Notes under the pieces: model-generated
What the model was told of the DNA's origin: nothing
Seen by the model: only the letters and a program-made list of their open reading frames with translations
The model's database searches: none
NCBI RefSeq assembly: GCF_003362805.1
Contig: NZ_QNQT01000004.1
Location: 124,001 to 188,000, forward strand
Reading direction: 5' to 3'
Length of the DNA stretch: 64,000 nucleotides
From: Neobacillus piezotolerans
Lineage (GTDB): Bacteria > Bacillota > Bacilli > Bacillales > Cytobacillaceae
Program-made: the position numbers and the translations under genes
Part shown: positions 1 to 64,000 of the stretch, piece by piece
How the letters are laid out: every line of letters begins with the position of its first letter
How positions within the stretch are numbered: the stretch's first letter is position 1

Positions 1-1
1 A

Positions 2-1219
2 GGGCAGTTCGGCCTTGATGATAAGGTTGCGGAGTATATCCCTGAATTTGCGGCCAATGGAAAGGGAAACGTAACGATTCGCCAGCTGATGACCCATACT
101 TCGGGGTTCGCCGCATGGATTCCCCTTTACACAAAAGGGAACAGCCGCGAAGACAGGATCAAGCTCGTTTTGAATGAGCCGTTAAGCAATCCTCCCGGCA
201 GCAAGTATACATACAGTGATTTGAACATGATAACACTCGGGGTTTTAATCGAACGGCTATCAGGAAAGCGGCAGGATGAATTTGTCAAAGAGTATATTAC
301 GGAACCATTGGAAATGAAGGATACAATGTACAACCCGCCGGCCGCTTTAAAAGACAGGATTGCGGCAACAGAGTACCAGCCGTGGACGAACAGGGGGATT
401 GTTTGGGGCGAAGTCCATGATGAAAATGCATGGGCTCTTGACGGGGTAGCCGGGCACGCGGGGGTCTTTTCGACCGCTGAGGATTTGGCGAAACTGGCCC
501 ACATGTATTTGAATGACGGCCGCTATGGGGGCAAGCAAATCCTTAGGGCCGAAACAGTCAGGATGCTTGTGGAAAACCAGATTCCCGAATTTCCGGGGAA
601 CGACCATGGACTGGGATGGGAAATCGCCCAGGGATGGTTCATGGATGCCCTTGCGGATGAATCCGCGCTTGGGCATACAGGCTACACGGGAACTTCTATC
701 GTTGTGAACAGGGCTAATGATACAATCGCGATTTTACTTACCAACAGGGTGCATCCGACCCGGAATACGGTTACAACCAATACCGCTAGGAGAGCATTTG
801 CGAGGCAGGTTGCGGACGCCATCCCTGTTTCGATTCCCGATGGACAGGCATGGTTCGCAGGCTACGGCGATAAACTGCAGCGTACTCTAACGGCTGCGGT
901 GGAATTAACCCAGCCAGCAAGGCTTACTTTTAATACATGGCACCGAATAGAAAAGGATTCGGATTATGGCTATCTAGAATGGTCCATGGACGGCTTGAAC
1001 TGGACGAAGGCAAAGCGATTTACAGGCAACAGCGATGGCTGGATCGATGTTGAGGCGCACCTGCCGGAAATCGCCAAATTTGTCCGTTTCAGATATGAAA
1101 CCGATAGCACGGTGAACGGCCGCGGCTGGTATGTCGATAACATCAAGCTTGAAGGTGCGGATGGCAAGAGTGTAGAGCCAATTTTTAAAGGAGATGGCTG
1201 GGAACAGAGAATCTATTAG
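2..1219 (+). CDS. Beta-lactamase-family serine hydrolase, AmiE-like (5' end outside window)
   Basis: The reading frame is open from the first bases of the window, so the N-terminus with the SxxK serine is missing. Visible family marks are LMTHTSGF near the left edge, YSDLN as the YxN-type motif, and GHTGYTG as the KTG-box equivalent. These fit class C beta-lactamase/PBP-like hydrolases. The last ~120 residues (from about AWFAGYGD to the end) form a separate beta-rich region like those appended to extracellular hydrolases. The gene lies 49 bp before a NamZ gene. In B. subtilis amiE and namZ share the MurNAc recycling operon, so a muropeptide amidase role is likely, though inferred from context. 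Ordinary esterase or PBP-like activity cannot be excluded. Confidence 0.8.
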   Translation, partial: GQFGLDDKVAEYIPEFAANGKGNVTIRQLMTHTSGFAAWIPLYTKGNSREDRIKLVLNEPLSNPPGSKYTYSDLNMITLGVLIERLSGKRQDEFVKEYITEPLEMKDTMYNPPAALKDRIAATEYQPWTNRGIVWGEVHDENAWALDGVAGHAGVFSTAEDLAKLAHMYLNDGRYGGKQILRAETVRMLVENQIPEFPGNDHGLGWEIAQGWFMDALADESALGHTGYTGTSIVVNRANDTIAILLTNRVHPTRNTVTTNTARRAFARQVADAIPVSIPDGQAWFAGYGDKLQRTLTAAVELTQPARLTFNTWHRIEKDSDYGYLEWSMDGLNWTKAKRFTGNSDGWIDVEAHLPEIAKFVRFRYETDSTVNGRGWYVDNIKLEGADGKSVEPIFKGDGWEQRIY

Positions 1220-1267
1220 GGTAGTAATTGGTAGGATGAAATAAATTTTAAAACAGGGGTGATTGTT

Positions 1268-2533
1268 TTGAAAAAATGGCTTTCAGCGGTGGTTACCGTA
1301 ATCCTGATCCTGTCTTCCTTAACAGTGGCGTTGGCAAACCATGACAAAGGCAAGGGGAAAAGCCAGGATCATAAAAAGTTCATGGTTGGCGCCGAGGCGC
1401 TCTTGAAGGAGCATAAGGACTTAATTAAAGGCAAGCGGGTCGGACTGATTACGAATCCGACCGGGGTCGACCAAAATCTTGTCAGTATTGTTGACTTGCT
1501 TTTCAATGACCCGGATGTGCAGCTGACGGCATTGTACGGCCCTGAGCACGGGGTGCGGGGAAGCGCCCAGGCCGGCCAGTACGTGGAATATTATATCGAT
1601 GAAAAAACGAAACTGCCTGTTTACAGCCTGTACGGAAAAACGAAGAAACCAACTCCGGAAATGCTTAAGGATGTTGACGTCCTCCTGTTCGATATCCAGG
1701 ATGTAGGGACAAGATTCTATACGTATATCTATACGATGGCCTATGCGATGGAAGCCGCGAAGGAAAATAATATTCCGTTCATCGTCCTCGACCGCCCGAA
1801 CCCGCTTGGCGGGACTAAAGTTGAAGGGCCGGTGCTTGATGCATCGAAGTATACTTCCTTTGTCGGAAACTATCCGATTCCGCTCAGGCATGGGATGACC
1901 GTTGGTGAGCTAGCGATGATGTTCAACAAAGAATTCAACATCGGGGCGGATTTAACGGTTGTCGAGATGAACGGCTGGAAGCGCAACATGTATTTTGATG
2001 AAACCCCTCTTGAATTTGTGATGCCATCCCCGAATATGCCGACATTGGAAACCGCATTGGTTTACCCGGGCGCGGCATTGATTGAAGGGACCAATGTATC
2101 GGAAGGGCGAGGGACAACGAAGCCGTTCGAGCTGATCGGCGCTCCATTTATTAACGCCGATGACCTCGCTGCGAAACTGAACGCCTTAAATCTGCCTGGA
2201 GTGAAGTTCAGGGCAGCGTCGTTCATTCCGACGTTCTCGAAGCATTCCGGGGTTCTCTCCCATGGAATCCAAATCCATATCACTGACCGTGATTCATTCA
2301 AACCGGTTGAAACAGGCCTTCATATTGTGAAGGCGATCCATGATCTGTATCCAAACGACTTCCAATTCCGCGCGCCGGACAGCAAAGGCATTTCGTTCTT
2401 CGATCTATTGATCGGAAACGGCAGGGTAAGGGATGCGATTGAAAGCGGGAAGTCCGTCGATGAAATGAAGGCCCAGTGGGAAGGCGGGCTTGAACAATTC
2501 AAACAGGTCAGGGAGAACTATCTGCTCTACTAA
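1268..2533 (+). CDS. namZ: Exo-beta-N-acetylmuramidase NamZ (DUF1343/GH171)
   Basis: The product matches the DUF1343 (YbbC) family, shown in B. subtilis to release MurNAc from the non-reducing end of peptidoglycan fragments. Recognisable segments are GLITNPTGVD, ALYGPEHGVRG, LLFDIQDVGTRFYTYIYTM, VLDRPNPLGG and EGTNVSEGRGTTKPF. A hydrophobic N-terminal segment ending near ALA is a signal peptide, so it is exported. I prefer TTG at 1268, because AGGGGTG (1255-1261) lies six bases upstream; the in-frame GTG at 1259 overlaps that Shine-Dalgarno sequence. It is probably co-transcribed with the upstream serine hydrolase and ends at a strong terminator. Length (~420 aa) is normal for the family. Confidence 0.93.
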   Translation: MKKWLSAVVTVILILSSLTVALANHDKGKGKSQDHKKFMVGAEALLKEHKDLIKGKRVGLITNPTGVDQNLVSIVDLLFNDPDVQLTALYGPEHGVRGSAQAGQYVEYYIDEKTKLPVYSLYGKTKKPTPEMLKDVDVLLFDIQDVGTRFYTYIYTMAYAMEAAKENNIPFIVLDRPNPLGGTKVEGPVLDASKYTSFVGNYPIPLRHGMTVGELAMMFNKEFNIGADLTVVEMNGWKRNMYFDETPLEFVMPSPNMPTLETALVYPGAALIEGTNVSEGRGTTKPFELIGAPFINADDLAAKLNALNLPGVKFRAASFIPTFSKHSGVLSHGIQIHITDRDSFKPVETGLHIVKAIHDLYPNDFQFRAPDSKGISFFDLLIGNGRVRDAIESGKSVDEMKAQWEGGLEQFKQVRENYLLY

Positions 2534-2541
2534 CTTTTTGG

Positions 2542-2576
2542 AAAAATCGCCGTTCCGGCTGGGGCGGCGATTTTTT
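2542..2576 (+). terminator. Rho-independent terminator after namZ
   Basis: Perfect 11-bp inverted repeat AAAAATCGCCG / CGGCGATTTTT with a 12-nt loop and a T run, nine bases past the namZ stop. Confidence 0.9.
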
Positions 2577-2664
2577 CCGCCCGAATTTTAAGAGAAACAC
2601 ATAGCCGGAATACCTAAGGCCGTTTCTTGGGATAGTAAAAATAAAACGGAAGGAGGCGGTACAA

Positions 2665-2817
2665 GTGGATAAGGAAAATAAGCAGGATGGCAGGCTTCCG
2701 GATAAATCGAAAGCGGGCATGATCCATGTAGGCTATCGATTTACGAATGAAAAGGAAGACAATGCCCAGCAGGACGGCTTTCGCTATGACTATGATGACT
2801 CATCCGATTTAGAGTAA
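2665..2817 (+). CDS. Small acidic hypothetical protein (50 aa)
   Basis: A 50-codon frame starts at GTG behind a very good ribosome binding site (GGAAGGAGGCGG). The product is hydrophilic and charged, begins MDKENKQDG, has a central GMIHVGYRF and ends in an acidic YDYDDSSDLE. It has no signal peptide, membrane segment or motif I recognise. It stands alone between the namZ terminator and selO. The ribosome binding site and lack of overlap support a real gene; function unknown. Confidence 0.6.
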   Translation: MDKENKQDGRLPDKSKAGMIHVGYRFTNEKEDNAQQDGFRYDYDDSSDLE

Positions 2818-2907
2818 GTGCAAAATTGGCGTCTTTTTGGGAAAGAAAGGGTATAATGAAACATCTTGTTATTTGTACGAAGACTATGGATTGGGAAAGG
2901 AGATTCC

Positions 2908-4368
2908 ATGGGAAACGAAATAGGCTGGAATTTTAACAACAGTTATATAAGGCTTCCGAAGCCATTTTATACGATGCTGGACCCGGATCCGGTCCGTGCT
3001 CCGAAGCTCGCGGTCCTTAATGGTCCGCTTGCGGAATCGCTCGGGCTTGATGCGAAGCAGTTGTCTGCGGACGAAGGCGTTGGGGTTTTGGCGGGGAACC
3101 GGGTGCCTGAGGGTGCGGTTCCATTGGCCCAGGCATACGCGGGCCATCAGTTCGGCCATTTTACAATGCTCGGGGACGGGCGGGCTATCCTCCTCGGAGA
3201 GCATATCAGCCCCGATGGAAAAAGGTTTGATATCCAGCTGAAAGGCCCGGGCAGGACGCCTTATTCGCGCGGGGGAGATGGACGCGCCGCGCTTGGCCCG
3301 ATGCTTAGGGAATACATCATCAGTGAAGCGATGCATGCGCTTGGCATCCCGACGACCCGCAGCCTGGCGGTTGTTGAAACAGGGGAACCGGTATACCGTG
3401 AGACCGAGCTGCCCGGTGCGATCCTCACGCGTGTGGCGGCGAGCCACCTCCGCGTCGGCACGTTCCAATATGCTGCCGGTATGGGCGAAATCGCTGAACT
3501 GCGGGCCCTTGCCGATTATGCGATTAAGAGGCATTATCCGGAAGTGGAATCAGACGGGAATAAGTATTTTTCACTGCTGACGAAAGTCATAAAGCGGCAG
3601 GCCAAGCTGATTTCCCAATGGCAGCTTGCCGGATTCATCCATGGGGTCATGAATACCGACAACATGACGATAAGCGGCGAGACGATTGACTATGGCCCGT
3701 GCGCATTCATGGATGTGTACGACCCGGCGACTGTGTTCAGCTCAATCGACAGGGAGGGCCGCTACGCCTATGGCAATCAGCCGTATATCGGGGCATGGAA
3801 TCTCGCCCGTTTCGCCGAAACGCTTTTGCCGCTTCTTCATGAAGACGAGGAGGAGGCTCTTAAAATGGCCAATGAGGCCATTTCCGGTTTTGCGAAACAG
3901 TTCCAATCGTATTGGCTGGACGGTATGAGGGCAAAGCTTGGCCTAACCGACGAGGAGGCCGAGGATGAAACACTTATAAGCGACCTTCTCAATTTAGTGG
4001 AAAAATACCGTGCTGATTATACAAATACGTTCCGTGCTTTAACCTTCGACAAGCTGGAGGATACCGTCTTTCATGGAAAAGAAGAGTTTGAAAAATGGCA
4101 TGCGCGGTGGCAGGAGCGGCTTGGAAGGCAAAAGGATCCGAAGGAAGTTTCCCTTGAGTTGATGAGGCGAAGCAATCCCGCGGTTATCCCAAGAAACCAT
4201 CGGGTGGAAGAGGCGCTTGATGCGGCTGTAAAGAATGGTGATTACAGCGTGATGGAAAGGCTCCTCACAGCTTTGTCGGATCCATACGCCCACTCTCCGG
4301 AGCATGAAGAGTACTGCACACTTCCTGAAGCTGCGGGACGCCCTTACAGGACTTTTTGCGGAACATAA
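2908..4368 (+). CDS. selO: Protein adenylyltransferase SelO (YdiU/UPF0061)
   Basis: SelO is a pseudokinase-fold enzyme that transfers AMP from ATP to protein Ser/Thr/Tyr residues; in E. coli it is linked to the oxidative stress response. Family blocks present are [54 protein letters not shown] (near residue 248) and [10 protein letters not shown] as the DFG-like metal site (near 261). The C-terminus RTFCGT keeps the Cys used for the redox disulfide in bacterial homologues. ATG at 2908 has AAAGGAGAT just upstream; it gives 486 aa, the usual length. A TATAAT at 2852-2857 may be its -10. Despite the name, bacterial SelO does not need selenocysteine. Confidence 0.95.
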
Positions 4369-4502
4369 TAAAAAATCGTATACGAACATAAGAAAAGGGC
4401 TCCATTATAAATTGGTTGCCTTTTTCTATTGAGTGTAATAGATTATCTACGTATATAAAGGAAGCAGTTCTAGGCTTAGGAAATGGAAGGCTGGGAGATA
4501 GG

Positions 4503-5120
4503 ATGGAAGCGCTTGTTCATGGGATTGTTTTGGCATTTGGCTTGATTTTGCCATTAGGGGTGCAAAATGTTTTTGTTTTTAATCAAGGGGCTGCACATAG
4601 GAAGTTCTCAGGGGCCGTTCCTGCGGTTGTAACAGCGGGGATATGCGACACGCTTTTGATTACAATGGCGGTTGCGGGCGTATCGGTGATAGTCTTCAAT
4701 TTTGAGTGGATCCGGAATTTACTTTTTATAGTTGGATTCTTGTTTCTCGCGTATATGGGCTGGTCCATTTGGAAATCGGCGGGCGATACGGTCCGGGATG
4801 GACAGCAGGCATCGTTTTCCGCGAGGAGGCAAGTCATGTTCGCCGCATCCGTCTCGCTCCTCAATCCTCATGCGATTATGGACACAATAGGGGTAATCGG
4901 AACGGCATCGCTCGTTTATGCAGGGTCGGATAAATGGCTATTCGCATTGGCTTGCGTAGGTGTTTCATGGATTTGGTTTTTTGGGCTGGCTGTCGCGGGC
5001 AGAAGAATTGGACAGATTGGCGGGAAAGGACCTTTACTGAAGCTGCTTAACCAGGCTTCGGCTCTCATCGTTTGGGGAATGGCGCTGTATATGGGGTATC
5101 AGATACTCTCACTCTTTTAA
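4503..5120 (+). CDS. LysE/ArgO-family amino acid exporter
   Basis: A membrane protein of 205 aa with about six hydrophobic segments and the LysE signature near the N-terminus (LPLGVQNVFVFNQGA). It also has the conserved LNPHAIMDTIGVIGT block that follows the third helix. Members export basic amino acids such as arginine or lysine. ATG at 4503 follows GGGAGATAGG; the frame is open further upstream but lacks a plausible ribosome binding site. It stands alone downstream of selO, with no visible regulator gene beside it. Substrate is not determinable here. Confidence 0.87.
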   Translation: MEALVHGIVLAFGLILPLGVQNVFVFNQGAAHRKFSGAVPAVVTAGICDTLLITMAVAGVSVIVFNFEWIRNLLFIVGFLFLAYMGWSIWKSAGDTVRDGQQASFSARRQVMFAASVSLLNPHAIMDTIGVIGTASLVYAGSDKWLFALACVGVSWIWFFGLAVAGRRIGQIGGKGPLLKLLNQASALIVWGMALYMGYQILSLF

Positions 5121-5253
5121 AATCGGAATGAGTGTAGTCGTTTTATATGGGTTTTTTTGAGTCTTTTCCTTGTGGAGAAGGCTTTTCTATTATGGAGAAA
5201 GTGTCCTTTGCCCAATAAAACATTCACAACTTTTGTAAAAAATAGAAAGAATA

Positions 5254-5281
5254 TTGAATTTTTGCCTGCCTCATGTATAAT
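5254..5281 (+). promoter_or_regulatory. Sigma-A promoter of potABCD
   Basis: TTGAAT (5254-5259), a 16-bp spacer ending in TG (extended -10), and TATAAT (5276-5281). It lies 110 bp before the potA start, the only strong promoter in the 270-bp gap 5121-5390. Nothing else coding is seen in that gap. Confidence 0.7.
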
Positions 5282-5390
5282 TGTTCCGAATGAATCGTGG
5301 AGATTTGTCGAAAATCCGCAAGATTTGCGAGAATGCCAAGACTCATAACTTTAATTATAAAATTTGTATGCCCGGGAAAAGGAGGCTGCC

Positions 5391-6494
5391 ATGAATAGTT
5401 CCGTAATTATTCAATTTGAGAATGTAACAAAGCAATACGATCAAGACCGCCCGGTTCTGGACAATGTTAGCTTTGAGATTGAGAGAGGGAAGTTTTACAC
5501 ACTGCTGGGCCCATCGGGTTGCGGGAAGACAACCATTCTGAGGTTGATTGCCGGATTTACGGAGGCATCCTCCGGTGATATTTATTTTAACGGAAAGAGA
5601 ATCAACACCCTTCCAGCCAATAAGCGCCAGGTGAACACGGTTTTTCAGGATTATGCGCTGTTCCCTCATTTAAGTGTGTATGAAAATGTCGCGTTTGGCC
5701 TCAGGATTAAGAAAATGAAGGAAGCCGATATTAAAGTGAAGGTAAAGGAAGCCCTTCAGTTTGTAAACCTTGTTGGCTATGAAAACAGGGAAATTACTGA
5801 AATGTCCGGCGGCCAGCGCCAGCGTGTCGCGATTGCCAGGGCCATTGTCAATGAGCCAGAGGTCATCCTTCTCGATGAGCCGCTATCCGCGCTGGATTTG
5901 AAGCTTCGCACAGAGATGCAATATGAATTGCGCGAGCTCCAGAGGAGGCTTGGCATCACGTTCATTTTTGTCACGCACGACCAGGAAGAGGCGCTCGCGA
6001 TGTCGGATGAGATTTTTGTCATCAATGAAGGGAAAATCCAGCAGAGCGGAAGCCCGACTGATATTTATGACGAGCCAATCAACCGGTTTGTCGCCGATTT
6101 TATTGGAGAATCCAATATTGTCAAAGGGACAATGGTTCGTGATTACCTTGTTGAATTTACAGGCAAGCAGTTCGAGTGCGTCGACCAGGGGCTAAATCCG
6201 AATGAGCCGGTTGAAATTGTCATCCGTCCCGAGGATTTGGAAATTACATCGCTTGAAAAGGGCAAGCTTCAAGTGCAGGTTGATTCCCAACTTTTCCGAG
6301 GCGTCCATTATGAATTGAGCTGCTATGATAATGCCGGTAACGAGTGGCTTGTCCATTCGACGAAAAAGGCGGCCGTTGGCGACCAGATCGGCTTGTATTT
6401 TGAGCCGGAAGCAATCCACGTTATGCGATTGGGCGAAACGGAAGAAGAATTTGACCGGCGGTTGGAAGCGTATAAGGATGGGGAAGGCGAATGA
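5391..6494 (+). CDS. potA: Spermidine/putrescine ABC transporter ATP-binding protein
   Basis: The cytoplasmic ATPase of a polyamine importer. It has Walker [10 protein letters not shown] (residues ~40-48), the signature [14 protein letters not shown], Walker [13 protein letters not shown] and the switch [11 protein letters not shown]-terminal TOBE-like region follows, as in PotA. ATG at 5391 is chosen for GGAAAAGGAGG upstream; 367 aa is the usual size. It is first of four overlapping genes encoding ATPase, two permeases and a binding protein. potB overlaps it by four bases (ATGA), implying translational coupling. Confidence 0.95.
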
Positions 6495-7303
6495 ATCGGA
6501 ACCTGACGCGCCAGCTGTATATGCTGCCCTATGCACTTTGGATGGTTTTCTTTGTCATTGTCCCAATTTTGCTCGTAGTCTACTATTCATTTCTGGATAT
6601 TGACGGCCAATTTTCACTGGCGAATTACCAAAGATTCTTTACGCCGGTCTATTTGAAGATGACCTTCAGTTCCTTTTGGTATGCGTTTTTGATTACGTTG
6701 TTTTCCTTGCTTGTCGCTTATCCGACCGCGCTGCTGTTGACGAAAACGAGGCACAAGCACCTTTGGCTGTTGCTCATTATTGTCCCGTCCTGGATCAATC
6801 TGCTTTTGAAGGCGTATGCGTTCCTGGGCATTTTCGGTACTTACGGGGCGGCCAACCAGTTCCTTGAGGCAATCGGGATTGGTTCAAAACAAATCTTGTT
6901 TACCGATTTCAGCTTTATTTTTGTTTCGGTTTATATTTTCATCCCATTTATGATAATGCCAATCTTCAACTCGCTGAATGAATTGAATCCGGTTCTGATT
7001 GATGCGGCGAAAGATCTCGGCGCATCGAAGTGGACCACTTTCAGCCGTGTTATTTTCCCTCTCACGATTGAAGGGGTAAAATCGGGTTGCCAGGTAGTCT
7101 TTATTCCTGCCCTTTCCCTGTTCATGTTGACAAGGCTTATCGCGGGCAACAGGGTCATCACGCTCGGAACGGCGATTGAGCAGAACTTCTTGGTCACCCA
7201 GGACTGGGGAATGGGTTCGACAATTGCTGTGTTTTTAATAATTGCGATGTTTGCCATTATGGCGATGACAGGCATCCGAAAGCGGGGTGTTTCACGTGGA
7301 TAA
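6491..7303 (+). CDS. potB: Spermidine/putrescine ABC transporter permease
   Basis: A 270-aa inner permease with about six transmembrane helices. It carries the ABC permease EAA loop ([22 protein letters not shown]), which docks on PotA. Start ATG at 6491 overlaps the potA stop. N-terminal [23 protein letters not shown] is a typical first helix of PotB proteins. It pairs with PotC to form the channel. Confidence 0.94.
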
Positions 7304-8099
7304 AAGTCTATCCCCACTCTCAAAGCTGTTTTTGGTCCTGATATTCTTTATCCTGTATGCACCTATTTTCTTCCTGATCCTGTACTCTTTTAACAGTGGG
7401 GGGAAAATGTTCGGCTTTGAAGGGTTTACCCTTGATTGGTACAAGGAATTGTTCAGCGATACACGCCTGTTGATCATTGTTCTGAATACACTCGTCGTGG
7501 CGCTGCTTTCCGCGCTAATTGCTACGATTATCGGTGTCGGCGGTGCCCTTGGAATTCACTACATGAGAAAGCGGTCGACAAAAAACACGTTATTGTCGCT
7601 TAATAATGTATTGATTGTCAGCCCTGACGTCATTATCGGGGCATCGTTCCTGATTTTATTTACCGTTTCCGGTTATAAGCTCGGGTTTTACTCGGTGCTG
7701 CTGTCCCATATCGCGTTCAGCGTACCTATCGTCGTCCTGATGGTCCTCCCGAAATTGACCGAGATGAGCCCTACCCTTGTCGATGTTGCCAGGGACCTGG
7801 GCGCAAACAGCTGGGACGTGCTGACGAAGGTCATTTTGCCATACTTGTCGCCAGGAATCATGGCGGGTTTCTTCATGGCCTTGACATACTCTTTAGATGA
7901 CTTCGCTGTGACGTTCTTTGTAACAGGGAATGGATTCAGTACACTTTCAGTTGAAATTTATTCACTCGCGCGCCGCGGCGTCTCCTTGAATATCAATGCC
8001 CTTTCGACGCTGCTGTTCTTTTTCACCGTCATCCTTGTGGTGGTTTACTACTTTATCACACAGCGGCAAAAGCCGGCGGGAATGGGGGTCCGTAAATGA
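7296..8099 (+). CDS. potC: Spermidine/putrescine ABC transporter permease
   Basis: The second permease of the polyamine importer, 267 aa, with about six helices and the EAA loop DVARDLGANSWDVLTKVILPYLSPG. I prefer GTG at 7296 because GGGGTG lies about eight bases upstream; another in-frame GTG at 7287 sits inside that ribosome binding site. It overlaps potB by eight bases and potD by four, so the operon is tightly coupled. Confidence 0.93.
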   Translation: MDKSLSPLSKLFLVLIFFILYAPIFFLILYSFNSGGKMFGFEGFTLDWYKELFSDTRLLIIVLNTLVVALLSALIATIIGVGGALGIHYMRKRSTKNTLLSLNNVLIVSPDVIIGASFLILFTVSGYKLGFYSVLLSHIAFSVPIVVLMVLPKLTEMSPTLVDVARDLGANSWDVLTKVILPYLSPGIMAGFFMALTYSLDDFAVTFFVTGNGFSTLSVEIYSLARRGVSLNINALSTLLFFFTVILVVVYYFITQRQKPAGMGVRK

Positions 8100-9169
8100 A
8101 ACAGCTCATGCGTTTATTTATCGCGATCGTTCTAGCTTCGGCCGTTTTGCTCGGGATTATCTCAAAACTCAATGCGACTAAAGGGTATTCGGGCGGCAAC
8201 ACATTGACGATTTACAACTGGGGGGATTACCTTGACCCGGATTTAATCAAGCGGTTTGAAAAAGAAACCGGCATCAGCGTTGTGTACGAAACATTTGACT
8301 CGAACGAAGCGATGATGACAAAAATCAAGCAGGGCGGAACAGCCTACGATATCGCTGTTCCATCGGAATATATGATCGACAAGATGCGGGAGGAGAATTT
8401 GCTCATCCCCCTCGATCATTCTAAGCTTCTGAACCTGAAAAATATCGATCCGCGTTTCATGGATTTGCCGTTCGATCCCGAAAATAAGTATTCCGTGCCT
8501 TATTTCTGGGGAACGGTTGGGGTTGTCTATAATCCGGAAATGCTCGGTGGGAAACAGATCACCAGCTGGAACGATCTATGGGATCCGGACTTGAAAAATG
8601 AAATTCTCCTGATCGATGGCGCCCGTGAGGCGATGGGCATGGGGCTGAATAGCCTTGGCTACTCGCTGAACGATACGGATAAAAACCACCTCCGCCAGGC
8701 AAAGGCCAAACTTGATTCACTGACGCCGAATATCAAGGCAATCGTCGGCGATGAAATCAAGATGCTGTTGGAGAATGAAGAAGCCGCAATCGGGATTGTT
8801 TGGTCCGGGGTGGCTGCCGACATTATGGGGGAAAACGAAGACATTGAATATGTCGTCCCAAGTGAAGGATCGAATCTATGGTTCGATAACATGGTCATCC
8901 CGAAGACGGCGAAAAACGTAGAAGCAGCCCATAAGTTCCTCAATTTCATACTTGATGCCAAAATCGCCGCCCAGAATACGGAATGGGTATATTATTCAAC
9001 ACCGAACAAGGAAGCCCTGCAGTATATGCCGGAGGAAATGACGTCCGACGAACGCTTCTACCCATCCGAAGAACTGACAGAAAAGCTAGAGGTCTATGAA
9101 AACCTCGGCCCGCGGAACCTGGCCTATTACAACCAGCTCTTCCTCGAATTTAAAATGCACAGAAAATAA
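8096..9169 (+). CDS. potD: Spermidine/putrescine-binding protein
   Basis: Extracellular solute receptor of the polyamine importer, 357 aa. The family start LTIYNWGDYLDPDLIKRFEK, then VYETFDSNEAMMTKI, and the substrate-site YFWGTVGVVYN are clear. The N-terminal hydrophobic segment has no lipobox Cys. It is therefore probably held by an uncleaved membrane anchor rather than lipid. The start ATG overlaps the potC stop (ATGA). A terminator follows seven bases after the stop. Confidence 0.94.
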   Translation: MKQLMRLFIAIVLASAVLLGIISKLNATKGYSGGNTLTIYNWGDYLDPDLIKRFEKETGISVVYETFDSNEAMMTKIKQGGTAYDIAVPSEYMIDKMREENLLIPLDHSKLLNLKNIDPRFMDLPFDPENKYSVPYFWGTVGVVYNPEMLGGKQITSWNDLWDPDLKNEILLIDGAREAMGMGLNSLGYSLNDTDKNHLRQAKAKLDSLTPNIKAIVGDEIKMLLENEEAAIGIVWSGVAADIMGENEDIEYVVPSEGSNLWFDNMVIPKTAKNVEAAHKFLNFILDAKIAAQNTEWVYYSTPNKEALQYMPEEMTSDERFYPSEELTEKLEVYENLGPRNLAYYNQLFLEFKMHRK

Positions 9170-9175
9170 ATTGTT

Positions 9176-9203
9176 AAGGCACCCACATAGGGTGCCTTTC
9201 TTT
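9176..9203 (+). terminator. Terminator of potABCD
   Basis: Perfect 9-bp stem AAGGCACCC / GGGTGCCTT with a 5-nt loop and T-rich tail directly after potD. Confidence 0.88.
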
Positions 9204-9233
9204 ATATAAAGTTAAAATGCTTTTAGTGCCAGA

Positions 9234-9294
9234 AATGCGAACAGTGCCTGTCACTCCCCGAATTTTCTTGTTTCACGATGTTCCACAGCAGATT
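9234..9294. repeat. REP-like intergenic repeat, copy 1
   Basis: Starts AATGCGAACA, continues GTGCCTGTCACTCCCC and runs to about 9294. The first 43 bases are identical to a second copy at 13793, and similarity continues past that point through TGTTCCA to ATTTTTG. The core (cagtgcctgtcac) resembles short repeats that I associate with RAYT-type transposases in Bacillaceae; that link is from general knowledge, not shown here. It sits in the 395-bp gap 9204-9598. The two copies are direct repeats on either side of the marR-ABC exporter cassette. Confidence 0.7.
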
Positions 9295-9351
9295 TTTGTG
9301 CTGAGAAGGTCTTTTCTTCCCAGGAACAACTACTAACTCTCGTAAAATTAA

Positions 9352-9441
9352 CTAATTCCTGGAGTAATCGAAGGGCCGGCGGTTGCAGAGGCCTCTGAAA
9401 AGTTGTCAGGGAAGCTGGATGCGGAAAACCAAAATAAGTGA
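9352..9441 (+). pseudogene. Possible 3' remnant of a lost gene
   Basis: A short open stretch without a start codon reads LIPGVIEGPAVAEASEKL and so on, ending at TGA 9439-9441. It is followed 25 bases later by a good terminator. The protein-like composition plus a terminator suggest the tail of a gene whose front was removed, perhaps with the adjacent REP-like repeat involved. I do not recognise the family, and chance is possible. Confidence 0.3.
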
Positions 9442-9466
9442 TTGAAGCATATACGATTCAGTATAG

Positions 9467-9500
9467 AACCATCCCGTTTAAAAAAAATGGATGGTTTTTT
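9467..9500 (+). terminator. Orphan terminator
   Basis: 8-bp stem AACCATCC / GGATGGTT with A-rich loop and a run of T. No intact gene precedes it; it fits the possible gene remnant ending at 9441. Confidence 0.75.
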
Positions 9501-9521
9501 GCTGTAAAGACAATTTTTCAC

Positions 9522-9573
9522 TAGACAGAAAATGTGAAAGAAATTATAATTTAGCTTACTAATATTTAAGTAA
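9522..9573 (+). promoter_or_regulatory. marR promoter with overlapping inverted repeat (likely autoregulatory operator)
   Basis: TAGACA (9522-9527), 17-bp spacer, TATAAT (9545-9550). Immediately downstream is an inverted repeat TTACT-N8-AGTAA (9556-9573) covering the expected transcription start. That is where MarR repressors commonly bind to control their own operon. The operator role is inferred. Confidence 0.6.
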
Positions 9574-9598
9574 CCTAACTAATTTAGAGGTGATGAGG

Positions 9599-10051
9599 TT
9601 GGCTCAGATGGATAGCGAGATTGCGCAGAAGTTGATTAATACATTTATGCAGTTCCGGAAGAGCGGCTGGCATGAGAAAAAGATTGCCGGTTTTAATCCG
9701 AGCGAGTTTAAAATAATGGCGGTAATTAAGCAAGGAACGAACGAAGGCGGCGGGGGAATGAAAGTGTCTGAAATTAGCCAAAGGCTGCATGTGACGCCGC
9801 CCACTGTGACGCAGCTTATCAACGTCCTTGAAAAAGATGGCCTGGTGGCGCGGGAGATTGACCCGAACGACCGGCGTTCCGTGAATGTTAGGCTGACGGA
9901 TAAAGGCGATGAGGTTACCGAGCAGGCCAGGAAGGCATTCAGGGAAACATTTTTGGGCCTGATTGATTATCTTGGCGAAGAAGACAGCGATAAACTGGCA
10001 GAACTGCTTTCCAAGGTGAATGAATATTACTTAAACATAAACCGCAAGTGA
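9599..10051 (+). CDS. MarR-family transcriptional regulator
   Basis: A 150-aa winged-helix regulator. The recognition helix region MKVSEISQRLHVTPPTVTQLINVLEKDGLV is followed by the MarR wing DPNDRRSVNVRLTDKG. The best start is TTG at 9599, with GAGGTGA five bases upstream; in-frame GTG 9590 and ATG 9593 lie inside that ribosome binding site. It is 16 bp upstream of two ABC exporter genes, a common arrangement in which the MarR protein represses the exporter until a drug or lipid-like ligand binds. The ligand is unknown. Confidence 0.9.
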   Translation: MAQMDSEIAQKLINTFMQFRKSGWHEKKIAGFNPSEFKIMAVIKQGTNEGGGGMKVSEISQRLHVTPPTVTQLINVLEKDGLVAREIDPNDRRSVNVRLTDKGDEVTEQARKAFRETFLGLIDYLGEEDSDKLAELLSKVNEYYLNINRK

Positions 10052-10067
10052 GAAAGAAGGAACGAAC

Positions 10068-11795
10068 ATGAAGAAACTAAGCAAGTTCTTAAAGCCATTC
10101 GCCCTTTCTGTGGGAATCGTCCTCATCTTGGTTTTCCTCCAATCCCTATCGGACCTTTATCTCCCAACGTTAATGGCGGATATTGTCGACAATGGGGTGG
10201 TTAAAGGAGATTCGGCTTATATTTGGAAAATCGGCGGATTCATGCTGCTTGTCGCGGCGGGGGGTATGATATGTTCGGTCGGGGCGAGTTATTTTTCGGC
10301 TAAAATTGCCTCTGGTTTCGGAAAGTTGCTCAGAAGCAGGGTGTTTTCACATGTGTCCGGGTTTTCCCTTAATGAATTTGACCAGATTGGCACGTCCTCG
10401 CTAATCACAAGGACGACAAATGATATTACCCAAGTACAGCAGGTGCTCGTCATGATGCTAAGAATGATGATTATGGCGCCGATGATGTGCATTGGGGGAA
10501 TCATTATGGCGGTTTCGAAGGATGCGAAATTGACTTTGGTCTTGGCCGTTTCTTTGCCAATCCTGGTTTTGGTAATTGCCATTCTTGCGAAAAAAGGGCT
10601 CCCATTGTTCAAGGCGATGCAGGCAAAGCTTGACAGCCTGAACCGTGTCCTCAGAGAGAACCTGACAGGGATCCGCGTCATCCGCTCTTTTAACAAGATT
10701 GAACACGAGAAAAAACGCTTCGACATGGCAAATATGGATTTGACTGAAACAGCCATAAAGGTAAATAAAATTATGGCCTTGCTTATGCCGTTAATGATGA
10801 TTTTCCTAAACCTGACAACAGTGGCGATCATTTGGTTCGGAAGCATCCGGATCAGCAACGGGCATATGCAGGTTGGTGATTTGATGGCGTTCATCCAGTA
10901 TGCGATGCAAATCATGTTTTCCTTGATTATGGTATCAATGATGTTTGTCATGATTCCGCGCGCTTCGGTTTCAGCGGGAAGGATTAACGAGGTGCTCGAG
11001 CTGACAGCTGATATCAGCGACCCTGCCAGTCCGAAAAAACCGGCGGAGGATAAAGGGAGTGTCGTGTTCAGGGACGTGACATTCTGTTATCCGGGGGCGG
11101 AGATCCCCGCTTTATCCAATATTAGTTTTACAATGAAGCCTGGGGAAACAACGGCCGTCATCGGCGGCACGGGGTCCGGGAAATCGACACTTGTCAATCT
11201 GATCCCAAGGTTCTACGACATTGACAGCGGCAGCATCCTTGTCGACGGGGTCGATAGTAGGGAAATGAAGCAGGAGGATTTGCGGGGGAAAATTGGGTTC
11301 GTACCCCAGCAGGCTGTTTTATTTTCCGGAACGGTGGCGGAAAATATCCGTTTTGGAAAAGAGGCCGCCTCTGAAGAGGAAATTCGCCATGCGGCTGAAA
11401 TTGCCCAGGCTAAGAATTTCATCGAAGAGATGCCTGAAGGATATGAATCCGTCATTTCCCAGGGCGGAACGAATGTTTCGGGTGGACAAAAGCAGAGGTT
11501 GTCGATTGCCCGGGCGCTTGTCAGGAAGCCGGAGATATACATTTTTGACGACAGCTTTTCCTCGCTTGATTTTAAAACCGACGCTAAGCTCCGCGCCGCA
11601 TTGAAGGATGAAACAGCGGAAGCCGCGGTGCTGATTGTCGCCCAGCGTGTCAGCACCATCATGGATGCCGATCAGATCATTGTCCTTGATGAGGGCACAA
11701 TCTCTGGAATCGGCACCCATAAAGAATTGATGAAAACAAATGAAGTATACCGGGAAATCGTCATGTCCCAGCTTTCCGAGGAGGAGATTGCCTGA
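10068..11795 (+). CDS. ABC exporter half-transporter, degenerate ATP-site subunit
   Basis: A 575-aa half-transporter with a six-helix export domain (to about residue 310) then an ATPase. The ATPase has Walker A GGTGSGKST and signature VSGGQKQRLSIARALV. Walker B is IYIFDDSFSSLD, with Asp where the catalytic Glu normally sits. This is the non-canonical half of heterodimeric multidrug exporters such as BmrCD or TM287/288. Its partner follows with a TGATG overlap, supporting a 1:1 complex. Substrates are probably hydrophobic drugs or lipids, inferred from family and the MarR neighbour. Confidence 0.92.
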   Translation: MKKLSKFLKPFALSVGIVLILVFLQSLSDLYLPTLMADIVDNGVVKGDSAYIWKIGGFMLLVAAGGMICSVGASYFSAKIASGFGKLLRSRVFSHVSGFSLNEFDQIGTSSLITRTTNDITQVQQVLVMMLRMMIMAPMMCIGGIIMAVSKDAKLTLVLAVSLPILVLVIAILAKKGLPLFKAMQAKLDSLNRVLRENLTGIRVIRSFNKIEHEKKRFDMANMDLTETAIKVNKIMALLMPLMMIFLNLTTVAIIWFGSIRISNGHMQVGDLMAFIQYAMQIMFSLIMVSMMFVMIPRASVSAGRINEVLELTADISDPASPKKPAEDKGSVVFRDVTFCYPGAEIPALSNISFTMKPGETTAVIGGTGSGKSTLVNLIPRFYDIDSGSILVDGVDSREMKQEDLRGKIGFVPQQAVLFSGTVAENIRFGKEAASEEEIRHAAEIAQAKNFIEEMPEGYESVISQGGTNVSGGQKQRLSIARALVRKPEIYIFDDSFSSLDFKTDAKLRAALKDETAEAAVLIVAQRVSTIMDADQIIVLDEGTISGIGTHKELMKTNEVYREIVMSQLSEEEIA

Positions 11796-13675
11796 TGAGC
11801 AAGGAAACTGAAACCAACAATAGCCACAGGCAGGGTCGGCGCGGAAGCGGATTTGGGCCGCCTGGAATGGGCATGCCCGTCCAAAAAGCCAAGGATTTCA
11901 AAGGAACATTGAAGAGGCTCGCTGGTTACCTGAAGCCATACAAGTTTCAGCTTTTGGCTGTATTGGCCACGGCGATCATTAGTACCATTTTTGCCATCGT
12001 CAGCCCGAAAATTATGGGTAAGGCAACAACCAGGCTTTTTGAGGGCCTGATGATGAAGATGCGGGGAGTCCCGGGTGCGGAAATCGATTTTGACTATATC
12101 GGGCATATTATCCTGATTCTTATCGGCCTTTACGTTTTAAGCGCAGCGTTCTCGTATTTAATGCAGTATATGATGGCGGGAGTCGCGCAAAAAACGGTTT
12201 ATAACCTAAGGAAGGAAGTCGAGGAGAAGCTTAATCGGCTACCGTTAAAATATTTCGACTCCAGGACCCATGGCGAAATCCTGAGCCGGGCGGTCAACGA
12301 TGTAGATAATATCAGCAATACGCTCCAGCAAAGCATGACCCAGCTGATCACTTCGGTCGTGACGATTATCGGCGTCATTATCATGATGCTGTCAATCAGC
12401 CCGCTCATGACACTGATTGTTATTGTGACCCTTCCGTTAAGTGTGGTCGCAATTGCGAATATTGCCAAGAAGTCGCAGAAGCATTTCATGGGACAGCAAA
12501 AGTCGCTGGGGACGCTAAATGGCCATGTTGAAGAGATGTATACAGGCCATAAAATCAGCAAGGTTTTCGGTTATGAACGGAAGTCGCTGGAAAAATTCGA
12601 GGAAATGAATGAAGAACTTTATCAATCAGCATGGAAAGCCCAGTTTATTTCCGGGTTGATAATGCCAATTATGATGTTCATCAACAATATCGGCTATGTC
12701 CTTGTTTCAGCGGTCGGAGGAATTCTGGTCATGAAAAAGGCGATTGAAATCGGCGATATCCAGGCGTTCATCCAGTATACCCGGCAGTTTTCCCAACCGG
12801 TTGCCCAAACGGCCCAAATCGCGAATATCATCCAATCCACAATCGCCAGTGCGGAACGGGTCTTCGAAATTCTTGATGAAACAGAGGAAGTTCCTGAAGC
12901 AGCATCGCCAAGGAGTATTTCCGATGTGGAGGGAGATGTCTCCTTCAATCACGTATCATTCGGTTATAAGGAGAATGAAATTTTAATAGAAGATATGAAT
13001 ATCCATGTGAGATCGGGCCAGAAGGTGGCAATTGTGGGACCCACCGGAGCGGGGAAAACGACGCTTATCAATCTGCTGATGCGTTTCTATGATGTGAATT
13101 CCGGAGAAATCCTTATTGATGGGGTTAACATTGCCAGCATGAAACGAAGCGATCTCCGGAGCCTGTTCGGAATGGTCCTGCAGGATACATGGCTGTTCAA
13201 TAGTACCATTCGTGAGAATATCGCCTACGGAAGGGAAAGGGCTTCGGAAACGGAAATTGTCGCAGCTGCGAAGGCAGCCAATGCAGACCATTTTATCCGG
13301 ACTCTTCCTGATGGATATGACACAATCCTGAATGAGGAAGCGTCGAATATTTCGCAGGGGCAAAAGCAGCTTCTGACTATCGCGCGGGCCGTTCTCGCGG
13401 ATCCGGCCATTCTTATCCTCGATGAGGCGACAAGCAGCGTCGATACCCGGACAGAGGTGCACATCCAGAAGGCGATGGACCGGCTGATGGAGGACCGTAC
13501 CAGCTTTGTCATCGCCCACAGGCTTTCTACAATCCGTGACGCCGACATGATTCTCGTCATGGACCACGGGAAGGTGATCGAGCAAGGGACACATGTGGAA
13601 CTGCTTGAAAAAGGCAGCTTCTATGCGGATCTATACAACAGCCAATTCACCGGCAAATCGAAAAATGTTGGCTGA
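11795..13675 (+). CDS. ABC exporter half-transporter, catalytic subunit
   Basis: A 626-aa partner of the preceding gene. A charged N-terminal extension of ~40 residues (Gly/Arg-rich, with GFGPPGMGMP) precedes six membrane helices. The ATPase has Walker A GPTGAGKTT, an atypical signature ISQGQKQLLTIARA, and Walker B ILILDEATSSVD with the catalytic Glu intact. Such extension and signature are usual in the catalytic half of heterodimeric exporters of the YfiC/BmrD type. It ends the operon; a terminator follows at 13748. Confidence 0.92.
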   Translation: MSKETETNNSHRQGRRGSGFGPPGMGMPVQKAKDFKGTLKRLAGYLKPYKFQLLAVLATAIISTIFAIVSPKIMGKATTRLFEGLMMKMRGVPGAEIDFDYIGHIILILIGLYVLSAAFSYLMQYMMAGVAQKTVYNLRKEVEEKLNRLPLKYFDSRTHGEILSRAVNDVDNISNTLQQSMTQLITSVVTIIGVIIMMLSISPLMTLIVIVTLPLSVVAIANIAKKSQKHFMGQQKSLGTLNGHVEEMYTGHKISKVFGYERKSLEKFEEMNEELYQSAWKAQFISGLIMPIMMFINNIGYVLVSAVGGILVMKKAIEIGDIQAFIQYTRQFSQPVAQTAQIANIIQSTIASAERVFEILDETEEVPEAASPRSISDVEGDVSFNHVSFGYKENEILIEDMNIHVRSGQKVAIVGPTGAGKTTLINLLMRFYDVNSGEILIDGVNIASMKRSDLRSLFGMVLQDTWLFNSTIRENIAYGRERASETEIVAAAKAANADHFIRTLPDGYDTILNEEASNISQGQKQLLTIARAVLADPAILILDEATSSVDTRTEVHIQKAMDRLMEDRTSFVIAHRLSTIRDADMILVMDHGKVIEQGTHVELLEKGSFYADLYNSQFTGKSKNVG

Positions 13676-13747
13676 TTTTATCAGGCAATCTATAAAAACT
13701 TAAATCGGTTACTGGATTATTACTAGTAGTGACTCACTTACTAAAAT

Positions 13748-13780
13748 GGCAGCTGCCTCAACCCGGGCAGCTGCTTTTTC
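13748..13780 (+). terminator. Terminator of the marR-ABC exporter operon
   Basis: 9-bp stem GCAGCTGCC / GGCAGCTGC with an 8-nt loop and T-rich tail. Confidence 0.85.
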
Positions 13781-13792
13781 TATTTTTTGAGT

Positions 13793-13856
13793 AATGCGAA
13801 CAGTGCCTGTCACTCCCCGAATTTTCTTGTTTCACAGTGTTCCATGGAAGCCAATT
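13793..13856. repeat. REP-like intergenic repeat, copy 2
   Basis: The first 43 bases are identical to those of the copy at 9234; similarity then continues through TGTTCCA to ATTTTTG near 13856. Same orientation as copy 1. It lies between the exporter terminator and the amino acid transporter promoter, in the 337-bp gap 13676-14012. Confidence 0.7.
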
Positions 13857-13905
13857 TTTGATTTAACCTATATAGTTGGGAATTTTTTGAACTTATTTTG
13901 GGCTA

Positions 13906-13934
13906 TTGTCTCGTAAATATTTTAATGTTATAAT
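13906..13934 (+). promoter_or_regulatory. Sigma-A promoter of the amino acid ABC transporter
   Basis: TTGTCT (13906-13911), 17-bp spacer, TATAAT (13929-13934), 78 bp before the binding-protein start. Confidence 0.7.
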
Positions 13935-14012
13935 CTGATAGTGTGATAATATGGTAACGCACTAAAGTGTTTTAAACTAAAATAAATTTTAACAAAAAGG
14001 ATGGTCTACATT

Positions 14013-14795
14013 ATGAAACGTCTAGCGATGATTGCATTCCTAGTCTCAGCGTTGTTTATGGTTCTAACAGGATGTTCGGGCAATTCTTCCTCTGGTAAAG
14101 GCAAGGGAGATACGCTCGTGATCGGAATTGATGATAAATTCGCGCCGATGGGCTTCCGTGATGAAAACAATGAGCTTGTTGGTTTTGATATTGATTATGC
14201 GAAAGCGGCCGCGGAGGAAATGGGCATGAAAGTGAAATTCCAGCCAATCGACTGGAAAACCAAGGAGTCAGAGTTAAGCAGCGGACGGATTGACTTGATA
14301 TGGAACGGATACACTATTACGGATGATCGAAAGAAGAAAGTCCTATTCACAAAACCTTATCTTGAAAACGCGCAGGTAGTCGTCACACTTGCCGATTCGA
14401 ACATCAAAAAACTCGCCGACCTGGAAGGCAAAGTCGTCGGGCTGCAGTCTCTGTCTTCGGCAGCTGATGCGCTTGATGCCAACCCGGTTAAATCAAAGAT
14501 TAAAGAAGTAACCGAGTTCGCTGACAACGTCATGGCGCTAGGAGATTTGAAGAGCGGCAGGCTTGACGCAGTCGTCATCGATGAAGTCGTCATCGACTAT
14601 TACGCAGCGAAACAGGAAAACACATTCAAGATCCTCGATGAAAGCCTTGCACCGGAACAATACGGAATCGGCGTGAAAAAGGGGAATGAAGAGCTTCTCG
14701 AAAAGCTGCAGAAAGCCCTGGATAAAATGAACGAAGACGGCACCGCCGCCGAAGTTTCGAAAAAATGGTTTGGGGAAGATAAGGTATTAAAATAA
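14013..14795 (+). CDS. Polar amino acid ABC transporter substrate-binding lipoprotein
   Basis: A 260-aa family 3 solute-binding protein. The signal sequence ends in lipobox LTGC, so the mature protein is a membrane-anchored lipoprotein. Family blocks are APMGFRDENNELVGFDIDYA, GRIDLIWNGYTITDDRKK and GRLDAVVIDEVVIDYY. ATG at 14013 follows AAAAAGGATGG. It heads an operon with permease and ATPase. Substrate is probably cystine, glutamine, histidine or arginine; I cannot choose from sequence alone. Confidence 0.92.
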   Translation: MKRLAMIAFLVSALFMVLTGCSGNSSSGKGKGDTLVIGIDDKFAPMGFRDENNELVGFDIDYAKAAAEEMGMKVKFQPIDWKTKESELSSGRIDLIWNGYTITDDRKKKVLFTKPYLENAQVVVTLADSNIKKLADLEGKVVGLQSLSSAADALDANPVKSKIKEVTEFADNVMALGDLKSGRLDAVVIDEVVIDYYAAKQENTFKILDESLAPEQYGIGVKKGNEELLEKLQKALDKMNEDGTAAEVSKKWFGEDKVLK

Positions 14796-14808
14796 AGCTG
14801 AATTAAGG

Positions 14809-14847
14809 ACAAAACAGGATTTCCGCTGGAAACCCTGTTTTGTTTTC
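14809..14847 (+). terminator. Intra-operon terminator/attenuator
   Basis: 10-bp stem ACAAAACAGG / CCTGTTTTGT with T-rich tail between binding protein and permease. Such partial terminators keep binding-protein levels above permease levels; that role is inferred. Confidence 0.75.
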
Positions 14848-14872
14848 GCTTAGTTAACCCGGAGGAATTCGT

Positions 14873-15532
14873 ATGACTCTCGATTATATTATTTCAATCA
14901 GCGGGCCGATGCTTGAAGGCGCGAAAATGACAATCCTGCTGTTTTTCATTGCGATCATCGCATCCATCCCGCTCGGATTTTTGCTGACGCTGGCTGTGAA
15001 AAGCAGCTTCAAGCCATTATCCTGGCTTGCCCAGGCGTATATTTACATCATGCGCGGCACGCCGCTTTTGCTCCAGCTCTTGTTCATCTGCTTTGGGCTG
15101 CCGATGATTCCTGTAATCGGCGAGTATTTGGTACTTGACCGGTTCGTTGCGGCATCGCTCGGATTTGTGCTGAACTATGCTGCGTATTTTGCAGAAATTT
15201 TTCGCGGCGGCCTTCTCGCCATCGACAGGGGGCAGTATGAAGCCGCCCAGGTGCTTGGCCTGAACAAATGGCAGACAACCGCAAAGGTCATCCTCCCGCA
15301 AATGTTCAGGATTGCCCTTCCGGCGGTTGCGAACGAGTCTATAACACTTGTGAAAGATACCGCCCTGCTGTACGCAGTCGCTGTACCGGAGCTGCTCCAT
15401 TTTGCCCAGACCGCTGTTAACAGAGATTTTACCATCGTTCCATTCTTTGTCGCAGGGGTCATCTATCTTGCAATGACCCTTCTGTTGACGGCATTTTTTA
15501 AATGGGTGGAACGGAACTTTAAATTTGATTAG
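14873..15532 (+). CDS. Polar amino acid ABC transporter permease
   Basis: A 219-aa HisM/GlnP-type permease with about five helices, the family segment YIYIMRGTPLLLQLLF and the EAA loop EAAQVLGLNKWQTTAKVILPQ. ATG follows a strong CCGGAGGAATT. Only one permease gene is present, so it probably acts as a homodimer. Confidence 0.93.
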   Translation: MTLDYIISISGPMLEGAKMTILLFFIAIIASIPLGFLLTLAVKSSFKPLSWLAQAYIYIMRGTPLLLQLLFICFGLPMIPVIGEYLVLDRFVAASLGFVLNYAAYFAEIFRGGLLAIDRGQYEAAQVLGLNKWQTTAKVILPQMFRIALPAVANESITLVKDTALLYAVAVPELLHFAQTAVNRDFTIVPFFVAGVIYLAMTLLLTAFFKWVERNFKFD

Positions 15533-15547
15533 AAAGGGGCGGGGAAA

Positions 15548-16294
15548 ATGGCTATTATTGAAGTAAGCAATCTCAAGAAATCTTTCGGTGCTGCCGAAGT
15601 GCTGAAGGATATTTCTTTTAACGTAAATAAAAATGAAGTAATCGCGATTATCGGGCCTTCCGGTTCAGGAAAAAGCACGATGCTCCGCAGCCTCGTCCAG
15701 CTGGAAAAAATCGACGGGGGCAGCATAGCTGTTGATGGCGATTACCTTGTAAAGGACGGCGTCTATCCATCGCAGCAGGAAACTAAGCGCATTACTTCCA
15801 GGATGGGAATGGTTTTTCAGCATTTTAACCTGTTTCCTCACCTTACCGTGAAAGAGAACCTTGAACTTGCCCCAAAAATAGTGAAGAAGGAAGCCTCCGA
15901 AGGATTGAAAAACAGGACCGAAGAGCTTCTTGGGAAAATTGGCCTCGCTGGCCATGTAAATTCCTATCCGGCCAAGCTTTCGGGCGGCCAGAAGCAGAGG
16001 GTTGCCATTGCCCGGGCCCTCATGATGGATCCGGCTATCCTCCTTTTTGATGAGCCGACTTCCGCGCTTGACCCGGAATTGACCGGCGAAGTGCTCCAGG
16101 TGATGAAGAAACTTGCCGAAGAGCATATGACCATGCTTGTCGTGACGCACGAAATGGGATTTGCCCGCGAGGTCGCGGACCGGGTTATCTTTATGGACAA
16201 TGGGGAAATCATCGAATCAGGCCCGCCATCCGAAATTTTCGCAAACCCGCGCAATGAACGTACGAAAGCCTTTTTGACGCGCAGCTTTAAGTAA
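15548..16294 (+). CDS. Polar amino acid ABC transporter ATP-binding protein
   Basis: A 248-aa ATPase with Walker [11 protein letters not shown]-loop [12 protein letters not shown], signature [19 protein letters not shown], Walker [15 protein letters not shown] and switch [15 protein letters not shown]. These are typical of GlnQ/HisP/TcyC subunits. It sits 15 bp after the permease behind AGAAAGGGGC. Confidence 0.94.
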
Positions 16295-16306
16295 GTGAAG
16301 GAAGAG

Positions 16307-16924
16307 ATGCAAGTGGATGTGGAACGCTACAAAGATGCCTTACTGAATATAAAAACCGCCGGCGGCCAAAAAGGGTTCTTAAAGTCGATTCATTATCATC
16401 CCTATGAACCGACGCCGTATGAGGCGCTCGATTCCCTCTTTGCCGAATACGAACTTGAAAGCCGGGACAGGCTTGTCGACTTTGGCTGCGGCAAGGGAAG
16501 GTTGGCGTTCTATGCCAATTACCTATTCAACGCGTATGTTACAGGCGTGGAGATGAATGAGGTTTTTTACCACGAAGCAATCGAGAATAGGAATGGCTAT
16601 TTGGCCAAAATGAAAAAACGCGCCGACAAGGTCCATTTCCTTTGCTGCCTTGCCGAGGACTATCCAATCGAGCCGGAGGACAATAAGTTTTATTTCTTCA
16701 ATCCTTTTACCCAATCAATTTTTATAAAAGTGGTGAATCGAATCCTCGAGTCCGCCGAGAAAAGTCCTCGCGACATTGACTTGATTCTCTACTATCCGTC
16801 CGGCGATTATGTCCAGTTCCTTGAATACCAGACAAGCTTCGAACTAGTAAAAGAGGTCATTTTGCCGGGTTTATACGAGAAAAACGCAAATGAGCGGTTC
16901 CTTGTGTACCGGAAGGATGTTTAA
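16307..16924 (+). CDS. SAM-dependent methyltransferase-like protein
   Basis: About 205 aa with a class I methyltransferase motif I, RLVDFGCGKGRLAFY, followed by an acidic motif II-like residue in VTGVEMN. Later strands DLILYYPSG fit the same fold. It starts within a few bases of the ABC ATPase stop and is probably co-transcribed. Start is uncertain: GTG 16295, ATG 16307 and GTG 16313 are all in frame near AAGGAAGAG. The substrate is unknown, and there is no clear functional link to the transporter. Confidence 0.75.
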   Translation: MQVDVERYKDALLNIKTAGGQKGFLKSIHYHPYEPTPYEALDSLFAEYELESRDRLVDFGCGKGRLAFYANYLFNAYVTGVEMNEVFYHEAIENRNGYLAKMKKRADKVHFLCCLAEDYPIEPEDNKFYFFNPFTQSIFIKVVNRILESAEKSPRDIDLILYYPSGDYVQFLEYQTSFELVKEVILPGLYEKNANERFLVYRKDV

Positions 16925-16927
16925 ATG

Positions 16928-16956
16928 GGCATGCCGTATTTATGGCATGCCTTTTT
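16928..16956 (+). terminator. Terminator after methyltransferase gene
   Basis: GGCATGCC repeated as a self-complementary 8-mer with an 8-nt loop, then TTTTT. Confidence 0.85.
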
Positions 16957-17065
16957 CAGTGTGATTAAGCGGGTTTGGCCATTTATCCTGGGATTTAGGT
17001 ATATATTTACACTTCTTGCGCAAAATATTTCTTGCCACTGAGTACTGAAAAGGGATTTTAGCCGT

Positions 17066-17145
17066 ATTCTAGTCATTTTTTCAATGATTCTAGTCATTAA
17101 TGAAGAGATTCTAGTCACTTTTTCACCGATTCTAGTTTATCTGGA
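17066..17145. repeat. Four-copy 21-nt-spaced ATTCTAGTCA repeat
   Basis: ATTCTAG begins at 17066, 17087, 17108 and 17129, exactly 21 bases apart. Units 1-3 continue with TCA and then diverge in the last 11 bases, partly TTTTTCA. The fourth is ATTCTAGTTTATC. This is the main content of the 393-bp gap 16925-17317. No coding potential is seen. Confidence 0.75.
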
Positions 17146-17259
17146 TATTCAGATAACTAAGCCGCCTTTTTTATCATAAAAGGGTGCCTCTTTTTATTAC
17201 TTTTTGATTGGCCTGCTACCACCAACACCATCTTGTTAAAATGTTCACAAACTTGATTC

Positions 17260-17287
17260 TTGCCCTCCCGAAACGGTACGGTATACT
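17260..17287 (+). promoter_or_regulatory. Probable sigma-A promoter of the UGA-containing gene
   Basis: TTGCCC (17260-17265), 16-bp spacer, TATACT (17282-17287), 30 bp before the ATG at 17318. A live promoter argues against a long-dead pseudogene. Confidence 0.5.
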
Positions 17288-17317
17288 TAATACAAATAGG
17301 TTGAAAGGGGTTCATAC

Positions 17318-17818
17318 ATGCATAAGCGGAGTTTTTTGCGGACCGTTTTATTCCTGGCGGCTTTTGCGCTCGTTATGGCGGGCTGTTCCGGGAAAAAGGT
17401 CCTCCTCGATGAGCAGGGCAAGGAAGTATCGCTGGAAAACAAGGACAAGCCATCCCTGGTCTTTTTCTTTACCGGCAATACCTGAGACTACTGCAAATCG
17501 CAGCTGGTCGAGCTGCAGAACAATAAAGATTTATTTGCTGATTTCCCAGGGGATGTCTACGCGCTAAGCGCCGCTTCTCCGGAGGATCATAAGGAAATGA
17601 AGAAAGAGCTGGGCCTTGACTATACCCTTCTTTCCGATAAATATTTGACGTTAATTGACAAGGCAAAAATGAAAGATTCAAGCGGTCCGAAGTCGGTGAG
17701 GGGCTTTGCGATCCTCGACAAGAATGGAAAGGTCCTTGAATCCCAGCAGCTGGACCCATTTGGGGAGCAGGTCGGGGACATCATTCCGTATGCTGCACAA
17801 AAGGTCGGCGCTCAATAA
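17318..17818 (+). CDS. Thioredoxin-like lipoprotein with in-frame UGA at the CxxC site: candidate selenoprotein, otherwise a nonsense pseudogene
   Basis: ATG at 17318 follows AAAGGGG and opens a 166-codon frame interrupted only by TGA at 17483-17485 (codon 56). Before it is a lipoprotein signal (lipobox MAGC) and LVFFFTGNT; after it is DYCKSQLVEL and 107 further clean codons to TAA. Aligned to TlpA/ResA-type folds (FWATWCxxCKxE), the TGA falls exactly on the first Cys, giving UxxC with the second Cys at codon 59. A hairpin with loop GGTCG lies 20 nt downstream of the TGA. Promoter, ribosome binding site and terminator are intact. If UGA is read as selenocysteine, this is an extracytoplasmic thiol redox protein. 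If not, it is a single-base nonsense mutant of a Cys codon. No sel genes are in the window. Confidence 0.7.
17500..17516 (+). promoter_or_regulatory. Candidate bacterial SECIS hairpin
   Basis: GCAGCT / AGCTGC forms a 6-bp stem with a 5-nt apical loop GGTCG. The loop begins 20 nt after the in-frame TGA and starts with two G. Both features suit bacterial SECIS elements, and the E. coli fdhF SECIS also carries GGUC in its apical loop. An alternative pairing CTGCA (17491-17495) / TGCAG (17514-17518) competes with it. A 6-bp hairpin can occur by chance. Confidence 0.5.
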
Positions 17819-17828
17819 GACATCTTTC

Positions 17829-17865
17829 AACTGCCTGTTCCATTAGGAGCGGGCGGTTTTTTTTT
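17829..17865 (+). terminator. Terminator after the thioredoxin-like gene
   Basis: Nine-pair stem AACTGCCTG / CGGGCGGTT (two G-T pairs) followed by a long T run. Confidence 0.85.
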
Positions 17866-17965
17866 TATAGGAATTAAAAACCACATTGAGGTATTTATGG
17901 AAATTTGTTATTTTAAAAGTATAAGAAAAGTGCCATAGTGAAAAAGCAGGCATTAAGGGGAAAAT

Positions 17966-20179
17966 ATGAAAATAAGGCCTATCATCAAGAATAGAGGAAG
18001 ACTAATTTTGCTCTCATTCACCGGTTTGGTACTGATTTCCGAGATCGGTTCCATGTTTCTTCCGATTAACAAACAGTTTTTTCATTTCACCGCCCTAATC
18101 GTTACGGGCCTTTTGATTCTCGCTGTCCTTAAAGGGGTCGATTTGACTGCGGAGGAACTTCAAAAGAATCGACAGCGGCTGAAAGAAATATTTGATACGC
18201 TGGATGTCGCCATTTGGACACATGACCTGAAAGCAAACCACCTGATGATTACTCCCGGCATAGAAAAGCTTTATGGGTATAGGCTCCAGGAATTTTACCA
18301 GGACCATACACTATGGCGGAAAGTGATCCATCCGGATGACCAGCATATTTTGCCGGAGAGGGAGCAGGCTTTTGCCAAAGGGGATACCATTACGAGTATT
18401 TACCGGATTATCCGTCCAGACGGGGAAATCCGTTGGATACAGGACCGGGGGATTCCAACCGTCACCAATGGGGAACTTGTCGACTTCAGTTCGGTGCTTT
18501 TTGACATAACGGATAAAAAAGAGAGTGAAAACCGTTATAAAAGCCTTGTTGAAATGTCCCCCGATATTATTGCCGTTTACAGCAGGGGGAAAATTGATTA
18601 TATAAATGAAACCGGTGCAAGGATTTTTGGGGGAGAGTGCCCGAGGGAGATAATTGGGATGCCGCTTTCCAGCCTTATTCCGAAGTCGGTTATCCATGAG
18701 ATGCGGTACCGTGAACTGACCATTGGAACTGATGGCGGCGAAAAGATAAGCCTTGAGTTCCAGGCTTCAAGGCTGGATGGGACAAAGATCGACCTTGAGA
18801 TGGTATCGATGCCGATTTTCTTTGAAGGCAGGGCTGCGAGGCAAATTGTCGGACGTGATATTACCGAACGGAAAAAGGCCGAACAGACAATCCAGAATAT
18901 GGCCTATTATGATGCGCTGACAGGACTGCCGAACCGGAACCGATTCAGGGAAAAACTGAACGAGGCGCTAAACAGCAATAACAACCAAAAGCATGCGGTC
19001 CTTTTCCTTGACCTCGATCGTTTTAAAATCATCAATGATACGAAAGGGCACTCCGTCGGCGATCTATTGCTTAAGGCTGTCGCCTCCAGGCTTGAACAGG
19101 CGGTCAAAAAGGATGGCATCGTATCGCGCCAGGGCGGCGACGAGTTTATTATTCTATTGAATGACGCCAGCCGTGAAAAGATCGTTAGGGTTTCAAAAAG
19201 GATATTGAATGATTTTTCAAGGCCGTTTGGAATAAATGGCGAAGAATTTTTTGTAACTCCAAGCATCGGCATCAGCGTCTCCCCAACAGACGGAATTGAC
19301 GGGGAAACGCTGATAAAGAATGCCGATACGGCTATGTACCTTGCGAAGGACCGAGGTAAAAATAACTATCAGTTCTTTTCATCCCACCTGCAAGGACTTT
19401 CTTCCAAGAAGATGGAGCTCGAAACAGGGTTGAGAAAGGCAATCGAACAGGGGCAGCTCACGCTTTATTACCAGCCGCAGGTTGAACTTGAAACCGGCGC
19501 TATCATCGGCGTCGAGTCGCTGATCAGGTGGGAGCATCCGATAAAGGGGCTTGTGCCGCCTTCGGAATTCATCCCGCTTGCCGAGGAAACCGGCCTTATA
19601 GTCCCAATCGGGAAATGGGTGTTGAAAAAAGCGTGTGAGCAGCACCGGAGTTGGCAGGAAAAAGGTTATCCGCCATTAATGGTTTCCGTAAATATATCCG
19701 TCAGGCAGTTCCAGGATGATAATTTTGTCGAATCGGTAAAACGAATCCTAATCGAAACGGAAATGGACCCAAGTTCGCTTGAGCTTGAAATAACGGAAAG
19801 TATTATGCAGAACATTGATAGGTCCATCAAGATACTTGGGCAATTGAACGAGTTGGGGGTAAAGATTGCCATCGATGATTTTGGGACAGGCTATTCATCC
19901 TTGAGTTATCTCAAACACCTGCCAATCGATACGATTAAAATTGATAAATCATTCCTTGATGATATTGACGCCGATGCGTTAGAAGGCGCGATGGTCAAAA
20001 CAATCCTCGACATGGGCTTGAATATGAGATTCCATGTTATCGCCGAAGGAATCGAAAAACCGGAACAGGTCGGATACCTGGTGTCAAACGGATGCACCGT
20101 TGGGCAGGGCTATCATTTTAGCCGCCCGCTGCCGGCCTCCCAAGTCGAAAAACTCTTGAATAAACCGATTCTCGTTTAA
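17966..20179 (+). CDS. PAS-GGDEF-EAL cyclic-di-GMP protein
   Basis: A 737-aa membrane-associated sensor. Two short helices lie in residues ~10-57. Two PAS domains (about 65-185 and 185-305) follow, the first with the PAS3-like [16 protein letters not shown] domain has intact RQGGDEF near residue 390, and an EAL domain has [11 protein letters not shown] near 515 and [14 protein letters not shown]. Both catalytic signatures look intact, so it could make or degrade c-di-GMP; in such fusions one activity usually dominates. It has its own terminator and is probably monocistronic. The PAS ligand is unknown. Confidence 0.94.
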
Positions 20180-20199
20180 GCAGCGGATCATGGAAAAAG

Positions 20200-20234
20200 G
20201 CAAATCCCCCCATATCACGGGGATTTGCTTTTTT
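20200..20234 (+). terminator. Terminator after the GGDEF-EAL gene
   Basis: 10-bp perfect stem GCAAATCCCC / GGGGATTTGC and a run of T. Confidence 0.9.
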
Positions 20235-20440
20235 AATTGAATGAGCCAAATACTAGTATCCGCTTGTTTAGGAGGAAGAAGTTGCAAAACATGTTGTTTT
20301 GTATGACTATGGCATTGTTAGGTTCTTTTTAGAAAATAAATCTTTCCAATAAGCATGCAGGGATCTGAAAAATCGGCCAATAGGAATCAATGCAGAGAGC
20401 CGGGAAAAAAAACGCAAAAAGTTTCGGGAGGGGTCGGGCT

Positions 20441-21484
20441 ATGGAAGTAACAAAGAAAAGCTTTGGGGAACTGGATGGAAAACCTGTCCATGCGATTGCG
20501 ATAACGAACCATAATGGCATGGGGTTCACCTGCCTGGATTATGGATGCATTATTACCGAAATCCTTGTACCGGATTCAAAAGGGCAAATTGAGAATGTGG
20601 TGCTCGGTTTCGACAATCTCGAGGATTATCTCAGGCATTCGCCTTATTTCGGAGCGGTCGTGGGCCGGGTGGCTGGAAGGATAAAGGATGGGCGCTTTAG
20701 CCTCGACGGAAAAGAATATATTCTTGCCAAAAATAATGACGGCAACCATCTTCATGGAGGACTGAAGGGACTCGATAAGGTCATTTGGGATGCAAAAGTC
20801 CACGCGGAGGGACCTGTCGCCAGAGTCGAATTTTCATATGAGAGCCCGGACGGTGAGGAAGGATACCCGGGGAACGTTTCCTTAAGGACAGTCTATACCC
20901 TTACCGATGATAACGAGCTCATCGTTGAGTTTTTCGGAGCAACAGATAAGAAGACGATTCTTAACCTGACCAACCATACTTATTTTAACTTGAGTGGGGA
21001 CGCCAAATCGACCATTCTTAATCATACTCTCAAGTTGGATAGTGAAAGATTTCTGGAATTGGATGAAAACCTGATTCCGACTGGAAGCCTGCTTGATGTA
21101 GAGGGTACAGCTTTTGATTTCCGGGAGGGCAGAAAGCTTTCAGACGGCCCTGCATCGAGCGATGAGCAAAATCTCCTTGCCGGAAAGGGTTACGACCATC
21201 CCTTTGTACTTAATCAAAAGAACGGGACGGCCATAGAATTGCGTTGTAATGAGAGTGGCCGGAAAATGGAGGTTGAAACGAACCAGCCTGCTGTAGTGGT
21301 TTATACAACGAACCAGCTTGAAGGTGGCTTTCTGCTGAGCGGAAAGGTAAAGCCAGAGCCGTATTTGGCAGTCTGTCTGGAGACCCAGAAATACCCTGAC
21401 GCCATTAACCAACCAAATTTTCCTTCCATTGTGCTTGATGAAGGTGAAAAGTACTATTCGTATACAAAGTTTAAATTTCGGTGA
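20441..21484 (+). CDS. galM: Aldose 1-epimerase (mutarotase)
   Basis: A 347-aa GalM-family enzyme that interconverts alpha and beta anomers of hexoses. Family marks are GRVAGRIKDGRFSLDGKEY, NNDGNHLHGG, LTNHTYFNLSG with the catalytic His, GYDHPF, and CLETQKYPDA with the catalytic Glu near the C-terminus. ATG at 20441 is preceded by CGGGAGGGG; the frame is open further upstream without a better site. No galactose operon genes are adjacent. The 261 bp upstream shows nothing else I can name. Confidence 0.93.
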   Translation: MEVTKKSFGELDGKPVHAIAITNHNGMGFTCLDYGCIITEILVPDSKGQIENVVLGFDNLEDYLRHSPYFGAVVGRVAGRIKDGRFSLDGKEYILAKNNDGNHLHGGLKGLDKVIWDAKVHAEGPVARVEFSYESPDGEEGYPGNVSLRTVYTLTDDNELIVEFFGATDKKTILNLTNHTYFNLSGDAKSTILNHTLKLDSERFLELDENLIPTGSLLDVEGTAFDFREGRKLSDGPASSDEQNLLAGKGYDHPFVLNQKNGTAIELRCNESGRKMEVETNQPAVVVYTTNQLEGGFLLSGKVKPEPYLAVCLETQKYPDAINQPNFPSIVLDEGEKYYSYTKFKFR

Positions 21485-21580
21485 CCAAACGGGCCCTTGA
21501 TTTCATCAAAACCCAAGGCACTGATTAATTGTAAAAAGTGGTATCATAAAGGTTCGATTAGCCAATTTGGAGGGGAATCT

Positions 21581-22078
21581 ATGCCGGAATTTTGGGATGT
21601 ATATGACCGCGACAGGAATAAAACAGGAAGAACTGCAATCCGCGGGGAAAAACTAGCACATGGTGACTTTCATCTTGTCGTCCATGTTTGGATTCTGAAC
21701 AGTAAAGGAGAATACTTGATCCAGAAACGCGCCCCGCATGTAAAAGGCTCCCCGAATTTGTGGGCAACCACTGGCGGCGCCGCGATTATGGGTGATGACA
21801 GCGCCGCGGCATGTATACGGGAAACGAAAGAGGAACTGGGCATTGTTCCGGATATGGAAAATGCCGAGGTAGCTTTCACTGTTGTAAGGGATGAGAGCAT
21901 TTCCGACGTTTGGCTTATCAGGCAGAATGTCGATATCGCGGAGTGCGTCCTCCAGGTGGAGGAAGTTAGCGCTGTAAAATGGGCAACAGCCGAAGAAATC
22001 CTTTCCATGGCAAGCCGCGGCGAATTTGTTCACTATCGATACCTGCAGGAATTATTCACAGCCACAATGCCGGCATAG
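21581..22078 (+). CDS. Nudix hydrolase (YfcD-like)
   Basis: A 165-aa Nudix protein starting at ATG behind TTGGAGGGGA. The Nudix box reads GAAIMGD-x7-RETKEELGI, with Asp where the first conserved Glu usually sits; the catalytic REtkEEL part is intact. The N-terminus (FWDVYDRDRNKTG) resembles the YfcD/IDI-like branch, which often has unclear substrates. Likely hydrolyses a nucleoside diphosphate derivative. The next gene begins 20 bp after its stop. Confidence 0.88.
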   Translation: MPEFWDVYDRDRNKTGRTAIRGEKLAHGDFHLVVHVWILNSKGEYLIQKRAPHVKGSPNLWATTGGAAIMGDDSAAACIRETKEELGIVPDMENAEVAFTVVRDESISDVWLIRQNVDIAECVLQVEEVSAVKWATAEEILSMASRGEFVHYRYLQELFTATMPA

Positions 22079-22098
22079 AGGAAATTTCTAGAAAGGAG

Positions 22099-22479
22099 GT
22101 GGCCGATATCGTCAGGAAGCCGCTGCGCCTGTTGTTTATCTTTGCTGGTTTCATGTCTCTTGGACTTGGCATAATCGGCATTGTCCTCCCGGTTATTCCG
22201 ACCACCCCGCTCCTTTTGTTGGCGTCGTATTGCTTTATGCGAGGCTCGAAGAAGTTCGAGGCATGGTTCAAAGAAAGCCCACTGTATAAAAAACATCTCG
22301 AAGGTTTTGTACGGAAACGGGAAATGACCTTAAAACAAAAACTCACGATTCTCCTATTTGCGGACTGCATGATCGCAATTCCGTTCGTCATGACCGACAG
22401 CTGGGCGCTGAGAGCCATGCTTGCAGCCATTGTCATGTATAAATACTATTATTTTTTTACTAAAATCAAGACGCTGTAA
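22099..22479 (+). CDS. YbaN/DUF454-family membrane protein
   Basis: About 125 aa with hydrophobic segments and the DUF454 signature GFMSLGLGIIGIVLPVIPTTPLLLLASYCF followed by RGSKKFEAWF. Function of the family is unknown. The start is odd: there is no ATG. GTG at 22099 touches its own Shine-Dalgarno sequence (AAAGGAGG), whereas an ATC codon at 22108 sits at ideal spacing from it. I give the GTG coordinate, but initiation at ATC is possible. It is downstream of and likely co-transcribed with the Nudix gene. Confidence 0.8.
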   Translation: MADIVRKPLRLLFIFAGFMSLGLGIIGIVLPVIPTTPLLLLASYCFMRGSKKFEAWFKESPLYKKHLEGFVRKREMTLKQKLTILLFADCMIAIPFVMTDSWALRAMLAAIVMYKYYYFFTKIKTL

Positions 22480-22529
22480 TTGAAGCGCTCCTCCATTGGA
22501 ATTACGGGGGAAAGCTTGCTATGCGCAAA

Positions 22530-22559
22530 AAAGGCCAAACCCTAACCGGTCTGGCCTTT
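22530..22559. terminator. Bidirectional terminator between ybaN-like gene and queT
   Basis: Inverted repeat AAAGGCCAAACC / GGTCTGGCCTTT with a 6-nt loop. T-rich ends on both strands serve the converging genes. Confidence 0.85.
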
Positions 22560-22564
22560 CGCTA

Positions 22565-23053
22565 TTAATCAATAAGTTTTTCAAAATTGATGCGTTTATG
22601 AATGGCATACATCAATGGCGCGCCAATCGTAAGCACGGCGAATTCGCCGAATGCGACCGCCAGCCATGTAGCGAAAAATGGGTATTTGAAGACAATGTTC
22701 AATTCCCAGGCAATCAGGAACATCGTCACCGTAAAGACAACGGTATTAATTGCCATCCGAGCCCAGATTCCTTTAATATACCGGGATGAAAACATGGTAA
22801 TCAAAAGGGCGAGCACCGATTGCCCGAAACCAAAAATAAGGTCGAGGCCGGGACTTGGCGAGAAGAAAAGGTTTGCCAGGAAAACGCCAAGGATAATGCC
22901 GAAAAAGTATTTCTTGTTAAATACGATGAGATGGTTGAACATCTCGGATAAACGGAATTGAATATTTGAAAAGCTGAGCGGCTGGATAAAAAACGTCACC
23001 ACAATATACAGCGCAGCAATAATCCCGTTCACTGCCAATGATTTAATATTCAT
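22565..23053 (-). CDS. queT: Queuosine precursor transporter QueT
   Basis: A 162-aa membrane protein with about five helices, of the QueT/DUF988 group that supplies queuosine precursors through ECF-type uptake. The N-terminal block QPLSFSNIQFRLSEMFNHL and GYLDLIFG-like DLIFGFGQS are characteristic. The identification is supported by a preQ1-I riboswitch directly upstream that merges into its ribosome binding site. It is a single-gene transcript with its own promoter and terminator. High preQ1 would be expected to reduce translation. Confidence 0.92.
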   Translation of the reverse strand: MNIKSLAVNGIIAALYIVVTFFIQPLSFSNIQFRLSEMFNHLIVFNKKYFFGIILGVFLANLFFSPSPGLDLIFGFGQSVLALLITMFSSRYIKGIWARMAINTVVFTVTMFLIAWELNIVFKYPFFATWLAVAFGEFAVLTIGAPLMYAIHKRINFEKLID

Positions 23054-23062
23054 CTTTCTCTC

Positions 23063-23099
23063 TCCTTAGTTTTTTAGCGTGGGAGGTTCTCGAACCACG
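23063..23099 (-). promoter_or_regulatory. PreQ1-I riboswitch
   Basis: On the minus strand: a 5-bp stem CGTGG / CCACG enclosing loop TTCGAGAACCTC, then CTAAAAAACTAAGGAG. The A-rich tail, the AAAAAACTAA motif and the merging Shine-Dalgarno are the hallmark of preQ1 class I. It is directly upstream of queT. A small hairpin TCGGG/CCCGA precedes it. Confidence 0.9.
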
Positions 23100-23121
23100 T
23101 CGGGCTTTACCCGAAAGTAAC

Positions 23122-23150
23122 ATTATAATCCCGGCGTTATTCTTAGTCAA
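23122..23150 (-). promoter_or_regulatory. Sigma-A promoter of queT
   Basis: Minus strand TTGACT (23150-23145), 17-bp spacer, TATAAT (23127-23122). It lies about 22 bp before the riboswitch stem. Confidence 0.85.
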
Positions 23151-23286
23151 TAGGGCGGATTTTTCTGCCAAATTATTGAGATTAGCTTAATCAATAGGGA
23201 TGTTATAGGGATTTCCAGAGGGTCAAAGCATTATATTTCTTCCTGCGTCATAAAAGTAATACTAAACGCTTAAAAGGGTGAACCAT

Positions 23287-23970
23287 ATGGTCTCTGTCAT
23301 TACGTGTACGAAAAGGCCGGATTTTCTTCAAGCAACCCTTCTTAATTTTGAAAATCAAACAATTGAAGAAAAGGAACTTGTGCTCATCCTTCATGGCTTT
23401 AGCAAACATCAGGTTGTGGGCTTGCCCGATAACCCGCTTATCCAAGTCCTTGAACTTCCCTCTGAAGAATCGCTCGGCTCTTGTTTAAACAAGGGAATCC
23501 GCCAGGCAAAATATAATATCATTGCACGGTTTGATGACGATGACTATTATGGTGCCCATTATCTTGAAGAAGCATTGGATGAATTGGAGAGACGCGGAGC
23601 CGATGTTGTCGGAAAGCAGTCAATATTCATTTATTTTAAATCCGATGGGCTTCTTGGATTGCTCTTTAAAGGCAAAGAGAATACATTTATAAAAAATACC
23701 AGTGATACACTAGCCGGCTCGACTCTTGTCTTTAAAAAATCTGTTGCTGAGACAGTGCAGTTTCCTCCGATTTCGGTGGGAGAGGATGCGGTTTTTTTGG
23801 AGGAGTGTAAAAAACGAGGGCTCTGTATGTATGCATCTTCACAGTTTAATTATGTGTATATCCGTTATTCGAATTCCCACCACACCTCCGATTCGGACAA
23901 TAGGCGGATTAAAAAACATTGTTCACCGCTTGTATGGACAAACGAGTTTGAAAAAATTTTTCCCTATTAG
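23287..23970 (+). CDS. Family 2 glycosyltransferase
   Basis: A 227-aa GT-A fold enzyme. It has the GT2 start VSVITCTKRPDFLQATLLNF and an acidic DxD-type cluster RFDDDDYY near residue 83. ADVVGKQ and AGSTLVFKKSV follow. It is clearly homologous to the C-terminal domain of the fusion at 33196-34959 (shared AD[VI]VGK, [SA]G[ST]T, FN[YH]V blocks), so it belongs to the same glycan system although on the opposite strand. ATG at 23287 is preceded by AAAGGGTGA. Donor and acceptor sugars are unknown. Confidence 0.85.
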   Translation: MVSVITCTKRPDFLQATLLNFENQTIEEKELVLILHGFSKHQVVGLPDNPLIQVLELPSEESLGSCLNKGIRQAKYNIIARFDDDDYYGAHYLEEALDELERRGADVVGKQSIFIYFKSDGLLGLLFKGKENTFIKNTSDTLAGSTLVFKKSVAETVQFPPISVGEDAVFLEECKKRGLCMYASSQFNYVYIRYSNSHHTSDSDNRRIKKHCSPLVWTNEFEKIFPY

Positions 23971-24051
23971 CAAGCGATGTTCCAGCTAATTCATTTCAGC
24001 GAATTCCCGAACAGCCAGCTTTACAAGCTATTCGAAAGGGGTGACGGTTAA

Positions 24052-25290
24052 ATGGATAACGATTACGTAAGCGGAGAACGTTTAAGGAAAAACCTCTCTA
24101 TTAGAAAAGAGCATTTTAGACAAAGACGGATAAGCTTGAATTCAGGTGTCCGACAGTTTATTTTTAAGAAGCTTAAGTCAATCGTAGAAAACAATCCGGG
24201 CAAGCTGATTGTCCTTTTTCCCTCTCTGCTTGATTGGAATATACCTCTTTTTCAGCGTCCCCAGCATATTGCGCTCAATTTTGCGGGCGAAGGTGTATTG
24301 TACCTTTATGGGACATTTAATCAATATGATACGGTCGACTCTATAGAGGAAGTAGTCCCAGGCTGTTTTTTAGTAAATATGAGAGAGCCGGAAATTGAAG
24401 AGGAGATCCTCTCCTATTTTGCCAAACAGCAAAACAGGGTCATTGTGCATATGTACTCAGGAGATATGATAAGGGATTACGGGTTTGTCAGAACGTGCCT
24501 TGAAATGGGATTTGACATTCTTTATGAATATATCGATGAATTGTCCCCGAGTATATCGGGAATTCCCATTCCGAGGCTGATTCTTGAAAGACATTTGGCG
24601 ATACTTGAAAATAAATCATGCTATGTGGTTGCGACAGCGGATAAACTTTACAACGATATTTTGGATAAAAGGCCTCCTGTTAGATGTGCTCTTGTTTCAA
24701 ATGGTGTGGATTATGAACACTTTCATGCAGTCTCCGGGAATAGTTCCCCGGCGGTACTCGTGGACGGCCTCCATCTGGGGAAAAAGCCTGTTATTGGCTA
24801 TTTCGGAGCGCTTGCGAACTGGGTTGATTATCCACTCCTTGAGAAGCTCGCCTTCTCAAGGAAAGACTGGCAAATTGTTTTGTTAGGTTTGGACTATGAC
24901 GGTAGTATAAATAAAAGCCGCTTGCTCTCCAGGCCGAACGTTCATTATTTAGGTCCGGTACGGTATAAAGAACTGCCAGCATATGCCCGCCATTTCAACG
25001 TTTCCATTATCCCGTTTTTAGTCAATGAAGTGACAATATCGACATCACCTATTAAGCTCTTTGAATATATGGCCGCGGGAAAGCCGATTGTATCTACAAA
25101 TCTTCCGGAATGCAGGAAATATGACGTTGTTATGATTGCTGAGGATCATAAGCGGTTTTTGGAAAAAGTGGAGGCTGCCCTTGAGATGGGGAAGGATGAA
25201 AAACTCACGCACCGGTTAAAGGAGGAAGCGAGGAAACATACATGGAGGGAGAAAGCCAAATCTATCTTACACTTGCTTAACACCCAATAA
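24052..25290 (+). CDS. Glycosyltransferase, TuaH-like (GT-B)
   Basis: A 412-aa protein with a basic N-terminal stretch, then a GT-B fold. Its first domain has the FQRPQHIALNF signature; the second has KKPVIGYFGALANWVD, LIGL-like IVLLGL, and PIKLFEYMAAGKPIVST, the nucleotide-sugar site. It resembles the protein at 29390-30403 and TuaH of B. subtilis teichuronic acid synthesis. ATG follows AAAGGGGTGACGG. With the GT2 gene upstream it forms the plus-strand arm of the glycan island. Confidence 0.85.
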   Translation: MDNDYVSGERLRKNLSIRKEHFRQRRISLNSGVRQFIFKKLKSIVENNPGKLIVLFPSLLDWNIPLFQRPQHIALNFAGEGVLYLYGTFNQYDTVDSIEEVVPGCFLVNMREPEIEEEILSYFAKQQNRVIVHMYSGDMIRDYGFVRTCLEMGFDILYEYIDELSPSISGIPIPRLILERHLAILENKSCYVVATADKLYNDILDKRPPVRCALVSNGVDYEHFHAVSGNSSPAVLVDGLHLGKKPVIGYFGALANWVDYPLLEKLAFSRKDWQIVLLGLDYDGSINKSRLLSRPNVHYLGPVRYKELPAYARHFNVSIIPFLVNEVTISTSPIKLFEYMAAGKPIVSTNLPECRKYDVVMIAEDHKRFLEKVEAALEMGKDEKLTHRLKEEARKHTWREKAKSILHLLNTQ

Positions 25291-25335
25291 TCATTCCTTC
25301 CCGTCTGAAAATGGAGAAAGGAATGATTATTTGGG
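25283..25335. terminator. Long bidirectional hairpin between converging genes
   Basis: CCCAATAATCATTCCTT is repeated inverted as AAGGAATGATTATTTGGG (one base bulged). It spans the stop of the plus-strand glycosyltransferase and lies just before the wecB end. Confidence 0.8.
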
Positions 25336-25345
25336 AATTCTTCAT

Positions 25346-26476
25346 TTAATTTAACTCCATACGAAGGCCAAAGTATTGGAGGATGGCGTCAACAATTCGT
25401 TTCGATGCAAAGCCATCCCCATATACGTTGGAAGGGACTGACATTTTTTTGTGCAAAGTATCATTTGTCAATAATTCTTTTGTTAAGCGATAAATTCCTT
25501 CCTCTTCAATCCCAGCAAGCTTTAATGATCCAGCCTCAATCCCCTCCGGCCGCTCAGTCGTATCCCTTAATACCAGAACAGGGACTCCAAGGAAAGGGGC
25601 CTCCTCCTGAATGCCGCCTGAGTCGGTTAGAATCAAGTGCGAACGGGCGCAAATGTTATGAAAATCAATCACATCAAGGGGTTTTGTTAAGTGAATGTTT
25701 GAATGGCCACCAAGCATTTCCCCTGCCAATTTTTGAATAGCGGGATTTAAGTGGACTGGATATACTACTGCAACATCGTCGAATTCCCTTGAAATCCTTC
25801 TAACAGCATTAAATATATTGGTGATTGGTTTCCCAAGGTTTTCCCGTCTATGCGCAGTTAGCAGAATAAGCCTTTTTCCCTTAACTGAATGAAGCAGGTC
25901 ATGATTATAACTTGTCGTTACAGTTGTTTTCAAAGCATCTATTACAGTATTTCCTGTTAAAAATAGAGCCCGAGGATCCTTGTTTTCTTTTTGTAAGTTG
26001 CCTAATGCCGTAATTGTAGGGGCAAAATGAAGATCTGCGATCACCCCTGTCAGTTGTCGATTTAGTTCCTCTGGAAAAGGAGAATCCTTATTAAAGGTCC
26101 GAAGCCCGGCTTCCACATGTCCAACCTTTACATTGTTATAAAAAGCAGCCAGGGCGGCTGCGAAGGTAGTTGTAGTATCCCCGTGAACAAGAACCAGGTC
26201 AGGTTTACTCTTTTTAATGATCATTTCAAGGCTCCTCAAAGACCTGGAAGCAAATTCCCCAAGGCTTTGTCCCGGCTGCATTAAGTTAAGGTCAAAATCC
26301 GGATTAATGGAAAAGGCCGTTAAAACCTGGTCGAGCATCTCCCTGTGTTGGGCAGTTACAGTTACGTATGTTTCAATCAATTCTGGGTGCTTGGCAAGTT
26401 CGTTTACCAATGGAGCCATTTTAATTGCTTCGGGCCTGGTTCCAAAGATGACCATGACTTTTAGTTTTCTTTTCAC
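25346..26476 (-). CDS. wecB: UDP-N-acetylglucosamine 2-epimerase (non-hydrolysing)
   Basis: A 376-aa enzyme converting UDP-GlcNAc to UDP-ManNAc in the cytoplasm. Signature blocks are VMVIFGTRPEAIKMAPLV, VHGDTTTTFAAALAAF, GHVEAGLRT, LTAHRRENLG and LTDSGGIQEEAP. It starts at GTG with AAAGGA nine bases upstream. It is the promoter-distal gene of the minus-strand glycan cluster. With WecC at the other end it supplies UDP-ManNAcA. In Bacillaceae a second copy (mnaA) often serves teichoic acids, so this may be the island's own paralogue. Confidence 0.95.
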   Translation of the reverse strand: MKRKLKVMVIFGTRPEAIKMAPLVNELAKHPELIETYVTVTAQHREMLDQVLTAFSINPDFDLNLMQPGQSLGEFASRSLRSLEMIIKKSKPDLVLVHGDTTTTFAAALAAFYNNVKVGHVEAGLRTFNKDSPFPEELNRQLTGVIADLHFAPTITALGNLQKENKDPRALFLTGNTVIDALKTTVTTSYNHDLLHSVKGKRLILLTAHRRENLGKPITNIFNAVRRISREFDDVAVVYPVHLNPAIQKLAGEMLGGHSNIHLTKPLDVIDFHNICARSHLILTDSGGIQEEAPFLGVPVLVLRDTTERPEGIEAGSLKLAGIEEEGIYRLTKELLTNDTLHKKMSVPSNVYGDGFASKRIVDAILQYFGLRMELN

Positions 26477-26521
26477 ATTGATTGATCCTTTCCCAGTTAT
26501 TGAGTATTGAGAAAGAGATGG

Positions 26522-26887
26522 TTAGTAGTGTTCGACCTCAAAGGATATGCTTTCGATATCGAAACATGAAATGATGACTGCAACCGGAGGAAGCTTTGGA
26601 GATTTCATTCCTGGTTGAATGATGACGACGCACCCGGTGCACTTATCAAAACATTTGATTTTGCCAATGATTTCATCACCAGTTTTTGTTCTAAAACGGA
26701 ATGTTTTCTTTTGGTGTTCCAGTTCACATAGAACGTTGCAAATGCAATGTTTGTTTTCTTTGCAATGGCAGTCATCCTCGCATTCGTGGTGTTCATGATG
26801 GTCTGTTTGCTTGCAGGATATGGAATTAAAGACCTCCTCCAAAAAATCTCCGTGCTCCATAGTGCCTTTCTTATGCCCAATATTCAT
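26522..26887 (-). CDS. Cys/His-rich protein, possible spore-coat or metal-binding protein
   Basis: 121 aa with 11 Cys and a dense His/Cys/acidic stretch (DHHEHHECEDDCHCKENKHC) in the first half, then a small beta-type region with FRFRTKTGDEIIGKIKCFDKCTGC. ATG follows GGAAGGAG. No signal peptide. I do not recognise the family. The composition suits a metal-binding or cross-linked coat/exosporium protein, and the CgeB-type neighbours suggest a spore role. It lies between wecB and a GT4 gene, same strand. Confidence 0.7.
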   Translation of the reverse strand: MNIGHKKGTMEHGDFLEEVFNSISCKQTDHHEHHECEDDCHCKENKHCICNVLCELEHQKKTFRFRTKTGDEIIGKIKCFDKCTGCVVIIQPGMKSPKLPPVAVIISCFDIESISFEVEHY

Positions 26888-27005
26888 ATTAATACTCCTT
26901 CCTTTTGCGTGGGTGGGTTATTATACCACCATGTTATTCGGGCAGGAGAAAAACAGTGTTGGGCGGTTTAATCAGTTCGTAGCGATTCTGAAAAACCACT
27001 TATTC

Positions 27006-28070
27006 TTACTGGCGGTATTGTTCATAAACCCTTACCAATTGCTCGGTGATTATCCTGCTGTCATATGCCTTTCTTACAAACTCATAGGATTCTCGGGCTG
27101 ATTGTTGAAGGAAGCTTCGTTGATTAACCACTTTTGCCAACTCGAATATTAATTCATCATCAGATAGCTGCCTGAAAGCTGCCCCCATCATAATAAAATC
27201 ATGGTTGTCTTTTGTGATCACACTTCCGAACCCATCCCACATTGCATAAACAGGTATTTTGCAGGAGAGAGCTTCCAATGCGACTCTCCCACTCCCCATC
27301 ACCAAGTCGGATATCCTATAGAAATCTTCAATATTCTCCTGCCAGCCCAATAATTTTATTTTTATATTGGAAGATACTTTTGTGGGGATCGCTTTCTTCA
27401 CGTCGTTAAGCTTTCCGCCATCACCAATGATAATAAGGTTTAGCCCTTTTACAAAATTTGAAAGCTGGGAAGAGCATTTTAATAATTGGATGATTGGCAA
27501 TTCCTTGTCATCATCAAAACGGCTAACAACAGAAATGGTAAAGTTGGCGGGGTTAAGCCCCAGAGAGGAGAGTAGGCGATTATCTCCGGCTTTGGGATAA
27601 AACTTCTGAAAGTCTATTCCGTTTCTGATAATGGAAATTTTCTCAGGCTGATAGGCATTGTTCAAAAGATACAATGCCACTCTATAGTCGACGGCAATTA
27701 TTCTCTTTAATACTTTGCTAACTTCATAACCTAGAGGAGAATCATCCACCCCGAAATCATAAATGCCGTGCATTGTAACAATTAAAGGTTTTTTAAAATG
27801 AATTGCAAATTCTCGTCCTTTATCGATTGCTGTAAATGGATGTGAATGGATGATATCGGGCTTGAACTTCTCAATTTGTTTTAAGGAGCCCTCTGACCAA
27901 TTAAGATATTTAAATTTTGAGGGGGTTATTTGTGAAAGAACTTGTGGTGAAATTGATGCGGTGAATAAAAGAATTTCATGACCCAGTTTAGTTAGTTCAT
28001 TAACCAATGTAACAACATGAGTTTCCAATCCACCCTGTACCAAATGGTCTGCAAGCATGAGTATTTTTAT
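27006..28070 (-). CDS. Family 4 glycosyltransferase
   Basis: A GT-B enzyme of ~355 aa. The N-terminus KILMLADHLVQGGLETHVVTL and GTMHG-like IVTMHGIYDFG are typical of GT4. So are FTISVVSRFDDDKELPIIQLL and the distal donor site SDLVMGSGRVALEALSCKIPVYA. No ATG exists at the expected start. AAAGGGGTGG is well placed for ATA (28070-28068), which replaces ATG in the canonical MKILM context; an in-frame TTG at 28088 abuts the upstream stop but has no ribosome binding site. I give the ATA coordinate. Part of the glycan operon. Confidence 0.82.
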   Translation of the reverse strand: MKILMLADHLVQGGLETHVVTLVNELTKLGHEILLFTASISPQVLSQITPSKFKYLNWSEGSLKQIEKFKPDIIHSHPFTAIDKGREFAIHFKKPLIVTMHGIYDFGVDDSPLGYEVSKVLKRIIAVDYRVALYLLNNAYQPEKISIIRNGIDFQKFYPKAGDNRLLSSLGLNPANFTISVVSRFDDDKELPIIQLLKCSSQLSNFVKGLNLIIIGDGGKLNDVKKAIPTKVSSNIKIKLLGWQENIEDFYRISDLVMGSGRVALEALSCKIPVYAMWDGFGSVITKDNHDFIMMGAAFRQLSDDELIFELAKVVNQRSFLQQSARESYEFVRKAYDSRIITEQLVRVYEQYRQ

Positions 28071-28088
28071 GTCGGCCACCCCTTTCAA

Positions 28089-29339
28089 TCATTTGTGTTT
28101 TTCTCCATCTTGAACTTTTGTTAATTTTTCATACTCCAATTCTCTTAAATTCATGTAGTAATCTTTTTGGAAAACGAAGAGTTCATACTGGTGAAGAAGT
28201 TTTAGCTTTTCCTTCAAAACATTCTCGGGTAGCTTTTTATCACCATATCCAAATACATATAAATTTTTCTTGCATAAACTGTGGACAACTTCAGATAGTG
28301 CGATATGCTGTGTATGGCCATATTCCCCATGTAAATTATGGGTGACGATTTTTTTATAATCCTTCCCTTTCAACTCATTTTTTATTTTTTTTGTTAAAGC
28401 GGGCCTGTCAAAATCTCCTTCCCAAACGTCAGGGAAATCCCAGATTTCATATTCCGCTCCCAGACTTTTCATGACAAATTTAAACTCGGAAGCCCTTTCT
28501 TTGTTATTGCTGTTCGTAACGCAAATTACCTTCCAACCTTTTTCTTTTATTAGTTCACCACCGCCGAACAAGACTTCATCATCCGGATGCGCGACAATCA
28601 TTAGCTTATCCGCCTTAATTCGAGTATCTTCCTTTCTTTGCGGTTCAATTGCTTTTAAATAGGTTTCCAGATCATTCTGGAACTCTTTTGCAGTTTGGTA
28701 ACGTTTTGAAGGTTTGTCGTGCATTGCTTTTTCAAGGATCGTTCTAAGCTTTAAATCTTCCAACGTGGAAGGTTTACTCTGCCCATTTATCATGTACACA
28801 CATACGGCCGCTGCTCCATAAAGGTCGTAATTATCGCTGATATCGATTTCAGAAGGCCCCATCCAGCCATTTGCTTTCCCACGGTATACCCCTTTACGGT
28901 CCTTCACCACAGACAAGCCGAAATCGATGAGCTTAATTTCGCAATTCACCCGGTCAGTCAATAAAATATTCTTGGGGCCAATGTCAGTGTGCAAAATTCC
29001 TTTGGAGTGCAACTTATTCAACGATTTTAAAATGTTGATTGTAATTTTTATAGAGCTAATTAAATCGTATTGTTTTAATTCATTTCCGTACACTCTTTCC
29101 ATGACAATCCACGCATGGCCTTCATGGATGAAGAAATCATAAAATTGAACCAAACCTTTATATTCACCATAGCTTTTCATTATCCAGGCTTCCCTTAGCG
29201 CCTTTGCGATATTGGACATTTTTTTTACAGCGATTTCCCTCTTCCCGATTGAATCAACTCCAAAGTAGACCAGACTGGATCCCCCATGACCCTTTTGCGT
29301 CATACTAATGATGTAGTTTCCCAAAATTTGCTCTGCCAT
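28089..29339 (-). CDS. Ser/Thr protein kinase fused to PIG-L/LmbE-type deacetylase
   Basis: 416 aa with two enzyme domains. Residues ~1-235 are a Hanks-type kinase: KGHGGSSLVYFG glycine loop, Lys39 in EIAVKK, HTDIGPKN catalytic loop (Asp119), IDFGLS (Asp149). Residues ~245-416 are a PIG-L deacetylase with AHPDDE (250-255) and HGEYGHTQH, the zinc ligands of enzymes that deacetylate GlcNAc-linked substrates. All key residues are present in both halves. There is no membrane segment or PASTA domain. The pairing is unusual. It may deacetylate an amino-sugar intermediate under phosphorylation control, but that is inference. Start: ATG 29339 has AAAGGAGG about 13 bases upstream; ATG 29384 is an alternative. 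Confidence 0.88.
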   Translation of the reverse strand: MAEQILGNYIISMTQKGHGGSSLVYFGVDSIGKREIAVKKMSNIAKALREAWIMKSYGEYKGLVQFYDFFIHEGHAWIVMERVYGNELKQYDLISSIKITINILKSLNKLHSKGILHTDIGPKNILLTDRVNCEIKLIDFGLSVVKDRKGVYRGKANGWMGPSEIDISDNYDLYGAAAVCVYMINGQSKPSTLEDLKLRTILEKAMHDKPSKRYQTAKEFQNDLETYLKAIEPQRKEDTRIKADKLMIVAHPDDEVLFGGGELIKEKGWKVICVTNSNNKERASEFKFVMKSLGAEYEIWDFPDVWEGDFDRPALTKKIKNELKGKDYKKIVTHNLHGEYGHTQHIALSEVVHSLCKKNLYVFGYGDKKLPENVLKEKLKLLHQYELFVFQKDYYMNLRELEYEKLTKVQDGEKHK

Positions 29340-29389
29340 TTCTCGTCCGTTTCCTCCTTTTGTTAGAACGATGAGATTCGGCATTCCTC

Positions 29390-30403
29390 CTATTTTTTCT
29401 TTAAGGCTTTCTGTATGATTTTCAATGCTACCTCCGCCCGGGCAACCCAATCATGTTTCATGGCCTCTTTTTGTCTCTCATAAATTTTTTCCGCTGTATT
29501 CATCTTTAATGCCTCTTCAATTATTGCAAGGACATTTTTCTTTTCAGCAAAATGGCACAGATGCTTGTATTTGGAAAGTTCGGGCAGCCGGACGCTCACC
29601 ACAGGTTTGCCCGCTGAAATGTATTCGTAAAATTTAATTGGATTCGTGGCTTTTATCATATCTGTCATTTTAAAGGGAATGATGGCCACATCAAACCAGC
29701 TTAAATAACGCGGCAGTTCTTCATAAAATTTCATGTCCAACATCTTGACATTGTGATGTTTTATTTGGATATTCTGGGAACCGATTAGTACGACAGGGTA
29801 CCGATCCGCGATTTTCTCGATTAATTCAACATCCAGCCACGAATAAATAGCCCCGTAATAGCCGATTAATGGGCGTCCTTTTGTGGACGGAAGATCTTTT
29901 GGGCGGTTTCCAATCGGGCTGGACGCCTTTTTGAAATGATCAAAGTCCGCACCGTTCGGCAGAAGATGAACGTTTCGCCCGTTCGCCTTATGCTCATTGT
30001 AAATTGGAGGTGAGGTGGCAAAGATAATATCACATTTTTCTTCCATTTCCGGGATGTACGATTTCCAGACGGAAAACTCGTCAGAAGGAAGATCACAGGA
30101 ATCAAAAATAGCTAAATCAGGTTTATGCAGGTCGATTTGATTTCCTTGATTCACTGCGCACCAAAGAATTTTCTTTCCTTTAATAAATGGCGAGATATCG
30201 ACATCCTTTTTTACCACCCTAAAATTAGGAAGGTGTGAAAATGGAACTTCAACCGGTTCATCCTGATCGAAAAAAGTCTCAGGATTTAAAAAAAGGACAT
30301 TGGCTCCCAACTCCGCCATCGCTTTCATGATTTGCTGTGGCCTTTGGTGCATAAATTTATAATCAATGGCTGGGGGATAGATAATCGTAATGTCTTTACT
30401 CAT
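29390..30403 (-). CDS. Glycosyltransferase, TuaH-like
   Basis: A 337-aa GT-B protein. The N-terminal MHQRPQQIMKAMAELGANVLFLNP matches the RPQ signature of TuaH-type enzymes. The C-terminal domain has GRPLIGYYGAIYSWLDVELI and NPIKFYEYISAGKPVVSVRLPE. ATG follows GGGAGG. It overlaps or abuts the kinase-deacetylase gene downstream and is 31 bp from the CgeB-like gene upstream. Sugar specificity is unknown. Confidence 0.86.
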   Translation of the reverse strand: MSKDITIIYPPAIDYKFMHQRPQQIMKAMAELGANVLFLNPETFFDQDEPVEVPFSHLPNFRVVKKDVDISPFIKGKKILWCAVNQGNQIDLHKPDLAIFDSCDLPSDEFSVWKSYIPEMEEKCDIIFATSPPIYNEHKANGRNVHLLPNGADFDHFKKASSPIGNRPKDLPSTKGRPLIGYYGAIYSWLDVELIEKIADRYPVVLIGSQNIQIKHHNVKMLDMKFYEELPRYLSWFDVAIIPFKMTDMIKATNPIKFYEYISAGKPVVSVRLPELSKYKHLCHFAEKKNVLAIIEEALKMNTAEKIYERQKEAMKHDWVARAEVALKIIQKALKKK

Positions 30404-30434
30404 CTCAAGCCTCCCTTGTTAATAGACAATTTGT

Positions 30435-31376
30435 TTACTTACCCAAGTTTTTAATTATTTCTGCGGCACGCTGTTTGTAGGTATGGTGTTTATACACAAA
30501 TTCCTGCCCAGTTTTGGCTATTTTTTCTCTTTCCTTTTCATTTTTTAAATAAAACTCCATTAAATTGACCGTTTCATCATAAGAGCTTGACCAAACGAGG
30601 TGTTTGTGATTTTTAAACATCGATTCAATGGCCTTCGTCCGCTGGGTTAAAAAGAATCCTGCGCACCCTAGAACTTCAAATGTCCTCATTGATTGCATCG
30701 TGCCCGAGTCGGTTATTGAGTGGACTCCAAGGGTAATCTTTGCAGAAGAATAGGCGTAAACGGATTCTTCATGTGAAAGATAGCCCTTTGCAAATGGACC
30801 TGGGACATTAAACCGGTGATTTGGGTTCTGCCAGTCCATTCCATAGATGGCAATCGCTTTTCCTTTATCGATAAATGGCTGCAGGATATATGTGTACGCT
30901 TCATAACGCTCGTCAAAAACGTCATAATTATTTCCAATGTGAACAGCATCAAGGTCGGAATACGGTTTTTTTGGCTTTTTCCGATTGTAATAATCGGGAT
31001 CCATCGCAAAGGGAATGCAAATCGCCTTATGATTTTTTCTTTTGTAATTTTTTAACATTTCCGCACAGGGGGTAAGCGTCAAAACTGATTTTTCAGCCCA
31101 TTCCATTGCAAGTGAATCATTGGCGACAGGATCCTCGATCGCCCAATAAATATGGGGGATTTGGAATTTTTCAAGAACAGGGAAGACGAACCTTTTCGTA
31201 TCGACTCCGCCTTCCGTGAAAAGATAGTCAGGCTTGAACCGATTGATTTTTTGAATGAGCCCTTTCTCCGACTGTTCTGGAACTTCCAATCTGTCTGTTT
31301 TCCAACCCATTTTTTCAAAGCCGGGCTGCATTCCGTATTTAATGATGGGCGGCGGATTTGTAAAAAGAATTTTCAA
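30435..31376 (-). CDS. CgeB-family glycosyltransferase
   Basis: A 313-aa protein of the CgeB/Glyco_trans_1_2 type. It has PHIYWAIEDPVANDS and VHIGNNYDVFDERYEAY, then the C-terminal ITDSGTMQSMRTFEVLGCAGFFLTQ. CgeB in B. subtilis is a spore-crust maturation protein made under sigma-K. The start is TTG at 31376, with AAGGAG seven bases upstream, giving MKILFTNPPP. A sigma-K-like promoter lies ~60 bp upstream. This suggests the downstream half of the cluster is made in the mother cell. Confidence 0.85.
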   Translation of the reverse strand: MKILFTNPPPIIKYGMQPGFEKMGWKTDRLEVPEQSEKGLIQKINRFKPDYLFTEGGVDTKRFVFPVLEKFQIPHIYWAIEDPVANDSLAMEWAEKSVLTLTPCAEMLKNYKRKNHKAICIPFAMDPDYYNRKKPKKPYSDLDAVHIGNNYDVFDERYEAYTYILQPFIDKGKAIAIYGMDWQNPNHRFNVPGPFAKGYLSHEESVYAYSSAKITLGVHSITDSGTMQSMRTFEVLGCAGFFLTQRTKAIESMFKNHKHLVWSSSYDETVNLMEFYLKNEKEREKIAKTGQEFVYKHHTYKQRAAEIIKNLGK

Positions 31377-31435
31377 ATATAGCACTCCTTACCTTTCACT
31401 TGTTGGTGAATCAATGTGGCCTTTACCTTTCTTGG

Positions 31436-31463
31436 CATAGTATGAAGGTTTTAGAAAAAAGGT
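31436..31463 (-). promoter_or_regulatory. Possible sigma-K-type promoter before the CgeB-like gene
   Basis: Minus strand ACC (31463-31461), 16-bp spacer, CATACTATG (31444-31436), close to the sigma-K pattern AC-N16-CATAnnnTA. TTGGCATAGTA occurs twice here, at 31432 and 31471 (plus strand), 39 bases apart. It falls in the 246-bp gap 31377-31622, which holds no gene I can see. Confidence 0.35.
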
Positions 31464-31622
31464 AAGGGTATTGGCATAGTAATTTAAATTAATCGGAAAA
31501 GATTGTTTGTTCAGTCCAGCTTAAAATCATTACAGTGAAGACCTTTACATACGTTCATTGTTTGCAAAGTCGGAAATTACCGGAAAAATTGAAATTGAAG
31601 CGGGGTGGTTGGGAAATAGGGT

Positions 31623-33209
31623 TCAACGTAATTTCTCAATGTTTTTCCGGATTTTCTCTTGCCCCAGAGGCCTTTTTTTGAGCTGGCTGATATCAAAAAA
31701 ACGAATTTGGGAGTTTGTTTGGACAGATTGTTCATAAACAAATGACAACGCATTCTGATCAAGAGTCCAGGCAGTAGGTTTAGTCAAGTTGTCCTCAAAA
31801 TAGTGATTCATCAAGTCCAAAAATTCATGTCCTTGTGCATTGTTTTTAATAAAAACATTTCCTGCCATCATTCTTCTCCAAGGGCATAGGCTTACGACGC
31901 CAATGGAAAATGGAAAAGCAACATCACCATTATTTATTTGACTTAAATAGTCACTTGGATCTTCGGTAAAAGACATATCCGCATCCATAATATAAACGTC
32001 CCGATCATAATGCTTCATCAAGTTGCTTGCCTGAATGAAACGGGCACATGAATAATACGTTTTTTTATCTTTCACCCAATTTGGAAGCTGTTCGGTAGTA
32101 ATGGAGATATTTGCAGGGGAGGCTGGCTGCCCCATAAATTTTTGCATCTGATTCAGGTAGTTGATTGCATCGATCTTAAGGTGACGGAGTTCATCTTTAT
32201 CTCCAATAAGATGAAAATGAAATGGATAGTTTGTAAGAATACCTGCAAAATAAAACAGCTGAGGTCCGTAAAGCCTTAAAAAACGGGTATCCAGGGACAG
32301 TAAAAAGAATGGGCCCTTTTTTGCACTTACCTTTCCATTACTTATCCATTTTGCCGTACCAGGGCTATATTCGCCTGTTGGAAAGCTGTACGTAAATAGA
32401 CCTTGGTCAAAGTATAAAAACTTAATATAGTCTACACCCTCTGAGCTTATGTTTGAAAAAGACGTTTCCGCTTCAGCGCGGCTTCCAATGAAACTCAATA
32501 ATTTTCCCCTTAACACATCGGTAAAAGCCATTTTGGAACCGGCTTCATCTAATTCATTTAGCCTTTCTAGAATAAAAGCTGGTGAATTCTGTGTTGTAAG
32601 CTGCTCAAAAATAGTCTTATAAGATTTGTAATTAAGGCCATGGGTATTGAAATCCTGTTTGAATTTAAGATAATAATCAAGGTAAATAAGGAGATTCCCA
32701 AAAAAAGTGTCCTTTATTCCATACTTATGCAGCGCGAACGAAATGAACTCTTTGGCGGTCTGATGTCGGTGATTTCTGTCTCGCCAAATACTTTGCATGA
32801 GGGAAACAATCATATTCCTAAGGATTATCCGTGAATTGGGTGAATCCTCTACGGCCAGGTTATAGAGGGCCTCAAAATTTTCAGATGCCTGGCCTATATG
32901 ATAGCCATCCACCAAAAAGTTGGAGGACATCAAACTATCTATAACTGGTTTATAAGATGTTTTATCAATCCACCGTTCTTTGTCGCGTATTTGGTATTTA
33001 AATTTGTAATTGTAAGGAGCATGAAGAAGTTCATCTTCATGAATCGTTAAGGAAGTTCCTTTAGGAATAATTATCTTTTTCTCATACTGATTTGTAATTG
33101 TGTTATATAAAACAAGCCTTGTTTCCTGATGGATTCCTTCTTTTTCGTAAGGATTAAAAAGGTGTTTCAAAATTTCACCCCGTTTTGAAAAAGGACTATA
33201 TTGTAACAT
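31623..33209 (-). CDS. Unrecognised protein with glycosyltransferase-like C-terminal domain
   Basis: 528 aa, no signal peptide or membrane helix. I do not recognise the N-terminal ~280 residues, which look helical and repeat-like. The C-terminal part has LLSLDTRFLRLYG, FHFHLIGDK and YDRDVYIMDADMSF near residue 408. That resembles the DxD region of GT-A fold transferases of the GT8/nucleotide-diphospho-sugar type. ATG at 33209 overlaps the end of the upstream gene by 14 bases, so the two are translationally linked. A role in building the same glycan is likely from context. Confidence 0.7.
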   Translation of the reverse strand: MLQYSPFSKRGEILKHLFNPYEKEGIHQETRLVLYNTITNQYEKKIIIPKGTSLTIHEDELLHAPYNYKFKYQIRDKERWIDKTSYKPVIDSLMSSNFLVDGYHIGQASENFEALYNLAVEDSPNSRIILRNMIVSLMQSIWRDRNHRHQTAKEFISFALHKYGIKDTFFGNLLIYLDYYLKFKQDFNTHGLNYKSYKTIFEQLTTQNSPAFILERLNELDEAGSKMAFTDVLRGKLLSFIGSRAEAETSFSNISSEGVDYIKFLYFDQGLFTYSFPTGEYSPGTAKWISNGKVSAKKGPFFLLSLDTRFLRLYGPQLFYFAGILTNYPFHFHLIGDKDELRHLKIDAINYLNQMQKFMGQPASPANISITTEQLPNWVKDKKTYYSCARFIQASNLMKHYDRDVYIMDADMSFTEDPSDYLSQINNGDVAFPFSIGVVSLCPWRRMMAGNVFIKNNAQGHEFLDLMNHYFEDNLTKPTAWTLDQNALSFVYEQSVQTNSQIRFFDISQLKKRPLGQEKIRKNIEKLR

Positions 33210-34959
33210 AGTCCTTAAAGTTCTTGATGTTTGAAATAATCATTGACTTGTTGATGAAATCTTCATCTGATATTTTCCAGCTATGCAAATTGTGCTCCCG
33301 GGATTTTACCCGGACATGGTTAAATCGGTCATTTGAATAGACGGTGATTCCTTTTTTATTACACTCCTTTAAAAACTTTGTGTCAGTTCCCTCATTGCCC
33401 TTTGGATAGGAAACGAGTTCAAACACCTCTTTTCTAATTACCATTGTTGTTCCGGAGACAAATTTAGTGAAGGTATGCTCCTTATCCAATTCCCTCATAA
33501 CAAATGTATTTGCAGCTTCAACATGAGCATAATAGGTGCTCTTGCCAACAATATCGGCCCTTGACCAGGTAAATGCGTGCATTGAATCAAGTAAATAATT
33601 TGGAGCATAATAATGCTCTTCATCAAAAACAGCGACATAGGGATGCTTGCTGATTTTTATGCCTGATGAGAACGTTTCCCCATAAGCAGTACCGGCAGGC
33701 ATTTTTTTAACTTGAATGTGGTCATCGTCTTTGATCAGCCTCATCCAGTCATCTTCCTGAACAGAGCCTTCATTTATTAAAACAATGAGTTCTTTGTTCT
33801 CGTAGTTGAGTTCCCTATAGTTCTTGAGAATATTATCGATGTGCTCTTGGCTTGTATTAACGGTTATCAAAGATACCCCCGGCAAATCGCTTTTTCTCTC
33901 ATACTGTATACCAACAACGTCCAGTATTTTTTCAAACCGATGTTTATATAAATGGTGTTTATGAATTTCACGGATTCCTAACAAGCTTAACTTTTCTCTT
34001 TCCTCTTTGTTTTCCAACAAACTTTTCAAGTGATTTTCCACTTCTTTTTCTGAGGAAGCGACTTTTACGATATCTTGAAACATTGAGGAAATGGCATCTG
34101 AGACGGAACTGATTACACATGTTCCGGTGGCCAAAAGTTCGAATACCCTTCTCGAAAACATTGTCGGGCTGCCCGTCACCGAATTGATATTTAAAAAAAC
34201 CTTAAAAATTTTATAGGCTTTGACCATATCAAGATAATCAAGATAACCAATAATATTATTCTGAAAGTAATCGGGGAATTGATAATTTTTGTTGCCCGTA
34301 AAATGAAACATTCGATCAAAAATTTTTAAATCATAACGGAGAGCGGGTTTTAAAAGTAGATTAATATACTTTTGTCTTTTTAAATGTTTGAATGAATACC
34401 AAGTACCTGCAAAGGCTACGTTTTCCTTTGGTGTGTTATTTGAAAAAACAGGATTATGAACTGCAGGCTGTGCCGCGAAGGGTAGAGGATATACGTGCTG
34501 ATGGCTAACCTGTTTTTGATATTTGGGAATACAATTACTATCAGTGGTAAAGATATAATCAAAAAGTTTTGCAGTGGTAATAAAATAGGTAAAGTTGGGT
34601 GGGTCTTCCTTATTCCAGAATACTGTAGGAATGCCTTTTTCATTGCAATATTGAATTAAAGCCTTTATTTGGGAATGGTCGTGTTTACCAACGCTCGTCA
34701 ACAGGTTCCGCCATGAATCATCAACTCCCCGCCAAGCGGATTCCACAAGCAGGAAATGGGGCTTAAATGCTTCAATCTTTTCAACCCAGTCAGATAAATA
34801 AAGCTGCATTAAATTGCACTCATACTTAAAACACTCGAAGCTGAAGGTGTCCAAAATACACGCGACTCTAATTTCTGGATGCTCACAGTGGGTTGTCGAT
34901 ATTTCAGGAATTGCCTTGATTTTCTGATGAAGGGATTTATCAATTAAGTAAGAGCCCAT
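33196..34959 (-). CDS. CgeB-like glycosyltransferase fused to a GT2 domain
   Basis: 587 aa. Residues ~1-350 resemble CgeB-type transferases: PTVFWNKEDPPNFTYF, VAFAGTWYSFKHLKRQ, TGSPTMFSRRVFELLATGTC. From about 362 a GT2 domain begins (GVSLITVNTSQEH) and continues through ADIVGK, SGTTMVIRKEV and FNHVRVK, homologous to the separate GT2 at 23287. Its acidic cluster reads FDEEHYY where the homologue has FDDDDYY, so metal binding may be altered. ATG at 34959 has AGGAG ten bases upstream. A two-domain enzyme may add two successive sugars. Confidence 0.85.
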   Translation of the reverse strand: MGSYLIDKSLHQKIKAIPEISTTHCEHPEIRVACILDTFSFECFKYECNLMQLYLSDWVEKIEAFKPHFLLVESAWRGVDDSWRNLLTSVGKHDHSQIKALIQYCNEKGIPTVFWNKEDPPNFTYFITTAKLFDYIFTTDSNCIPKYQKQVSHQHVYPLPFAAQPAVHNPVFSNNTPKENVAFAGTWYSFKHLKRQKYINLLLKPALRYDLKIFDRMFHFTGNKNYQFPDYFQNNIIGYLDYLDMVKAYKIFKVFLNINSVTGSPTMFSRRVFELLATGTCVISSVSDAISSMFQDIVKVASSEKEVENHLKSLLENKEEREKLSLLGIREIHKHHLYKHRFEKILDVVGIQYERKSDLPGVSLITVNTSQEHIDNILKNYRELNYENKELIVLINEGSVQEDDWMRLIKDDDHIQVKKMPAGTAYGETFSSGIKISKHPYVAVFDEEHYYAPNYLLDSMHAFTWSRADIVGKSTYYAHVEAANTFVMRELDKEHTFTKFVSGTTMVIRKEVFELVSYPKGNEGTDTKFLKECNKKGITVYSNDRFNHVRVKSREHNLHSWKISDEDFINKSMIISNIKNFKDYVTI

Positions 34960-35020
34960 CAATTGTTAACTCCTCTCGGCCGTAAATGAATCATTTTTTC
35001 AAATGTATTAGGAAGGATGC

Positions 35021-36856
35021 TCAGCCCTTAAATTCCATCCACCTCTTCTTCACTTCATTTTCTAGTTGGGCATTTTCCAAGCTGAGCCAATTCATTTTCT
35101 TTCCATTCAGGTAAAGTTCATGACTATATTGATGCAGAATAATCATGAATTCCTGTTGATTGGTTGTGAATTTCACTAGGTTGCCGTACCATGAAAAGTT
35201 GTCAATGGCAGGTTTATTTTTATCAATCAGCATTTGGGTGGCAAAACGTACTTCCTTGCCTGTTTGTGTGAATTGGGCATTCCATGTCGGTTCAAGAATA
35301 GAGTGCTTCGGGGAATACCAGCCCTCCAATGGGTTTATCCGGCCTCTTTTTATTTGGGCAGCGCCTTGATTGTGGAATAGCGGTGTTAAATAAATACACT
35401 CTTTCCCTATAACTTTTCCAATTACGGCTTTTCCATCTAAACTGCAATCAATGGAAGGGTGAAAAAGAAAGTTTTGAACGACAGTCTTTGTATCCTTGGC
35501 GATAACCCAGTCAATTAATAGGAAGTTGCTCGGTTTTAGAAAGATTAGCAGCCTGTAATGGAGCACTCCTCTATATAAGCAATGTGTTCCGGCGACCACG
35601 GATAGCTGATCACAAAAATAGTATCCATTTAGCCCTGATTTGCCGATATTTGCTTTTGACGTATCCATTTCCTCCCCGGCTACGACTATTGTATTATGTG
35701 CCCGTGCGGACTCTGCGTAATTTCTTCCCGGGTCGGAGTAGTTGTAACTGAACTTCCCCGCATCTGTTAGGATAGGAACGCCATTCCCGTATAAAATAAG
35801 CGCAAGGTCATCCTTATGTTTATGGACCCGGGAGTGGAAACTGCTGTAAAGGATTGACTGGACAGTTTCTTTGGAATAATCCCACTGATTTCGTAATATC
35901 GCATAGCCTCCCTCACTAAAGACTTTCTCGAGGCTAAGCATATTCAGGTGACTATGAGGCTTTTTTAATAGTTTTGCTTTATTCATCAAAGGTTCAGGAA
36001 TATCGTTCCATAAGGCAAAGGGACTCATTTCACTATCACCGATTGGAGGAATTTGCCCATCTGGCTGGACTACATAAATAAAAAAAGTTAACAGCTCCTC
36101 AAGATACTTAACAAGCTTATTGCCTTCCTCCGGATCATATTTATTTAGAAAATGATAAAATGTGTAAAAGCGGCCTAAAAAGATATAAACGTATTGCGGG
36201 GAGTGCTCTTTGTAACTGCCATCCTCGGCAATTAAATGGTCAACCTGTTTCCAAAAACGTATTAAGGAGGTTTCCCTCCATTTGTTGGCTTTTTTCATAT
36301 AGCTAAATGTAATGGAAGCAGTGTAGAGGGCGATATCCTGATCAAGACCATGATTATGATTTGGCATATAAAAGGAATCACTCATCAATTTCTCGCAATG
36401 TTCTTCCACTATTTTCAGGAAAAAGTGGTGCTTTTCCTTCGAAAAATGATTTTTTCTCCAAGATTCATGTAATTTGCAAATGATGATAAGCCTTAATGCT
36501 GTGGAATGATCATGCCAAGCCATTTCGGATACGGCAGTCGAATCTGGCGGATTTTTTGAATGCCAATCTTCAAGGAGTGAAATTGCTTTATTCATATATC
36601 CAATCTCATCATATAATTCATATCCGTAAATAAGGTTTTCGATGATCGTTAATGTGTGAAGCGAAAATCTCCAGCTTCTGTCATTTAATGGGTCCGCAGT
36701 CCATAAGTCTCCATCTATTGAAACGGAGGGAAAACGTTTAAGAAGGTAAACTTTATTGTTTAGCAAATCATCGCAAACTTCTTTAATATTCAGTCCGGGC
36801 TTCGTAACTGGAATAATAGTTATGGGTTCACGTTTTATAATAGATTCATATTCCAT
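35021..36856 (-). CDS. Heparinase II/III-family protein without signal peptide
   Basis: 611 aa. The N-terminal half is an alpha-toroid (SWRFSLHTLTIIENL, MAWHDHSTALRL, PNHNHGLDQDIAL, DGSYKEHSPQYVY). The C-terminal half is the beta-sandwich of polysaccharide lyases (SSFHSRVHKHKDDLALILYGNG, LTDAGKFSYNYSDPGRNYAESARAHNTIVV). The expected lyase residues (Asn-His-Gly, Tyr, His) appear kept. No signal peptide is visible, so it would act inside the cell or mother cell. Family members cleave uronate-containing polymers, matching the ManNAcA supplied by WecB/WecC here. It may trim or release the polymer; that is inferred. Confidence 0.85.
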   Translation of the reverse strand: MEYESIIKREPITIIPVTKPGLNIKEVCDDLLNNKVYLLKRFPSVSIDGDLWTADPLNDRSWRFSLHTLTIIENLIYGYELYDEIGYMNKAISLLEDWHSKNPPDSTAVSEMAWHDHSTALRLIIICKLHESWRKNHFSKEKHHFFLKIVEEHCEKLMSDSFYMPNHNHGLDQDIALYTASITFSYMKKANKWRETSLIRFWKQVDHLIAEDGSYKEHSPQYVYIFLGRFYTFYHFLNKYDPEEGNKLVKYLEELLTFFIYVVQPDGQIPPIGDSEMSPFALWNDIPEPLMNKAKLLKKPHSHLNMLSLEKVFSEGGYAILRNQWDYSKETVQSILYSSFHSRVHKHKDDLALILYGNGVPILTDAGKFSYNYSDPGRNYAESARAHNTIVVAGEEMDTSKANIGKSGLNGYYFCDQLSVVAGTHCLYRGVLHYRLLIFLKPSNFLLIDWVIAKDTKTVVQNFLFHPSIDCSLDGKAVIGKVIGKECIYLTPLFHNQGAAQIKRGRINPLEGWYSPKHSILEPTWNAQFTQTGKEVRFATQMLIDKNKPAIDNFSWYGNLVKFTTNQQEFMIILHQYSHELYLNGKKMNWLSLENAQLENEVKKRWMEFKG

Positions 36857-36870
36857 TGTTATGCACTCAC

Positions 36871-38127
36871 CTAGGATACGCCGAGCTGATATACCGCAAA
36901 TCCATCTTCAGCCAGGCCGCAGGAATTGATACTATTTCGTGTGTCCAAAATGTTTTTCGTCCGAAAATTGTTCAGATACTTTTTAAAATCTATTTCTTTG
37001 AATAACGTGTGATTCGTTAGAATAACACAACAATCTGTATCCTTTAAAACGTCTTCAAGGGAATTGACCTGTTCATCCAGTACTTGTTTACCTAATATAG
37101 GGTCAAACACTTTGACCGAAACAGGAATTTCCTTTAGTAATTGAAGTACTTTAAGAGAAGGGCTTTCCCTCATATCATCGACATCAGCTTTGTAAGTCAA
37201 GCCCAGGAGTGAGATGACAGGGTCAGGTATTTGATTTACTATGTTCGCTATTTTTTCAGCAATAAAATAGGGCATTTTTTCGTTAATACATCTAGCTTTT
37301 CTTATCAATTTAGCCTGATCAGGGGCTTTTTCGACAATGAACCATGGGTCCACGGCGATGCAGTGGCCGCCAACTCCCGGACCGGGATTGAGAATATTGA
37401 CCCTGGGATGTTGATTGGCTAAAGAAATCGCTTCCCATATATTAAATTTTTCTTTTTCGGCAATGAGGGCGAATTCGTTTGCAAGGGCTATATTGACATC
37501 CCGATACGTATTCTCCATAAGTTTGACCATTTCCGAAGTGATTGCATCTGTCAAATGGATTTTTCCTTTCACAAAATGCCGATATAGGTTTGCTGCTTTT
37601 TCGGCTGACTCTTGATTTATCCCCCCAATAATCCGGTCATTCTCAACCATTTCCCTTAATAAATCCCCGGGAATTACACGTTCTGGTGAGTGGGCGATAA
37701 ATAGTTCTTCCCCAATATGCAAACCTGTGGCACTTAGCAAAGGTGTGAGAACTTCATCGACAGTTTTAGGAGGAACTGTTGATTCGAGGACAACAAGATT
37801 GCCCTTTTTTAAAAAGGGACAAATCATTATTGCAGCTGTTTTTACAAAGCTTAAATCGGCTCTATTGTCTTTATCCATAGGGGTTGGTACAGAAATAATA
37901 AACGCATCTGCATTGCAGGGCTCAGGAGAAAATGTAAATGTTTCTGTTTCAATAACATTTGTAAACAATTCTTCAAGGCCAGGTTCGCGGAACGGCAATA
38001 ATTGGTTGGATAGTTTATGGAGCAATTCCAAGTCAATGTCGACGCCATGGACTTCAAGGCCTTTAGATGCAAATAAGAGAGCGGAGGGTAACCCGATATA
38101 ACCAAGTCCTAATATACAAACTTTCAT
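36871..38127 (-). CDS. wecC: UDP-N-acetyl-D-mannosaminuronate dehydrogenase
   Basis: A 418-aa nucleotide-sugar dehydrogenase oxidising UDP-ManNAc to UDP-ManNAcA with NAD. It begins MKVCILGLGYIGLPSALLFA (Rossmann GxGxxG). It also has ISVPTPMD, STVPPKTVDE, AHSPERVIPG, the catalytic-Cys block GPGVGGHCIAVDPWF, and GLTYKADVDDMRESPS. ATG at 38127 is chosen for AAAGGTGAT upstream. First gene of the minus-strand cluster, with the heparinase-like gene 14 bp downstream. UDP-GlcNAc 6-dehydrogenase activity is an alternative, but wecB in the same cluster favours WecC. Confidence 0.93.
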   Translation of the reverse strand: MKVCILGLGYIGLPSALLFASKGLEVHGVDIDLELLHKLSNQLLPFREPGLEELFTNVIETETFTFSPEPCNADAFIISVPTPMDKDNRADLSFVKTAAIMICPFLKKGNLVVLESTVPPKTVDEVLTPLLSATGLHIGEELFIAHSPERVIPGDLLREMVENDRIIGGINQESAEKAANLYRHFVKGKIHLTDAITSEMVKLMENTYRDVNIALANEFALIAEKEKFNIWEAISLANQHPRVNILNPGPGVGGHCIAVDPWFIVEKAPDQAKLIRKARCINEKMPYFIAEKIANIVNQIPDPVISLLGLTYKADVDDMRESPSLKVLQLLKEIPVSVKVFDPILGKQVLDEQVNSLEDVLKDTDCCVILTNHTLFKEIDFKKYLNNFRTKNILDTRNSINSCGLAEDGFAVYQLGVS

Positions 38128-38225
38128 ATTATCACCTTTACGGAAAAATGGTTGCGTTACAGGATATTCTACTGTCCCCCATACTGCCAATACTTCTGCC
38201 TAAGTTGGAATGCTAAGTTCTAGGT

Positions 38226-38251
38226 TAAAAAAAGGAGGCTAACGCCTCCTT
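38226..38251 (-). terminator. Terminator after the Cys-rich coat-like gene
   Basis: Minus strand AAGGAGGC / GCCTCCTT, 4-nt loop, run of T. It separates the 38282-38746 gene from wecC, so wecC needs its own promoter within about 100 bp, which I could not define. Confidence 0.85.
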
Positions 38252-38281
38252 AAACTAACTTTAGTAAAACAATTTTATCTA

Positions 38282-38746
38282 TTATGGGCATCCTTTAATT
38301 CCCGAACAGACAGGCCCGCAGATAGTGGTAGGAGATACAAATGGATTTTGGTTTCCGGCTTTGAAGCCAACCCGGACTTCACCCAGTTCTAGGGGTGTAT
38401 CGAATTCAACACAGAATGTAGCGGAGTTCCCAGGTTGTCTTGATAGAGTATAGTTGAAAACAACTCCGATTAGCGGAACCTGATTTGGCGGAATTTGATT
38501 TCTTTTTTCGCAGTTCGCGCCTGCTTGGGCGGGGACGGAAGAGCACCCTTCAATATTAATAAACTGCCTGAAGAAATCTGGGCAATCAGGGCACACTTCC
38601 AAAACCCAGTTGCTCAAATCGTTTCGATTGATTGGAGTGGCACTCTGGACTCGATAGCAAAAAAGCCCTTGGGCCGGATCCGATTGAGCAGCCAGATACG
38701 TAAATGTATACCCGTTAAAAGTGGTTGTTGTATTTGTGCAAACCAT
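38282..38746 (-). CDS. Cys-rich hypothetical protein, probable spore-surface protein
   Basis: 154 aa with 10 Cys, rich in Thr, Asn and Pro. It begins MVCTNTTTTFNGYTFTYLA and ends TTICGPVCSGIKGCP; central blocks are LSNWVLEVCPDC and LIGVVFNYTLSRQPGNS. The later part reads as beta strands. No signal peptide; ATG follows AAAGGAGGG. Family not recognised. Such Cys-rich cytosolic proteins are typical of spore coats or exosporia, and the YheC/YheD gene is divergent to it. Spore role is inferred. Confidence 0.7.
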   Translation of the reverse strand: MVCTNTTTTFNGYTFTYLAAQSDPAQGLFCYRVQSATPINRNDLSNWVLEVCPDCPDFFRQFINIEGCSSVPAQAGANCEKRNQIPPNQVPLIGVVFNYTLSRQPGNSATFCVEFDTPLELGEVRVGFKAGNQNPFVSPTTICGPVCSGIKGCP

Positions 38747-38877
38747 TGTTTTTCCCTCCTTTCCAATAGAATGGACTTACATCAATAGCTTATTTGCATT
38801 TATAAAAAGTGCTTGTATGTATACCTAAATCCTCTTACAGAAAAAAGTACAAGCTTAGAGGGAGGCCTTTTTAAAGG

Positions 38878-38905
38878 ACACCTGCTGGAGATAATGCATA
38901 AGATA
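38878..38905 (+). promoter_or_regulatory. Sigma-K-type promoter of the YheC/YheD gene
   Basis: GACA with AC at 38878-38879, 16-bp spacer, CATAAGATA (38897-38905). It fits the sigma-K consensus (AC, CATAnnnTA) exactly. It is 22 bp upstream of the ATG at 38928. Supports mother-cell expression. Confidence 0.55.
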
Positions 38906-38927
38906 ATTTACAGTAGGAGGAGATAAT

Positions 38928-39983
38928 ATGAATCCATATCCCTTCGTAGGAATATGCGTTGGAGAAACAGAGGAAACAATCCACGACCCCAATTTTAAAC
39001 TTCTTCACATAAGGCTAAACAGTTACAGCGGCAAGCCAGTAAACTTTATTAAATTTACTCTTGATCATCTGGATTTGAAAAATAAAACTGTAAAGGGAGA
39101 CCTATGGGTGAAGGAAGGCGAGGAATTACCGTGGAAAGCGGGGGTGTATCCTTTGCCGCAAGTCATTTTTATGCAGTGCAGATTCAGGAAGAAAAGCCTT
39201 GAACCCTTCTTAAATAAGGGGGTAACTATATTCAATTCTGTTTTTTTTAATAAAATTGATAATATTAATTTTTTTGCAAGACATGAAGAGCTACGTCCCT
39301 ATGCCCCTGAAACAAAAGTGATAAAAGATAGTAGTCAAATAGAGGAATTTCTTCTTAAAAGGGAAAAGGCATTCTTAAAGCCAGTTAATGGCTTTAGCGG
39401 AAGAGGGATAGTGTATATAGAAAAAACGGGCGATGGAAAAATAAAAGCGAATTACCACTTAAATAAAAGTTCTGAAGAAGCATCTTTTCCAAATTGCTTA
39501 GAATTATGGAAATGGATATATGAAAGTTATTGCCAGGATCAATATGTTGTCCAGGAGTGTATTGATTCAATTAGAAAAAGAGGAATACCGACAGACATTA
39601 GGCTAAATATGAACCGGAACGAAAAAGGGGAATGGGAGGTCATTAGGCTATTTGGGAGAATGGCCTTGAACGGAACACATATGGGCAGCAAGAAGGGGAT
39701 TCATTTTTTTCCTTCAACCTTAAGTTCTATTCTTTCTGAGAGATTAACCAAAAAAGCGATAGAAAAAATTGAACAGGAACTCATTGAACTCGGTTATACA
39801 ATTTGCAGCTGCTTTGAGAAAGACAATGAACAGATGGCTGATCTAGGAATCGATTTTATGATTGATCAAAATAAACGTATATGGCTGATTGAAATTAATA
39901 CTTTTCCTTCCCCTGCTGGTAATGACCGTTCCGTTACACTCCCACTTGAATATGCACGGTTCATAGCAACCGGCGCTCCTTAA
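38928..39983 (+). CDS. YheC/YheD-family endospore coat-associated protein (ATP-grasp)
   Basis: 351 aa. The family is found on spore coats and has an ATP-grasp-like fold. Seen here are FLKPVNGFSGRGIVYIEK (nucleotide-binding loop), QDQYVVQECIDS, PTDIRLNMNRNEKGEW and the metal-site IDFMIDQNKRIWLIEINTFPSP. ATG follows TAGGAGGAGA. It has its own sigma-K-like promoter and terminator. The reaction catalysed by the family is not established. Confidence 0.87.
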   Translation: MNPYPFVGICVGETEETIHDPNFKLLHIRLNSYSGKPVNFIKFTLDHLDLKNKTVKGDLWVKEGEELPWKAGVYPLPQVIFMQCRFRKKSLEPFLNKGVTIFNSVFFNKIDNINFFARHEELRPYAPETKVIKDSSQIEEFLLKREKAFLKPVNGFSGRGIVYIEKTGDGKIKANYHLNKSSEEASFPNCLELWKWIYESYCQDQYVVQECIDSIRKRGIPTDIRLNMNRNEKGEWEVIRLFGRMALNGTHMGSKKGIHFFPSTLSSILSERLTKKAIEKIEQELIELGYTICSCFEKDNEQMADLGIDFMIDQNKRIWLIEINTFPSPAGNDRSVTLPLEYARFIATGAP

Positions 39984-40021
39984 ACCATTACTGCTTATTG
40001 AATTTCATTACGTACTTTTTT

Positions 40022-40052
40022 AAAAGACCAATTTGTGGTCTTTTTATTTTTT
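40022..40052 (+). terminator. Terminator after the YheC/YheD gene
   Basis: AAAAGACCA / TGGTCTTTT stem with 5-nt loop and long T-rich tail. Confidence 0.85.
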
Positions 40053-40473
40053 AGAAAAGTGTTTGCTCGAAAGCCCAATGGATACAAGTTAATAAAAGTG
40101 ATTTGTTTAAAGAGCAAAATGGGCTAATGGAAATATCATCAATCAAAGAATACACTAAGTACACTTCGGGTATAGCGTAATAGATTTAGTTTCATGTCCC
40201 CCTTTTTGTCAGGGAATTGGGAATAAAGATAATATACGAGGCTTTTTTTAATATTGTTAAGGAATATTTACCTGGCAGTAAGCGGAAACATAAAAGGAAC
40301 CATGTTTATGGATTTTAGGAATTCTTGAGTATGTGTCCCGGTAAGGGAACAACCTTCATTCATATTTTTTCAAAACATCTTTTATATCGATAAGGGTAAT
40401 TTGAACAATATATCCTCTTTTTATGATTAAGTAAAGGGTATAAGCAATTACTCATATTTGGGAGCTGGTTCTG
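40053..40473. other. Long intergenic region, no feature recognised
   Basis: About 420 bp of AT-rich DNA upstream of the CBS-domain transporter. I looked for a riboswitch (M-box in particular), T-box, repeats and small genes and saw none. It must contain the promoter of the next gene. Confidence 0.5.
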
Positions 40474-41808
40474 TTGTTTATCGAAATCGTGGTTCTTATC
40501 ATACTTATCTTTATCAATGCTTTTTTTGCCGCGTCGGAAATTGCGTTCATCTCGTTGAATGATAACAAAATTAGGCTGATGGCGGAGAATGGGAACAAAA
40601 AAGCGATCGCGCTGGAAAAATTCCTGTCCGAGCCTAGCCGTTTTCTGGCTACCATCCAAATCGGGATTACGCTCGCGGGTTTCCTAGCGAGCGCCTTTGC
40701 AGGTAAAAGCTTTGCGGTAAGGCTTGCGGATTGGCTAGTTGGGCTTGGAGTCCCATTGAGCCAAAGTGTGCTTGAAACGGTTTCGCTTATTATCATCACC
40801 CTTGTCCTTTCCTATTTCACGCTTGTGTTCGGAGAACTTGTCCCGAAACGGCTCGCCTTGCAAAAGGCCGAACCAATTGCTTTTTTTGCAGTCAAGCCTC
40901 TGGCGATGTTATCGAGAATTACATCGCCATTCGGAAAATTTCTTACTATTTCAATGAACGCAATCGTAAGGCTTTTCGGGGTCGATCCCAATGCGGAAGA
41001 GGAGGACGTTACCGAAGAGGAAATCCGAATGATGGTTGATGTCGGAAAAGAAAAAGGGACCATTCAGGAAGCGGAAAAAGTGATGATCAACAATATCTTT
41101 GAGTTTGATAACAAGACTGTCTCGGATATCATGACGCATCGCACGAATATTAGATCACTTCCAATCACATACTCCCTTTCGGAAACGGTCCGGATGGTCC
41201 TGGATGAGAAGTATACACGCTTCCCGGTCTATGAGGAAAATATTGATAATATCGTCGGGATTCTCCATGCGAAGGACTTGATCCAGTTCGTTGAAAATTG
41301 TTCCGAAGATGCGTTCAGCCTTAAAAATCTAATTCGGGAGCCTTTCTATGTCCTTGAGTCCCAACGCATTGACCATCTGTTCAAGGACATGCAGACGAAC
41401 AATGTCCATATGGCGATTGCAATTGATGAGTACGGCGGGACGGACGGAATCGTTACAATCGAGGATGTCATTGAGGAAATCGTCGGGAACATTTTTGATG
41501 AATACGATGAACCTGACATCGATGAAGAAGCGATTATTGTGATTGATGAGAAAACGTATTTGATTCCGGGGACGACGAATCTTTATGAAGTGGAGAGGCT
41601 GCTGAAGGTGGACTTGCCAATTCATGAATATGATACGCTCAGCGGGTTCGTCATCGGGCAGCTGGGCTATATTCCAAGCGAGCTTGAACAGCATACGGTC
41701 CAGCATGGGAATATTTTGTTCACCGTGGAAGAAATGAACGACCGGAGGATAACAAAAGTCCGCGCCGACGTCCTAGATGGCGAAAAGGTCGAAGATGTTA
41801 TAGAATAA
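40474..41808 (+). CDS. Hemolysin C/CorC-type (DUF21-CBS) membrane protein
   Basis: 444 aa. A DUF21/CNNM membrane domain covers residues ~1-190 (FAASEIAFISLND, GITLAGFLASAFAG). Two CBS domains follow (MTHRTNIRSLP, YTRFPVYEENIDNIVGIL; GGTDGIVTIEDVIEEIVGNIFDE). A C-terminal CorC/HlyC domain ends the protein. The family transports or exports Mg2+ (or Co2+) and may sense ATP/Mg. Start is TTG at 40474 with GGGAG nine bases upstream. Monocistronic with a strong terminator. Confidence 0.93.
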   Translation: MFIEIVVLIILIFINAFFAASEIAFISLNDNKIRLMAENGNKKAIALEKFLSEPSRFLATIQIGITLAGFLASAFAGKSFAVRLADWLVGLGVPLSQSVLETVSLIIITLVLSYFTLVFGELVPKRLALQKAEPIAFFAVKPLAMLSRITSPFGKFLTISMNAIVRLFGVDPNAEEEDVTEEEIRMMVDVGKEKGTIQEAEKVMINNIFEFDNKTVSDIMTHRTNIRSLPITYSLSETVRMVLDEKYTRFPVYEENIDNIVGILHAKDLIQFVENCSEDAFSLKNLIREPFYVLESQRIDHLFKDMQTNNVHMAIAIDEYGGTDGIVTIEDVIEEIVGNIFDEYDEPDIDEEAIIVIDEKTYLIPGTTNLYEVERLLKVDLPIHEYDTLSGFVIGQLGYIPSELEQHTVQHGNILFTVEEMNDRRITKVRADVLDGEKVEDVIE

Positions 41809-41816
41809 TTCCTTGC

Positions 41817-41852
41817 AGCCGGCAATGCGCCTCCGCGTATGCCGGCTTTTTT
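41817..41852 (+). terminator. Terminator after the CBS-domain transporter
   Basis: AGCCGGCA / TGCCGGCT stem and T run. Confidence 0.88.
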
Positions 41853-42010
41853 ATCACTTGTTTCCATAGTGGATTCCTTTACAGGCCCATAGCTTTTCTG
41901 GGGAGGGACTTCTTGCCAGTGCAAACTTATAAAATTTCCATAAAACAATAACGCCTTTATGGTATTATGGATAAATCGTAATGCAATAAACAGCAGTGGG
42001 GTGTACATCA

Positions 42011-43372
42011 ATGGGGAGTCCAAACCATGAAAAAGAGGACTTGAAGAGGGGATTAAGCAGCAGGCATATTCAATTGATCGCCCTTGGCGGCGCGATTGGA
42101 GTCGGCCTGTTTTATGGCTCGAGCGCAACGATTAAGTTGGCCGGTCCGGCTGTCGTACTGTCATACTTGATAGGCGGCATTGTTATTTTCGCAATCATGC
42201 GGGCGCTAGGGGAAATGGCGGTTGCCGAGCCAGTTTCCGGTTCATTCAGCTCTTACGCCAATCGGTACCTTGGGCCATTCGCCGGCTATTTGACGGGATG
42301 GACGTATTGGTTTATGTGGGTGGTCGTCGGCATGGCGGAAATTACGGTCGTCGGGGTGTATGTGAATTATTGGTTCCCTGATATTCCGCAGTGGGTAAGT
42401 GCGCTTGCCGCACTCGTCGTGATTACCGCGGTCAACCTGATTAACGTAAAGGCGTTTGGTGAGTTTGAATTTTGGTTTGCGTTGATAAAAATCATTGCTA
42501 TCGTCGGAATGCTGATTGCCGGGCTGGCGATCATTCTTTTCGGGATAGGAAATGGCGGACAGCCACTTGGCTTTGACAACCTTTGGGCACACGGTGGGTT
42601 CATGCCAAATGGCATTACTGGCATCCTGTTGTCTCTTGTAATGGTCATGTTTTCCTTTGGCGGCGTGGAGCTCGTCGGAATTACGGCCGGGGAGGCGGAG
42701 AACCCAAGGAAATCAATACCAAAAGCAATCAACAGCGTGATATGGCGTATCCTTATATTCTACATTGGGGCGCTTGGCATCATGATGATTCTATTTCCTT
42801 GGGACAAGGTGGGCTCGGACGGCAGCCCGTTCGTCCAGATTTTTGACAGCATCGGCATCCCTGGAGCGGCCCACATCATCAACTTTGTCGTCCTGACAGC
42901 GGCCTTGTCATCATTCAATAGCGGTTTGTTCAGCACTGGCCGAATGCTGTACAACCTTTCGCTGCAAAAGAACGGCCCGGCCTATTTCGGCAAATTGAAC
43001 AATTCCAGCTCCCCAAGCAGGGGAATCCTGTTCTCGGCCCTGTTTTTATTAATAGCAGTGTTCCTGAATTACATCGTTCCAGAAAAAGTATTCATGTACA
43101 TTTCCGCAGTCGCGACCGTCGCGGTTATTACGAGCTGGACGATCATTCTGTTGACCCAGCTGAAATTCCGGAAGGCACGGTCTGCAGACGAAGCGGCCGC
43201 GCTTGAATTCAAACTGCCTTTCTATCCGTATTCATCCTGGTTCGCGCTCGCATTCCTTGCGCTGGTCATTGTGCTGATGGCGTTCATCGAAGGAATGAGA
43301 GTGGCCTTGTTCGTCGGCCCTGTATGGTATGCGATTATGTATATCGGGTATCGGATGAAAAAAAGAGCATAG
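42011..43372 (+). CDS. APC-superfamily amino acid permease (AAT family)
   Basis: 453 aa, about 12 helices. N-terminal LKRGLSSRHIQLIALGGAIGVGLFYGSS and helix 1b motif GGAIGVGLF are the AAT-family substrate site, as in YbxG, RocE and AlaP. Later blocks are FSFGGVELVGITAGEAENP and SSFNSGLFSTGRMLYNL. ATG at 42011 is preceded by GGGGTG. A close paralogue begins at 63368. Substrate cannot be fixed; a neutral amino acid is likely. Confidence 0.92.
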   Translation: MGSPNHEKEDLKRGLSSRHIQLIALGGAIGVGLFYGSSATIKLAGPAVVLSYLIGGIVIFAIMRALGEMAVAEPVSGSFSSYANRYLGPFAGYLTGWTYWFMWVVVGMAEITVVGVYVNYWFPDIPQWVSALAALVVITAVNLINVKAFGEFEFWFALIKIIAIVGMLIAGLAIILFGIGNGGQPLGFDNLWAHGGFMPNGITGILLSLVMVMFSFGGVELVGITAGEAENPRKSIPKAINSVIWRILIFYIGALGIMMILFPWDKVGSDGSPFVQIFDSIGIPGAAHIINFVVLTAALSSFNSGLFSTGRMLYNLSLQKNGPAYFGKLNNSSSPSRGILFSALFLLIAVFLNYIVPEKVFMYISAVATVAVITSWTIILLTQLKFRKARSADEAAALEFKLPFYPYSSWFALAFLALVIVLMAFIEGMRVALFVGPVWYAIMYIGYRMKKRA

Positions 43373-43385
43373 TTATTTGTGTGAG

Positions 43386-43413
43386 CGCCAGTCCTTTGAG
43401 GATTGGCGTTTTT
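43386..43413 (+). terminator. Terminator after the permease
   Basis: CGCCAGTCCT / AGGATTGGCG stem (one G-T pair), 3-nt loop, T run. Confidence 0.85.
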
Positions 43414-43465
43414 GATTGGTGTTGCAGGATTTATGGCAGGCTGATTCTCTGAACATGTCCGGAGA

Positions 43466-43747
43466 TTGCCATGCATCGGGAGTTTGCATGAAATTTAAAC
43501 TGGATTTTGGCATTAGAATGTCACGCATCGGGTGTTTGCGTGACATTTAAACCGGATTTTGGCATTAAAATGTCACGCATCCGGAGTTTGCGTGACATTT
43601 AAACTGGATTTTGGCAGTAGAATGTCACGCATCCGGTGTTTGCGTGACATTTAAATCGGATTTTGGCATTAGAATGTCACGCATCCGGAGTTTGCGTGAC
43701 ATTTAAACTGGATTTTGGCATTAGAATGTCACGCATCCGGTGTTTGC
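43466..43747. repeat. 52-bp tandem hairpin repeat array (about 5.4 units)
   Basis: Units start at 43466 (diverged), 43518, 43570, 43622, 43674 and 43726 (partial), each exactly 52 bp. Each full unit holds a 10-bp perfect inverted repeat ATGTCACGCA / TGCGTGACAT with a 10-nt loop. A conserved linker with GGATTTTGGCA follows. Loops alternate GGAG and GGTG from unit to unit, so the array is really built of 104-bp dimers. Linkers are conserved, so it is not CRISPR. It fills most of the 512-bp gap 43373-43884. Confidence 0.9.
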
Positions 43748-43813
43748 TTAACCCCTATTCGATTCTTCAAAAAGTTGTAACAAAGTTGGCATGAAACAGT
43801 CGTCCCTATCAAT

Positions 43814-43828
43814 ATGGAAGCGTTTACA
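43814..43828 (+). promoter_or_regulatory. CcpA cre site upstream of ptb
   Basis: ATGGAAGCGTTTACA matches the consensus WTGNAANCGNWNNCW at every fixed position. It lies 57 bp before the ptb start. Suggests carbon-catabolite control of ptb-buk. Confidence 0.7.
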
Positions 43829-43884
43829 ATAATGATGAGATTGCAATTTTTTTTAAAAAGTAATCCTTCAACGGGGTGAACATG

Positions 43885-44805
43885 ATGAGGTATAGAAGCT
43901 TTTCGGATGTTGTAGAAGATGTCCGGAACAAAAAGCCGATCAGGATGAGCATTGCAGCGGCTCATGACCTGGCTGTGCTTGAGGCGGTTAAAGAGGCAGC
44001 CGGTCTTGGGATAATAGAACCTATCCTCATTGGGGACGAAAAGCAAATTAAACAAATGTCCGGCCTGATGGACTTCAGGGTGGAAGATTTTAAGGTTATT
44101 CACACCGATACTGATGAGCAAGCCTCCCATACTGCCGCAAAACTGGCAAGCGAAGGAAAGGTTCAGGCGATTATGAAAGGGCTGGTGAACACAACCCCTT
44201 TCCTGAAAGGGATCCTGAACAAGGAGCTTTCATTGCGGACAGGGCGGATTTTCAGCCACCTATCCGCTTTCGAGATTCCGGGAACCGGCCAGCTTCTTTT
44301 TATGACCGATGGTGGAATCAATATTGCCCCTGATTATTGTCAAAAAAAGCAGATTGTCCTTAACGCGCTAGAGTTTCTCGATAAAGTCGGGATTGCTTGC
44401 CCTCGGACAGCCATTCTCGCCGCCAACGAGCTTGTGATGGAAACGATGCCGGTGACGTGCGAAGCGGGCAGGCTTGTAGCGGAATTGAAGGCTGAGTACA
44501 GCAAGCCGCTTTTAATCGAGGGGCCGCTCCCGCTTGACCTTGCGATAAGCAAGGAATCGCTCCTTCATAAGGGGATTGAAAGCTCGCTGGAGGGCAGAGC
44601 TGATTTGCTGATTGTTCCAACGATTGAAGCCGGGAATATTTTTGGAAAAGCAATTACGTACTATGCGCATGGGACAATGGCCGGCATTGTGCTAGGGGCA
44701 AGGGTGCCGCTGGTCCTCAATTCCCGGTCTGATTCAGCGAAGGCAAAGCTAGCGTCCATCGCTCTTGCCGTGGCCGCCGCGTCGAACGCCGCGATTCCGG
44801 TTTAA
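43885..44805 (+). CDS. ptb: Phosphate butyryltransferase
   Basis: A 306-aa PTA/PTB-family enzyme transferring phosphate to butyryl- or branched acyl-CoA to give acyl phosphate. Seen are EAVKEAAGLGIIEPILIGDE, MKGLVNTTPFLKGILNKE, HLSAFEIPG, FMTDGGINIAPDY and GPLPLDLAISKESL. ATG at 43885 follows GGGGTGA. butyrate kinase is next, 16 bp on. In B. subtilis both lie in the bkd operon for branched-chain ketoacid breakdown; here they stand without bkd genes. Confidence 0.93.
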   Translation: MRYRSFSDVVEDVRNKKPIRMSIAAAHDLAVLEAVKEAAGLGIIEPILIGDEKQIKQMSGLMDFRVEDFKVIHTDTDEQASHTAAKLASEGKVQAIMKGLVNTTPFLKGILNKELSLRTGRIFSHLSAFEIPGTGQLLFMTDGGINIAPDYCQKKQIVLNALEFLDKVGIACPRTAILAANELVMETMPVTCEAGRLVAELKAEYSKPLLIEGPLPLDLAISKESLLHKGIESSLEGRADLLIVPTIEAGNIFGKAITYYAHGTMAGIVLGARVPLVLNSRSDSAKAKLASIALAVAAASNAAIPV

Positions 44806-44821
44806 ATTGGAGGTAAACAAG

Positions 44822-45901
44822 TTGGCTCACTATATTCTCGCAATCAATCCAGGTTCAACTTCCACGAAGCTTGGAATCTATGAGGACCGGAAACTATTGT
44901 TCACGGAAACAGTGCGGCACGCGGATGAGGACCTTGCCGGCTTTTCAAAAATTGCTGACCAGCTTCCGCTCAGGCTTCAGGTGGTTGCGGAGTTCTTCGA
45001 GAAACATGGTTTTGATGCGCGCCGCCTTGCAGCCGTTGCCGGGAGGGGTGGCCTGTTAAAGCCCATGAATGGCGGGACATACATGGTTTCTGAAGATATG
45101 CTATCTGACGCCACATCGGGCATATTTGGAGAACACGCATCTAACCTAGGACCGGTCCTTGCTTTTGAAATAGCCTCTAAGTTTGAGATTCCTGCCTATA
45201 TCGTCGATCCGGTTACCGTGGATGAGTTCATTCCTGAATCGAGGCTGTCCGGGTTTTCCGGAATCGACCGGATTAGCCAGCTCCATGCGCTGAACATCAA
45301 GGCTGTTTCTCGTAAAGTAGCCCGCGGGCTTGGCCGGCCACTTGAAGAATTGAACTTTGTTGTTGCCCATTTGGGTGCCGGCATATCGGTCGCGGCCGGT
45401 CTGGGGGGCAGAATCATTGATGTGAATAACGCCGACAATGAGGGGCCATTTTCGCCTGAACGATCGGGGACGCTTCCCTTAAAGCAGTTGATCCGACTGT
45501 GCTATTCGGGAAAATACACAGAGAAAGAAGTGGTAGGACTCGTGACAAGAAAGGGAGGGCTATGCTCCTATCTGGGAACGAAAAGCGCGCATGAGGCAGA
45601 AAAACGGGCTATCTCAGGTGACTTCCACGCGGAGCTCGTCCTAAATGCGATGGTCCACCAAATCGCAAAGGAAATTGGCGCGATGGCCGCCGTTCTTGAT
45701 GGGCGAGTGGACGGAATTATTTTAACGGGCGGGCTTGCTCATTCAGAGTATATTGTTGGTAAGTTGCGCAAAAAAATTGGATTTTTGGGTGAAGTGTTTG
45801 TGCTTCCGGGTGAAGAAGAATTGGAAGCTCTGGCGGAAGGGGCGCTAAGGGTGCTGAATGGGGAAGAAGCGAAACGTGAATATAGCTGCCTTTTAGATTA
45901 A
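44822..45901 (+). CDS. buk: Butyrate kinase
   Basis: A 359-aa acetokinase-family enzyme that converts acyl phosphate and ADP to acid and ATP. Blocks are ILAINPGSTSTKLGIYED (phosphate loop), AGRGGLLKPMNGGTYMV, HLGAGISVAAGLGGRIIDVNN, and GIILTGGLAHS. TTG at 44822 has TTGGAGG upstream. Works with Ptb to recover ATP from butyryl-, isobutyryl- or isovaleryl-CoA. Confidence 0.94.
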   Translation: MAHYILAINPGSTSTKLGIYEDRKLLFTETVRHADEDLAGFSKIADQLPLRLQVVAEFFEKHGFDARRLAAVAGRGGLLKPMNGGTYMVSEDMLSDATSGIFGEHASNLGPVLAFEIASKFEIPAYIVDPVTVDEFIPESRLSGFSGIDRISQLHALNIKAVSRKVARGLGRPLEELNFVVAHLGAGISVAAGLGGRIIDVNNADNEGPFSPERSGTLPLKQLIRLCYSGKYTEKEVVGLVTRKGGLCSYLGTKSAHEAEKRAISGDFHAELVLNAMVHQIAKEIGAMAAVLDGRVDGIILTGGLAHSEYIVGKLRKKIGFLGEVFVLPGEEELEALAEGALRVLNGEEAKREYSCLLD

Positions 45902-45902
45902 A

Positions 45903-45932
45903 GGAAAACGACTTTGTGCAAAAGCCGTTTTC
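45903..45932 (+). terminator. Probable terminator between buk and the LysE gene
   Basis: GGAAAACG / CGTTTTCC with further pairing CTTT/AAAG across a one-base mismatch. T tract is weak, so it may act from either side. Confidence 0.6.
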
Positions 45933-45946
45933 CATTTGAGCGAAAG

Positions 45947-46558
45947 CTATTGATGCCTATCAAGCGCCAACTTTAATCCAAACCCAATCAGGACGATGCC
46001 AGTGGCCCTGTCCATCATGCGCTGCACTTTTGGAGACATCAGCCAATCACGCAAGTAGTTAATAAAATGGACATACAGGAAAAACCAGCTGATGGATAGG
46101 AGTGAATAAATAACCCCCATCAGCACGAGCTGCCGGGTTGCTTCGCCGCCGGGCTGTACAAATTGCGGCAAAAAGGTCAGGAAGAACATCGCGACCTTTG
46201 GATTAAGGACATTCGAGAAAAGCCCCTGTTTGTAGGCAGAGCCTGGTTTTTCGGAGGCATTTTTGTCGTCATGCGATTTTCGGCGGGTGATAAACGAGGA
46301 GACGCCGAGATAGATTAAATAGAGCGCGCCGGCATATTTGACAATTTCAAACGCAACTGCCGACTGCATAAGGATGGCGGAGAGCCCGAATGCGGCGGCC
46401 ACTGTATGGACCAGTGATCCGGTGGTAATCCCCATGGCAATCCTGTATCCATCTTTTTGCCCCCCGGAAATGGTCCTTTTCGTTATCAACGCGGTGTCGA
46501 TTCCAGGGCTCATGACCACAAAGAGTGAAAGAAGCAGGAACGTAAAAAAGTCATTCAT
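45947..46558 (-). CDS. LysE/RhtB-family exporter
   Basis: A 203-aa membrane protein with about six helices. MSPGIDTALITKRTISGGQKDGYRIAMGITTG is the RhtB/LysE N-terminal block, and FSNVLNPKVAMFFLTFLPQF the conserved central motif. ATG follows GGGAGGCG. Exports amino acids such as homoserine, threonine or others; substrate unknown. Convergent to buk. Confidence 0.9.
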   Translation of the reverse strand: MNDFFTFLLLSLFVVMSPGIDTALITKRTISGGQKDGYRIAMGITTGSLVHTVAAAFGLSAILMQSAVAFEIVKYAGALYLIYLGVSSFITRRKSHDDKNASEKPGSAYKQGLFSNVLNPKVAMFFLTFLPQFVQPGGEATRQLVLMGVIYSLLSISWFFLYVHFINYLRDWLMSPKVQRMMDRATGIVLIGFGLKLALDRHQ

Positions 46559-46666
46559 TGTCTCGACGCCTCCCTGTTTGTCTGGAATTTTCCTTAGTTT
46601 ATCACTGCTATCAGAAGGAGTAAAAGAAAAACAGCGCGGGCCTGGGCTCGCGCTGTTTATGTATAA

Positions 46667-47296
46667 TTAGGCAAAATAGTTTTGAGTTTTAGTTTCCCTG
46701 TCGCGAGAAGCGAATTGAGTGGCCTGGACTTTAGTTTCCCTGTCGCGGGAAGCGAATTGAGTGGCCTGAGTTTTAGTTTCCCTGTCGCGTGAAGCGAATT
46801 GAGTGGCCTGGACTTTAGTTTCCCTGTCGCGGGAAGCAAATTGAGTGGCCTGAGTTTTAGTTTCCCTGTCACGTGAAGCAAACTGAGTGGCCTGGACCTT
46901 AGTTTCCCTGTCGCGGGAAGCGAATTGAGTGGCCTGGATTTTAGTTTCCCTGTCGCGGGAAGCAAATTGAGTGGCCTGAGTTTTAGTTTCCCTGTCACGT
47001 GAAGCAAACTGAGTGGCCTGGGTCTTTGTTTCCCTGTCGCGGGAAGCGAATTGAGTGGCCTGGGTCTTAGTTTCCCTGTCGCGAGAAGCGAATTGAGTGG
47101 CCTGGACTTTTGTCTCACGGTCCCTTGAAGCAACCTGCGTAGATAGGTCAAGCTTGGTTTCGCGGTCTCTTGAAGCAATTTGTTTGGATTCTACCTTTGT
47201 TTCCCGGTCTCTGGAAGCAACTTGATCGGCTCCAAAGTCCCCTACGCTTAAGCAAAGAATGATTCCGCTGATAAGCGCCCATTTCAATTTTACCAA
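46667..47296 (-). CDS. Secreted tandem-repeat protein with 13 SRDRETK units
   Basis: 209 aa. TTG at 47296 follows AGAAGGGGG; MVKLKWALISGIILCLSV is a secretion signal. The rest is 13 copies of SRDRETK; the last ten intervals are 14 residues (SRDRETK-[TVI]QATQFA), while the first units are diverged (VESKQIA, LDLSTQVA). The protein ends TQNYFA. Strong charge alternation, no Cys, no known domain. It has a sigma-A promoter. I do not recognise it. Options are a repeat-type signalling-peptide precursor (each unit preceded by A and holding an Arg/Thr-rich core loosely like Phr peptides), an extracellular matrix protein, or a cell-surface spacer. No Rap-type receptor gene is adjacent. Confidence 0.8.
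   Translation of the reverse strand: MVKLKWALISGIILCLSVGDFGADQVASRDRETKVESKQIASRDRETKLDLSTQVASRDRETKVQATQFASRDRETKTQATQFASRDRETKTQATQFASRDRETKTQATQFASRDRETKIQATQFASRDRETKVQATQFASRDRETKTQATQFASRDRETKVQATQFASRDRETKTQATQFASRDRETKVQATQFASRDRETKTQNYFA
46688..47215. repeat. 42-bp tandem repeat inside the SRDRETK gene
   Basis: The 42-bp period is visible in DNA, e.g. AGTTTCCC at 46691 and 46733 (plus strand). Units are almost identical even at silent positions, with two alternating variants coding V or T after the Lys. This shows recent expansion or gene conversion, while the first three units have drifted. Confidence 0.88.
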
Positions 47297-47337
47297 CTGG
47301 CAAACCCCCTTCTGGTATAATATTCCTACCTATTCCT

Positions 47338-47366
47338 ATAATAAAATACAAAATATTCAAAAACAA
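47338..47366 (-). promoter_or_regulatory. Sigma-A promoter of the SRDRETK gene
   Basis: Minus strand TTGTTT (47366-47361), 17-bp spacer, TATTAT (47343-47338), about 40 bp before the TTG start. Confidence 0.55.
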
Positions 47367-47424
47367 GCCATTATTTTGTATTTTTATTGTAAAAAAGACA
47401 TATTTAAGGCAACTTAAACAAAGA

Positions 47425-47459
47425 AAAGCCCTGCAGGATCCAATAGGATGCAGGGCTTT
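47425..47459 (-). terminator. Terminator after the DUF4023 gene
   Basis: Minus strand AAAGCCCTGCA / TGCAGGGCTTT stem then TTCTTTG. Confidence 0.88.
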
Positions 47460-47463
47460 GTGC

Positions 47464-47583
47464 TTAGTGCTGCTTGTTCGGAAGCTGGTCGCTGGGATTT
47501 CCTTTTCCCTGCCGCTTCTTGTTTTGTTCGTCTTTCTTCTGCTTTTCGTGCAGTTTTTCAACAAATTCATGGGTGTTTTCCAA
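47464..47583 (-). CDS. DUF4023-type small protein (39 aa)
   Basis: TTG at 47583 with CAGGAGGAACTGCC upstream opens a 39-aa frame. It begins MENTHEFVEKLHEKQKKDEQ and ends GNPSDQLPNKQH. This matches the short, very charged DUF4023 peptides of Bacillus species; function unknown. Own terminator follows. Confidence 0.8.
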   Translation of the reverse strand: MENTHEFVEKLHEKQKKDEQNKKRQGKGNPSDQLPNKQH

Positions 47584-47828
47584 GGCAGTTCCTCCTGAAA
47601 AAATTTAGTGCATAGGCCTATTTTTCCAAAAGGGTCTAGAAACATGCGTCAGAATTGAAATTAGGTAATTAAAAAGTTCATACTAATATTTTCCTAAGGC
47701 GGAATTTTAAAAGCCGGTGATTTTCCGGCCTGACGATTGGGCGGGTCTGTTATACTATGAAATAATCAGAATAAATATCAGTTTGTTTGCCGATAGTGTG
47801 TATTAAGAGGCTTAGAATGGGGGGAAAT

Positions 47829-49505
47829 ATGGATATTCATAACTTTGAAGAGTACTTTGACCCGGAAATTTTAAAGCGGGGTAAGGATTATTTTTACAAA
47901 AATAAAGTGGATCACATTATTCAAAGTGCCGATGGTGAGTTTAAAGCAATTATTACCGGATCTGATGTTTATTCCGTTAGAGCCCATTTGAGTTCCCGGC
48001 AGGAAATCGATGAATTAACATGTGATTGCCCGTATGATTGGACAGAACATTGCAAGCATAAGGCTGCGATTCTTTACAAGATTAGGGAGATGATGGACAA
48101 AAATGAAACCACCATACAAAAAGTAAATCCCGGACAAGCCTCTCAGCAGAGCGATTTGCCAAAAATCCTTTCAACCTTGGATAAGGATGAATTAATAAAG
48201 ATTGTTTGTGATTTGTCGGATCAATACCCTGAGATTGAAAAGGAAATTCAATTTAGGTATTCAGTTGACGACAATGAGGTTTCCCAATGCAAGACACTTG
48301 TTACGGAGAGTATTAACAAAGAAAAATATAAAGGGTTCATTTCGTGGAACAAGGTTGGCCCTGCAGTCAAAGGAGCGGAGCTGGCTTTGGAAAGGGCAGT
48401 ACAGCGGCTTGAGGGAGGCTTCTATAACCAGGCTATTGGTATTTCTCTCGTTGTCATGCCCCCAATCGTGAAGATGATCGACTTTTCGGATGACTCGGGT
48501 TATATATCGCCTATATTGAATGAGGCAACGGAAATTATAAAAGAATCAGCTCAAAAGGCATCAGAAGTAGAATCAGAACAAAGACAAGAAGTACTTTTTA
48601 AGAAAATAATCAAAGAGGCAAAAAATAAGCGGTATGACGGCTGGAGTGAATGGAGGCATGAATTATTAAAGGCAGCGGCGGCATTTTCCGGGAACAAAAA
48701 AATGCGAAGTCTTCTAGAGAAGCTTATTGAACAGCTTTTGGAAAATGAGGAACCTGATAACTGGTCTTCAGATTATGAAATAGAAGAACTAAAGGTACTC
48801 CAATTAATGCTGATTGAGAGGTTCGATACAGAAGAAAAGGCAGAAGCATTTTTGGAATCTAATATCCGCTATAAAACATTTAGGGAAAAAGCTATTCTTA
48901 GAGCATTGGAGAAGGGAGATTTTACAAAGGGACTCCAGCTATGTGAAGACGGCATTGTACTTAATTCCAGTTTGCCGGGACGGGTTGACTTGTGGAAAAG
49001 GTACAGATATAAAACATACGAGCAAATGGGCGACATCGAAAATCAAAAAGTGCTGGCCCGTGAATTATTAATGAATAACAACTCGGATTTTTATCCGATT
49101 TATAAGGGGTTGTTCCCGCCGGGGGAATGGGAACTGGAGAAGGAATCAATTCTTAATGAATTAGAGAATCAAAATTTCTCCAGTGTGTACAGACATATCA
49201 TTGAAAGTGAGTCGGAAACGAGCCGAATCCTGCTGTATTGCCAAAACCACAAGATTGAAATCATGAACTTATATGAGCATATTATAGAGGATTACCCGCG
49301 AGAAGTAAGTGTACTTTTCAGCAGTTATATCAAACAGCAATCCAAAGAGGCGGGAGACCGAAAGAAATATAAGGGAGTGTGCAAAGTTATCCGCACATAT
49401 AAAAAAGCTTGCGGTTCAGGAGATGCCAATTTACTAATTGATCATCTAAAGAGCCAATACCAGAGACGCCCTGCATTTATTGAGGAGCTCAACAAAATCA
49501 AATAG
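47829..49505 (+). CDS. SWIM zinc-finger protein
   Basis: 558 aa. Near residue 65-80 the SWIM motif CDCPYDWTEHCKH (CxC...CxH) can bind zinc and perhaps DNA or protein. The rest is helical with TPR-like stretches (residues ~100-550) and no catalytic domain such as SNF2. Similar SWIM proteins occur beside SNF2 helicases in other bacteria, but none is adjacent here. ATG at 47829 follows GGGGGGAAAT. Confidence 0.85.
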   Translation: MDIHNFEEYFDPEILKRGKDYFYKNKVDHIIQSADGEFKAIITGSDVYSVRAHLSSRQEIDELTCDCPYDWTEHCKHKAAILYKIREMMDKNETTIQKVNPGQASQQSDLPKILSTLDKDELIKIVCDLSDQYPEIEKEIQFRYSVDDNEVSQCKTLVTESINKEKYKGFISWNKVGPAVKGAELALERAVQRLEGGFYNQAIGISLVVMPPIVKMIDFSDDSGYISPILNEATEIIKESAQKASEVESEQRQEVLFKKIIKEAKNKRYDGWSEWRHELLKAAAAFSGNKKMRSLLEKLIEQLLENEEPDNWSSDYEIEELKVLQLMLIERFDTEEKAEAFLESNIRYKTFREKAILRALEKGDFTKGLQLCEDGIVLNSSLPGRVDLWKRYRYKTYEQMGDIENQKVLARELLMNNNSDFYPIYKGLFPPGEWELEKESILNELENQNFSSVYRHIIESESETSRILLYCQNHKIEIMNLYEHIIEDYPREVSVLFSSYIKQQSKEAGDRKKYKGVCKVIRTYKKACGSGDANLLIDHLKSQYQRRPAFIEELNKIK

Positions 49506-49521
49506 CACATTTCGAATGCGA

Positions 49522-49552
49522 AAAGCGCCTGGGGAACCGGGCGCTTTCTTGT
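49522..49552 (+). terminator. Terminator after the SWIM gene
   Basis: AAAGCGCC / GGCGCTTT stem with 10-nt loop, tail CTTGTATT. Confidence 0.75.
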
Positions 49553-49570
49553 ATTAACAAGGTTTCAGCG

Positions 49571-49596
49571 AATTCAATCAAACGTTTGATTGAATT
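49571..49596. promoter_or_regulatory. 26-bp perfect palindrome in a convergent gap
   Basis: AATTCAATCAAAC followed directly by its exact reverse complement. There is no loop and no T run, so it is not a terminator; it looks like an operator for a dimeric repressor (TetR- or LacI-like). But both flanking genes end here, so no promoter is expected. Confidence 0.6.
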
Positions 49597-49624
49597 TCGT
49601 TCAGTGTTGAGAAATAAAGGTTTT

Positions 49625-49669
49625 TAAAAAAAGAACCACAACCCGGCCAAGTCGGTTGGCGGGTTATGG
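49625..49669 (-). terminator. Terminator of the urease operon
   Basis: Minus strand CCATAACCCG / CGGGTTGTGG with imperfect inner pairs, then TTCTTTTTTT directly after ureD. Confidence 0.85.
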
Positions 49670-49670
49670 A

Positions 49671-50495
49671 CTAATATTTCCTAAGGAAGCTTGGCCGTTT
49701 GTTGAACCAGTCCTTACTAAGAATATGGTGGCAATCGGAAAATATACCTTCAATCACCTGTGTCGAATTGGCTAGGATCCGCATTGCGAATCCGGGGACA
49801 GGGAGCATCGATAAACCGATTGAATACGTTTTCTCCGTTGAATGGACATCTTGATACAGGCGATCGAGGAGCTCGCGGCTTGTTTGTTCGCCTACAACAA
49901 TCATGGAGCCCAAATGCGTGTATCCCTCCATAAAGCCAAGGCCAGCAATAATTTGTGATGAAGGTGACAGTTTTATATGGTCAAAAACAGCAAGCTGATC
50001 ATCAATATAAATCTCATTCATTAATTGCAGCATGCTGTAGCTGAACAGTTTCCCGTCAGGCGACCAGCCTGGCGTGATAATGTCTGTGTAAAAAAGGGTT
50101 GCTCCTTTTTCAAGGCGAAAAACGTTTTTTTGCCTGTATTTGGCGTTCCTGTATGCGATCAGCGGATCCGGAATGTATTCCAGATAGCTTCCCTTTTTCA
50201 TAATGACCTCGGTTTCCTGGTAGGCGTCCAGCTTAGGGGTTCTGTAAACCTTTGTCGCGGATTGGGTGGTCAATGTCAGCTTTGCGTTTTCCTCAAGCAA
50301 AAATTGCATCCGGTAACGGTCCCCGTCAAGATAGCCTCCGCCAGGATTCAGGATATAATAGCAAGCCTGGCCCGATTCATCATGGTAAATCGGGCGCATG
50401 ACTTTCAATGCCCCCTGAAAATACACATTCCTTGCAACTGTTTTTCCGCGGCGCTCTTCCGCATCGAGCCGTAAAATCCCGGTCCAGTTCCCCAT
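49671..50495 (-). CDS. ureD: Urease accessory protein UreD
   Basis: A 274-aa accessory protein that binds apo-urease and, with UreF and UreG, delivers nickel. Seen are YILNPGGGYLDGDRY, TTQSATKVYRTP and the LPDPLIAY-like IPDPLIAYRNAKY. ATG at 50495 shares a base with the ureG stop (TAATG); AAAGGA is eight bases upstream. Last gene of the operon. Confidence 0.94.
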   Translation of the reverse strand: MGNWTGILRLDAEERRGKTVARNVYFQGALKVMRPIYHDESGQACYYILNPGGGYLDGDRYRMQFLLEENAKLTLTTQSATKVYRTPKLDAYQETEVIMKKGSYLEYIPDPLIAYRNAKYRQKNVFRLEKGATLFYTDIITPGWSPDGKLFSYSMLQLMNEIYIDDQLAVFDHIKLSPSSQIIAGLGFMEGYTHLGSMIVVGEQTSRELLDRLYQDVHSTEKTYSIGLSMLPVPGFAMRILANSTQVIEGIFSDCHHILSKDWFNKRPSFLRKY

Positions 50496-51106
50496 TATGC
50501 CAGTCCTTTTAAAAGGGCATTCTCCCTGACCCAATCTATCACGCTATCCAGGCCATCGTTATCTTTCAGGTTGGTAAAAACAAACGGCTTTTCGCCGCGG
50601 AATACCTTTGTATCTGACTCCATCACTTCAAGCCGGGCGCCGACATGCGGGGCCAGGTCGGTTTTGTTTATGATGAACAAGTCGGATTTAATCATTCCCT
50701 GTCCGCCTTTGCGGGGAATTTTCTCACCCTGGGCCACGTCGATAATGTAAATGGAAAAGTCGACGAGTTCGGGGCTGAATGTGGCAGCAAGATTATCCCC
50801 GCCGCTTTCGACAAAAATAAGCTCCAAATCCGGATGCCTTTCGATTAATTCCTCGATGGCGGAAAAATTCATCGATGCATCTTCCCGAATCGCGGTGTGG
50901 GGACATCCGCCGGTTTCGACCCCGATGATCCGGTCATCAGGAAGGACACCGTTCTCCATCAAAAACTTGGCGTCTTCTTTTGTATAAATATCATTCGTCA
51001 CAACCGCCATGCTGACTTCTTCCTGCATAAAGCGTGTCAGCTTTTCGACAAGCATGGTTTTGCCTGCTCCGACAGGCCCTCCAACACCGATTTTAATTGG
51101 ATCCAT
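50495..51106 (-). CDS. ureG: Urease accessory GTPase UreG
   Basis: 203 aa. P-loop [32 protein letters not shown] and [11 protein letters not shown] are the SIMIBI GTPase marks. The nickel-binding CPH motif appears in [15 protein letters not shown]. It powers nickel transfer to UreC. Start follows AAAAGGAG. Confidence 0.96.
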
Positions 51107-51129
51107 TCAGAACACTCCTTTTACCTGTT

Positions 51130-51816
51130 TTACGACATGAATATCCGGACATTCACACGTTCATGTTTCATCTGGGATAGTTCCAGTCCTGGTGAAACGA
51201 TCCCGAAATCATCTTCTCCTAGTTCCTGTATCTTCTCTGTAGCGGAATCTACCATTCCTAGCAGGGAGTATATGATTTTTTGGCCGGCAGTCTGACCGAG
51301 CGGAATGGCCCGGACCGCATTTTGGACAAGGTTTGCCGCCGTGGAGTATAAATAGAGCCGAGTAGTGGTGGCTGATCCCGCGCCAAGGTGATGGCCGATT
51401 GCGGTAAAGACGATCGCGGGGTGCCCAAAGGATTCCTTTTTCCGGATCCTGGCTTCATATTCCTCCAGTACGGGAATGTCGTACAGCACTTTCGCGAGCT
51501 TTAGCATCCGCCCCCCGACCATCTGCGTTCCTTCCCGGGTTTCCCTTGGAAGGTTTTGGACGGTAAGAAATCGGTCTAGCCGCCATACCGTTTCATAAGT
51601 TTGCTCCGCGATGGCTTCATAGGCCAGCCTTGATGCAAGGCCGTCGGAATAAATGAGCTGTTCATTCAGATAGACTTGGAGCCAGTTGAGAAAGGAAGCC
51701 TCATCATGCACCTCGTTTTCCTGGATGTACGTTTCAAGGCCGAATGAATGGCTGAAAGCCCCTGAAGGAAAGCTTGAATCGCAAAATTGAAACAAGGGGA
51801 GGAGCCGGCTATCCAT
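51130..51816 (-). CDS. ureF: Urease accessory protein UreF
   Basis: 228 aa, all-helical. [24 protein letters not shown] is the family signature, and [10 protein letters not shown] near the end is also typical. It acts with UreD and UreG in nickel insertion. ATG at 51816 overlaps the ureE end by eight bases with a weak ribosome binding site, so it is probably translated by coupling. Confidence 0.94.
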
Positions 51817-52264
51817 GGCTGTGCCCAATATGGCGGAAGGCCTGCTTTACTTTCCGTTCCTCTCTTGAAAAAGGAATTTGCAAATCCTGAAGCAACTCCT
51901 CCACCAAATAATCGTACTGGACAAGCATTTCGTCGCCCTCGAACTGGGCGGGCAAGTGGCGGTTCCCAAGCTGGTGGGCGATCGTGCCCATTTCCATCAC
52001 GGTCCGAGGACGGATAGCCAGGACATCATCGGAAAGCACGTCAACCATTATTAAATTTTTCTCGTCCATATAGAGCACGTCCCCAGCAATTAAATCCCGG
52101 GGGCTTTTCAGGCGGATGCCTATTTCCTTCCCATGGTCAGTTTTCACCCGTTGGATGCGTTTCACCAAATGTGCGCTTTCGAGGTAGACCCGTTCAATAT
52201 GGCGTTTTTCCAAGTCCGCTTTTTCAAGGTCATCTATATTTGCAACGATATTTTCAATAATCAT
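51809..52264 (-). CDS. ureE: Urease accessory nickel chaperone UreE
   Basis: 151 aa. Peptide-binding domain then the metal domain with [33 protein letters not shown], including the metal-site His. The C-terminal tail is short (HIGHSHG), not the long His-rich tail of enteric UreE. It passes nickel to UreG. Confidence 0.94.
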
Positions 52265-52273
52265 TTCCTCACC

Positions 52274-53983
52274 TCAAAATAAAAAGTATCTTTGGGCCAT
52301 AGGGACTTCGAAAACAGGTTCGCATGTAATAAGCTCTCCGTTTACTCTCACTTCATAGGTTTGGGGGTCGACTGTTATTTCCGGTGTTTCGGAGTTCAGC
52401 TTCATATCCTTTTTCGTCAGCTTTCGAATGCCACGTACTGGCAAAATCATTTTTTCCAAACCAAGCTTTTCATCCACTTTGTCATCAACTGCCGCTTGCG
52501 AAACGAATGTAATGGAGCTTTTATAGAGCGCCTTTCCCATTTGCGCATACATCGGCCGGTAAATAACCGGCTGGGGCGTAGGGATGGAGGCGTTCGGATC
52601 GCCCATCAGGCTCTCAACCACAAATCCATTTTTAATAACCATTTCAGGCTTTACGCCAAAAAAGGCGGGAGACCAAATGACGAGGTCGGCGATTTTTCCA
52701 ACTTCCACAGATCCGACATACTCGGAAATGCCATGGGTAATGGCCGGGTTAATCGTATATTTTGCTACGAACCGTTTTGCGCGGTTGTTATCGGAAAGCT
52801 TGCTGTCACCCTGCATCGTTCCACGCTGTTTTTTCATTTTGTCCGCGACCTGCCACGTACGAAGAATAACTTCGCCAATCCGGCCCATCGCCTGGGCATC
52901 CGAGCTGACCATGCTCAAAACGCCCATGTCCTGAAGAATATCCTCGGCGGCAATCGTTTCACGCCTGATACGCGAATCCGCGAAAGCGAGGTCTTCAGGA
53001 ATTGAAGGGTTTAAATGGTGGCACACCATCATCATGTCCAAATGCTCGTCAATTGTATTGACTGTATAAGGCAAGGTAGGATTGGTCGATGACGGAAGGA
53101 TGTTCATATAGCTCGCTGACCTAAGCAAGTCAGGGGCATGGCCTCCGCCAGCGCCTTCGGTGTGGTACATGTGAAGAACCCTTCCGTTGATGGCTGCCAT
53201 CGTATTTTCCATAAATCCGCATTCATTCTGGGTATCGGCGTGAAGGGCGACCTGTACATCGTATTTGTCGGCAACCCTTAAGGCATGGTCAATGGCTGAT
53301 GCTGTCGCGCCCCAGTCTTCATGGACTTTTAAACCGATGGCGCCAGCGCGGATTTGTTCGGCCAGCGGCTCTTCCGAAGCGGCCTGCCCTTTGCCGGTGA
53401 AGCCTACGTTTATGGGCATTCCTTCAGCCGCTTCAAGCATGCGGTGAATATTCCACGGACCGGGCGTAACCGTTGTCGCCCTCGACCCAGCAGCCGGACC
53501 GGTCCCTCCGCCGATGAGGGTTGTCAGGCCAGCGGCAAGCGCCGTTTCAATTTGCGCAGGATTAATAAAATGGACATGCGTATCGATACCGCCAGCCGTG
53601 ACAATCATCCCTTCTCCAGCGATGATTTCGGTCGCTGCGCCGATGACGATATCGACATTGTCCATCACAAGCGGGTTGCCGGCTTTTCCGATTGCAAATA
53701 TTTTGCCGTCGCGAATGGCAATATCGGCTTTGACGATTCCGGTGTAATCGAGGATAACGGCGTTCGTGATAACTGCATCAGGGACATTTTCCCCTCTCGT
53801 TACAAGAGGGTGCTGCCCCATTCCATCACGGATGACCTTCCCTCCGCCGAAGACAACTTCCTCTCCGTATGTCGTATAATCCTTTTCAACCTGGATGAAT
53901 AAATCGGTATCAGCCAGGCGGATGGAATCCCCGGTTGTCGGGCCATACATTTGGGCGTATTGTTTTCGTGATAAGTTGGTCAT
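52274..53983 (-). CDS. ureC: Urease alpha subunit
   Basis: 569 aa, the catalytic subunit hydrolysing urea to ammonia and carbamate. Nickel and active-site features are present: HVHFINP, the carbamylated Lys in [35 protein letters not shown], the flap His in [22 protein letters not shown]-like sequence, and [12 protein letters not shown] at 53983 shares a base with the ureB stop; AAAGGGTG lies six bases upstream. Confidence 0.97.
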
Positions 53984-54303
53984 TATTTGCACCCTTTCTC
54001 AACAGACCCATCTACTTTGTTGTTAAACCCATAAACTTTTTGTTTTCCGCCATAACAGACCAATTCGACTTTTTTTTCATCTCCCGGTTCAAAACGGACG
54101 GCGGCTCCCGCGGGTATGTTCAGGCGCTTCCCGAGTGCTTCCTCCCGGTTGAACTGGAGTGCCTCGTTTGCTTCGAAAAAATGGAAGTGGGAACCAACCT
54201 GGACGGGGCGGTCCCCCGTATTTTTTACTCTAAGGGTTGTTTTTGGCCGTCCCACATTAATGGTGATGTCCTCTTCTTTTAAAAATAATTGTCCTGGCTG
54301 CAT
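53983..54303 (-). CDS. ureB: Urease beta subunit
   Basis: 106 aa. [41 protein letters not shown] and [11 protein letters not shown] are the family marks. A separate small subunit, as in other Bacillus ureases. AGGAGAG precedes the start. Confidence 0.96.
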
Positions 54304-54326
54304 GCATGTTTCTCTCCTGTCGTCAC

Positions 54327-54629
54327 TTATCTTATTGGGCTATGTATGGTCACCAGCTTTGTCCCATCCGGGAATGTTGCTTCTACCTGGATATCGTCCA
54401 GGATATCTGGAATGCCATCCATTACATCATCGTTGGATAAAATTGTTCCGCCGTATTCCATCAGCTCGGAAACGGTTTTGCCGTCACGGGCTCCTTCAAG
54501 CACTTCATGGGTAATCAGGGCAACCGCTTCCGGATAATTCAATTTTAATCCCCTTTCCCTCCGCCTCCTTGCAAGATCGGCAGCGACTACAATCATCAGT
54601 TTTTCGACTTCGCGCGGTGATAACAGCAT
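54327..54629 (-). CDS. ureA: Urease gamma subunit
   Basis: 100 aa. [43 protein letters not shown] and [15 protein letters not shown] are diagnostic. First gene of the seven-gene ureABCEFGD set. GGAGG precedes the start. The 180-bp gap shared with the divergent urea transporter holds the promoters; I found no clean TnrA/GlnR box (TGTNA-N7-TNACA). Confidence 0.96.
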
Positions 54630-54809
54630 GGCAGGGCCTCCTTTACTAATTTTAAAATCTAGGCAATAACACTTTGCCTATTATTTACAATTAATAGTCT
54701 CTTTACACGATAAAAATTAAATTGTCTTTCAATGAATACCGTCCGTATGTTTAACGTGCTCCTGACAACACTAAAATGAGGGCGGGAGATTGGAAAAGGG
54801 GATGAAGAA

Positions 54810-55760
54810 ATGGAAAAGGATAAGGCGGTGCTTTCCTGGAATGAGGGAAAAATTAAAACTTTAATTGTAGAAACATTGAGAGGGCTTTCGCAAGTCTTGC
54901 TTATTGAAAATGCCATTTCTGGAATGATTATTTTGCTCGCAATAACCATCGCATCGTATAAACTTGCCATTATAGCATTCATTTCATCCTTAATAGGAAC
55001 GCTTGTCGCCCAAAAAGGCAGGGCTGATGGAGATGGCTTAAGCAAAGGCCTCTTCGGTTATAACTCTGTATTGACCGGCCTTGCGCTGTTTATGTTTCTC
55101 AGTGGGCCAAATGATTGGATAATCGCCTTATTCGGAGCAGCGGCAGCCGCGATTTTGACCGCAGTAATGATGTTTTGGATGAGGAATACGAAAATTCCCA
55201 TACTGACCGCTCCCTACATCCTTTTAACATGGTCCATGCTGCTCGTCTCCTATCGCTTAAAATCCTTTCAACTGTCTCAGGATCTTGTTCCACAGTCGTT
55301 GGCACACTGGAAATTGAATATTAAAGGGGAAATCAATTGGATTGAAGGGGCAGTCAGCGGGCTTAGCCAGATTTTTTTCATTGATCATACAGCAGCAGGT
55401 GTCCTGCTTTTTGCCGCGGTAATCGTCGCTGGATGGAGATATGCATTATTCGCTGTTTTGGGGAATGTGATTGCGTTGTTCACTGCTTACTGGCTTGGAG
55501 GGGAACATACACTGATTTATGAAGGGCATTATGGTTATAACGCAATTTTAGCTGCCATTGCTGCGGCATATGTCTTTCGTGACAAAAAAGGGGGTATCCC
55601 GCACCTTTTATCCGGAATCATTGCCGCCTTTTTAACAGTTCCATTGACGGCGAGCCTCGATACGTGGCTAATGCCATATGGATTACCCGCTTTAACGATG
55701 CCATTTGTATTTACTACCTGGATTATTCTCTTGGTAAGAAAGGTTCTGCCGGGTCTTTAA
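54810..55760 (+). CDS. Urea transporter (UT family)
   Basis: 316 aa with about ten helices in two homologous halves. Each half starts with a similar segment: LRGLSQVLLIENAISGMIILLAI and VSGLSQIFFIDHTAAGVLLFAAV. GLFGYNSVLTGLAL and YGYNAILAAIAAAYVF are the pore repeats of UT-type urea channels. Divergent from ureA, so it supplies urea to the urease. ATG follows GGAAAAGGGGATG. Confidence 0.92.
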   Translation: MEKDKAVLSWNEGKIKTLIVETLRGLSQVLLIENAISGMIILLAITIASYKLAIIAFISSLIGTLVAQKGRADGDGLSKGLFGYNSVLTGLALFMFLSGPNDWIIALFGAAAAAILTAVMMFWMRNTKIPILTAPYILLTWSMLLVSYRLKSFQLSQDLVPQSLAHWKLNIKGEINWIEGAVSGLSQIFFIDHTAAGVLLFAAVIVAGWRYALFAVLGNVIALFTAYWLGGEHTLIYEGHYGYNAILAAIAAAYVFRDKKGGIPHLLSGIIAAFLTVPLTASLDTWLMPYGLPALTMPFVFTTWIILLVRKVLPGL

Positions 55761-55770
55761 GGGATTGGAC

Positions 55771-55804
55771 AAAAAGGCACCCCGACTCATACAGGCGGGG
55801 TGTC
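55771..55804. terminator. Bidirectional terminator after the urea transporter
   Basis: GGCACCCCG / CGGGGTGTC stem; the minus-strand side ends in TTTTTG. Confidence 0.8.
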
Positions 55805-55811
55805 TTCCAGA

Positions 55812-56033
55812 TTATCCGCTTATTGTGCCGTCGTTAAATAATTCATGGACTCTTGTTTCAATTACCTGTACGTCCTCTTCTTCAAAATGCCGATGGGGAT
55901 ATGGATGGAACCAATTTATTTCTCCTTTATGCATGATTCCCCGGAAGTCCATTCCTTTGGCGGTTACTTTAAATTTATGGCGTTCATGATGCTGGTCCTC
56001 AAACATCAGGTTTACGTTAAAATCTTCAATCAA
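55812..56033 (-). CDS. Small protein, YheE/DUF5342-like
   Basis: 73 aa, hydrophilic, rich in His and Phe (MIEDFNVNLMFEDQHHERHK, FRGIMHKGEINWFHPYP, VHELFNDGT). The FxGxxHKGxIxWxHPxP pattern fits the YheE family, which in B. subtilis lies near yheC and yheD. Function unknown. Convergent with the urea transporter. Confidence 0.65.
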   Translation of the reverse strand: MIEDFNVNLMFEDQHHERHKFKVTAKGMDFRGIMHKGEINWFHPYPHRHFEEEDVQVIETRVHELFNDGTISG

Positions 56034-56103
56034 GAAAATCCCTCCTGCAATTCTATGCTGCTTTTTACATTATACGCTAATGCTGAAATACTACTCCAGG
56101 ACC

Positions 56104-56133
56104 AAAAAATTCCCTCCCAAAAACGGGAGAGGG
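56104..56133 (-). terminator. Terminator for the 44-aa gene
   Basis: Minus strand CCCTCTCCC / GGGAGGG hairpin with AATTTTTT tail. Confidence 0.7.
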
Positions 56134-56185
56134 ATTCACGGGGGAAGCAAAAATAGCCTTAGTTTAGCTATCAGGCGTCATTGCA

Positions 56186-56320
56186 CTAATTGGTAGCCGG
56201 TTTCGCGCCTTTTTCCATCTTCGCAAATGAAACTCGGTCCACTTCCCCTTCAAGTACCTGTATTCTTTTACATAAGATGCGATTTAGTTTAACGGCTTCA
56301 GCCAATGGAATTTTAGCCAT
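56186..56320 (-). CDS. 44-aa protein resembling the N-terminus of DIP1984-type proteins
   Basis: ATG at 56320 with GAGGGG upstream. The product MAKIPLAEAVKLNRILCKRI then QVLEGEVDRVSFAKMEKG fits the first ~45 residues of DIP1984/septicolysin-like proteins (LAEAL...L..RI..L), which are usually ~150 aa. It stops at TAG, and a terminator follows 50 bp later. Either a naturally short helical protein or a truncated relic. Confidence 0.5.
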   Translation of the reverse strand: MAKIPLAEAVKLNRILCKRIQVLEGEVDRVSFAKMEKGAKPATN

Positions 56321-56474
56321 GATCCATTCCCCTCTGTGAGAATTCGTACATGCTGCCATTGTTTGGTGAAGCGTTCAGATAATTTAACAAAAGAAAACGC
56401 AGGAATTTAAAAGGAGTTGGCAGATTTAAAGGGAATTGTATACATAGAGACATAGATTGAGGGAGAGACAGAGT

Positions 56475-56936
56475 ATGATCAGGCTTGCCGGGAAAAAAGA
56501 TATCGATCAATTGATTAAAATGAGATGGGATTTTACGATGGAAGATTATCCATCCGCCGCGCTGGACAGCGAATATAAAGCATTCGAAAAGGAATGCAGG
56601 GCCTTTTTGGAAAAGGCAATCGATGGCGGTGATTGGTTCATTTGGGTTGCTGAAGAAGAAGGAAGGGTCTTATCCCATATCTACATCGATCTAATACAAA
56701 AAGTGCCCCGCCCAGGCAGGGTTACCCGCCCTTTTGCCTACATGACCAATGTGTTTACGGTGCCGGGATACAGGGGCAAGGGAATTGGCGGCAAATTGAT
56801 AACAGCCATAAATGAATGGGCTAAAGAGAACCAGTATGAATTCATCATCGTGTGGCCGAGTGAGGAAGGGATTCCCTTTTACGAAAGGAATGGCTATTCA
56901 CATTGCAAAGAGCCGATGGAGTATTTTCCGTCATAA
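56475..56936 (+). CDS. GNAT-family N-acetyltransferase
   Basis: 153 aa. The acetyl-CoA loop VFTVPGYRGKGIGGKLITAINEWAKEN (motif A, R/Q-x-x-G-x-G/A) is clear, as is the C-terminal PFYERNGY. ATG at 56475 follows GAGGGAG. Substrate unknown. Confidence 0.9.
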   Translation: MIRLAGKKDIDQLIKMRWDFTMEDYPSAALDSEYKAFEKECRAFLEKAIDGGDWFIWVAEEEGRVLSHIYIDLIQKVPRPGRVTRPFAYMTNVFTVPGYRGKGIGGKLITAINEWAKENQYEFIIVWPSEEGIPFYERNGYSHCKEPMEYFPS

Positions 56937-56959
56937 CGAATAGTAAATGGGGTGGCGAA

Positions 56960-57682
56960 ATGGGCAAGGTGGCGCTAATAACAGTCGTTCATGATCCAAG
57001 TGGTAAAAAAGTCGAGCTTTTCAAGCAGCTGCAAAACGATTTGGAAAGCATGTATGCGGAGCTGTTCATTGCAATCAGCGACCAGTCTTCCGCCGAACTG
57101 GTTGAGGTGATGGAACGCAGCGGGTTCAATGTGAAGGTCATTCCTAAAAAGGGGGCGGCCGAAGCGCGCAGGGAATCGGTCAGATTCGGCCTAACAGGCG
57201 ATTCCGGGCATTTTCATTATTGCGATTTTGACAGGCTGCTGACTTGGGGGAAGAACCACCTGGGTGAATTGAAGCAAATTATCCAGAGGATTCCCGAGTA
57301 TAGCTACCTTATACTGGGGCGGACGGAACGGGCGATGGAAACCCACCCGGTCGAGTGGAAGGAAACCGAGCGGATCACCAATATAATCGTTTCCCTCGAA
57401 CTGGGGCAGGAAGTCGATATTACGGCCGGTTCCTGCGCGTTTTCAAGGAAGAACGCCGAATACATAAAGGGATTCTCGAACGGAAAGATGACAGACGCGG
57501 AATGGGTGATGATTGCACGCAGGATCGCAAAATCGGAGTTCGGCTATCTTCCTGTTGAGGGCCTTGAATATCACGAAGATACGAACGGTATCAGCAGGAA
57601 AATAAGCGAGGCCGAGAAATGGCTGGGCCGCCTTGAACTAAGTTATGTGATTAGTGAAACCTCGGTTCGGACTGGAAAATAA
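56960..57682 (+). CDS. Hypothetical protein, possibly glycosyltransferase-like
   Basis: 240 aa. It starts MGKVALITVVHDPSGKKVELF, a strand-loop-helix start like GT-A enzymes. HYCDFDRLLTW may be a DxD-type site, and the C-terminal EYHEDTNG resembles GT2 tails. I do not recognise the family. ATG follows GGGGTGG, 23 bp after the GNAT stop, so co-transcription is likely. Ends at a terminator. Confidence 0.7.
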   Translation: MGKVALITVVHDPSGKKVELFKQLQNDLESMYAELFIAISDQSSAELVEVMERSGFNVKVIPKKGAAEARRESVRFGLTGDSGHFHYCDFDRLLTWGKNHLGELKQIIQRIPEYSYLILGRTERAMETHPVEWKETERITNIIVSLELGQEVDITAGSCAFSRKNAEYIKGFSNGKMTDAEWVMIARRIAKSEFGYLPVEGLEYHEDTNGISRKISEAEKWLGRLELSYVISETSVRTGK

Positions 57683-57696
57683 GCGTTTGTCGGAGA

Positions 57697-57721
57697 GGGA
57701 CCTTATCGGTTCCTTTTTTTA
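57697..57721 (+). terminator. Terminator after the GNAT-hypothetical pair
   Basis: GGGACC / GGTTCC stem (one G-T), 5-nt loop, run of T. Confidence 0.75.
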
Positions 57722-57778
57722 TAAAAAAGTTAAAACTATTTTGTGGTTCGGCTGTCTAATGGATAGAAAGGGGGCGGG

Positions 57779-58303
57779 TTGGTGGAAATTGAACAATTGG
57801 CGAGGGATGCCATCAAGGGGGATGACGAGGCCTTTCTCGACTTGATGCAGGCTTGCAAGATCGATTTATACAAAACGGCCCTCGCATTTTTAAGGAACGA
57901 TGGGGATGCCTTGGAAGCTGTACAGGAAGTGACATTTCGCGCCTATAGGGGAATCCGCTCGCTAAAGGAACCTTCTTTTGCCAAAACGTGGCTGATCCGG
58001 ATCATGATCAACTACTGCAATGATGTTTTGGACAAAAAGAAGCGGGTGGTCCTTGATGAGGCATTTATCCATAAAGAAGGGCGACTTGAGCGCCATGAAG
58101 GATTCGAAATACGGGATGCGATGGATGGGCTTGACGCCCGCTCGCGTGAAATCCTGGCAATGAAGTATTTTCAGGATTTGAAAATCAGTGAAATCGCGGT
58201 GGCCCTCAACCATCCTGAAGGCACGATCAAAACCTGGCTAAACAGGGCGCTAAGGTCGCTTAGGGACAAACTGGACGAGAAAGGGGGAAGGCACCGTGCA
58301 TAG
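57779..58303 (+). CDS. ECF-type RNA polymerase sigma factor
   Basis: About 174 aa. Region 2 covers FLDLMQACKIDLYKTALAFLRN and EAVQEVTFRAYRGI; region 4 covers LDARSREILAMKYFQDLKISEIAVALNHPEGTIKTWLNRALRSLR. Start is TTG 57779 or GTG 57782, both near AAAGGGGGCGGG. The gene overlaps its presumed anti-sigma factor by eight bases. An AAAAC at 57732-57736 with TGTCTAA ~17 bp later might be an autoregulated ECF promoter; weak. Confidence 0.9.
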   Translation: MVEIEQLARDAIKGDDEAFLDLMQACKIDLYKTALAFLRNDGDALEAVQEVTFRAYRGIRSLKEPSFAKTWLIRIMINYCNDVLDKKKRVVLDEAFIHKEGRLERHEGFEIRDAMDGLDARSREILAMKYFQDLKISEIAVALNHPEGTIKTWLNRALRSLRDKLDEKGGRHRA

Positions 58304-59606
58304 TTTGGAAGAAGAAAAGCTTGCCGATTACAAACGGATTGTTGATGGCCTTCCTGTCCCGGAAGATTTACTGGATGAAGCTATATTGCAAGGCTTTGAA
58401 AAGGGCAGGCGTGAGAAGAAGAGGGCTAAGCAGCGGATGAGAAGCATTTTCTCCATTGCCGCCGCAGCCGTCATTTTAATAAGCTTTTTTGCCTCGATCA
58501 GACTTTCCCCTGCTTTCGCGGGATATATTTCAGAACTGCCAGGATTTGCAAAGCTCGTTGACTTAATTCAAGGCGATAAAGGTGTTATAGCTGCGCTTGA
58601 ATCCGAATACGACCAGGAAATCGGTGTCTCGAGCACAAAGGATGGAGTTACCTTTACCATTACACGGGCAATCGCGGATGAGACGGGTTTATTGTTGTTT
58701 TATACGATAGATACGGTGACAGAGCGTAAGGAAATTATCATTCAGGATGCCAGGCTGAAAAATACGGATGGGAAAACGTTCTTACTAGGGAGTTCCAGCT
58801 TTGGTATGCCGCATTATTCTCTAGAAGGTGAGAAATCATTTACCGGAACCATGGACTTTACCTTCCAGGAACCACTTGAAGCGAGATCCTTTAATTTAAT
58901 TGTAAAGATTGAGGGTAATGAACATGAGATTGATTTTAAACTGAATAAGGAAATTTCCTCGAAAAAAGAATTCATCTTGAATAAAACCGTTTCAATCGAG
59001 GGACAAAAGATTACTTTTGAAAAAGTTGAAATCTATCCGCTCAGGGTAGCCATCCATGTCAAAATGGACCCTGATAACTCAAAAAGAATTCTATCCTTTG
59101 ATGAAATCAGGCTAGTGGATGAACATGGCGAGACGTGGAATAAAATTTCGAACGGCATTACCGCATCCGGGGGTGTTGCCGATGACAAAAGAGTTCTTTA
59201 TGTTCAAAGCAATTATTTCAGGGAACCGAAAGAGCTCTATCTTATTCCGGGGAAAATCCAGGCGGTTGACAAGAGTGAAGCCTATTTAATAGTGGATACG
59301 GAACAGGGAACCATCCTAAAGCAGCCCCATCCATGGAAATTTGGCCATGCAAAAGTGTCGAACGGAAACGAACTCTCCCTGAGAATGAATACGAAAGGGG
59401 AATTCAATTACTTTCTAAATGGGATGATGAGAGATGCAGAAGGCAAAGAAGTCTTTACGGCTGGATTTACTAAATATGAAGTAGAGGGATATACGGAGTT
59501 TGCGATAAGTATCCCTAACCTTAAAAAATATAAAAATCCCTTGTCCATGGAATTGAATTTTTACCCTGCATGGATTCAATCAGAGGAAAAAATACGGATA
59601 AAATAA
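58296..59606 (+). CDS. Membrane anti-sigma factor-like protein (DUF4179)
   Basis: 436 aa. The cytoplasmic N-terminus (~50 residues, with a basic GRREKKRAKQRMR) precedes one helix, SIFSIAAAAVILISFFASI. The following AFAGYISELPGFAKLVDLI and the large beta-rich extracellular part fit DUF4179/DUF5643 proteins, usual partners of ECF sigma factors. GTG start follows AAAGGGGGAAGG. It probably holds the sigma factor at the membrane until an envelope signal arrives. Confidence 0.87.
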   Translation: MHSLEEEKLADYKRIVDGLPVPEDLLDEAILQGFEKGRREKKRAKQRMRSIFSIAAAAVILISFFASIRLSPAFAGYISELPGFAKLVDLIQGDKGVIAALESEYDQEIGVSSTKDGVTFTITRAIADETGLLLFYTIDTVTERKEIIIQDARLKNTDGKTFLLGSSSFGMPHYSLEGEKSFTGTMDFTFQEPLEARSFNLIVKIEGNEHEIDFKLNKEISSKKEFILNKTVSIEGQKITFEKVEIYPLRVAIHVKMDPDNSKRILSFDEIRLVDEHGETWNKISNGITASGGVADDKRVLYVQSNYFREPKELYLIPGKIQAVDKSEAYLIVDTEQGTILKQPHPWKFGHAKVSNGNELSLRMNTKGEFNYFLNGMMRDAEGKEVFTAGFTKYEVEGYTEFAISIPNLKKYKNPLSMELNFYPAWIQSEEKIRIK

Positions 59607-59611
59607 GGTGA

Positions 59612-59645
59612 TGGGCAAGCTCCGCGGGCGGGTTTGCCCTTTTTA
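59612..59645 (+). terminator. Terminator of the sigma/anti-sigma operon
   Basis: GGGCAA / TTGCCC stem with GC-rich loop and TTTTT. Confidence 0.75.
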
Positions 59646-59784
59646 ACATAAAAAAAGAAATAATGGTTATCCGGGAACAATTTCTGCAAAAAAAAGCAGA
59701 TCATTGAACCCGATAGGACTTAGAAAGCTTCGTCAAGTGAACTTTCGGGACATAACCCCTATTCCGGTTCCTGCGAAGGCCAAT

Positions 59785-59810
59785 TGAAGCAGGAGATCCA
59801 GTCTCCTGCT
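59785..59810 (-). terminator. Terminator of the histidine phosphatase gene
   Basis: Minus strand GCAGGAGA / TCTCCTGC with a 5-nt loop, then TTCAATT. Confidence 0.7.
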
Positions 59811-59814
59811 ACCT

Positions 59815-60390
59815 TTATCCAAGATGTTTCGTGCAATTGTAGAGCCCGCATTCCCATACCTCGCCTGTATGCCCAACAAGGGTAACTGAGGTGTTGTTGA
59901 GAGGGGGTTCATTTTTCATGGCTGGTACGAGTTCACTGACTATTTTCCTGATAAATGCCCCATGGCTGACGATGAGGATGTTTTTGCCAGGGTGGGCTTC
60001 CGTAATATCCTTAATGGCGGGGAGCCCGCGCTCCAGTACTTCTTCGTGCTTTTCTACTCCGAGGTCGAGTTCCCTCCAGCCGCTGCCCCATTTTGCAATG
60101 CGCTCCTCTTCGATTGTCCCCTCTATTTGGCCGCCGCCAATTTCACGTAGCCTTGGGTCAAAGTGGATTTCTTCTATTCCGAGACTGCCTACAATTATTT
60201 CAGCTGTTTGCCTGGCACGCAGCAATGGGCTGGCGTAGATGGCATCCCATTCTTCGCCGGATAGCCTGTCCGCGAGCATGCGCGCCTCGTTGATTCCATC
60301 CTGGTCAAGAGGTATATCAGAGCTTCCTTGGGCGCGCCTTTCTTTGTTCCATGCCGTGCTTCCGTGGCGGATAAAACCGAATTTTGTCAT
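59815..60390 (-). CDS. Histidine phosphatase family protein
   Basis: 191 aa. FIRHGSTAWNKE carries the phosphorylated His; YASPLLRARQTAEII, the acid EIGGGQIEG and IVSHGAFIR with the second His complete the site. Resembles cobC/YhfR-type phosphatases acting on small phosphorylated metabolites. ATG at 60390 follows TTGGAGG. Confidence 0.92.
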   Translation of the reverse strand: MTKFGFIRHGSTAWNKERRAQGSSDIPLDQDGINEARMLADRLSGEEWDAIYASPLLRARQTAEIIVGSLGIEEIHFDPRLREIGGGQIEGTIEEERIAKWGSGWRELDLGVEKHEEVLERGLPAIKDITEAHPGKNILIVSHGAFIRKIVSELVPAMKNEPPLNNTSVTLVGHTGEVWECGLYNCTKHLG

Positions 60391-60517
60391 AATGGCCTCC
60401 AATGTGATGATTCATTTAGATGTTCTCGTTTGCACAAAAGGATTCCTTCTTCCCTGTGGATGGACAACTTGCGAAACGAAGAATGGAGCAGATGATTCGC
60501 TGCCCGCTGGCAATGCT

Positions 60518-61225
60518 TCACTTAAGTTTTTCCACCCAGGAGCGGGTGATATCAGGGTCAGGGCTGTTGATGAATATGTGGCGGTCTTTTGTTTTGATTT
60601 GAAGGTAGGGCGGTTTGCCTTTTTGGATGAACAGCAGGCTTGGCCCGTAGCCATCGAGTTTGAATTTGCCTTTTGCAATCAGGCTCGTGCCGAAGCCGTC
60701 GATTTTTACCGTTGCCTTTGGCATTTCTTCAAGGAGCTTCACGTTCTGTATGTCCCCGTAAGGAATTTCCTCGCCATACATCCCGGTGATTTCAATTCCC
60801 TCTTTTTTAAAAATCAGCTCGGTTTCCTGATAGCCAAAGAACATTAAGACCCCGAGTGAAACGAAAGTAATCAGGGCAATTCCGGAACTTATGATATAGC
60901 TCTTTTTCCGTTTTTCCGGAACTTCATAACGTGAAAGATAAATGATGCCGCCCAGCAAAAAGATGAGCATGAAACCGATTATTACCTCGACCGCGTATGG
61001 AAATGAAGTGAACAGGAGCGGGAGCAATAAGACCATTCCGGCGGCAGTAGCCATTAAAAGTTTCCCTACCTTTTGCGGAAAACCGGCCTCTATTAATTTT
61101 TCCTGCTCTTCCTTCGGCCGAAAGGCAAATCCAGAGATGAGCCAGTACCCGCCTTTACTGACTGCCCAGCCGAGCAGGAGGAGCAGCAGGGCGGTGCCCA
61201 TTAGTATGAAAAATAACGCCAGCAT
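60518..61225 (-). CDS. Membrane protein with DUF3784-like and PH-like domains
   Basis: 235 aa. Four helices in the first ~140 residues, with GGYWLISGFAFRPKEEQEKL between helices 1 and 2 as in DUF3784. A soluble C-terminal PH-like domain follows (ELIFKKEGIEITGMYGEEIPYGDIQNVKLLE). ATG follows GAAGGAGG. Function unknown. Confidence 0.8.
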   Translation of the reverse strand: MLALFFILMGTALLLLLLGWAVSKGGYWLISGFAFRPKEEQEKLIEAGFPQKVGKLLMATAAGMVLLLPLLFTSFPYAVEVIIGFMLIFLLGGIIYLSRYEVPEKRKKSYIISSGIALITFVSLGVLMFFGYQETELIFKKEGIEITGMYGEEIPYGDIQNVKLLEEMPKATVKIDGFGTSLIAKGKFKLDGYGPSLLFIQKGKPPYLQIKTKDRHIFINSPDPDITRSWVEKLK

Positions 61226-61388
61226 AAAGACGCCTCCTTCGTTAGTGCCCTTTGTTCAAGAATACTATACTTTTCCATTTTTGAGGCTTGATGCGGATGA
61301 AAAAATAATATTGCAGGATGGAGTTTGGTGCGTAGGCGCCGAAAGAAGTAGTGGAGGAAGCGAGTTAATTGCGGCTTTTTCTTTTACC

Positions 61389-61420
61389 AAAAAAGCCGGG
61401 CTCCACTGGAACCCGGCTTG
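61389..61420 (-). terminator. Terminator of the CAP-domain gene
   Basis: Minus strand AAGCCGGG / CCCGGCTT stem and TTTTTT. Confidence 0.88.
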
Positions 61421-61425
61421 CGGCT

Positions 61426-62445
61426 TTATTTGCGGATGAACATTTGTGTCCAATGGTAGCCGGATTGCTCAAATCCGACGCCGATGTGGGTGAAATCGCG
61501 GTTCAGGATGTTTTTGCGGTGGCCTTCCGAGTTCATCCAGGCTTGCACGACTTCCTCTGCTGTGCGCTGCCCCATTGCGATGTTTTCTCCGGCGCTTGTG
61601 TAGGTGACGCCGAAGTCGCGCATCATGTCAAAAGGCGATCCGTAGGTAGGGCTTGTATGCGAGAAGTAGTTCTTCTGCTGCATATCCTGTGATTTTTTCA
61701 AAGCGACGCCGCTCAGCTTTGTATCCGCCTTTAATGGAGGAAGCCCGTTTTGCTGGCGCTGGACGTTGGTAAGGTCAATGACTTGCTGTGCCATTTTGCT
61801 AATTCCTGCTGTTGGCTCAGTTTGCTGCTTTGCAGGAGCTTGTTTTGGCGAAGCTTGCTGCTGCTGAGGCGCTGCTGCCTGTCCCTGCCGAGGAGCTGCC
61901 TGTTGTTTAGGTGCTTGGCCTGGTTGCATGACCGGAGGCTGTGCGCCTGAGTTTTGCGGGATAGAGATTTGCCAATACCGGTCCCCGTCCGGATAGTTTT
62001 GGATTTGTCCGGTACGTGGGTCGATTCGAAGAAACTTGTATTTGGCTGGCTGAACTAAAATCGCTCCAGTTTCCGGATAATTTTGGCTATCCATTGTGGT
62101 TTCGTAACTGGAGATATTAAACATACCATCCCGGTCTTTACCATGGCGGTTGTTGCTGAACGTTCCAAACCCGTCATTGCGGTCATTCCGGTTATCACGG
62201 CCGAACCGGTCATTCCTGTCATCATCATGGCCTGGATTCCACTCTTCGGTCAGCAGGCCTTCATGGTCCATGCCGAATAGGTTGTTGTTGCCGTTGTCCC
62301 AGTCCCCATTATTGTCACGGACATTGTAAGCTCCCGTTCCGTGATCCATTGCGTTGTTTCTATTGTTGTTATCGTTGGCGTTACAGGCTGCGAGGCCCAA
62401 CGTCAGGACACTTGCTGCCATTATGCCCACGGTCTTTTTTATCAA
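61426..62445 (-). CDS. CAP-domain (SCP-like) lipoprotein, YkwD-type
   Basis: 339 aa. TTG at 62445 has AAAGGAGGCG six bases upstream. Signal with lipobox LAAC, then an Asn/Asp/Arg-rich low-complexity stretch (~20-110), a short domain near YRxQIxP, and a Gln/Ala/Pro-rich linker (~170-210). The C-terminal CAP domain runs from AQQVIDLTNVQRQQNGL through YFSHTSPTYG, AGENIAMGQRTAEEVVQAWMNSEGHRKNIL. Related YkwD/YlbC/SafA-linked CAP proteins are spore or wall associated. Biochemical role unknown. Confidence 0.9.
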   Translation of the reverse strand: MIKKTVGIMAASVLTLGLAACNANDNNNRNNAMDHGTGAYNVRDNNGDWDNGNNNLFGMDHEGLLTEEWNPGHDDDRNDRFGRDNRNDRNDGFGTFSNNRHGKDRDGMFNISSYETTMDSQNYPETGAILVQPAKYKFLRIDPRTGQIQNYPDGDRYWQISIPQNSGAQPPVMQPGQAPKQQAAPRQGQAAAPQQQQASPKQAPAKQQTEPTAGISKMAQQVIDLTNVQRQQNGLPPLKADTKLSGVALKKSQDMQQKNYFSHTSPTYGSPFDMMRDFGVTYTSAGENIAMGQRTAEEVVQAWMNSEGHRKNILNRDFTHIGVGFEQSGYHWTQMFIRK

Positions 62446-62627
62446 ATCGTACGCCTCCTTTGGACAATATAGTGGTACGTCCTTATTTTTCGACGGAATG
62501 GGCAAAATATAAATGGAAATAAGGTGGGCTATGGCTATAAAAAGGAAACGATGCTGTCCGGCTGTCCCCTTAAGCGGTTTTGATGGATAGTGGTATAATT
62601 AGTAAAAATAATAAAGGGGGATGGGAA

Positions 62628-63335
62628 ATGACATTAGAAGAAGTAATGGAAAAGCTCGCGGAGATGGGGACGGAGCAAACGAAAAGAACCTTTTTGCGGC
62701 ATGGTGCCATTGAGCCGCTGTTTGGGGTGAAGGTTGGCGATTTGAAAAAGCTTGTGAAATACATAAAGAAGGACCAGGAGCTCGCTTTGGCGCTCTACAA
62801 TACAGGGAATTATGATGCCATGTACCTTGCGGGGCTTGCCATAAATCCAAAGCTTATGGAGAAAACCACGCTTCAGGAGTGGGCAGAAGGGGCGAATTGG
62901 CATGGGCTTGCCGAATATACGGTCGCGGGCGCGGCAGCCGAAAGCAAATTCGCCACTGAACTTGCCGGGGAATGGATAGAATCCGGGGAAGAAAATATTG
63001 CTGTTTGTGGATGGAGCACTTACGCCAATTATATTTCCATTATCCCGGACGGAAAACTTGACCTTGATGAAATCAGGGGATTATTGAAACGCATTGAGAA
63101 ATCCATCCACTCCGAGAGAAACAGGGTTCGCTATGTAATGAATTTGTTTGTGATTTGCGCGGGTTCATTTGTAAAGCCGTTGCATGAAGAGGCAATTAGG
63201 GTTGCCGAAGTCATTGGGAAGGTTCAAGTAAATGTAGGAAATACTGCCTGTAAGGTCCCTTTAGCCGCAGACTATATTAAAAAAGTTGAGCAAAAAGGAA
63301 AAATTGGGGTAAAGAAGAAGACATGCATTTGCTAA
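62628..63335 (+). CDS. DNA alkylation repair protein, AlkD-like
   Basis: 235 aa of HEAT-like helices. FLRHGAIEPLFGVKVGDLKKLVKYIKKDQELALALYNTGNYDAMYLAGL matches the AlkD/DUF (PF08713) fold. It also has EWAEGANWHGLAEYTVAG and CGWSTYANYIS. AlkD proteins excise alkylated bases; whether this branch is an active glycosylase is unclear. ATG at 62628 follows AAAGGGGGATGGG. A TATAAT at 62593-62598 may be its -10. The C-terminal KKKTCIC is unusual. Confidence 0.8.
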   Translation: MTLEEVMEKLAEMGTEQTKRTFLRHGAIEPLFGVKVGDLKKLVKYIKKDQELALALYNTGNYDAMYLAGLAINPKLMEKTTLQEWAEGANWHGLAEYTVAGAAAESKFATELAGEWIESGEENIAVCGWSTYANYISIIPDGKLDLDEIRGLLKRIEKSIHSERNRVRYVMNLFVICAGSFVKPLHEEAIRVAEVIGKVQVNVGNTACKVPLAADYIKKVEQKGKIGVKKKTCIC

Positions 63336-63367
63336 TGCTTTAATGAACTCGGAAAGGTGCGGGAAGC

Positions 63368-64000
63368 ATGGAAGAGAACAAATTAAAAAGGGGATTAAGC
63401 AACAGGCATATCCAACTGATTGCCTTGGGCGGAACAATTGGTGTGGGGCTGTTTTATGGTTCAGCCGCGACAATCAAGCTTGCCGGCCCCGCCATCCTGC
63501 TTTCCTATTTGTTCGGGGGAGCCGTTATTTATTTCATCATGAGGGCGTTAGGGGAAATGGCGGTTGCCAATCCCGTTTCCGGATCCTTTAGCGAATATGC
63601 GAATAAATACGTTGGTCCATTTGCGGGTTATTTGACAGGCTGGACCTACTGGTTTAACTGGATTGTCGTTGGAATGGCGGAGATTACGGTTGTCGGGGTT
63701 TATATCAATCATTGGTTTCCGGAGGTTCCGCAATGGGTTTCGGCGCTTGCCGCCCTGGTGATCATGACGCTAATCAACCTGGTAAATGTTAAAGCGTACG
63801 GCGAGTTCGAGTTTTGGTTCGCACTAATTAAAGTAGTAGCGATAGTCGGCATGATTATCGCGGGGCTTGGCATCATTCTATTTGGGTTAGGCAATGGCGG
63901 AGTGCCGGTTGGATTCGGGAATCTCTGGGAACATGGGGGCTTCGCGCCAAATGGGGTATCCGGCCTTCTCCTTTCGCTTGTAATGGTCATGTTTTCCTTT
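63368..64000 (+). CDS. APC-superfamily amino acid permease (3' end outside window)
   Basis: The first 211 codons of an AAT-family permease. LKRGLSNRHIQLIALGGTIGVGLFYGS and later blocks align closely with the permease at 42011, including the next helices and linker, so the two are recent paralogues. ATG at 63368 has AAAGGTG upstream. The frame is open at the window end. Confidence 0.9.
   Translation, partial: MEENKLKRGLSNRHIQLIALGGTIGVGLFYGSAATIKLAGPAILLSYLFGGAVIYFIMRALGEMAVANPVSGSFSEYANKYVGPFAGYLTGWTYWFNWIVVGMAEITVVGVYINHWFPEVPQWVSALAALVIMTLINLVNVKAYGEFEFWFALIKVVAIVGMIIAGLGIILFGLGNGGVPVGFGNLWEHGGFAPNGVSGLLLSLVMVMFSF

Follow-up and report, generated by a model that had tools for sequence, protein, structure and literature searches.

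A UxxC peroxiredoxin-like lipoprotein family of Bacillaceae with a conserved in-frame UGA, probably decoded as selenocysteine

INTRODUCTION

What does a solitary in-frame TGA signify in a gene that otherwise looks intact? The question is raised by a forward-strand frame at positions 17318–17818 of the 64,000-nucleotide stretch of Neobacillus piezotolerans DNA analysed here (‘the window’), in which a run of 166 codons, ending in TAA, is interrupted only by a TGA at codon 56 (17483–17485). A first-pass annotation, made from the nucleotide sequence alone, had placed this TGA at the first cysteine of a CxxC motif of the TlpA/ResA type, with a SECIS-like hairpin just beyond it, and had proposed a ‘candidate new selenoprotein’.

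Peroxiredoxin-like (Prx-like) selenoproteins with a UxxC motif have been described since 2005. PMC1088965 describes a Prx-like family in which UXXC replaces TXXU, and Table 1 of PMC13188914 lists a Prx-like thiol:disulfide oxidoreductase (PF00578, UxxC) as a high-confidence prediction; neither Bacillus or Bacilli nor lipoprotein is mentioned in the main text of the latter. A count from 2016 (PMC5029168) gives 28 organisms with the Prx-like UxxC family, amongst which some Bacillaceae could be included.

RESULTS

The gene and its local signals

Re-reading the sequence, we see that the frame is as first described: a single TGA at codon 56, in the context FTGNT-U-DYCKSQLVELQ, followed by 110 sense codons, for a predicted product of 166 residues including selenocysteine (Sec). 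The promoter, ribosome binding site, lipobox and terminator previously reported around it can likewise all be located on the forward strand. The ribosome binding site (AAAGGGG, 17304–17310), read directly from the sequence, lies 7 nt 5′ of the ATG; the sigma-70-like promoter (TTGCCC, 16 nt, TATACT; 17260–17287) comes from a consensus scan only, matches at just 9 of 12 positions and, with four sites of such quality observed in the region against 2.2 expected, would not be remarkable by itself. Downstream, a terminator scan picks out an intrinsic terminator with a 13-pair stem and a following T run (17829–17858), three terminators of this kind being observed in the region against 1.3 expected. 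The lipobox, VMAGC (residues 19–23; 17372–17386), suggests that Cys23 is lipidated: its Cys column is kept in 45 of the 47 rows of our family alignment, the other two rows having gaps, and a strict lipobox pattern is found in 92 of 101 family members, with eight of the remaining nine still having Cys after a hydrophobic segment and one being incomplete. Separately, the region 5′ of the gene (17066–17136) contains three in-register copies of a ATTCTAGTCA-type sequence, at a spacing of 21 nt.

Selenocysteine machinery

Decoding of UGA as Sec in bacteria calls on SelA, SelB, SelD and tRNA-Sec, and all four, the search for which had been proposed as a check, are present in the assembly from which the window is taken (4.53 Mb, 36 contigs, 99.98% complete). 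A single tRNA-Sec scores above the Rfam cut-off at 65.2 bits, with ARAGORN concurring (tRNA-SeC, anticodon tca), and selA, selB and selD all score above cut-off, at 561, 362 and 396 bits respectively; the proposal would have fallen had selB or tRNA-Sec been missing. The selD gene itself carries an in-frame TGA (KAG-U-GCKIG, as read from the sequence), as does the gene for the formate dehydrogenase FdhA (CNRT-U-HAP); the genome therefore holds at least two standard selenoprotein genes besides that in the window. The sel genes had been out of view to the earlier reader because they are located on other contigs, and no tRNA genes were found within the 64-kb window. Elsewhere in the same genome (contig C12, 210354–213158) there is a further formate-dehydrogenase-like stretch, divided amongst several matches, the first of which has one in-frame TGA. 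In three other genomes we observed a second tRNA-Sec-like match above cut-off: G026 (two at 60.8 bits), G002 (57.3) and G013 (49 bits).

Conservation and distribution of the TGA

We then consider the gene across a panel of 61 genomes (the window’s own plus 60 relatives), with SelA and tRNA-Sec sought in all and SelB in the window’s own. SelA was above cut-off in 47 of the 61, and the identical set of 47 has tRNA-Sec above cut-off. The protein search matched 31 genomes, 22 of which have a homologue bearing exactly one TGA, the other nine giving weak matches only, none with a stop. All 22 genomes with TGA homologues fall within the 47 that have SelA and tRNA-Sec, and the 14 lacking these have none (Fisher p 0.001, with no correction for relatedness). 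The other 25 Sec-capable genomes lack a TGA homologue, and the gene therefore neither goes hand in hand with the Sec trait nor belongs to its core machinery.

Within the genus, TGA stands at the same codon in 8/8 genomes (the window’s own and seven others). At family level, 102 of 193 genomes were matched at an E-value of 1e-10 or lower and each of these holds at least one copy with TGA; by match, 117 of 120 have exactly one TGA, the other three being stop-free and scoring 43–44 bits. A scan of species genomes extended the distribution, with the best 80 of 178 loci including Bacillus, Neobacillus, Mesobacillus, Cytobacillus, Halalkalibacter, Alkalihalophilus, Planococcus, Ammoniphilus and others. 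Mesobacillus selenatarsenatis SF-1 and Alkalihalophilus pseudofirmus OF4 are amongst the strains with a TGA-bearing member. Counting identical proteins once and leaving aside loci added later, 111 distinct matches reduce to 101 members above 135 bits, the ten below that score being eight distant matches without UGA and the second pieces of two broken copies, L038 and L115. All 101 have TGA at the position of codon 56. The earlier proposal was open to the objection that relatives might have Cys, with this strain alone carrying TGA; neither the genus nor the wider family bears this out.

Sampling further out, a class-wide set of 398 genomes gave matches in 17 (19 rows; 11 with one TGA, eight without), and a phylum-wide search of 398 genomes gave matches in 13, with one TGA in 4 of 13 rows: two strong and within the family, and two weak and outside the class (L189, SSG-U-ASC; L190, TPG-U). 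The genome of L189 contains, besides its SSG-U-ASC relative, a second, weaker UxxC match (RHLG-stop-LLC) in another frame. The two broken copies, L038 and L115, are disrupted by frame changes, through either decay or assembly error; one comes from genome G024 and the other from Mesobacillus boroniphilus JCM 21738.

Relatives without UGA

Close Cys homologues are absent amongst the 101 members. The nearest relative without UGA that we found is L172, a lipoprotein with the motif CSAC that scores 60.7 bits; it has Cys at the place equivalent to Sec, and a SelA search of its genome gave no match. Searching five genomes of the same order for further Cys forms returned only the source of L172 itself. 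Other matches without a stop score below 55 bits, and those inspected at the motif show Thr at the Sec place (Bcp/AhpC-type TPGC, TFVC), a CxxC type RGxWCPxC, or a TlpA-type WATWC; the alignments of L199–L201 begin past the residues that precede the motif, and for L042 nothing aligned above 20 bits. TGA-bearing genes also occur in more distant genomes, with SelA present in 5/5 of those searched for it. A more distant lipoprotein subfamily, represented by L173 and L174 (FTAPGUTQC and FTSPTUPTC), carries TGA in genomes with SelA, its Sec forms making a Sec/Cys pair with the Cys form of L172.

The SECIS hairpin

The hairpin GCAGCT-GGTCG-AGCTGC (17500–17516, +) begins, as had been noted, at the fifteenth nucleotide past the TGA and its apical loop opens with GG. 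It has a 6-bp stem, a 5-nt loop (GGUCG), a UGA-to-loop distance of 20 nt and a folding energy of −10.4 kcal/mol in a 30-nt stretch; values that lie within the bacterial SECIS model given in PMC13188914 (apical loop of 3–9 nt with G in the first two positions, stem of 4–16 bp, UGA-to-loop distance of 16–37 nt, minimum free energy at or below −7.5), with a competing fold to be noted: taking the 48 nt from the TGA, an alternative structure at −10.9 kcal/mol is slightly preferred. Dinucleotide shuffling of the window sequence gives a z of only −1.38.

A clearer signal is seen across the family, where the 101 members yield 95 distinct 72-nt stretches. The fourth stem pair, which joins the last base of a Gln codon to the first of a Leu codon, is G-C in 53, A-U in 37, G-U in five and A-C in none, with all of the changes being synonymous; Gln CAA always occurs with Leu TTG, and with CTG in 0/95 (Fisher p 3e-21 for the covariation, relatedness not corrected). 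The hairpin Leu codon is CTG or TTG in all 95 sequences; over the remainder of these genes, those two account for 455 of 1711 Leu codons. A tree of 93 members, built without the broken copies L038 and L115, shows 16 changes of the Gln codon and 14 of the Leu codon; there are five independent pairs with full branch support, of which 4.9 on average are concordant and none opposed (median p 0.0625). When synonymous codons were redrawn with the protein held fixed, the mean z was −2.9 at the hairpin, as compared to −0.1, 0.0 and −0.6 at three control stretches, with redraws as stable as the real stretch making up 2.7% overall and a fraction of 0.0005 for the window.

The hairpin lies within the best 45-nt fold in 83 of the 95 sequences, the window being one of the 12 exceptions; this best fold is weaker than −7.5 kcal/mol in 2/95, the bare 17-nt hairpin reaches that value in 52/95, and G is found within the first two loop positions in every case. 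With the window’s own fold ambiguous and the signal present across the 95 sequences, the case for a SECIS element is therefore comparative, rather than one built on a single fold. In L172, the Cys form, the covarying pair reads A-C (n = 1).

Selection after the TGA

In six of seven same-genus comparisons, dN for the part of the gene after the TGA is 0.033–0.119 against a dS of 0.72–3.34, the dS of the seventh not being computable. Of 105 codons, 31 to 63 differ at the third position, 5 to 15 at the first and 0 to 4 at the second; the portion past the UGA therefore evolves as translated sequence.

Fold and active site

The window protein scores 64.8 bits with Pfam AhpC-TSA (PF00578), against a gathering score of 26. 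A profile built from the 47-row alignment (A2; the window protein plus 46 of the 80 loci) finds its best solved relatives amongst the Bcp/AhpE/AhpC peroxiredoxins, and the best 50 PDB matches listed for an AlphaFold2 model (pLDDT 91.4) are all peroxiredoxins, with TM-scores of 0.59–0.68 by query length. In the alignment with mycobacterial AhpE, Cys59 (codon at 17492–17494) falls on what we take to be the peroxidatic Cys of that enzyme, and Sec56 three residues earlier, at the place of the TxxC Thr; the active site is thus a UxxC set within a peroxiredoxin frame. Arg128 (codon at 17699–17701) and Gly129 align with the RG of AhpE. Invariant in all 47 rows are F49, T52, U56, C59, Q62, L63, V64, L66, S84, D107, R128, G129 and G137.

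The UxxC placement put forward in the first-pass annotation thus stands, whereas the TlpA/ResA type does not, the fold being nearer to the peroxiredoxins. TlpA and ResA share with the window protein the place of a CxxC-type motif and membership of the same superfamily, and ResA is extracytoplasmic, as the lipoprotein would be; but none appears amongst the 50 fold matches listed, the NCBIfam ResA model gives 15.9 bits against a cut-off of 170, and the cis-Pro of ResA presumably stands where the window family has Arg128. In combining PF00578 with UxxC in place of TxxU, the protein belongs with the Prx-like UxxC selenoproteins. It falls outside the TxxU Sec-peroxiredoxins, in which Sec occupies the peroxidatic position.

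Gene neighbourhood

The window gene is flanked by a methyltransferase-like gene, below Pfam cut-offs, and a PAS-GGDEF-EAL gene; no CtaG or SCO1 genes adjoin it, and no conserved functional partner was seen for its subfamily. A different picture is found for one clade, recognisable by the motif HFT(E/G)V-U and comprising Halalkalibacter, Alkalihalophilus, Salsuginibacillus, Sinobaca and others: in 14/14 loci with enough upstream DNA, the selenoprotein gene is immediately preceded, on its own strand, by a CtaG-like gene followed by a SCO1-like one, a count from which L121 is omitted as having too little. The neighbours were grouped by sequence similarity and Pfam was run on one locus, L134, where Caa3_CtaG (193 bits) and SCO1-SenC (122 bits) both exceed their cut-offs. 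From the SCO1-like gene to the first Met of the selenoprotein the gap is −8 to 125 nt (13 loci measured). No CtaG–SCO1 cluster was found for the other subfamilies amongst the best 80 of 178 loci. The HFT clade also keeps neighbours on either side, HAD-like upstream and argC-like downstream, both named by eye, and as these are conserved too, the CtaG/SCO1 synteny may predate any function.

DISCUSSION

The conserved UGA, the complete Sec machinery, the selected hairpin and the purifying selection past the UGA together argue, at the level of sequence, that the window gene is almost certainly a genuine selenoprotein gene. As we picture it, SelB and Sec-tRNA, acting at the in-gene SECIS just past UGA codon 56, would read this codon as selenocysteine, giving an extracytoplasmic lipoprotein of AhpC/TSA fold. 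On the outer side of the membrane, Sec56 and Cys59 would then make up a redox-active selenenylsulfide pair, close to Arg128 and able to reduce either peroxides or protein disulfides; the biochemical function we infer from sequence and modelled structure.

Between these two activities, a true selenoperoxidase, reducing peroxide outside the membrane, is a serious candidate, at a little under an even chance. The best PDB matches are to the peroxiredoxins AhpE, Bcp and AhpC, and the invariant Arg128 aligns with the RG of AhpE; against this, Sec occupies the place of the Thr in TxxC and not that of the peroxidatic Cys, unlike the TxxU seleno-peroxiredoxins, of which L190 is an example.

A thiol-disulfide reductase that acts outside the membrane in the maturation of copper sites (Sco/CuA) or of cytochromes is, we consider, a realistic prospect, at perhaps two chances in five. 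The UxxC motif itself points this way, as does the gene order of the HFT clade (CtaG-like and SCO1-like genes upstream in all 14 loci, Pfam-confirmed in L134), which suggests a role in copper/cytochrome oxidase assembly: CtaG and SCO1 are oxidase-assembly families, and a redox lipoprotein fits beside them. Saying this, no such genes lie beside the window gene or those of the other subfamilies in the 80 loci, and synteny within a single clade, where HAD-like and argC-like genes are conserved as well, may be inherited order. Oxidase assembly would in any case be one client, suggested by the arrangement in that one clade. A more specific idea, tentative and in our view rather unlikely, is that in Bacillaceae the Sec lipoprotein acts alongside Sco and CtaG on the outer face of the membrane, maintaining the cysteines of copper sites in their reduced state while cytochrome c oxidase is assembled; if true, the maturation of an aerobic respiratory enzyme would depend on selenium.

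That UGA is read through as some other residue, by Trp insertion or a suppressor tRNA, is very improbable. The residue inserted is invisible to genome analysis alone, but SelA and tRNA-Sec are found in 22/22 TGA-bearing genomes of the 61-genome panel and SelA in all five of the more distant ones, the window hairpin fits the SECIS model, and Cys takes the equivalent place in L172, from a genome without a SelA match. A pseudogene, born of a recent nonsense mutation in the Cys codon of an ordinary CxxC protein, or a sequencing error, has next to no chance of being correct: TGA is one base from TGC or TGT and two other copies (L038, L115) are frame-disrupted, but TGA in 101/101 distinct members above 135 bits and a full Sec machinery lead us to reject it, with purifying selection past the TGA and the synonymous covariation of the hairpin also counting against it.

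Taking the gene, then, as one for a selenoprotein, how new is it? The conserved TGA, the machinery and the hairpin uphold that part of the original proposal; its novelty has to be narrowed, as the window family is a new branch of the UxxC Prx-like selenoproteins and not a new kind. It shares with these an AhpC/TSA domain, Sec in UxxC and a SECIS past the UGA, a likeness judged from the published description of that family, whose reference sequence is WP_010940744.1. It differs from them in being a signal-peptide lipoprotein of Bacillaceae, with UGA in all 101 members compared. What is new here is thus a predicted signal-peptide-bearing branch across Bacillaceae, with putative Sec in every member compared; amongst the matches listed in our literature search there was no Bacillaceae selenoprotein of the UxxC lipoprotein kind. 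L189, from outside the class, scores 44.6 bits with the A2 profile.

The TxxU Sec-peroxiredoxins (PrxU, NF040737) are of the same fold family, but the Sec of the window protein stands three residues ahead of their peroxidatic position, and NF040737 matches just five of the 47 members, weakly (best E 0.0013). The nearest NCBIfam seleno-redox models are NF040769 (SelL-related redox protein) and NF053656 (TUGYCR motif thioredoxin fold (seleno)protein), which at E up to 0.01 match 46/47 and 30/47 members. On the window protein they reach 18.8 bits (cut-off 120) and 17.4 bits (cut-off 100), well short of membership, and on nine further TGA members their best scores are 32.9 and 21.7. In NCBIfam of June 2026, no model reached its cut-off for the window protein, these nine members or one Cys form, the rest of A2 being judged by E-values alone; such genes are therefore liable to annotation as truncated or as pseudogenes.

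In a broad set of Bacillaceae (102 of 193 family genomes), then, a redox protein outside the cytoplasm probably makes use of selenium. These spore-formers would thereby have a use for the element besides formate dehydrogenase, and a connection of selenium with copper/oxidase assembly becomes testable. The 95 distinct natural hairpin sequences around the UGA also make a good test set for RNA recognition by SelB.

Two further RNA matches were observed in the window. On the reverse strand, at 23060–23104, a PreQ1 riboswitch aptamer (53.5 bits) lies just 5′ of a frame at 22565–23053 that is membrane-protein-like, and at 53542–53831 there is a match of 94.7 bits to the Rfam family 5_ureB_sRNA, which may be a mere reflection of conserved urease coding sequence.
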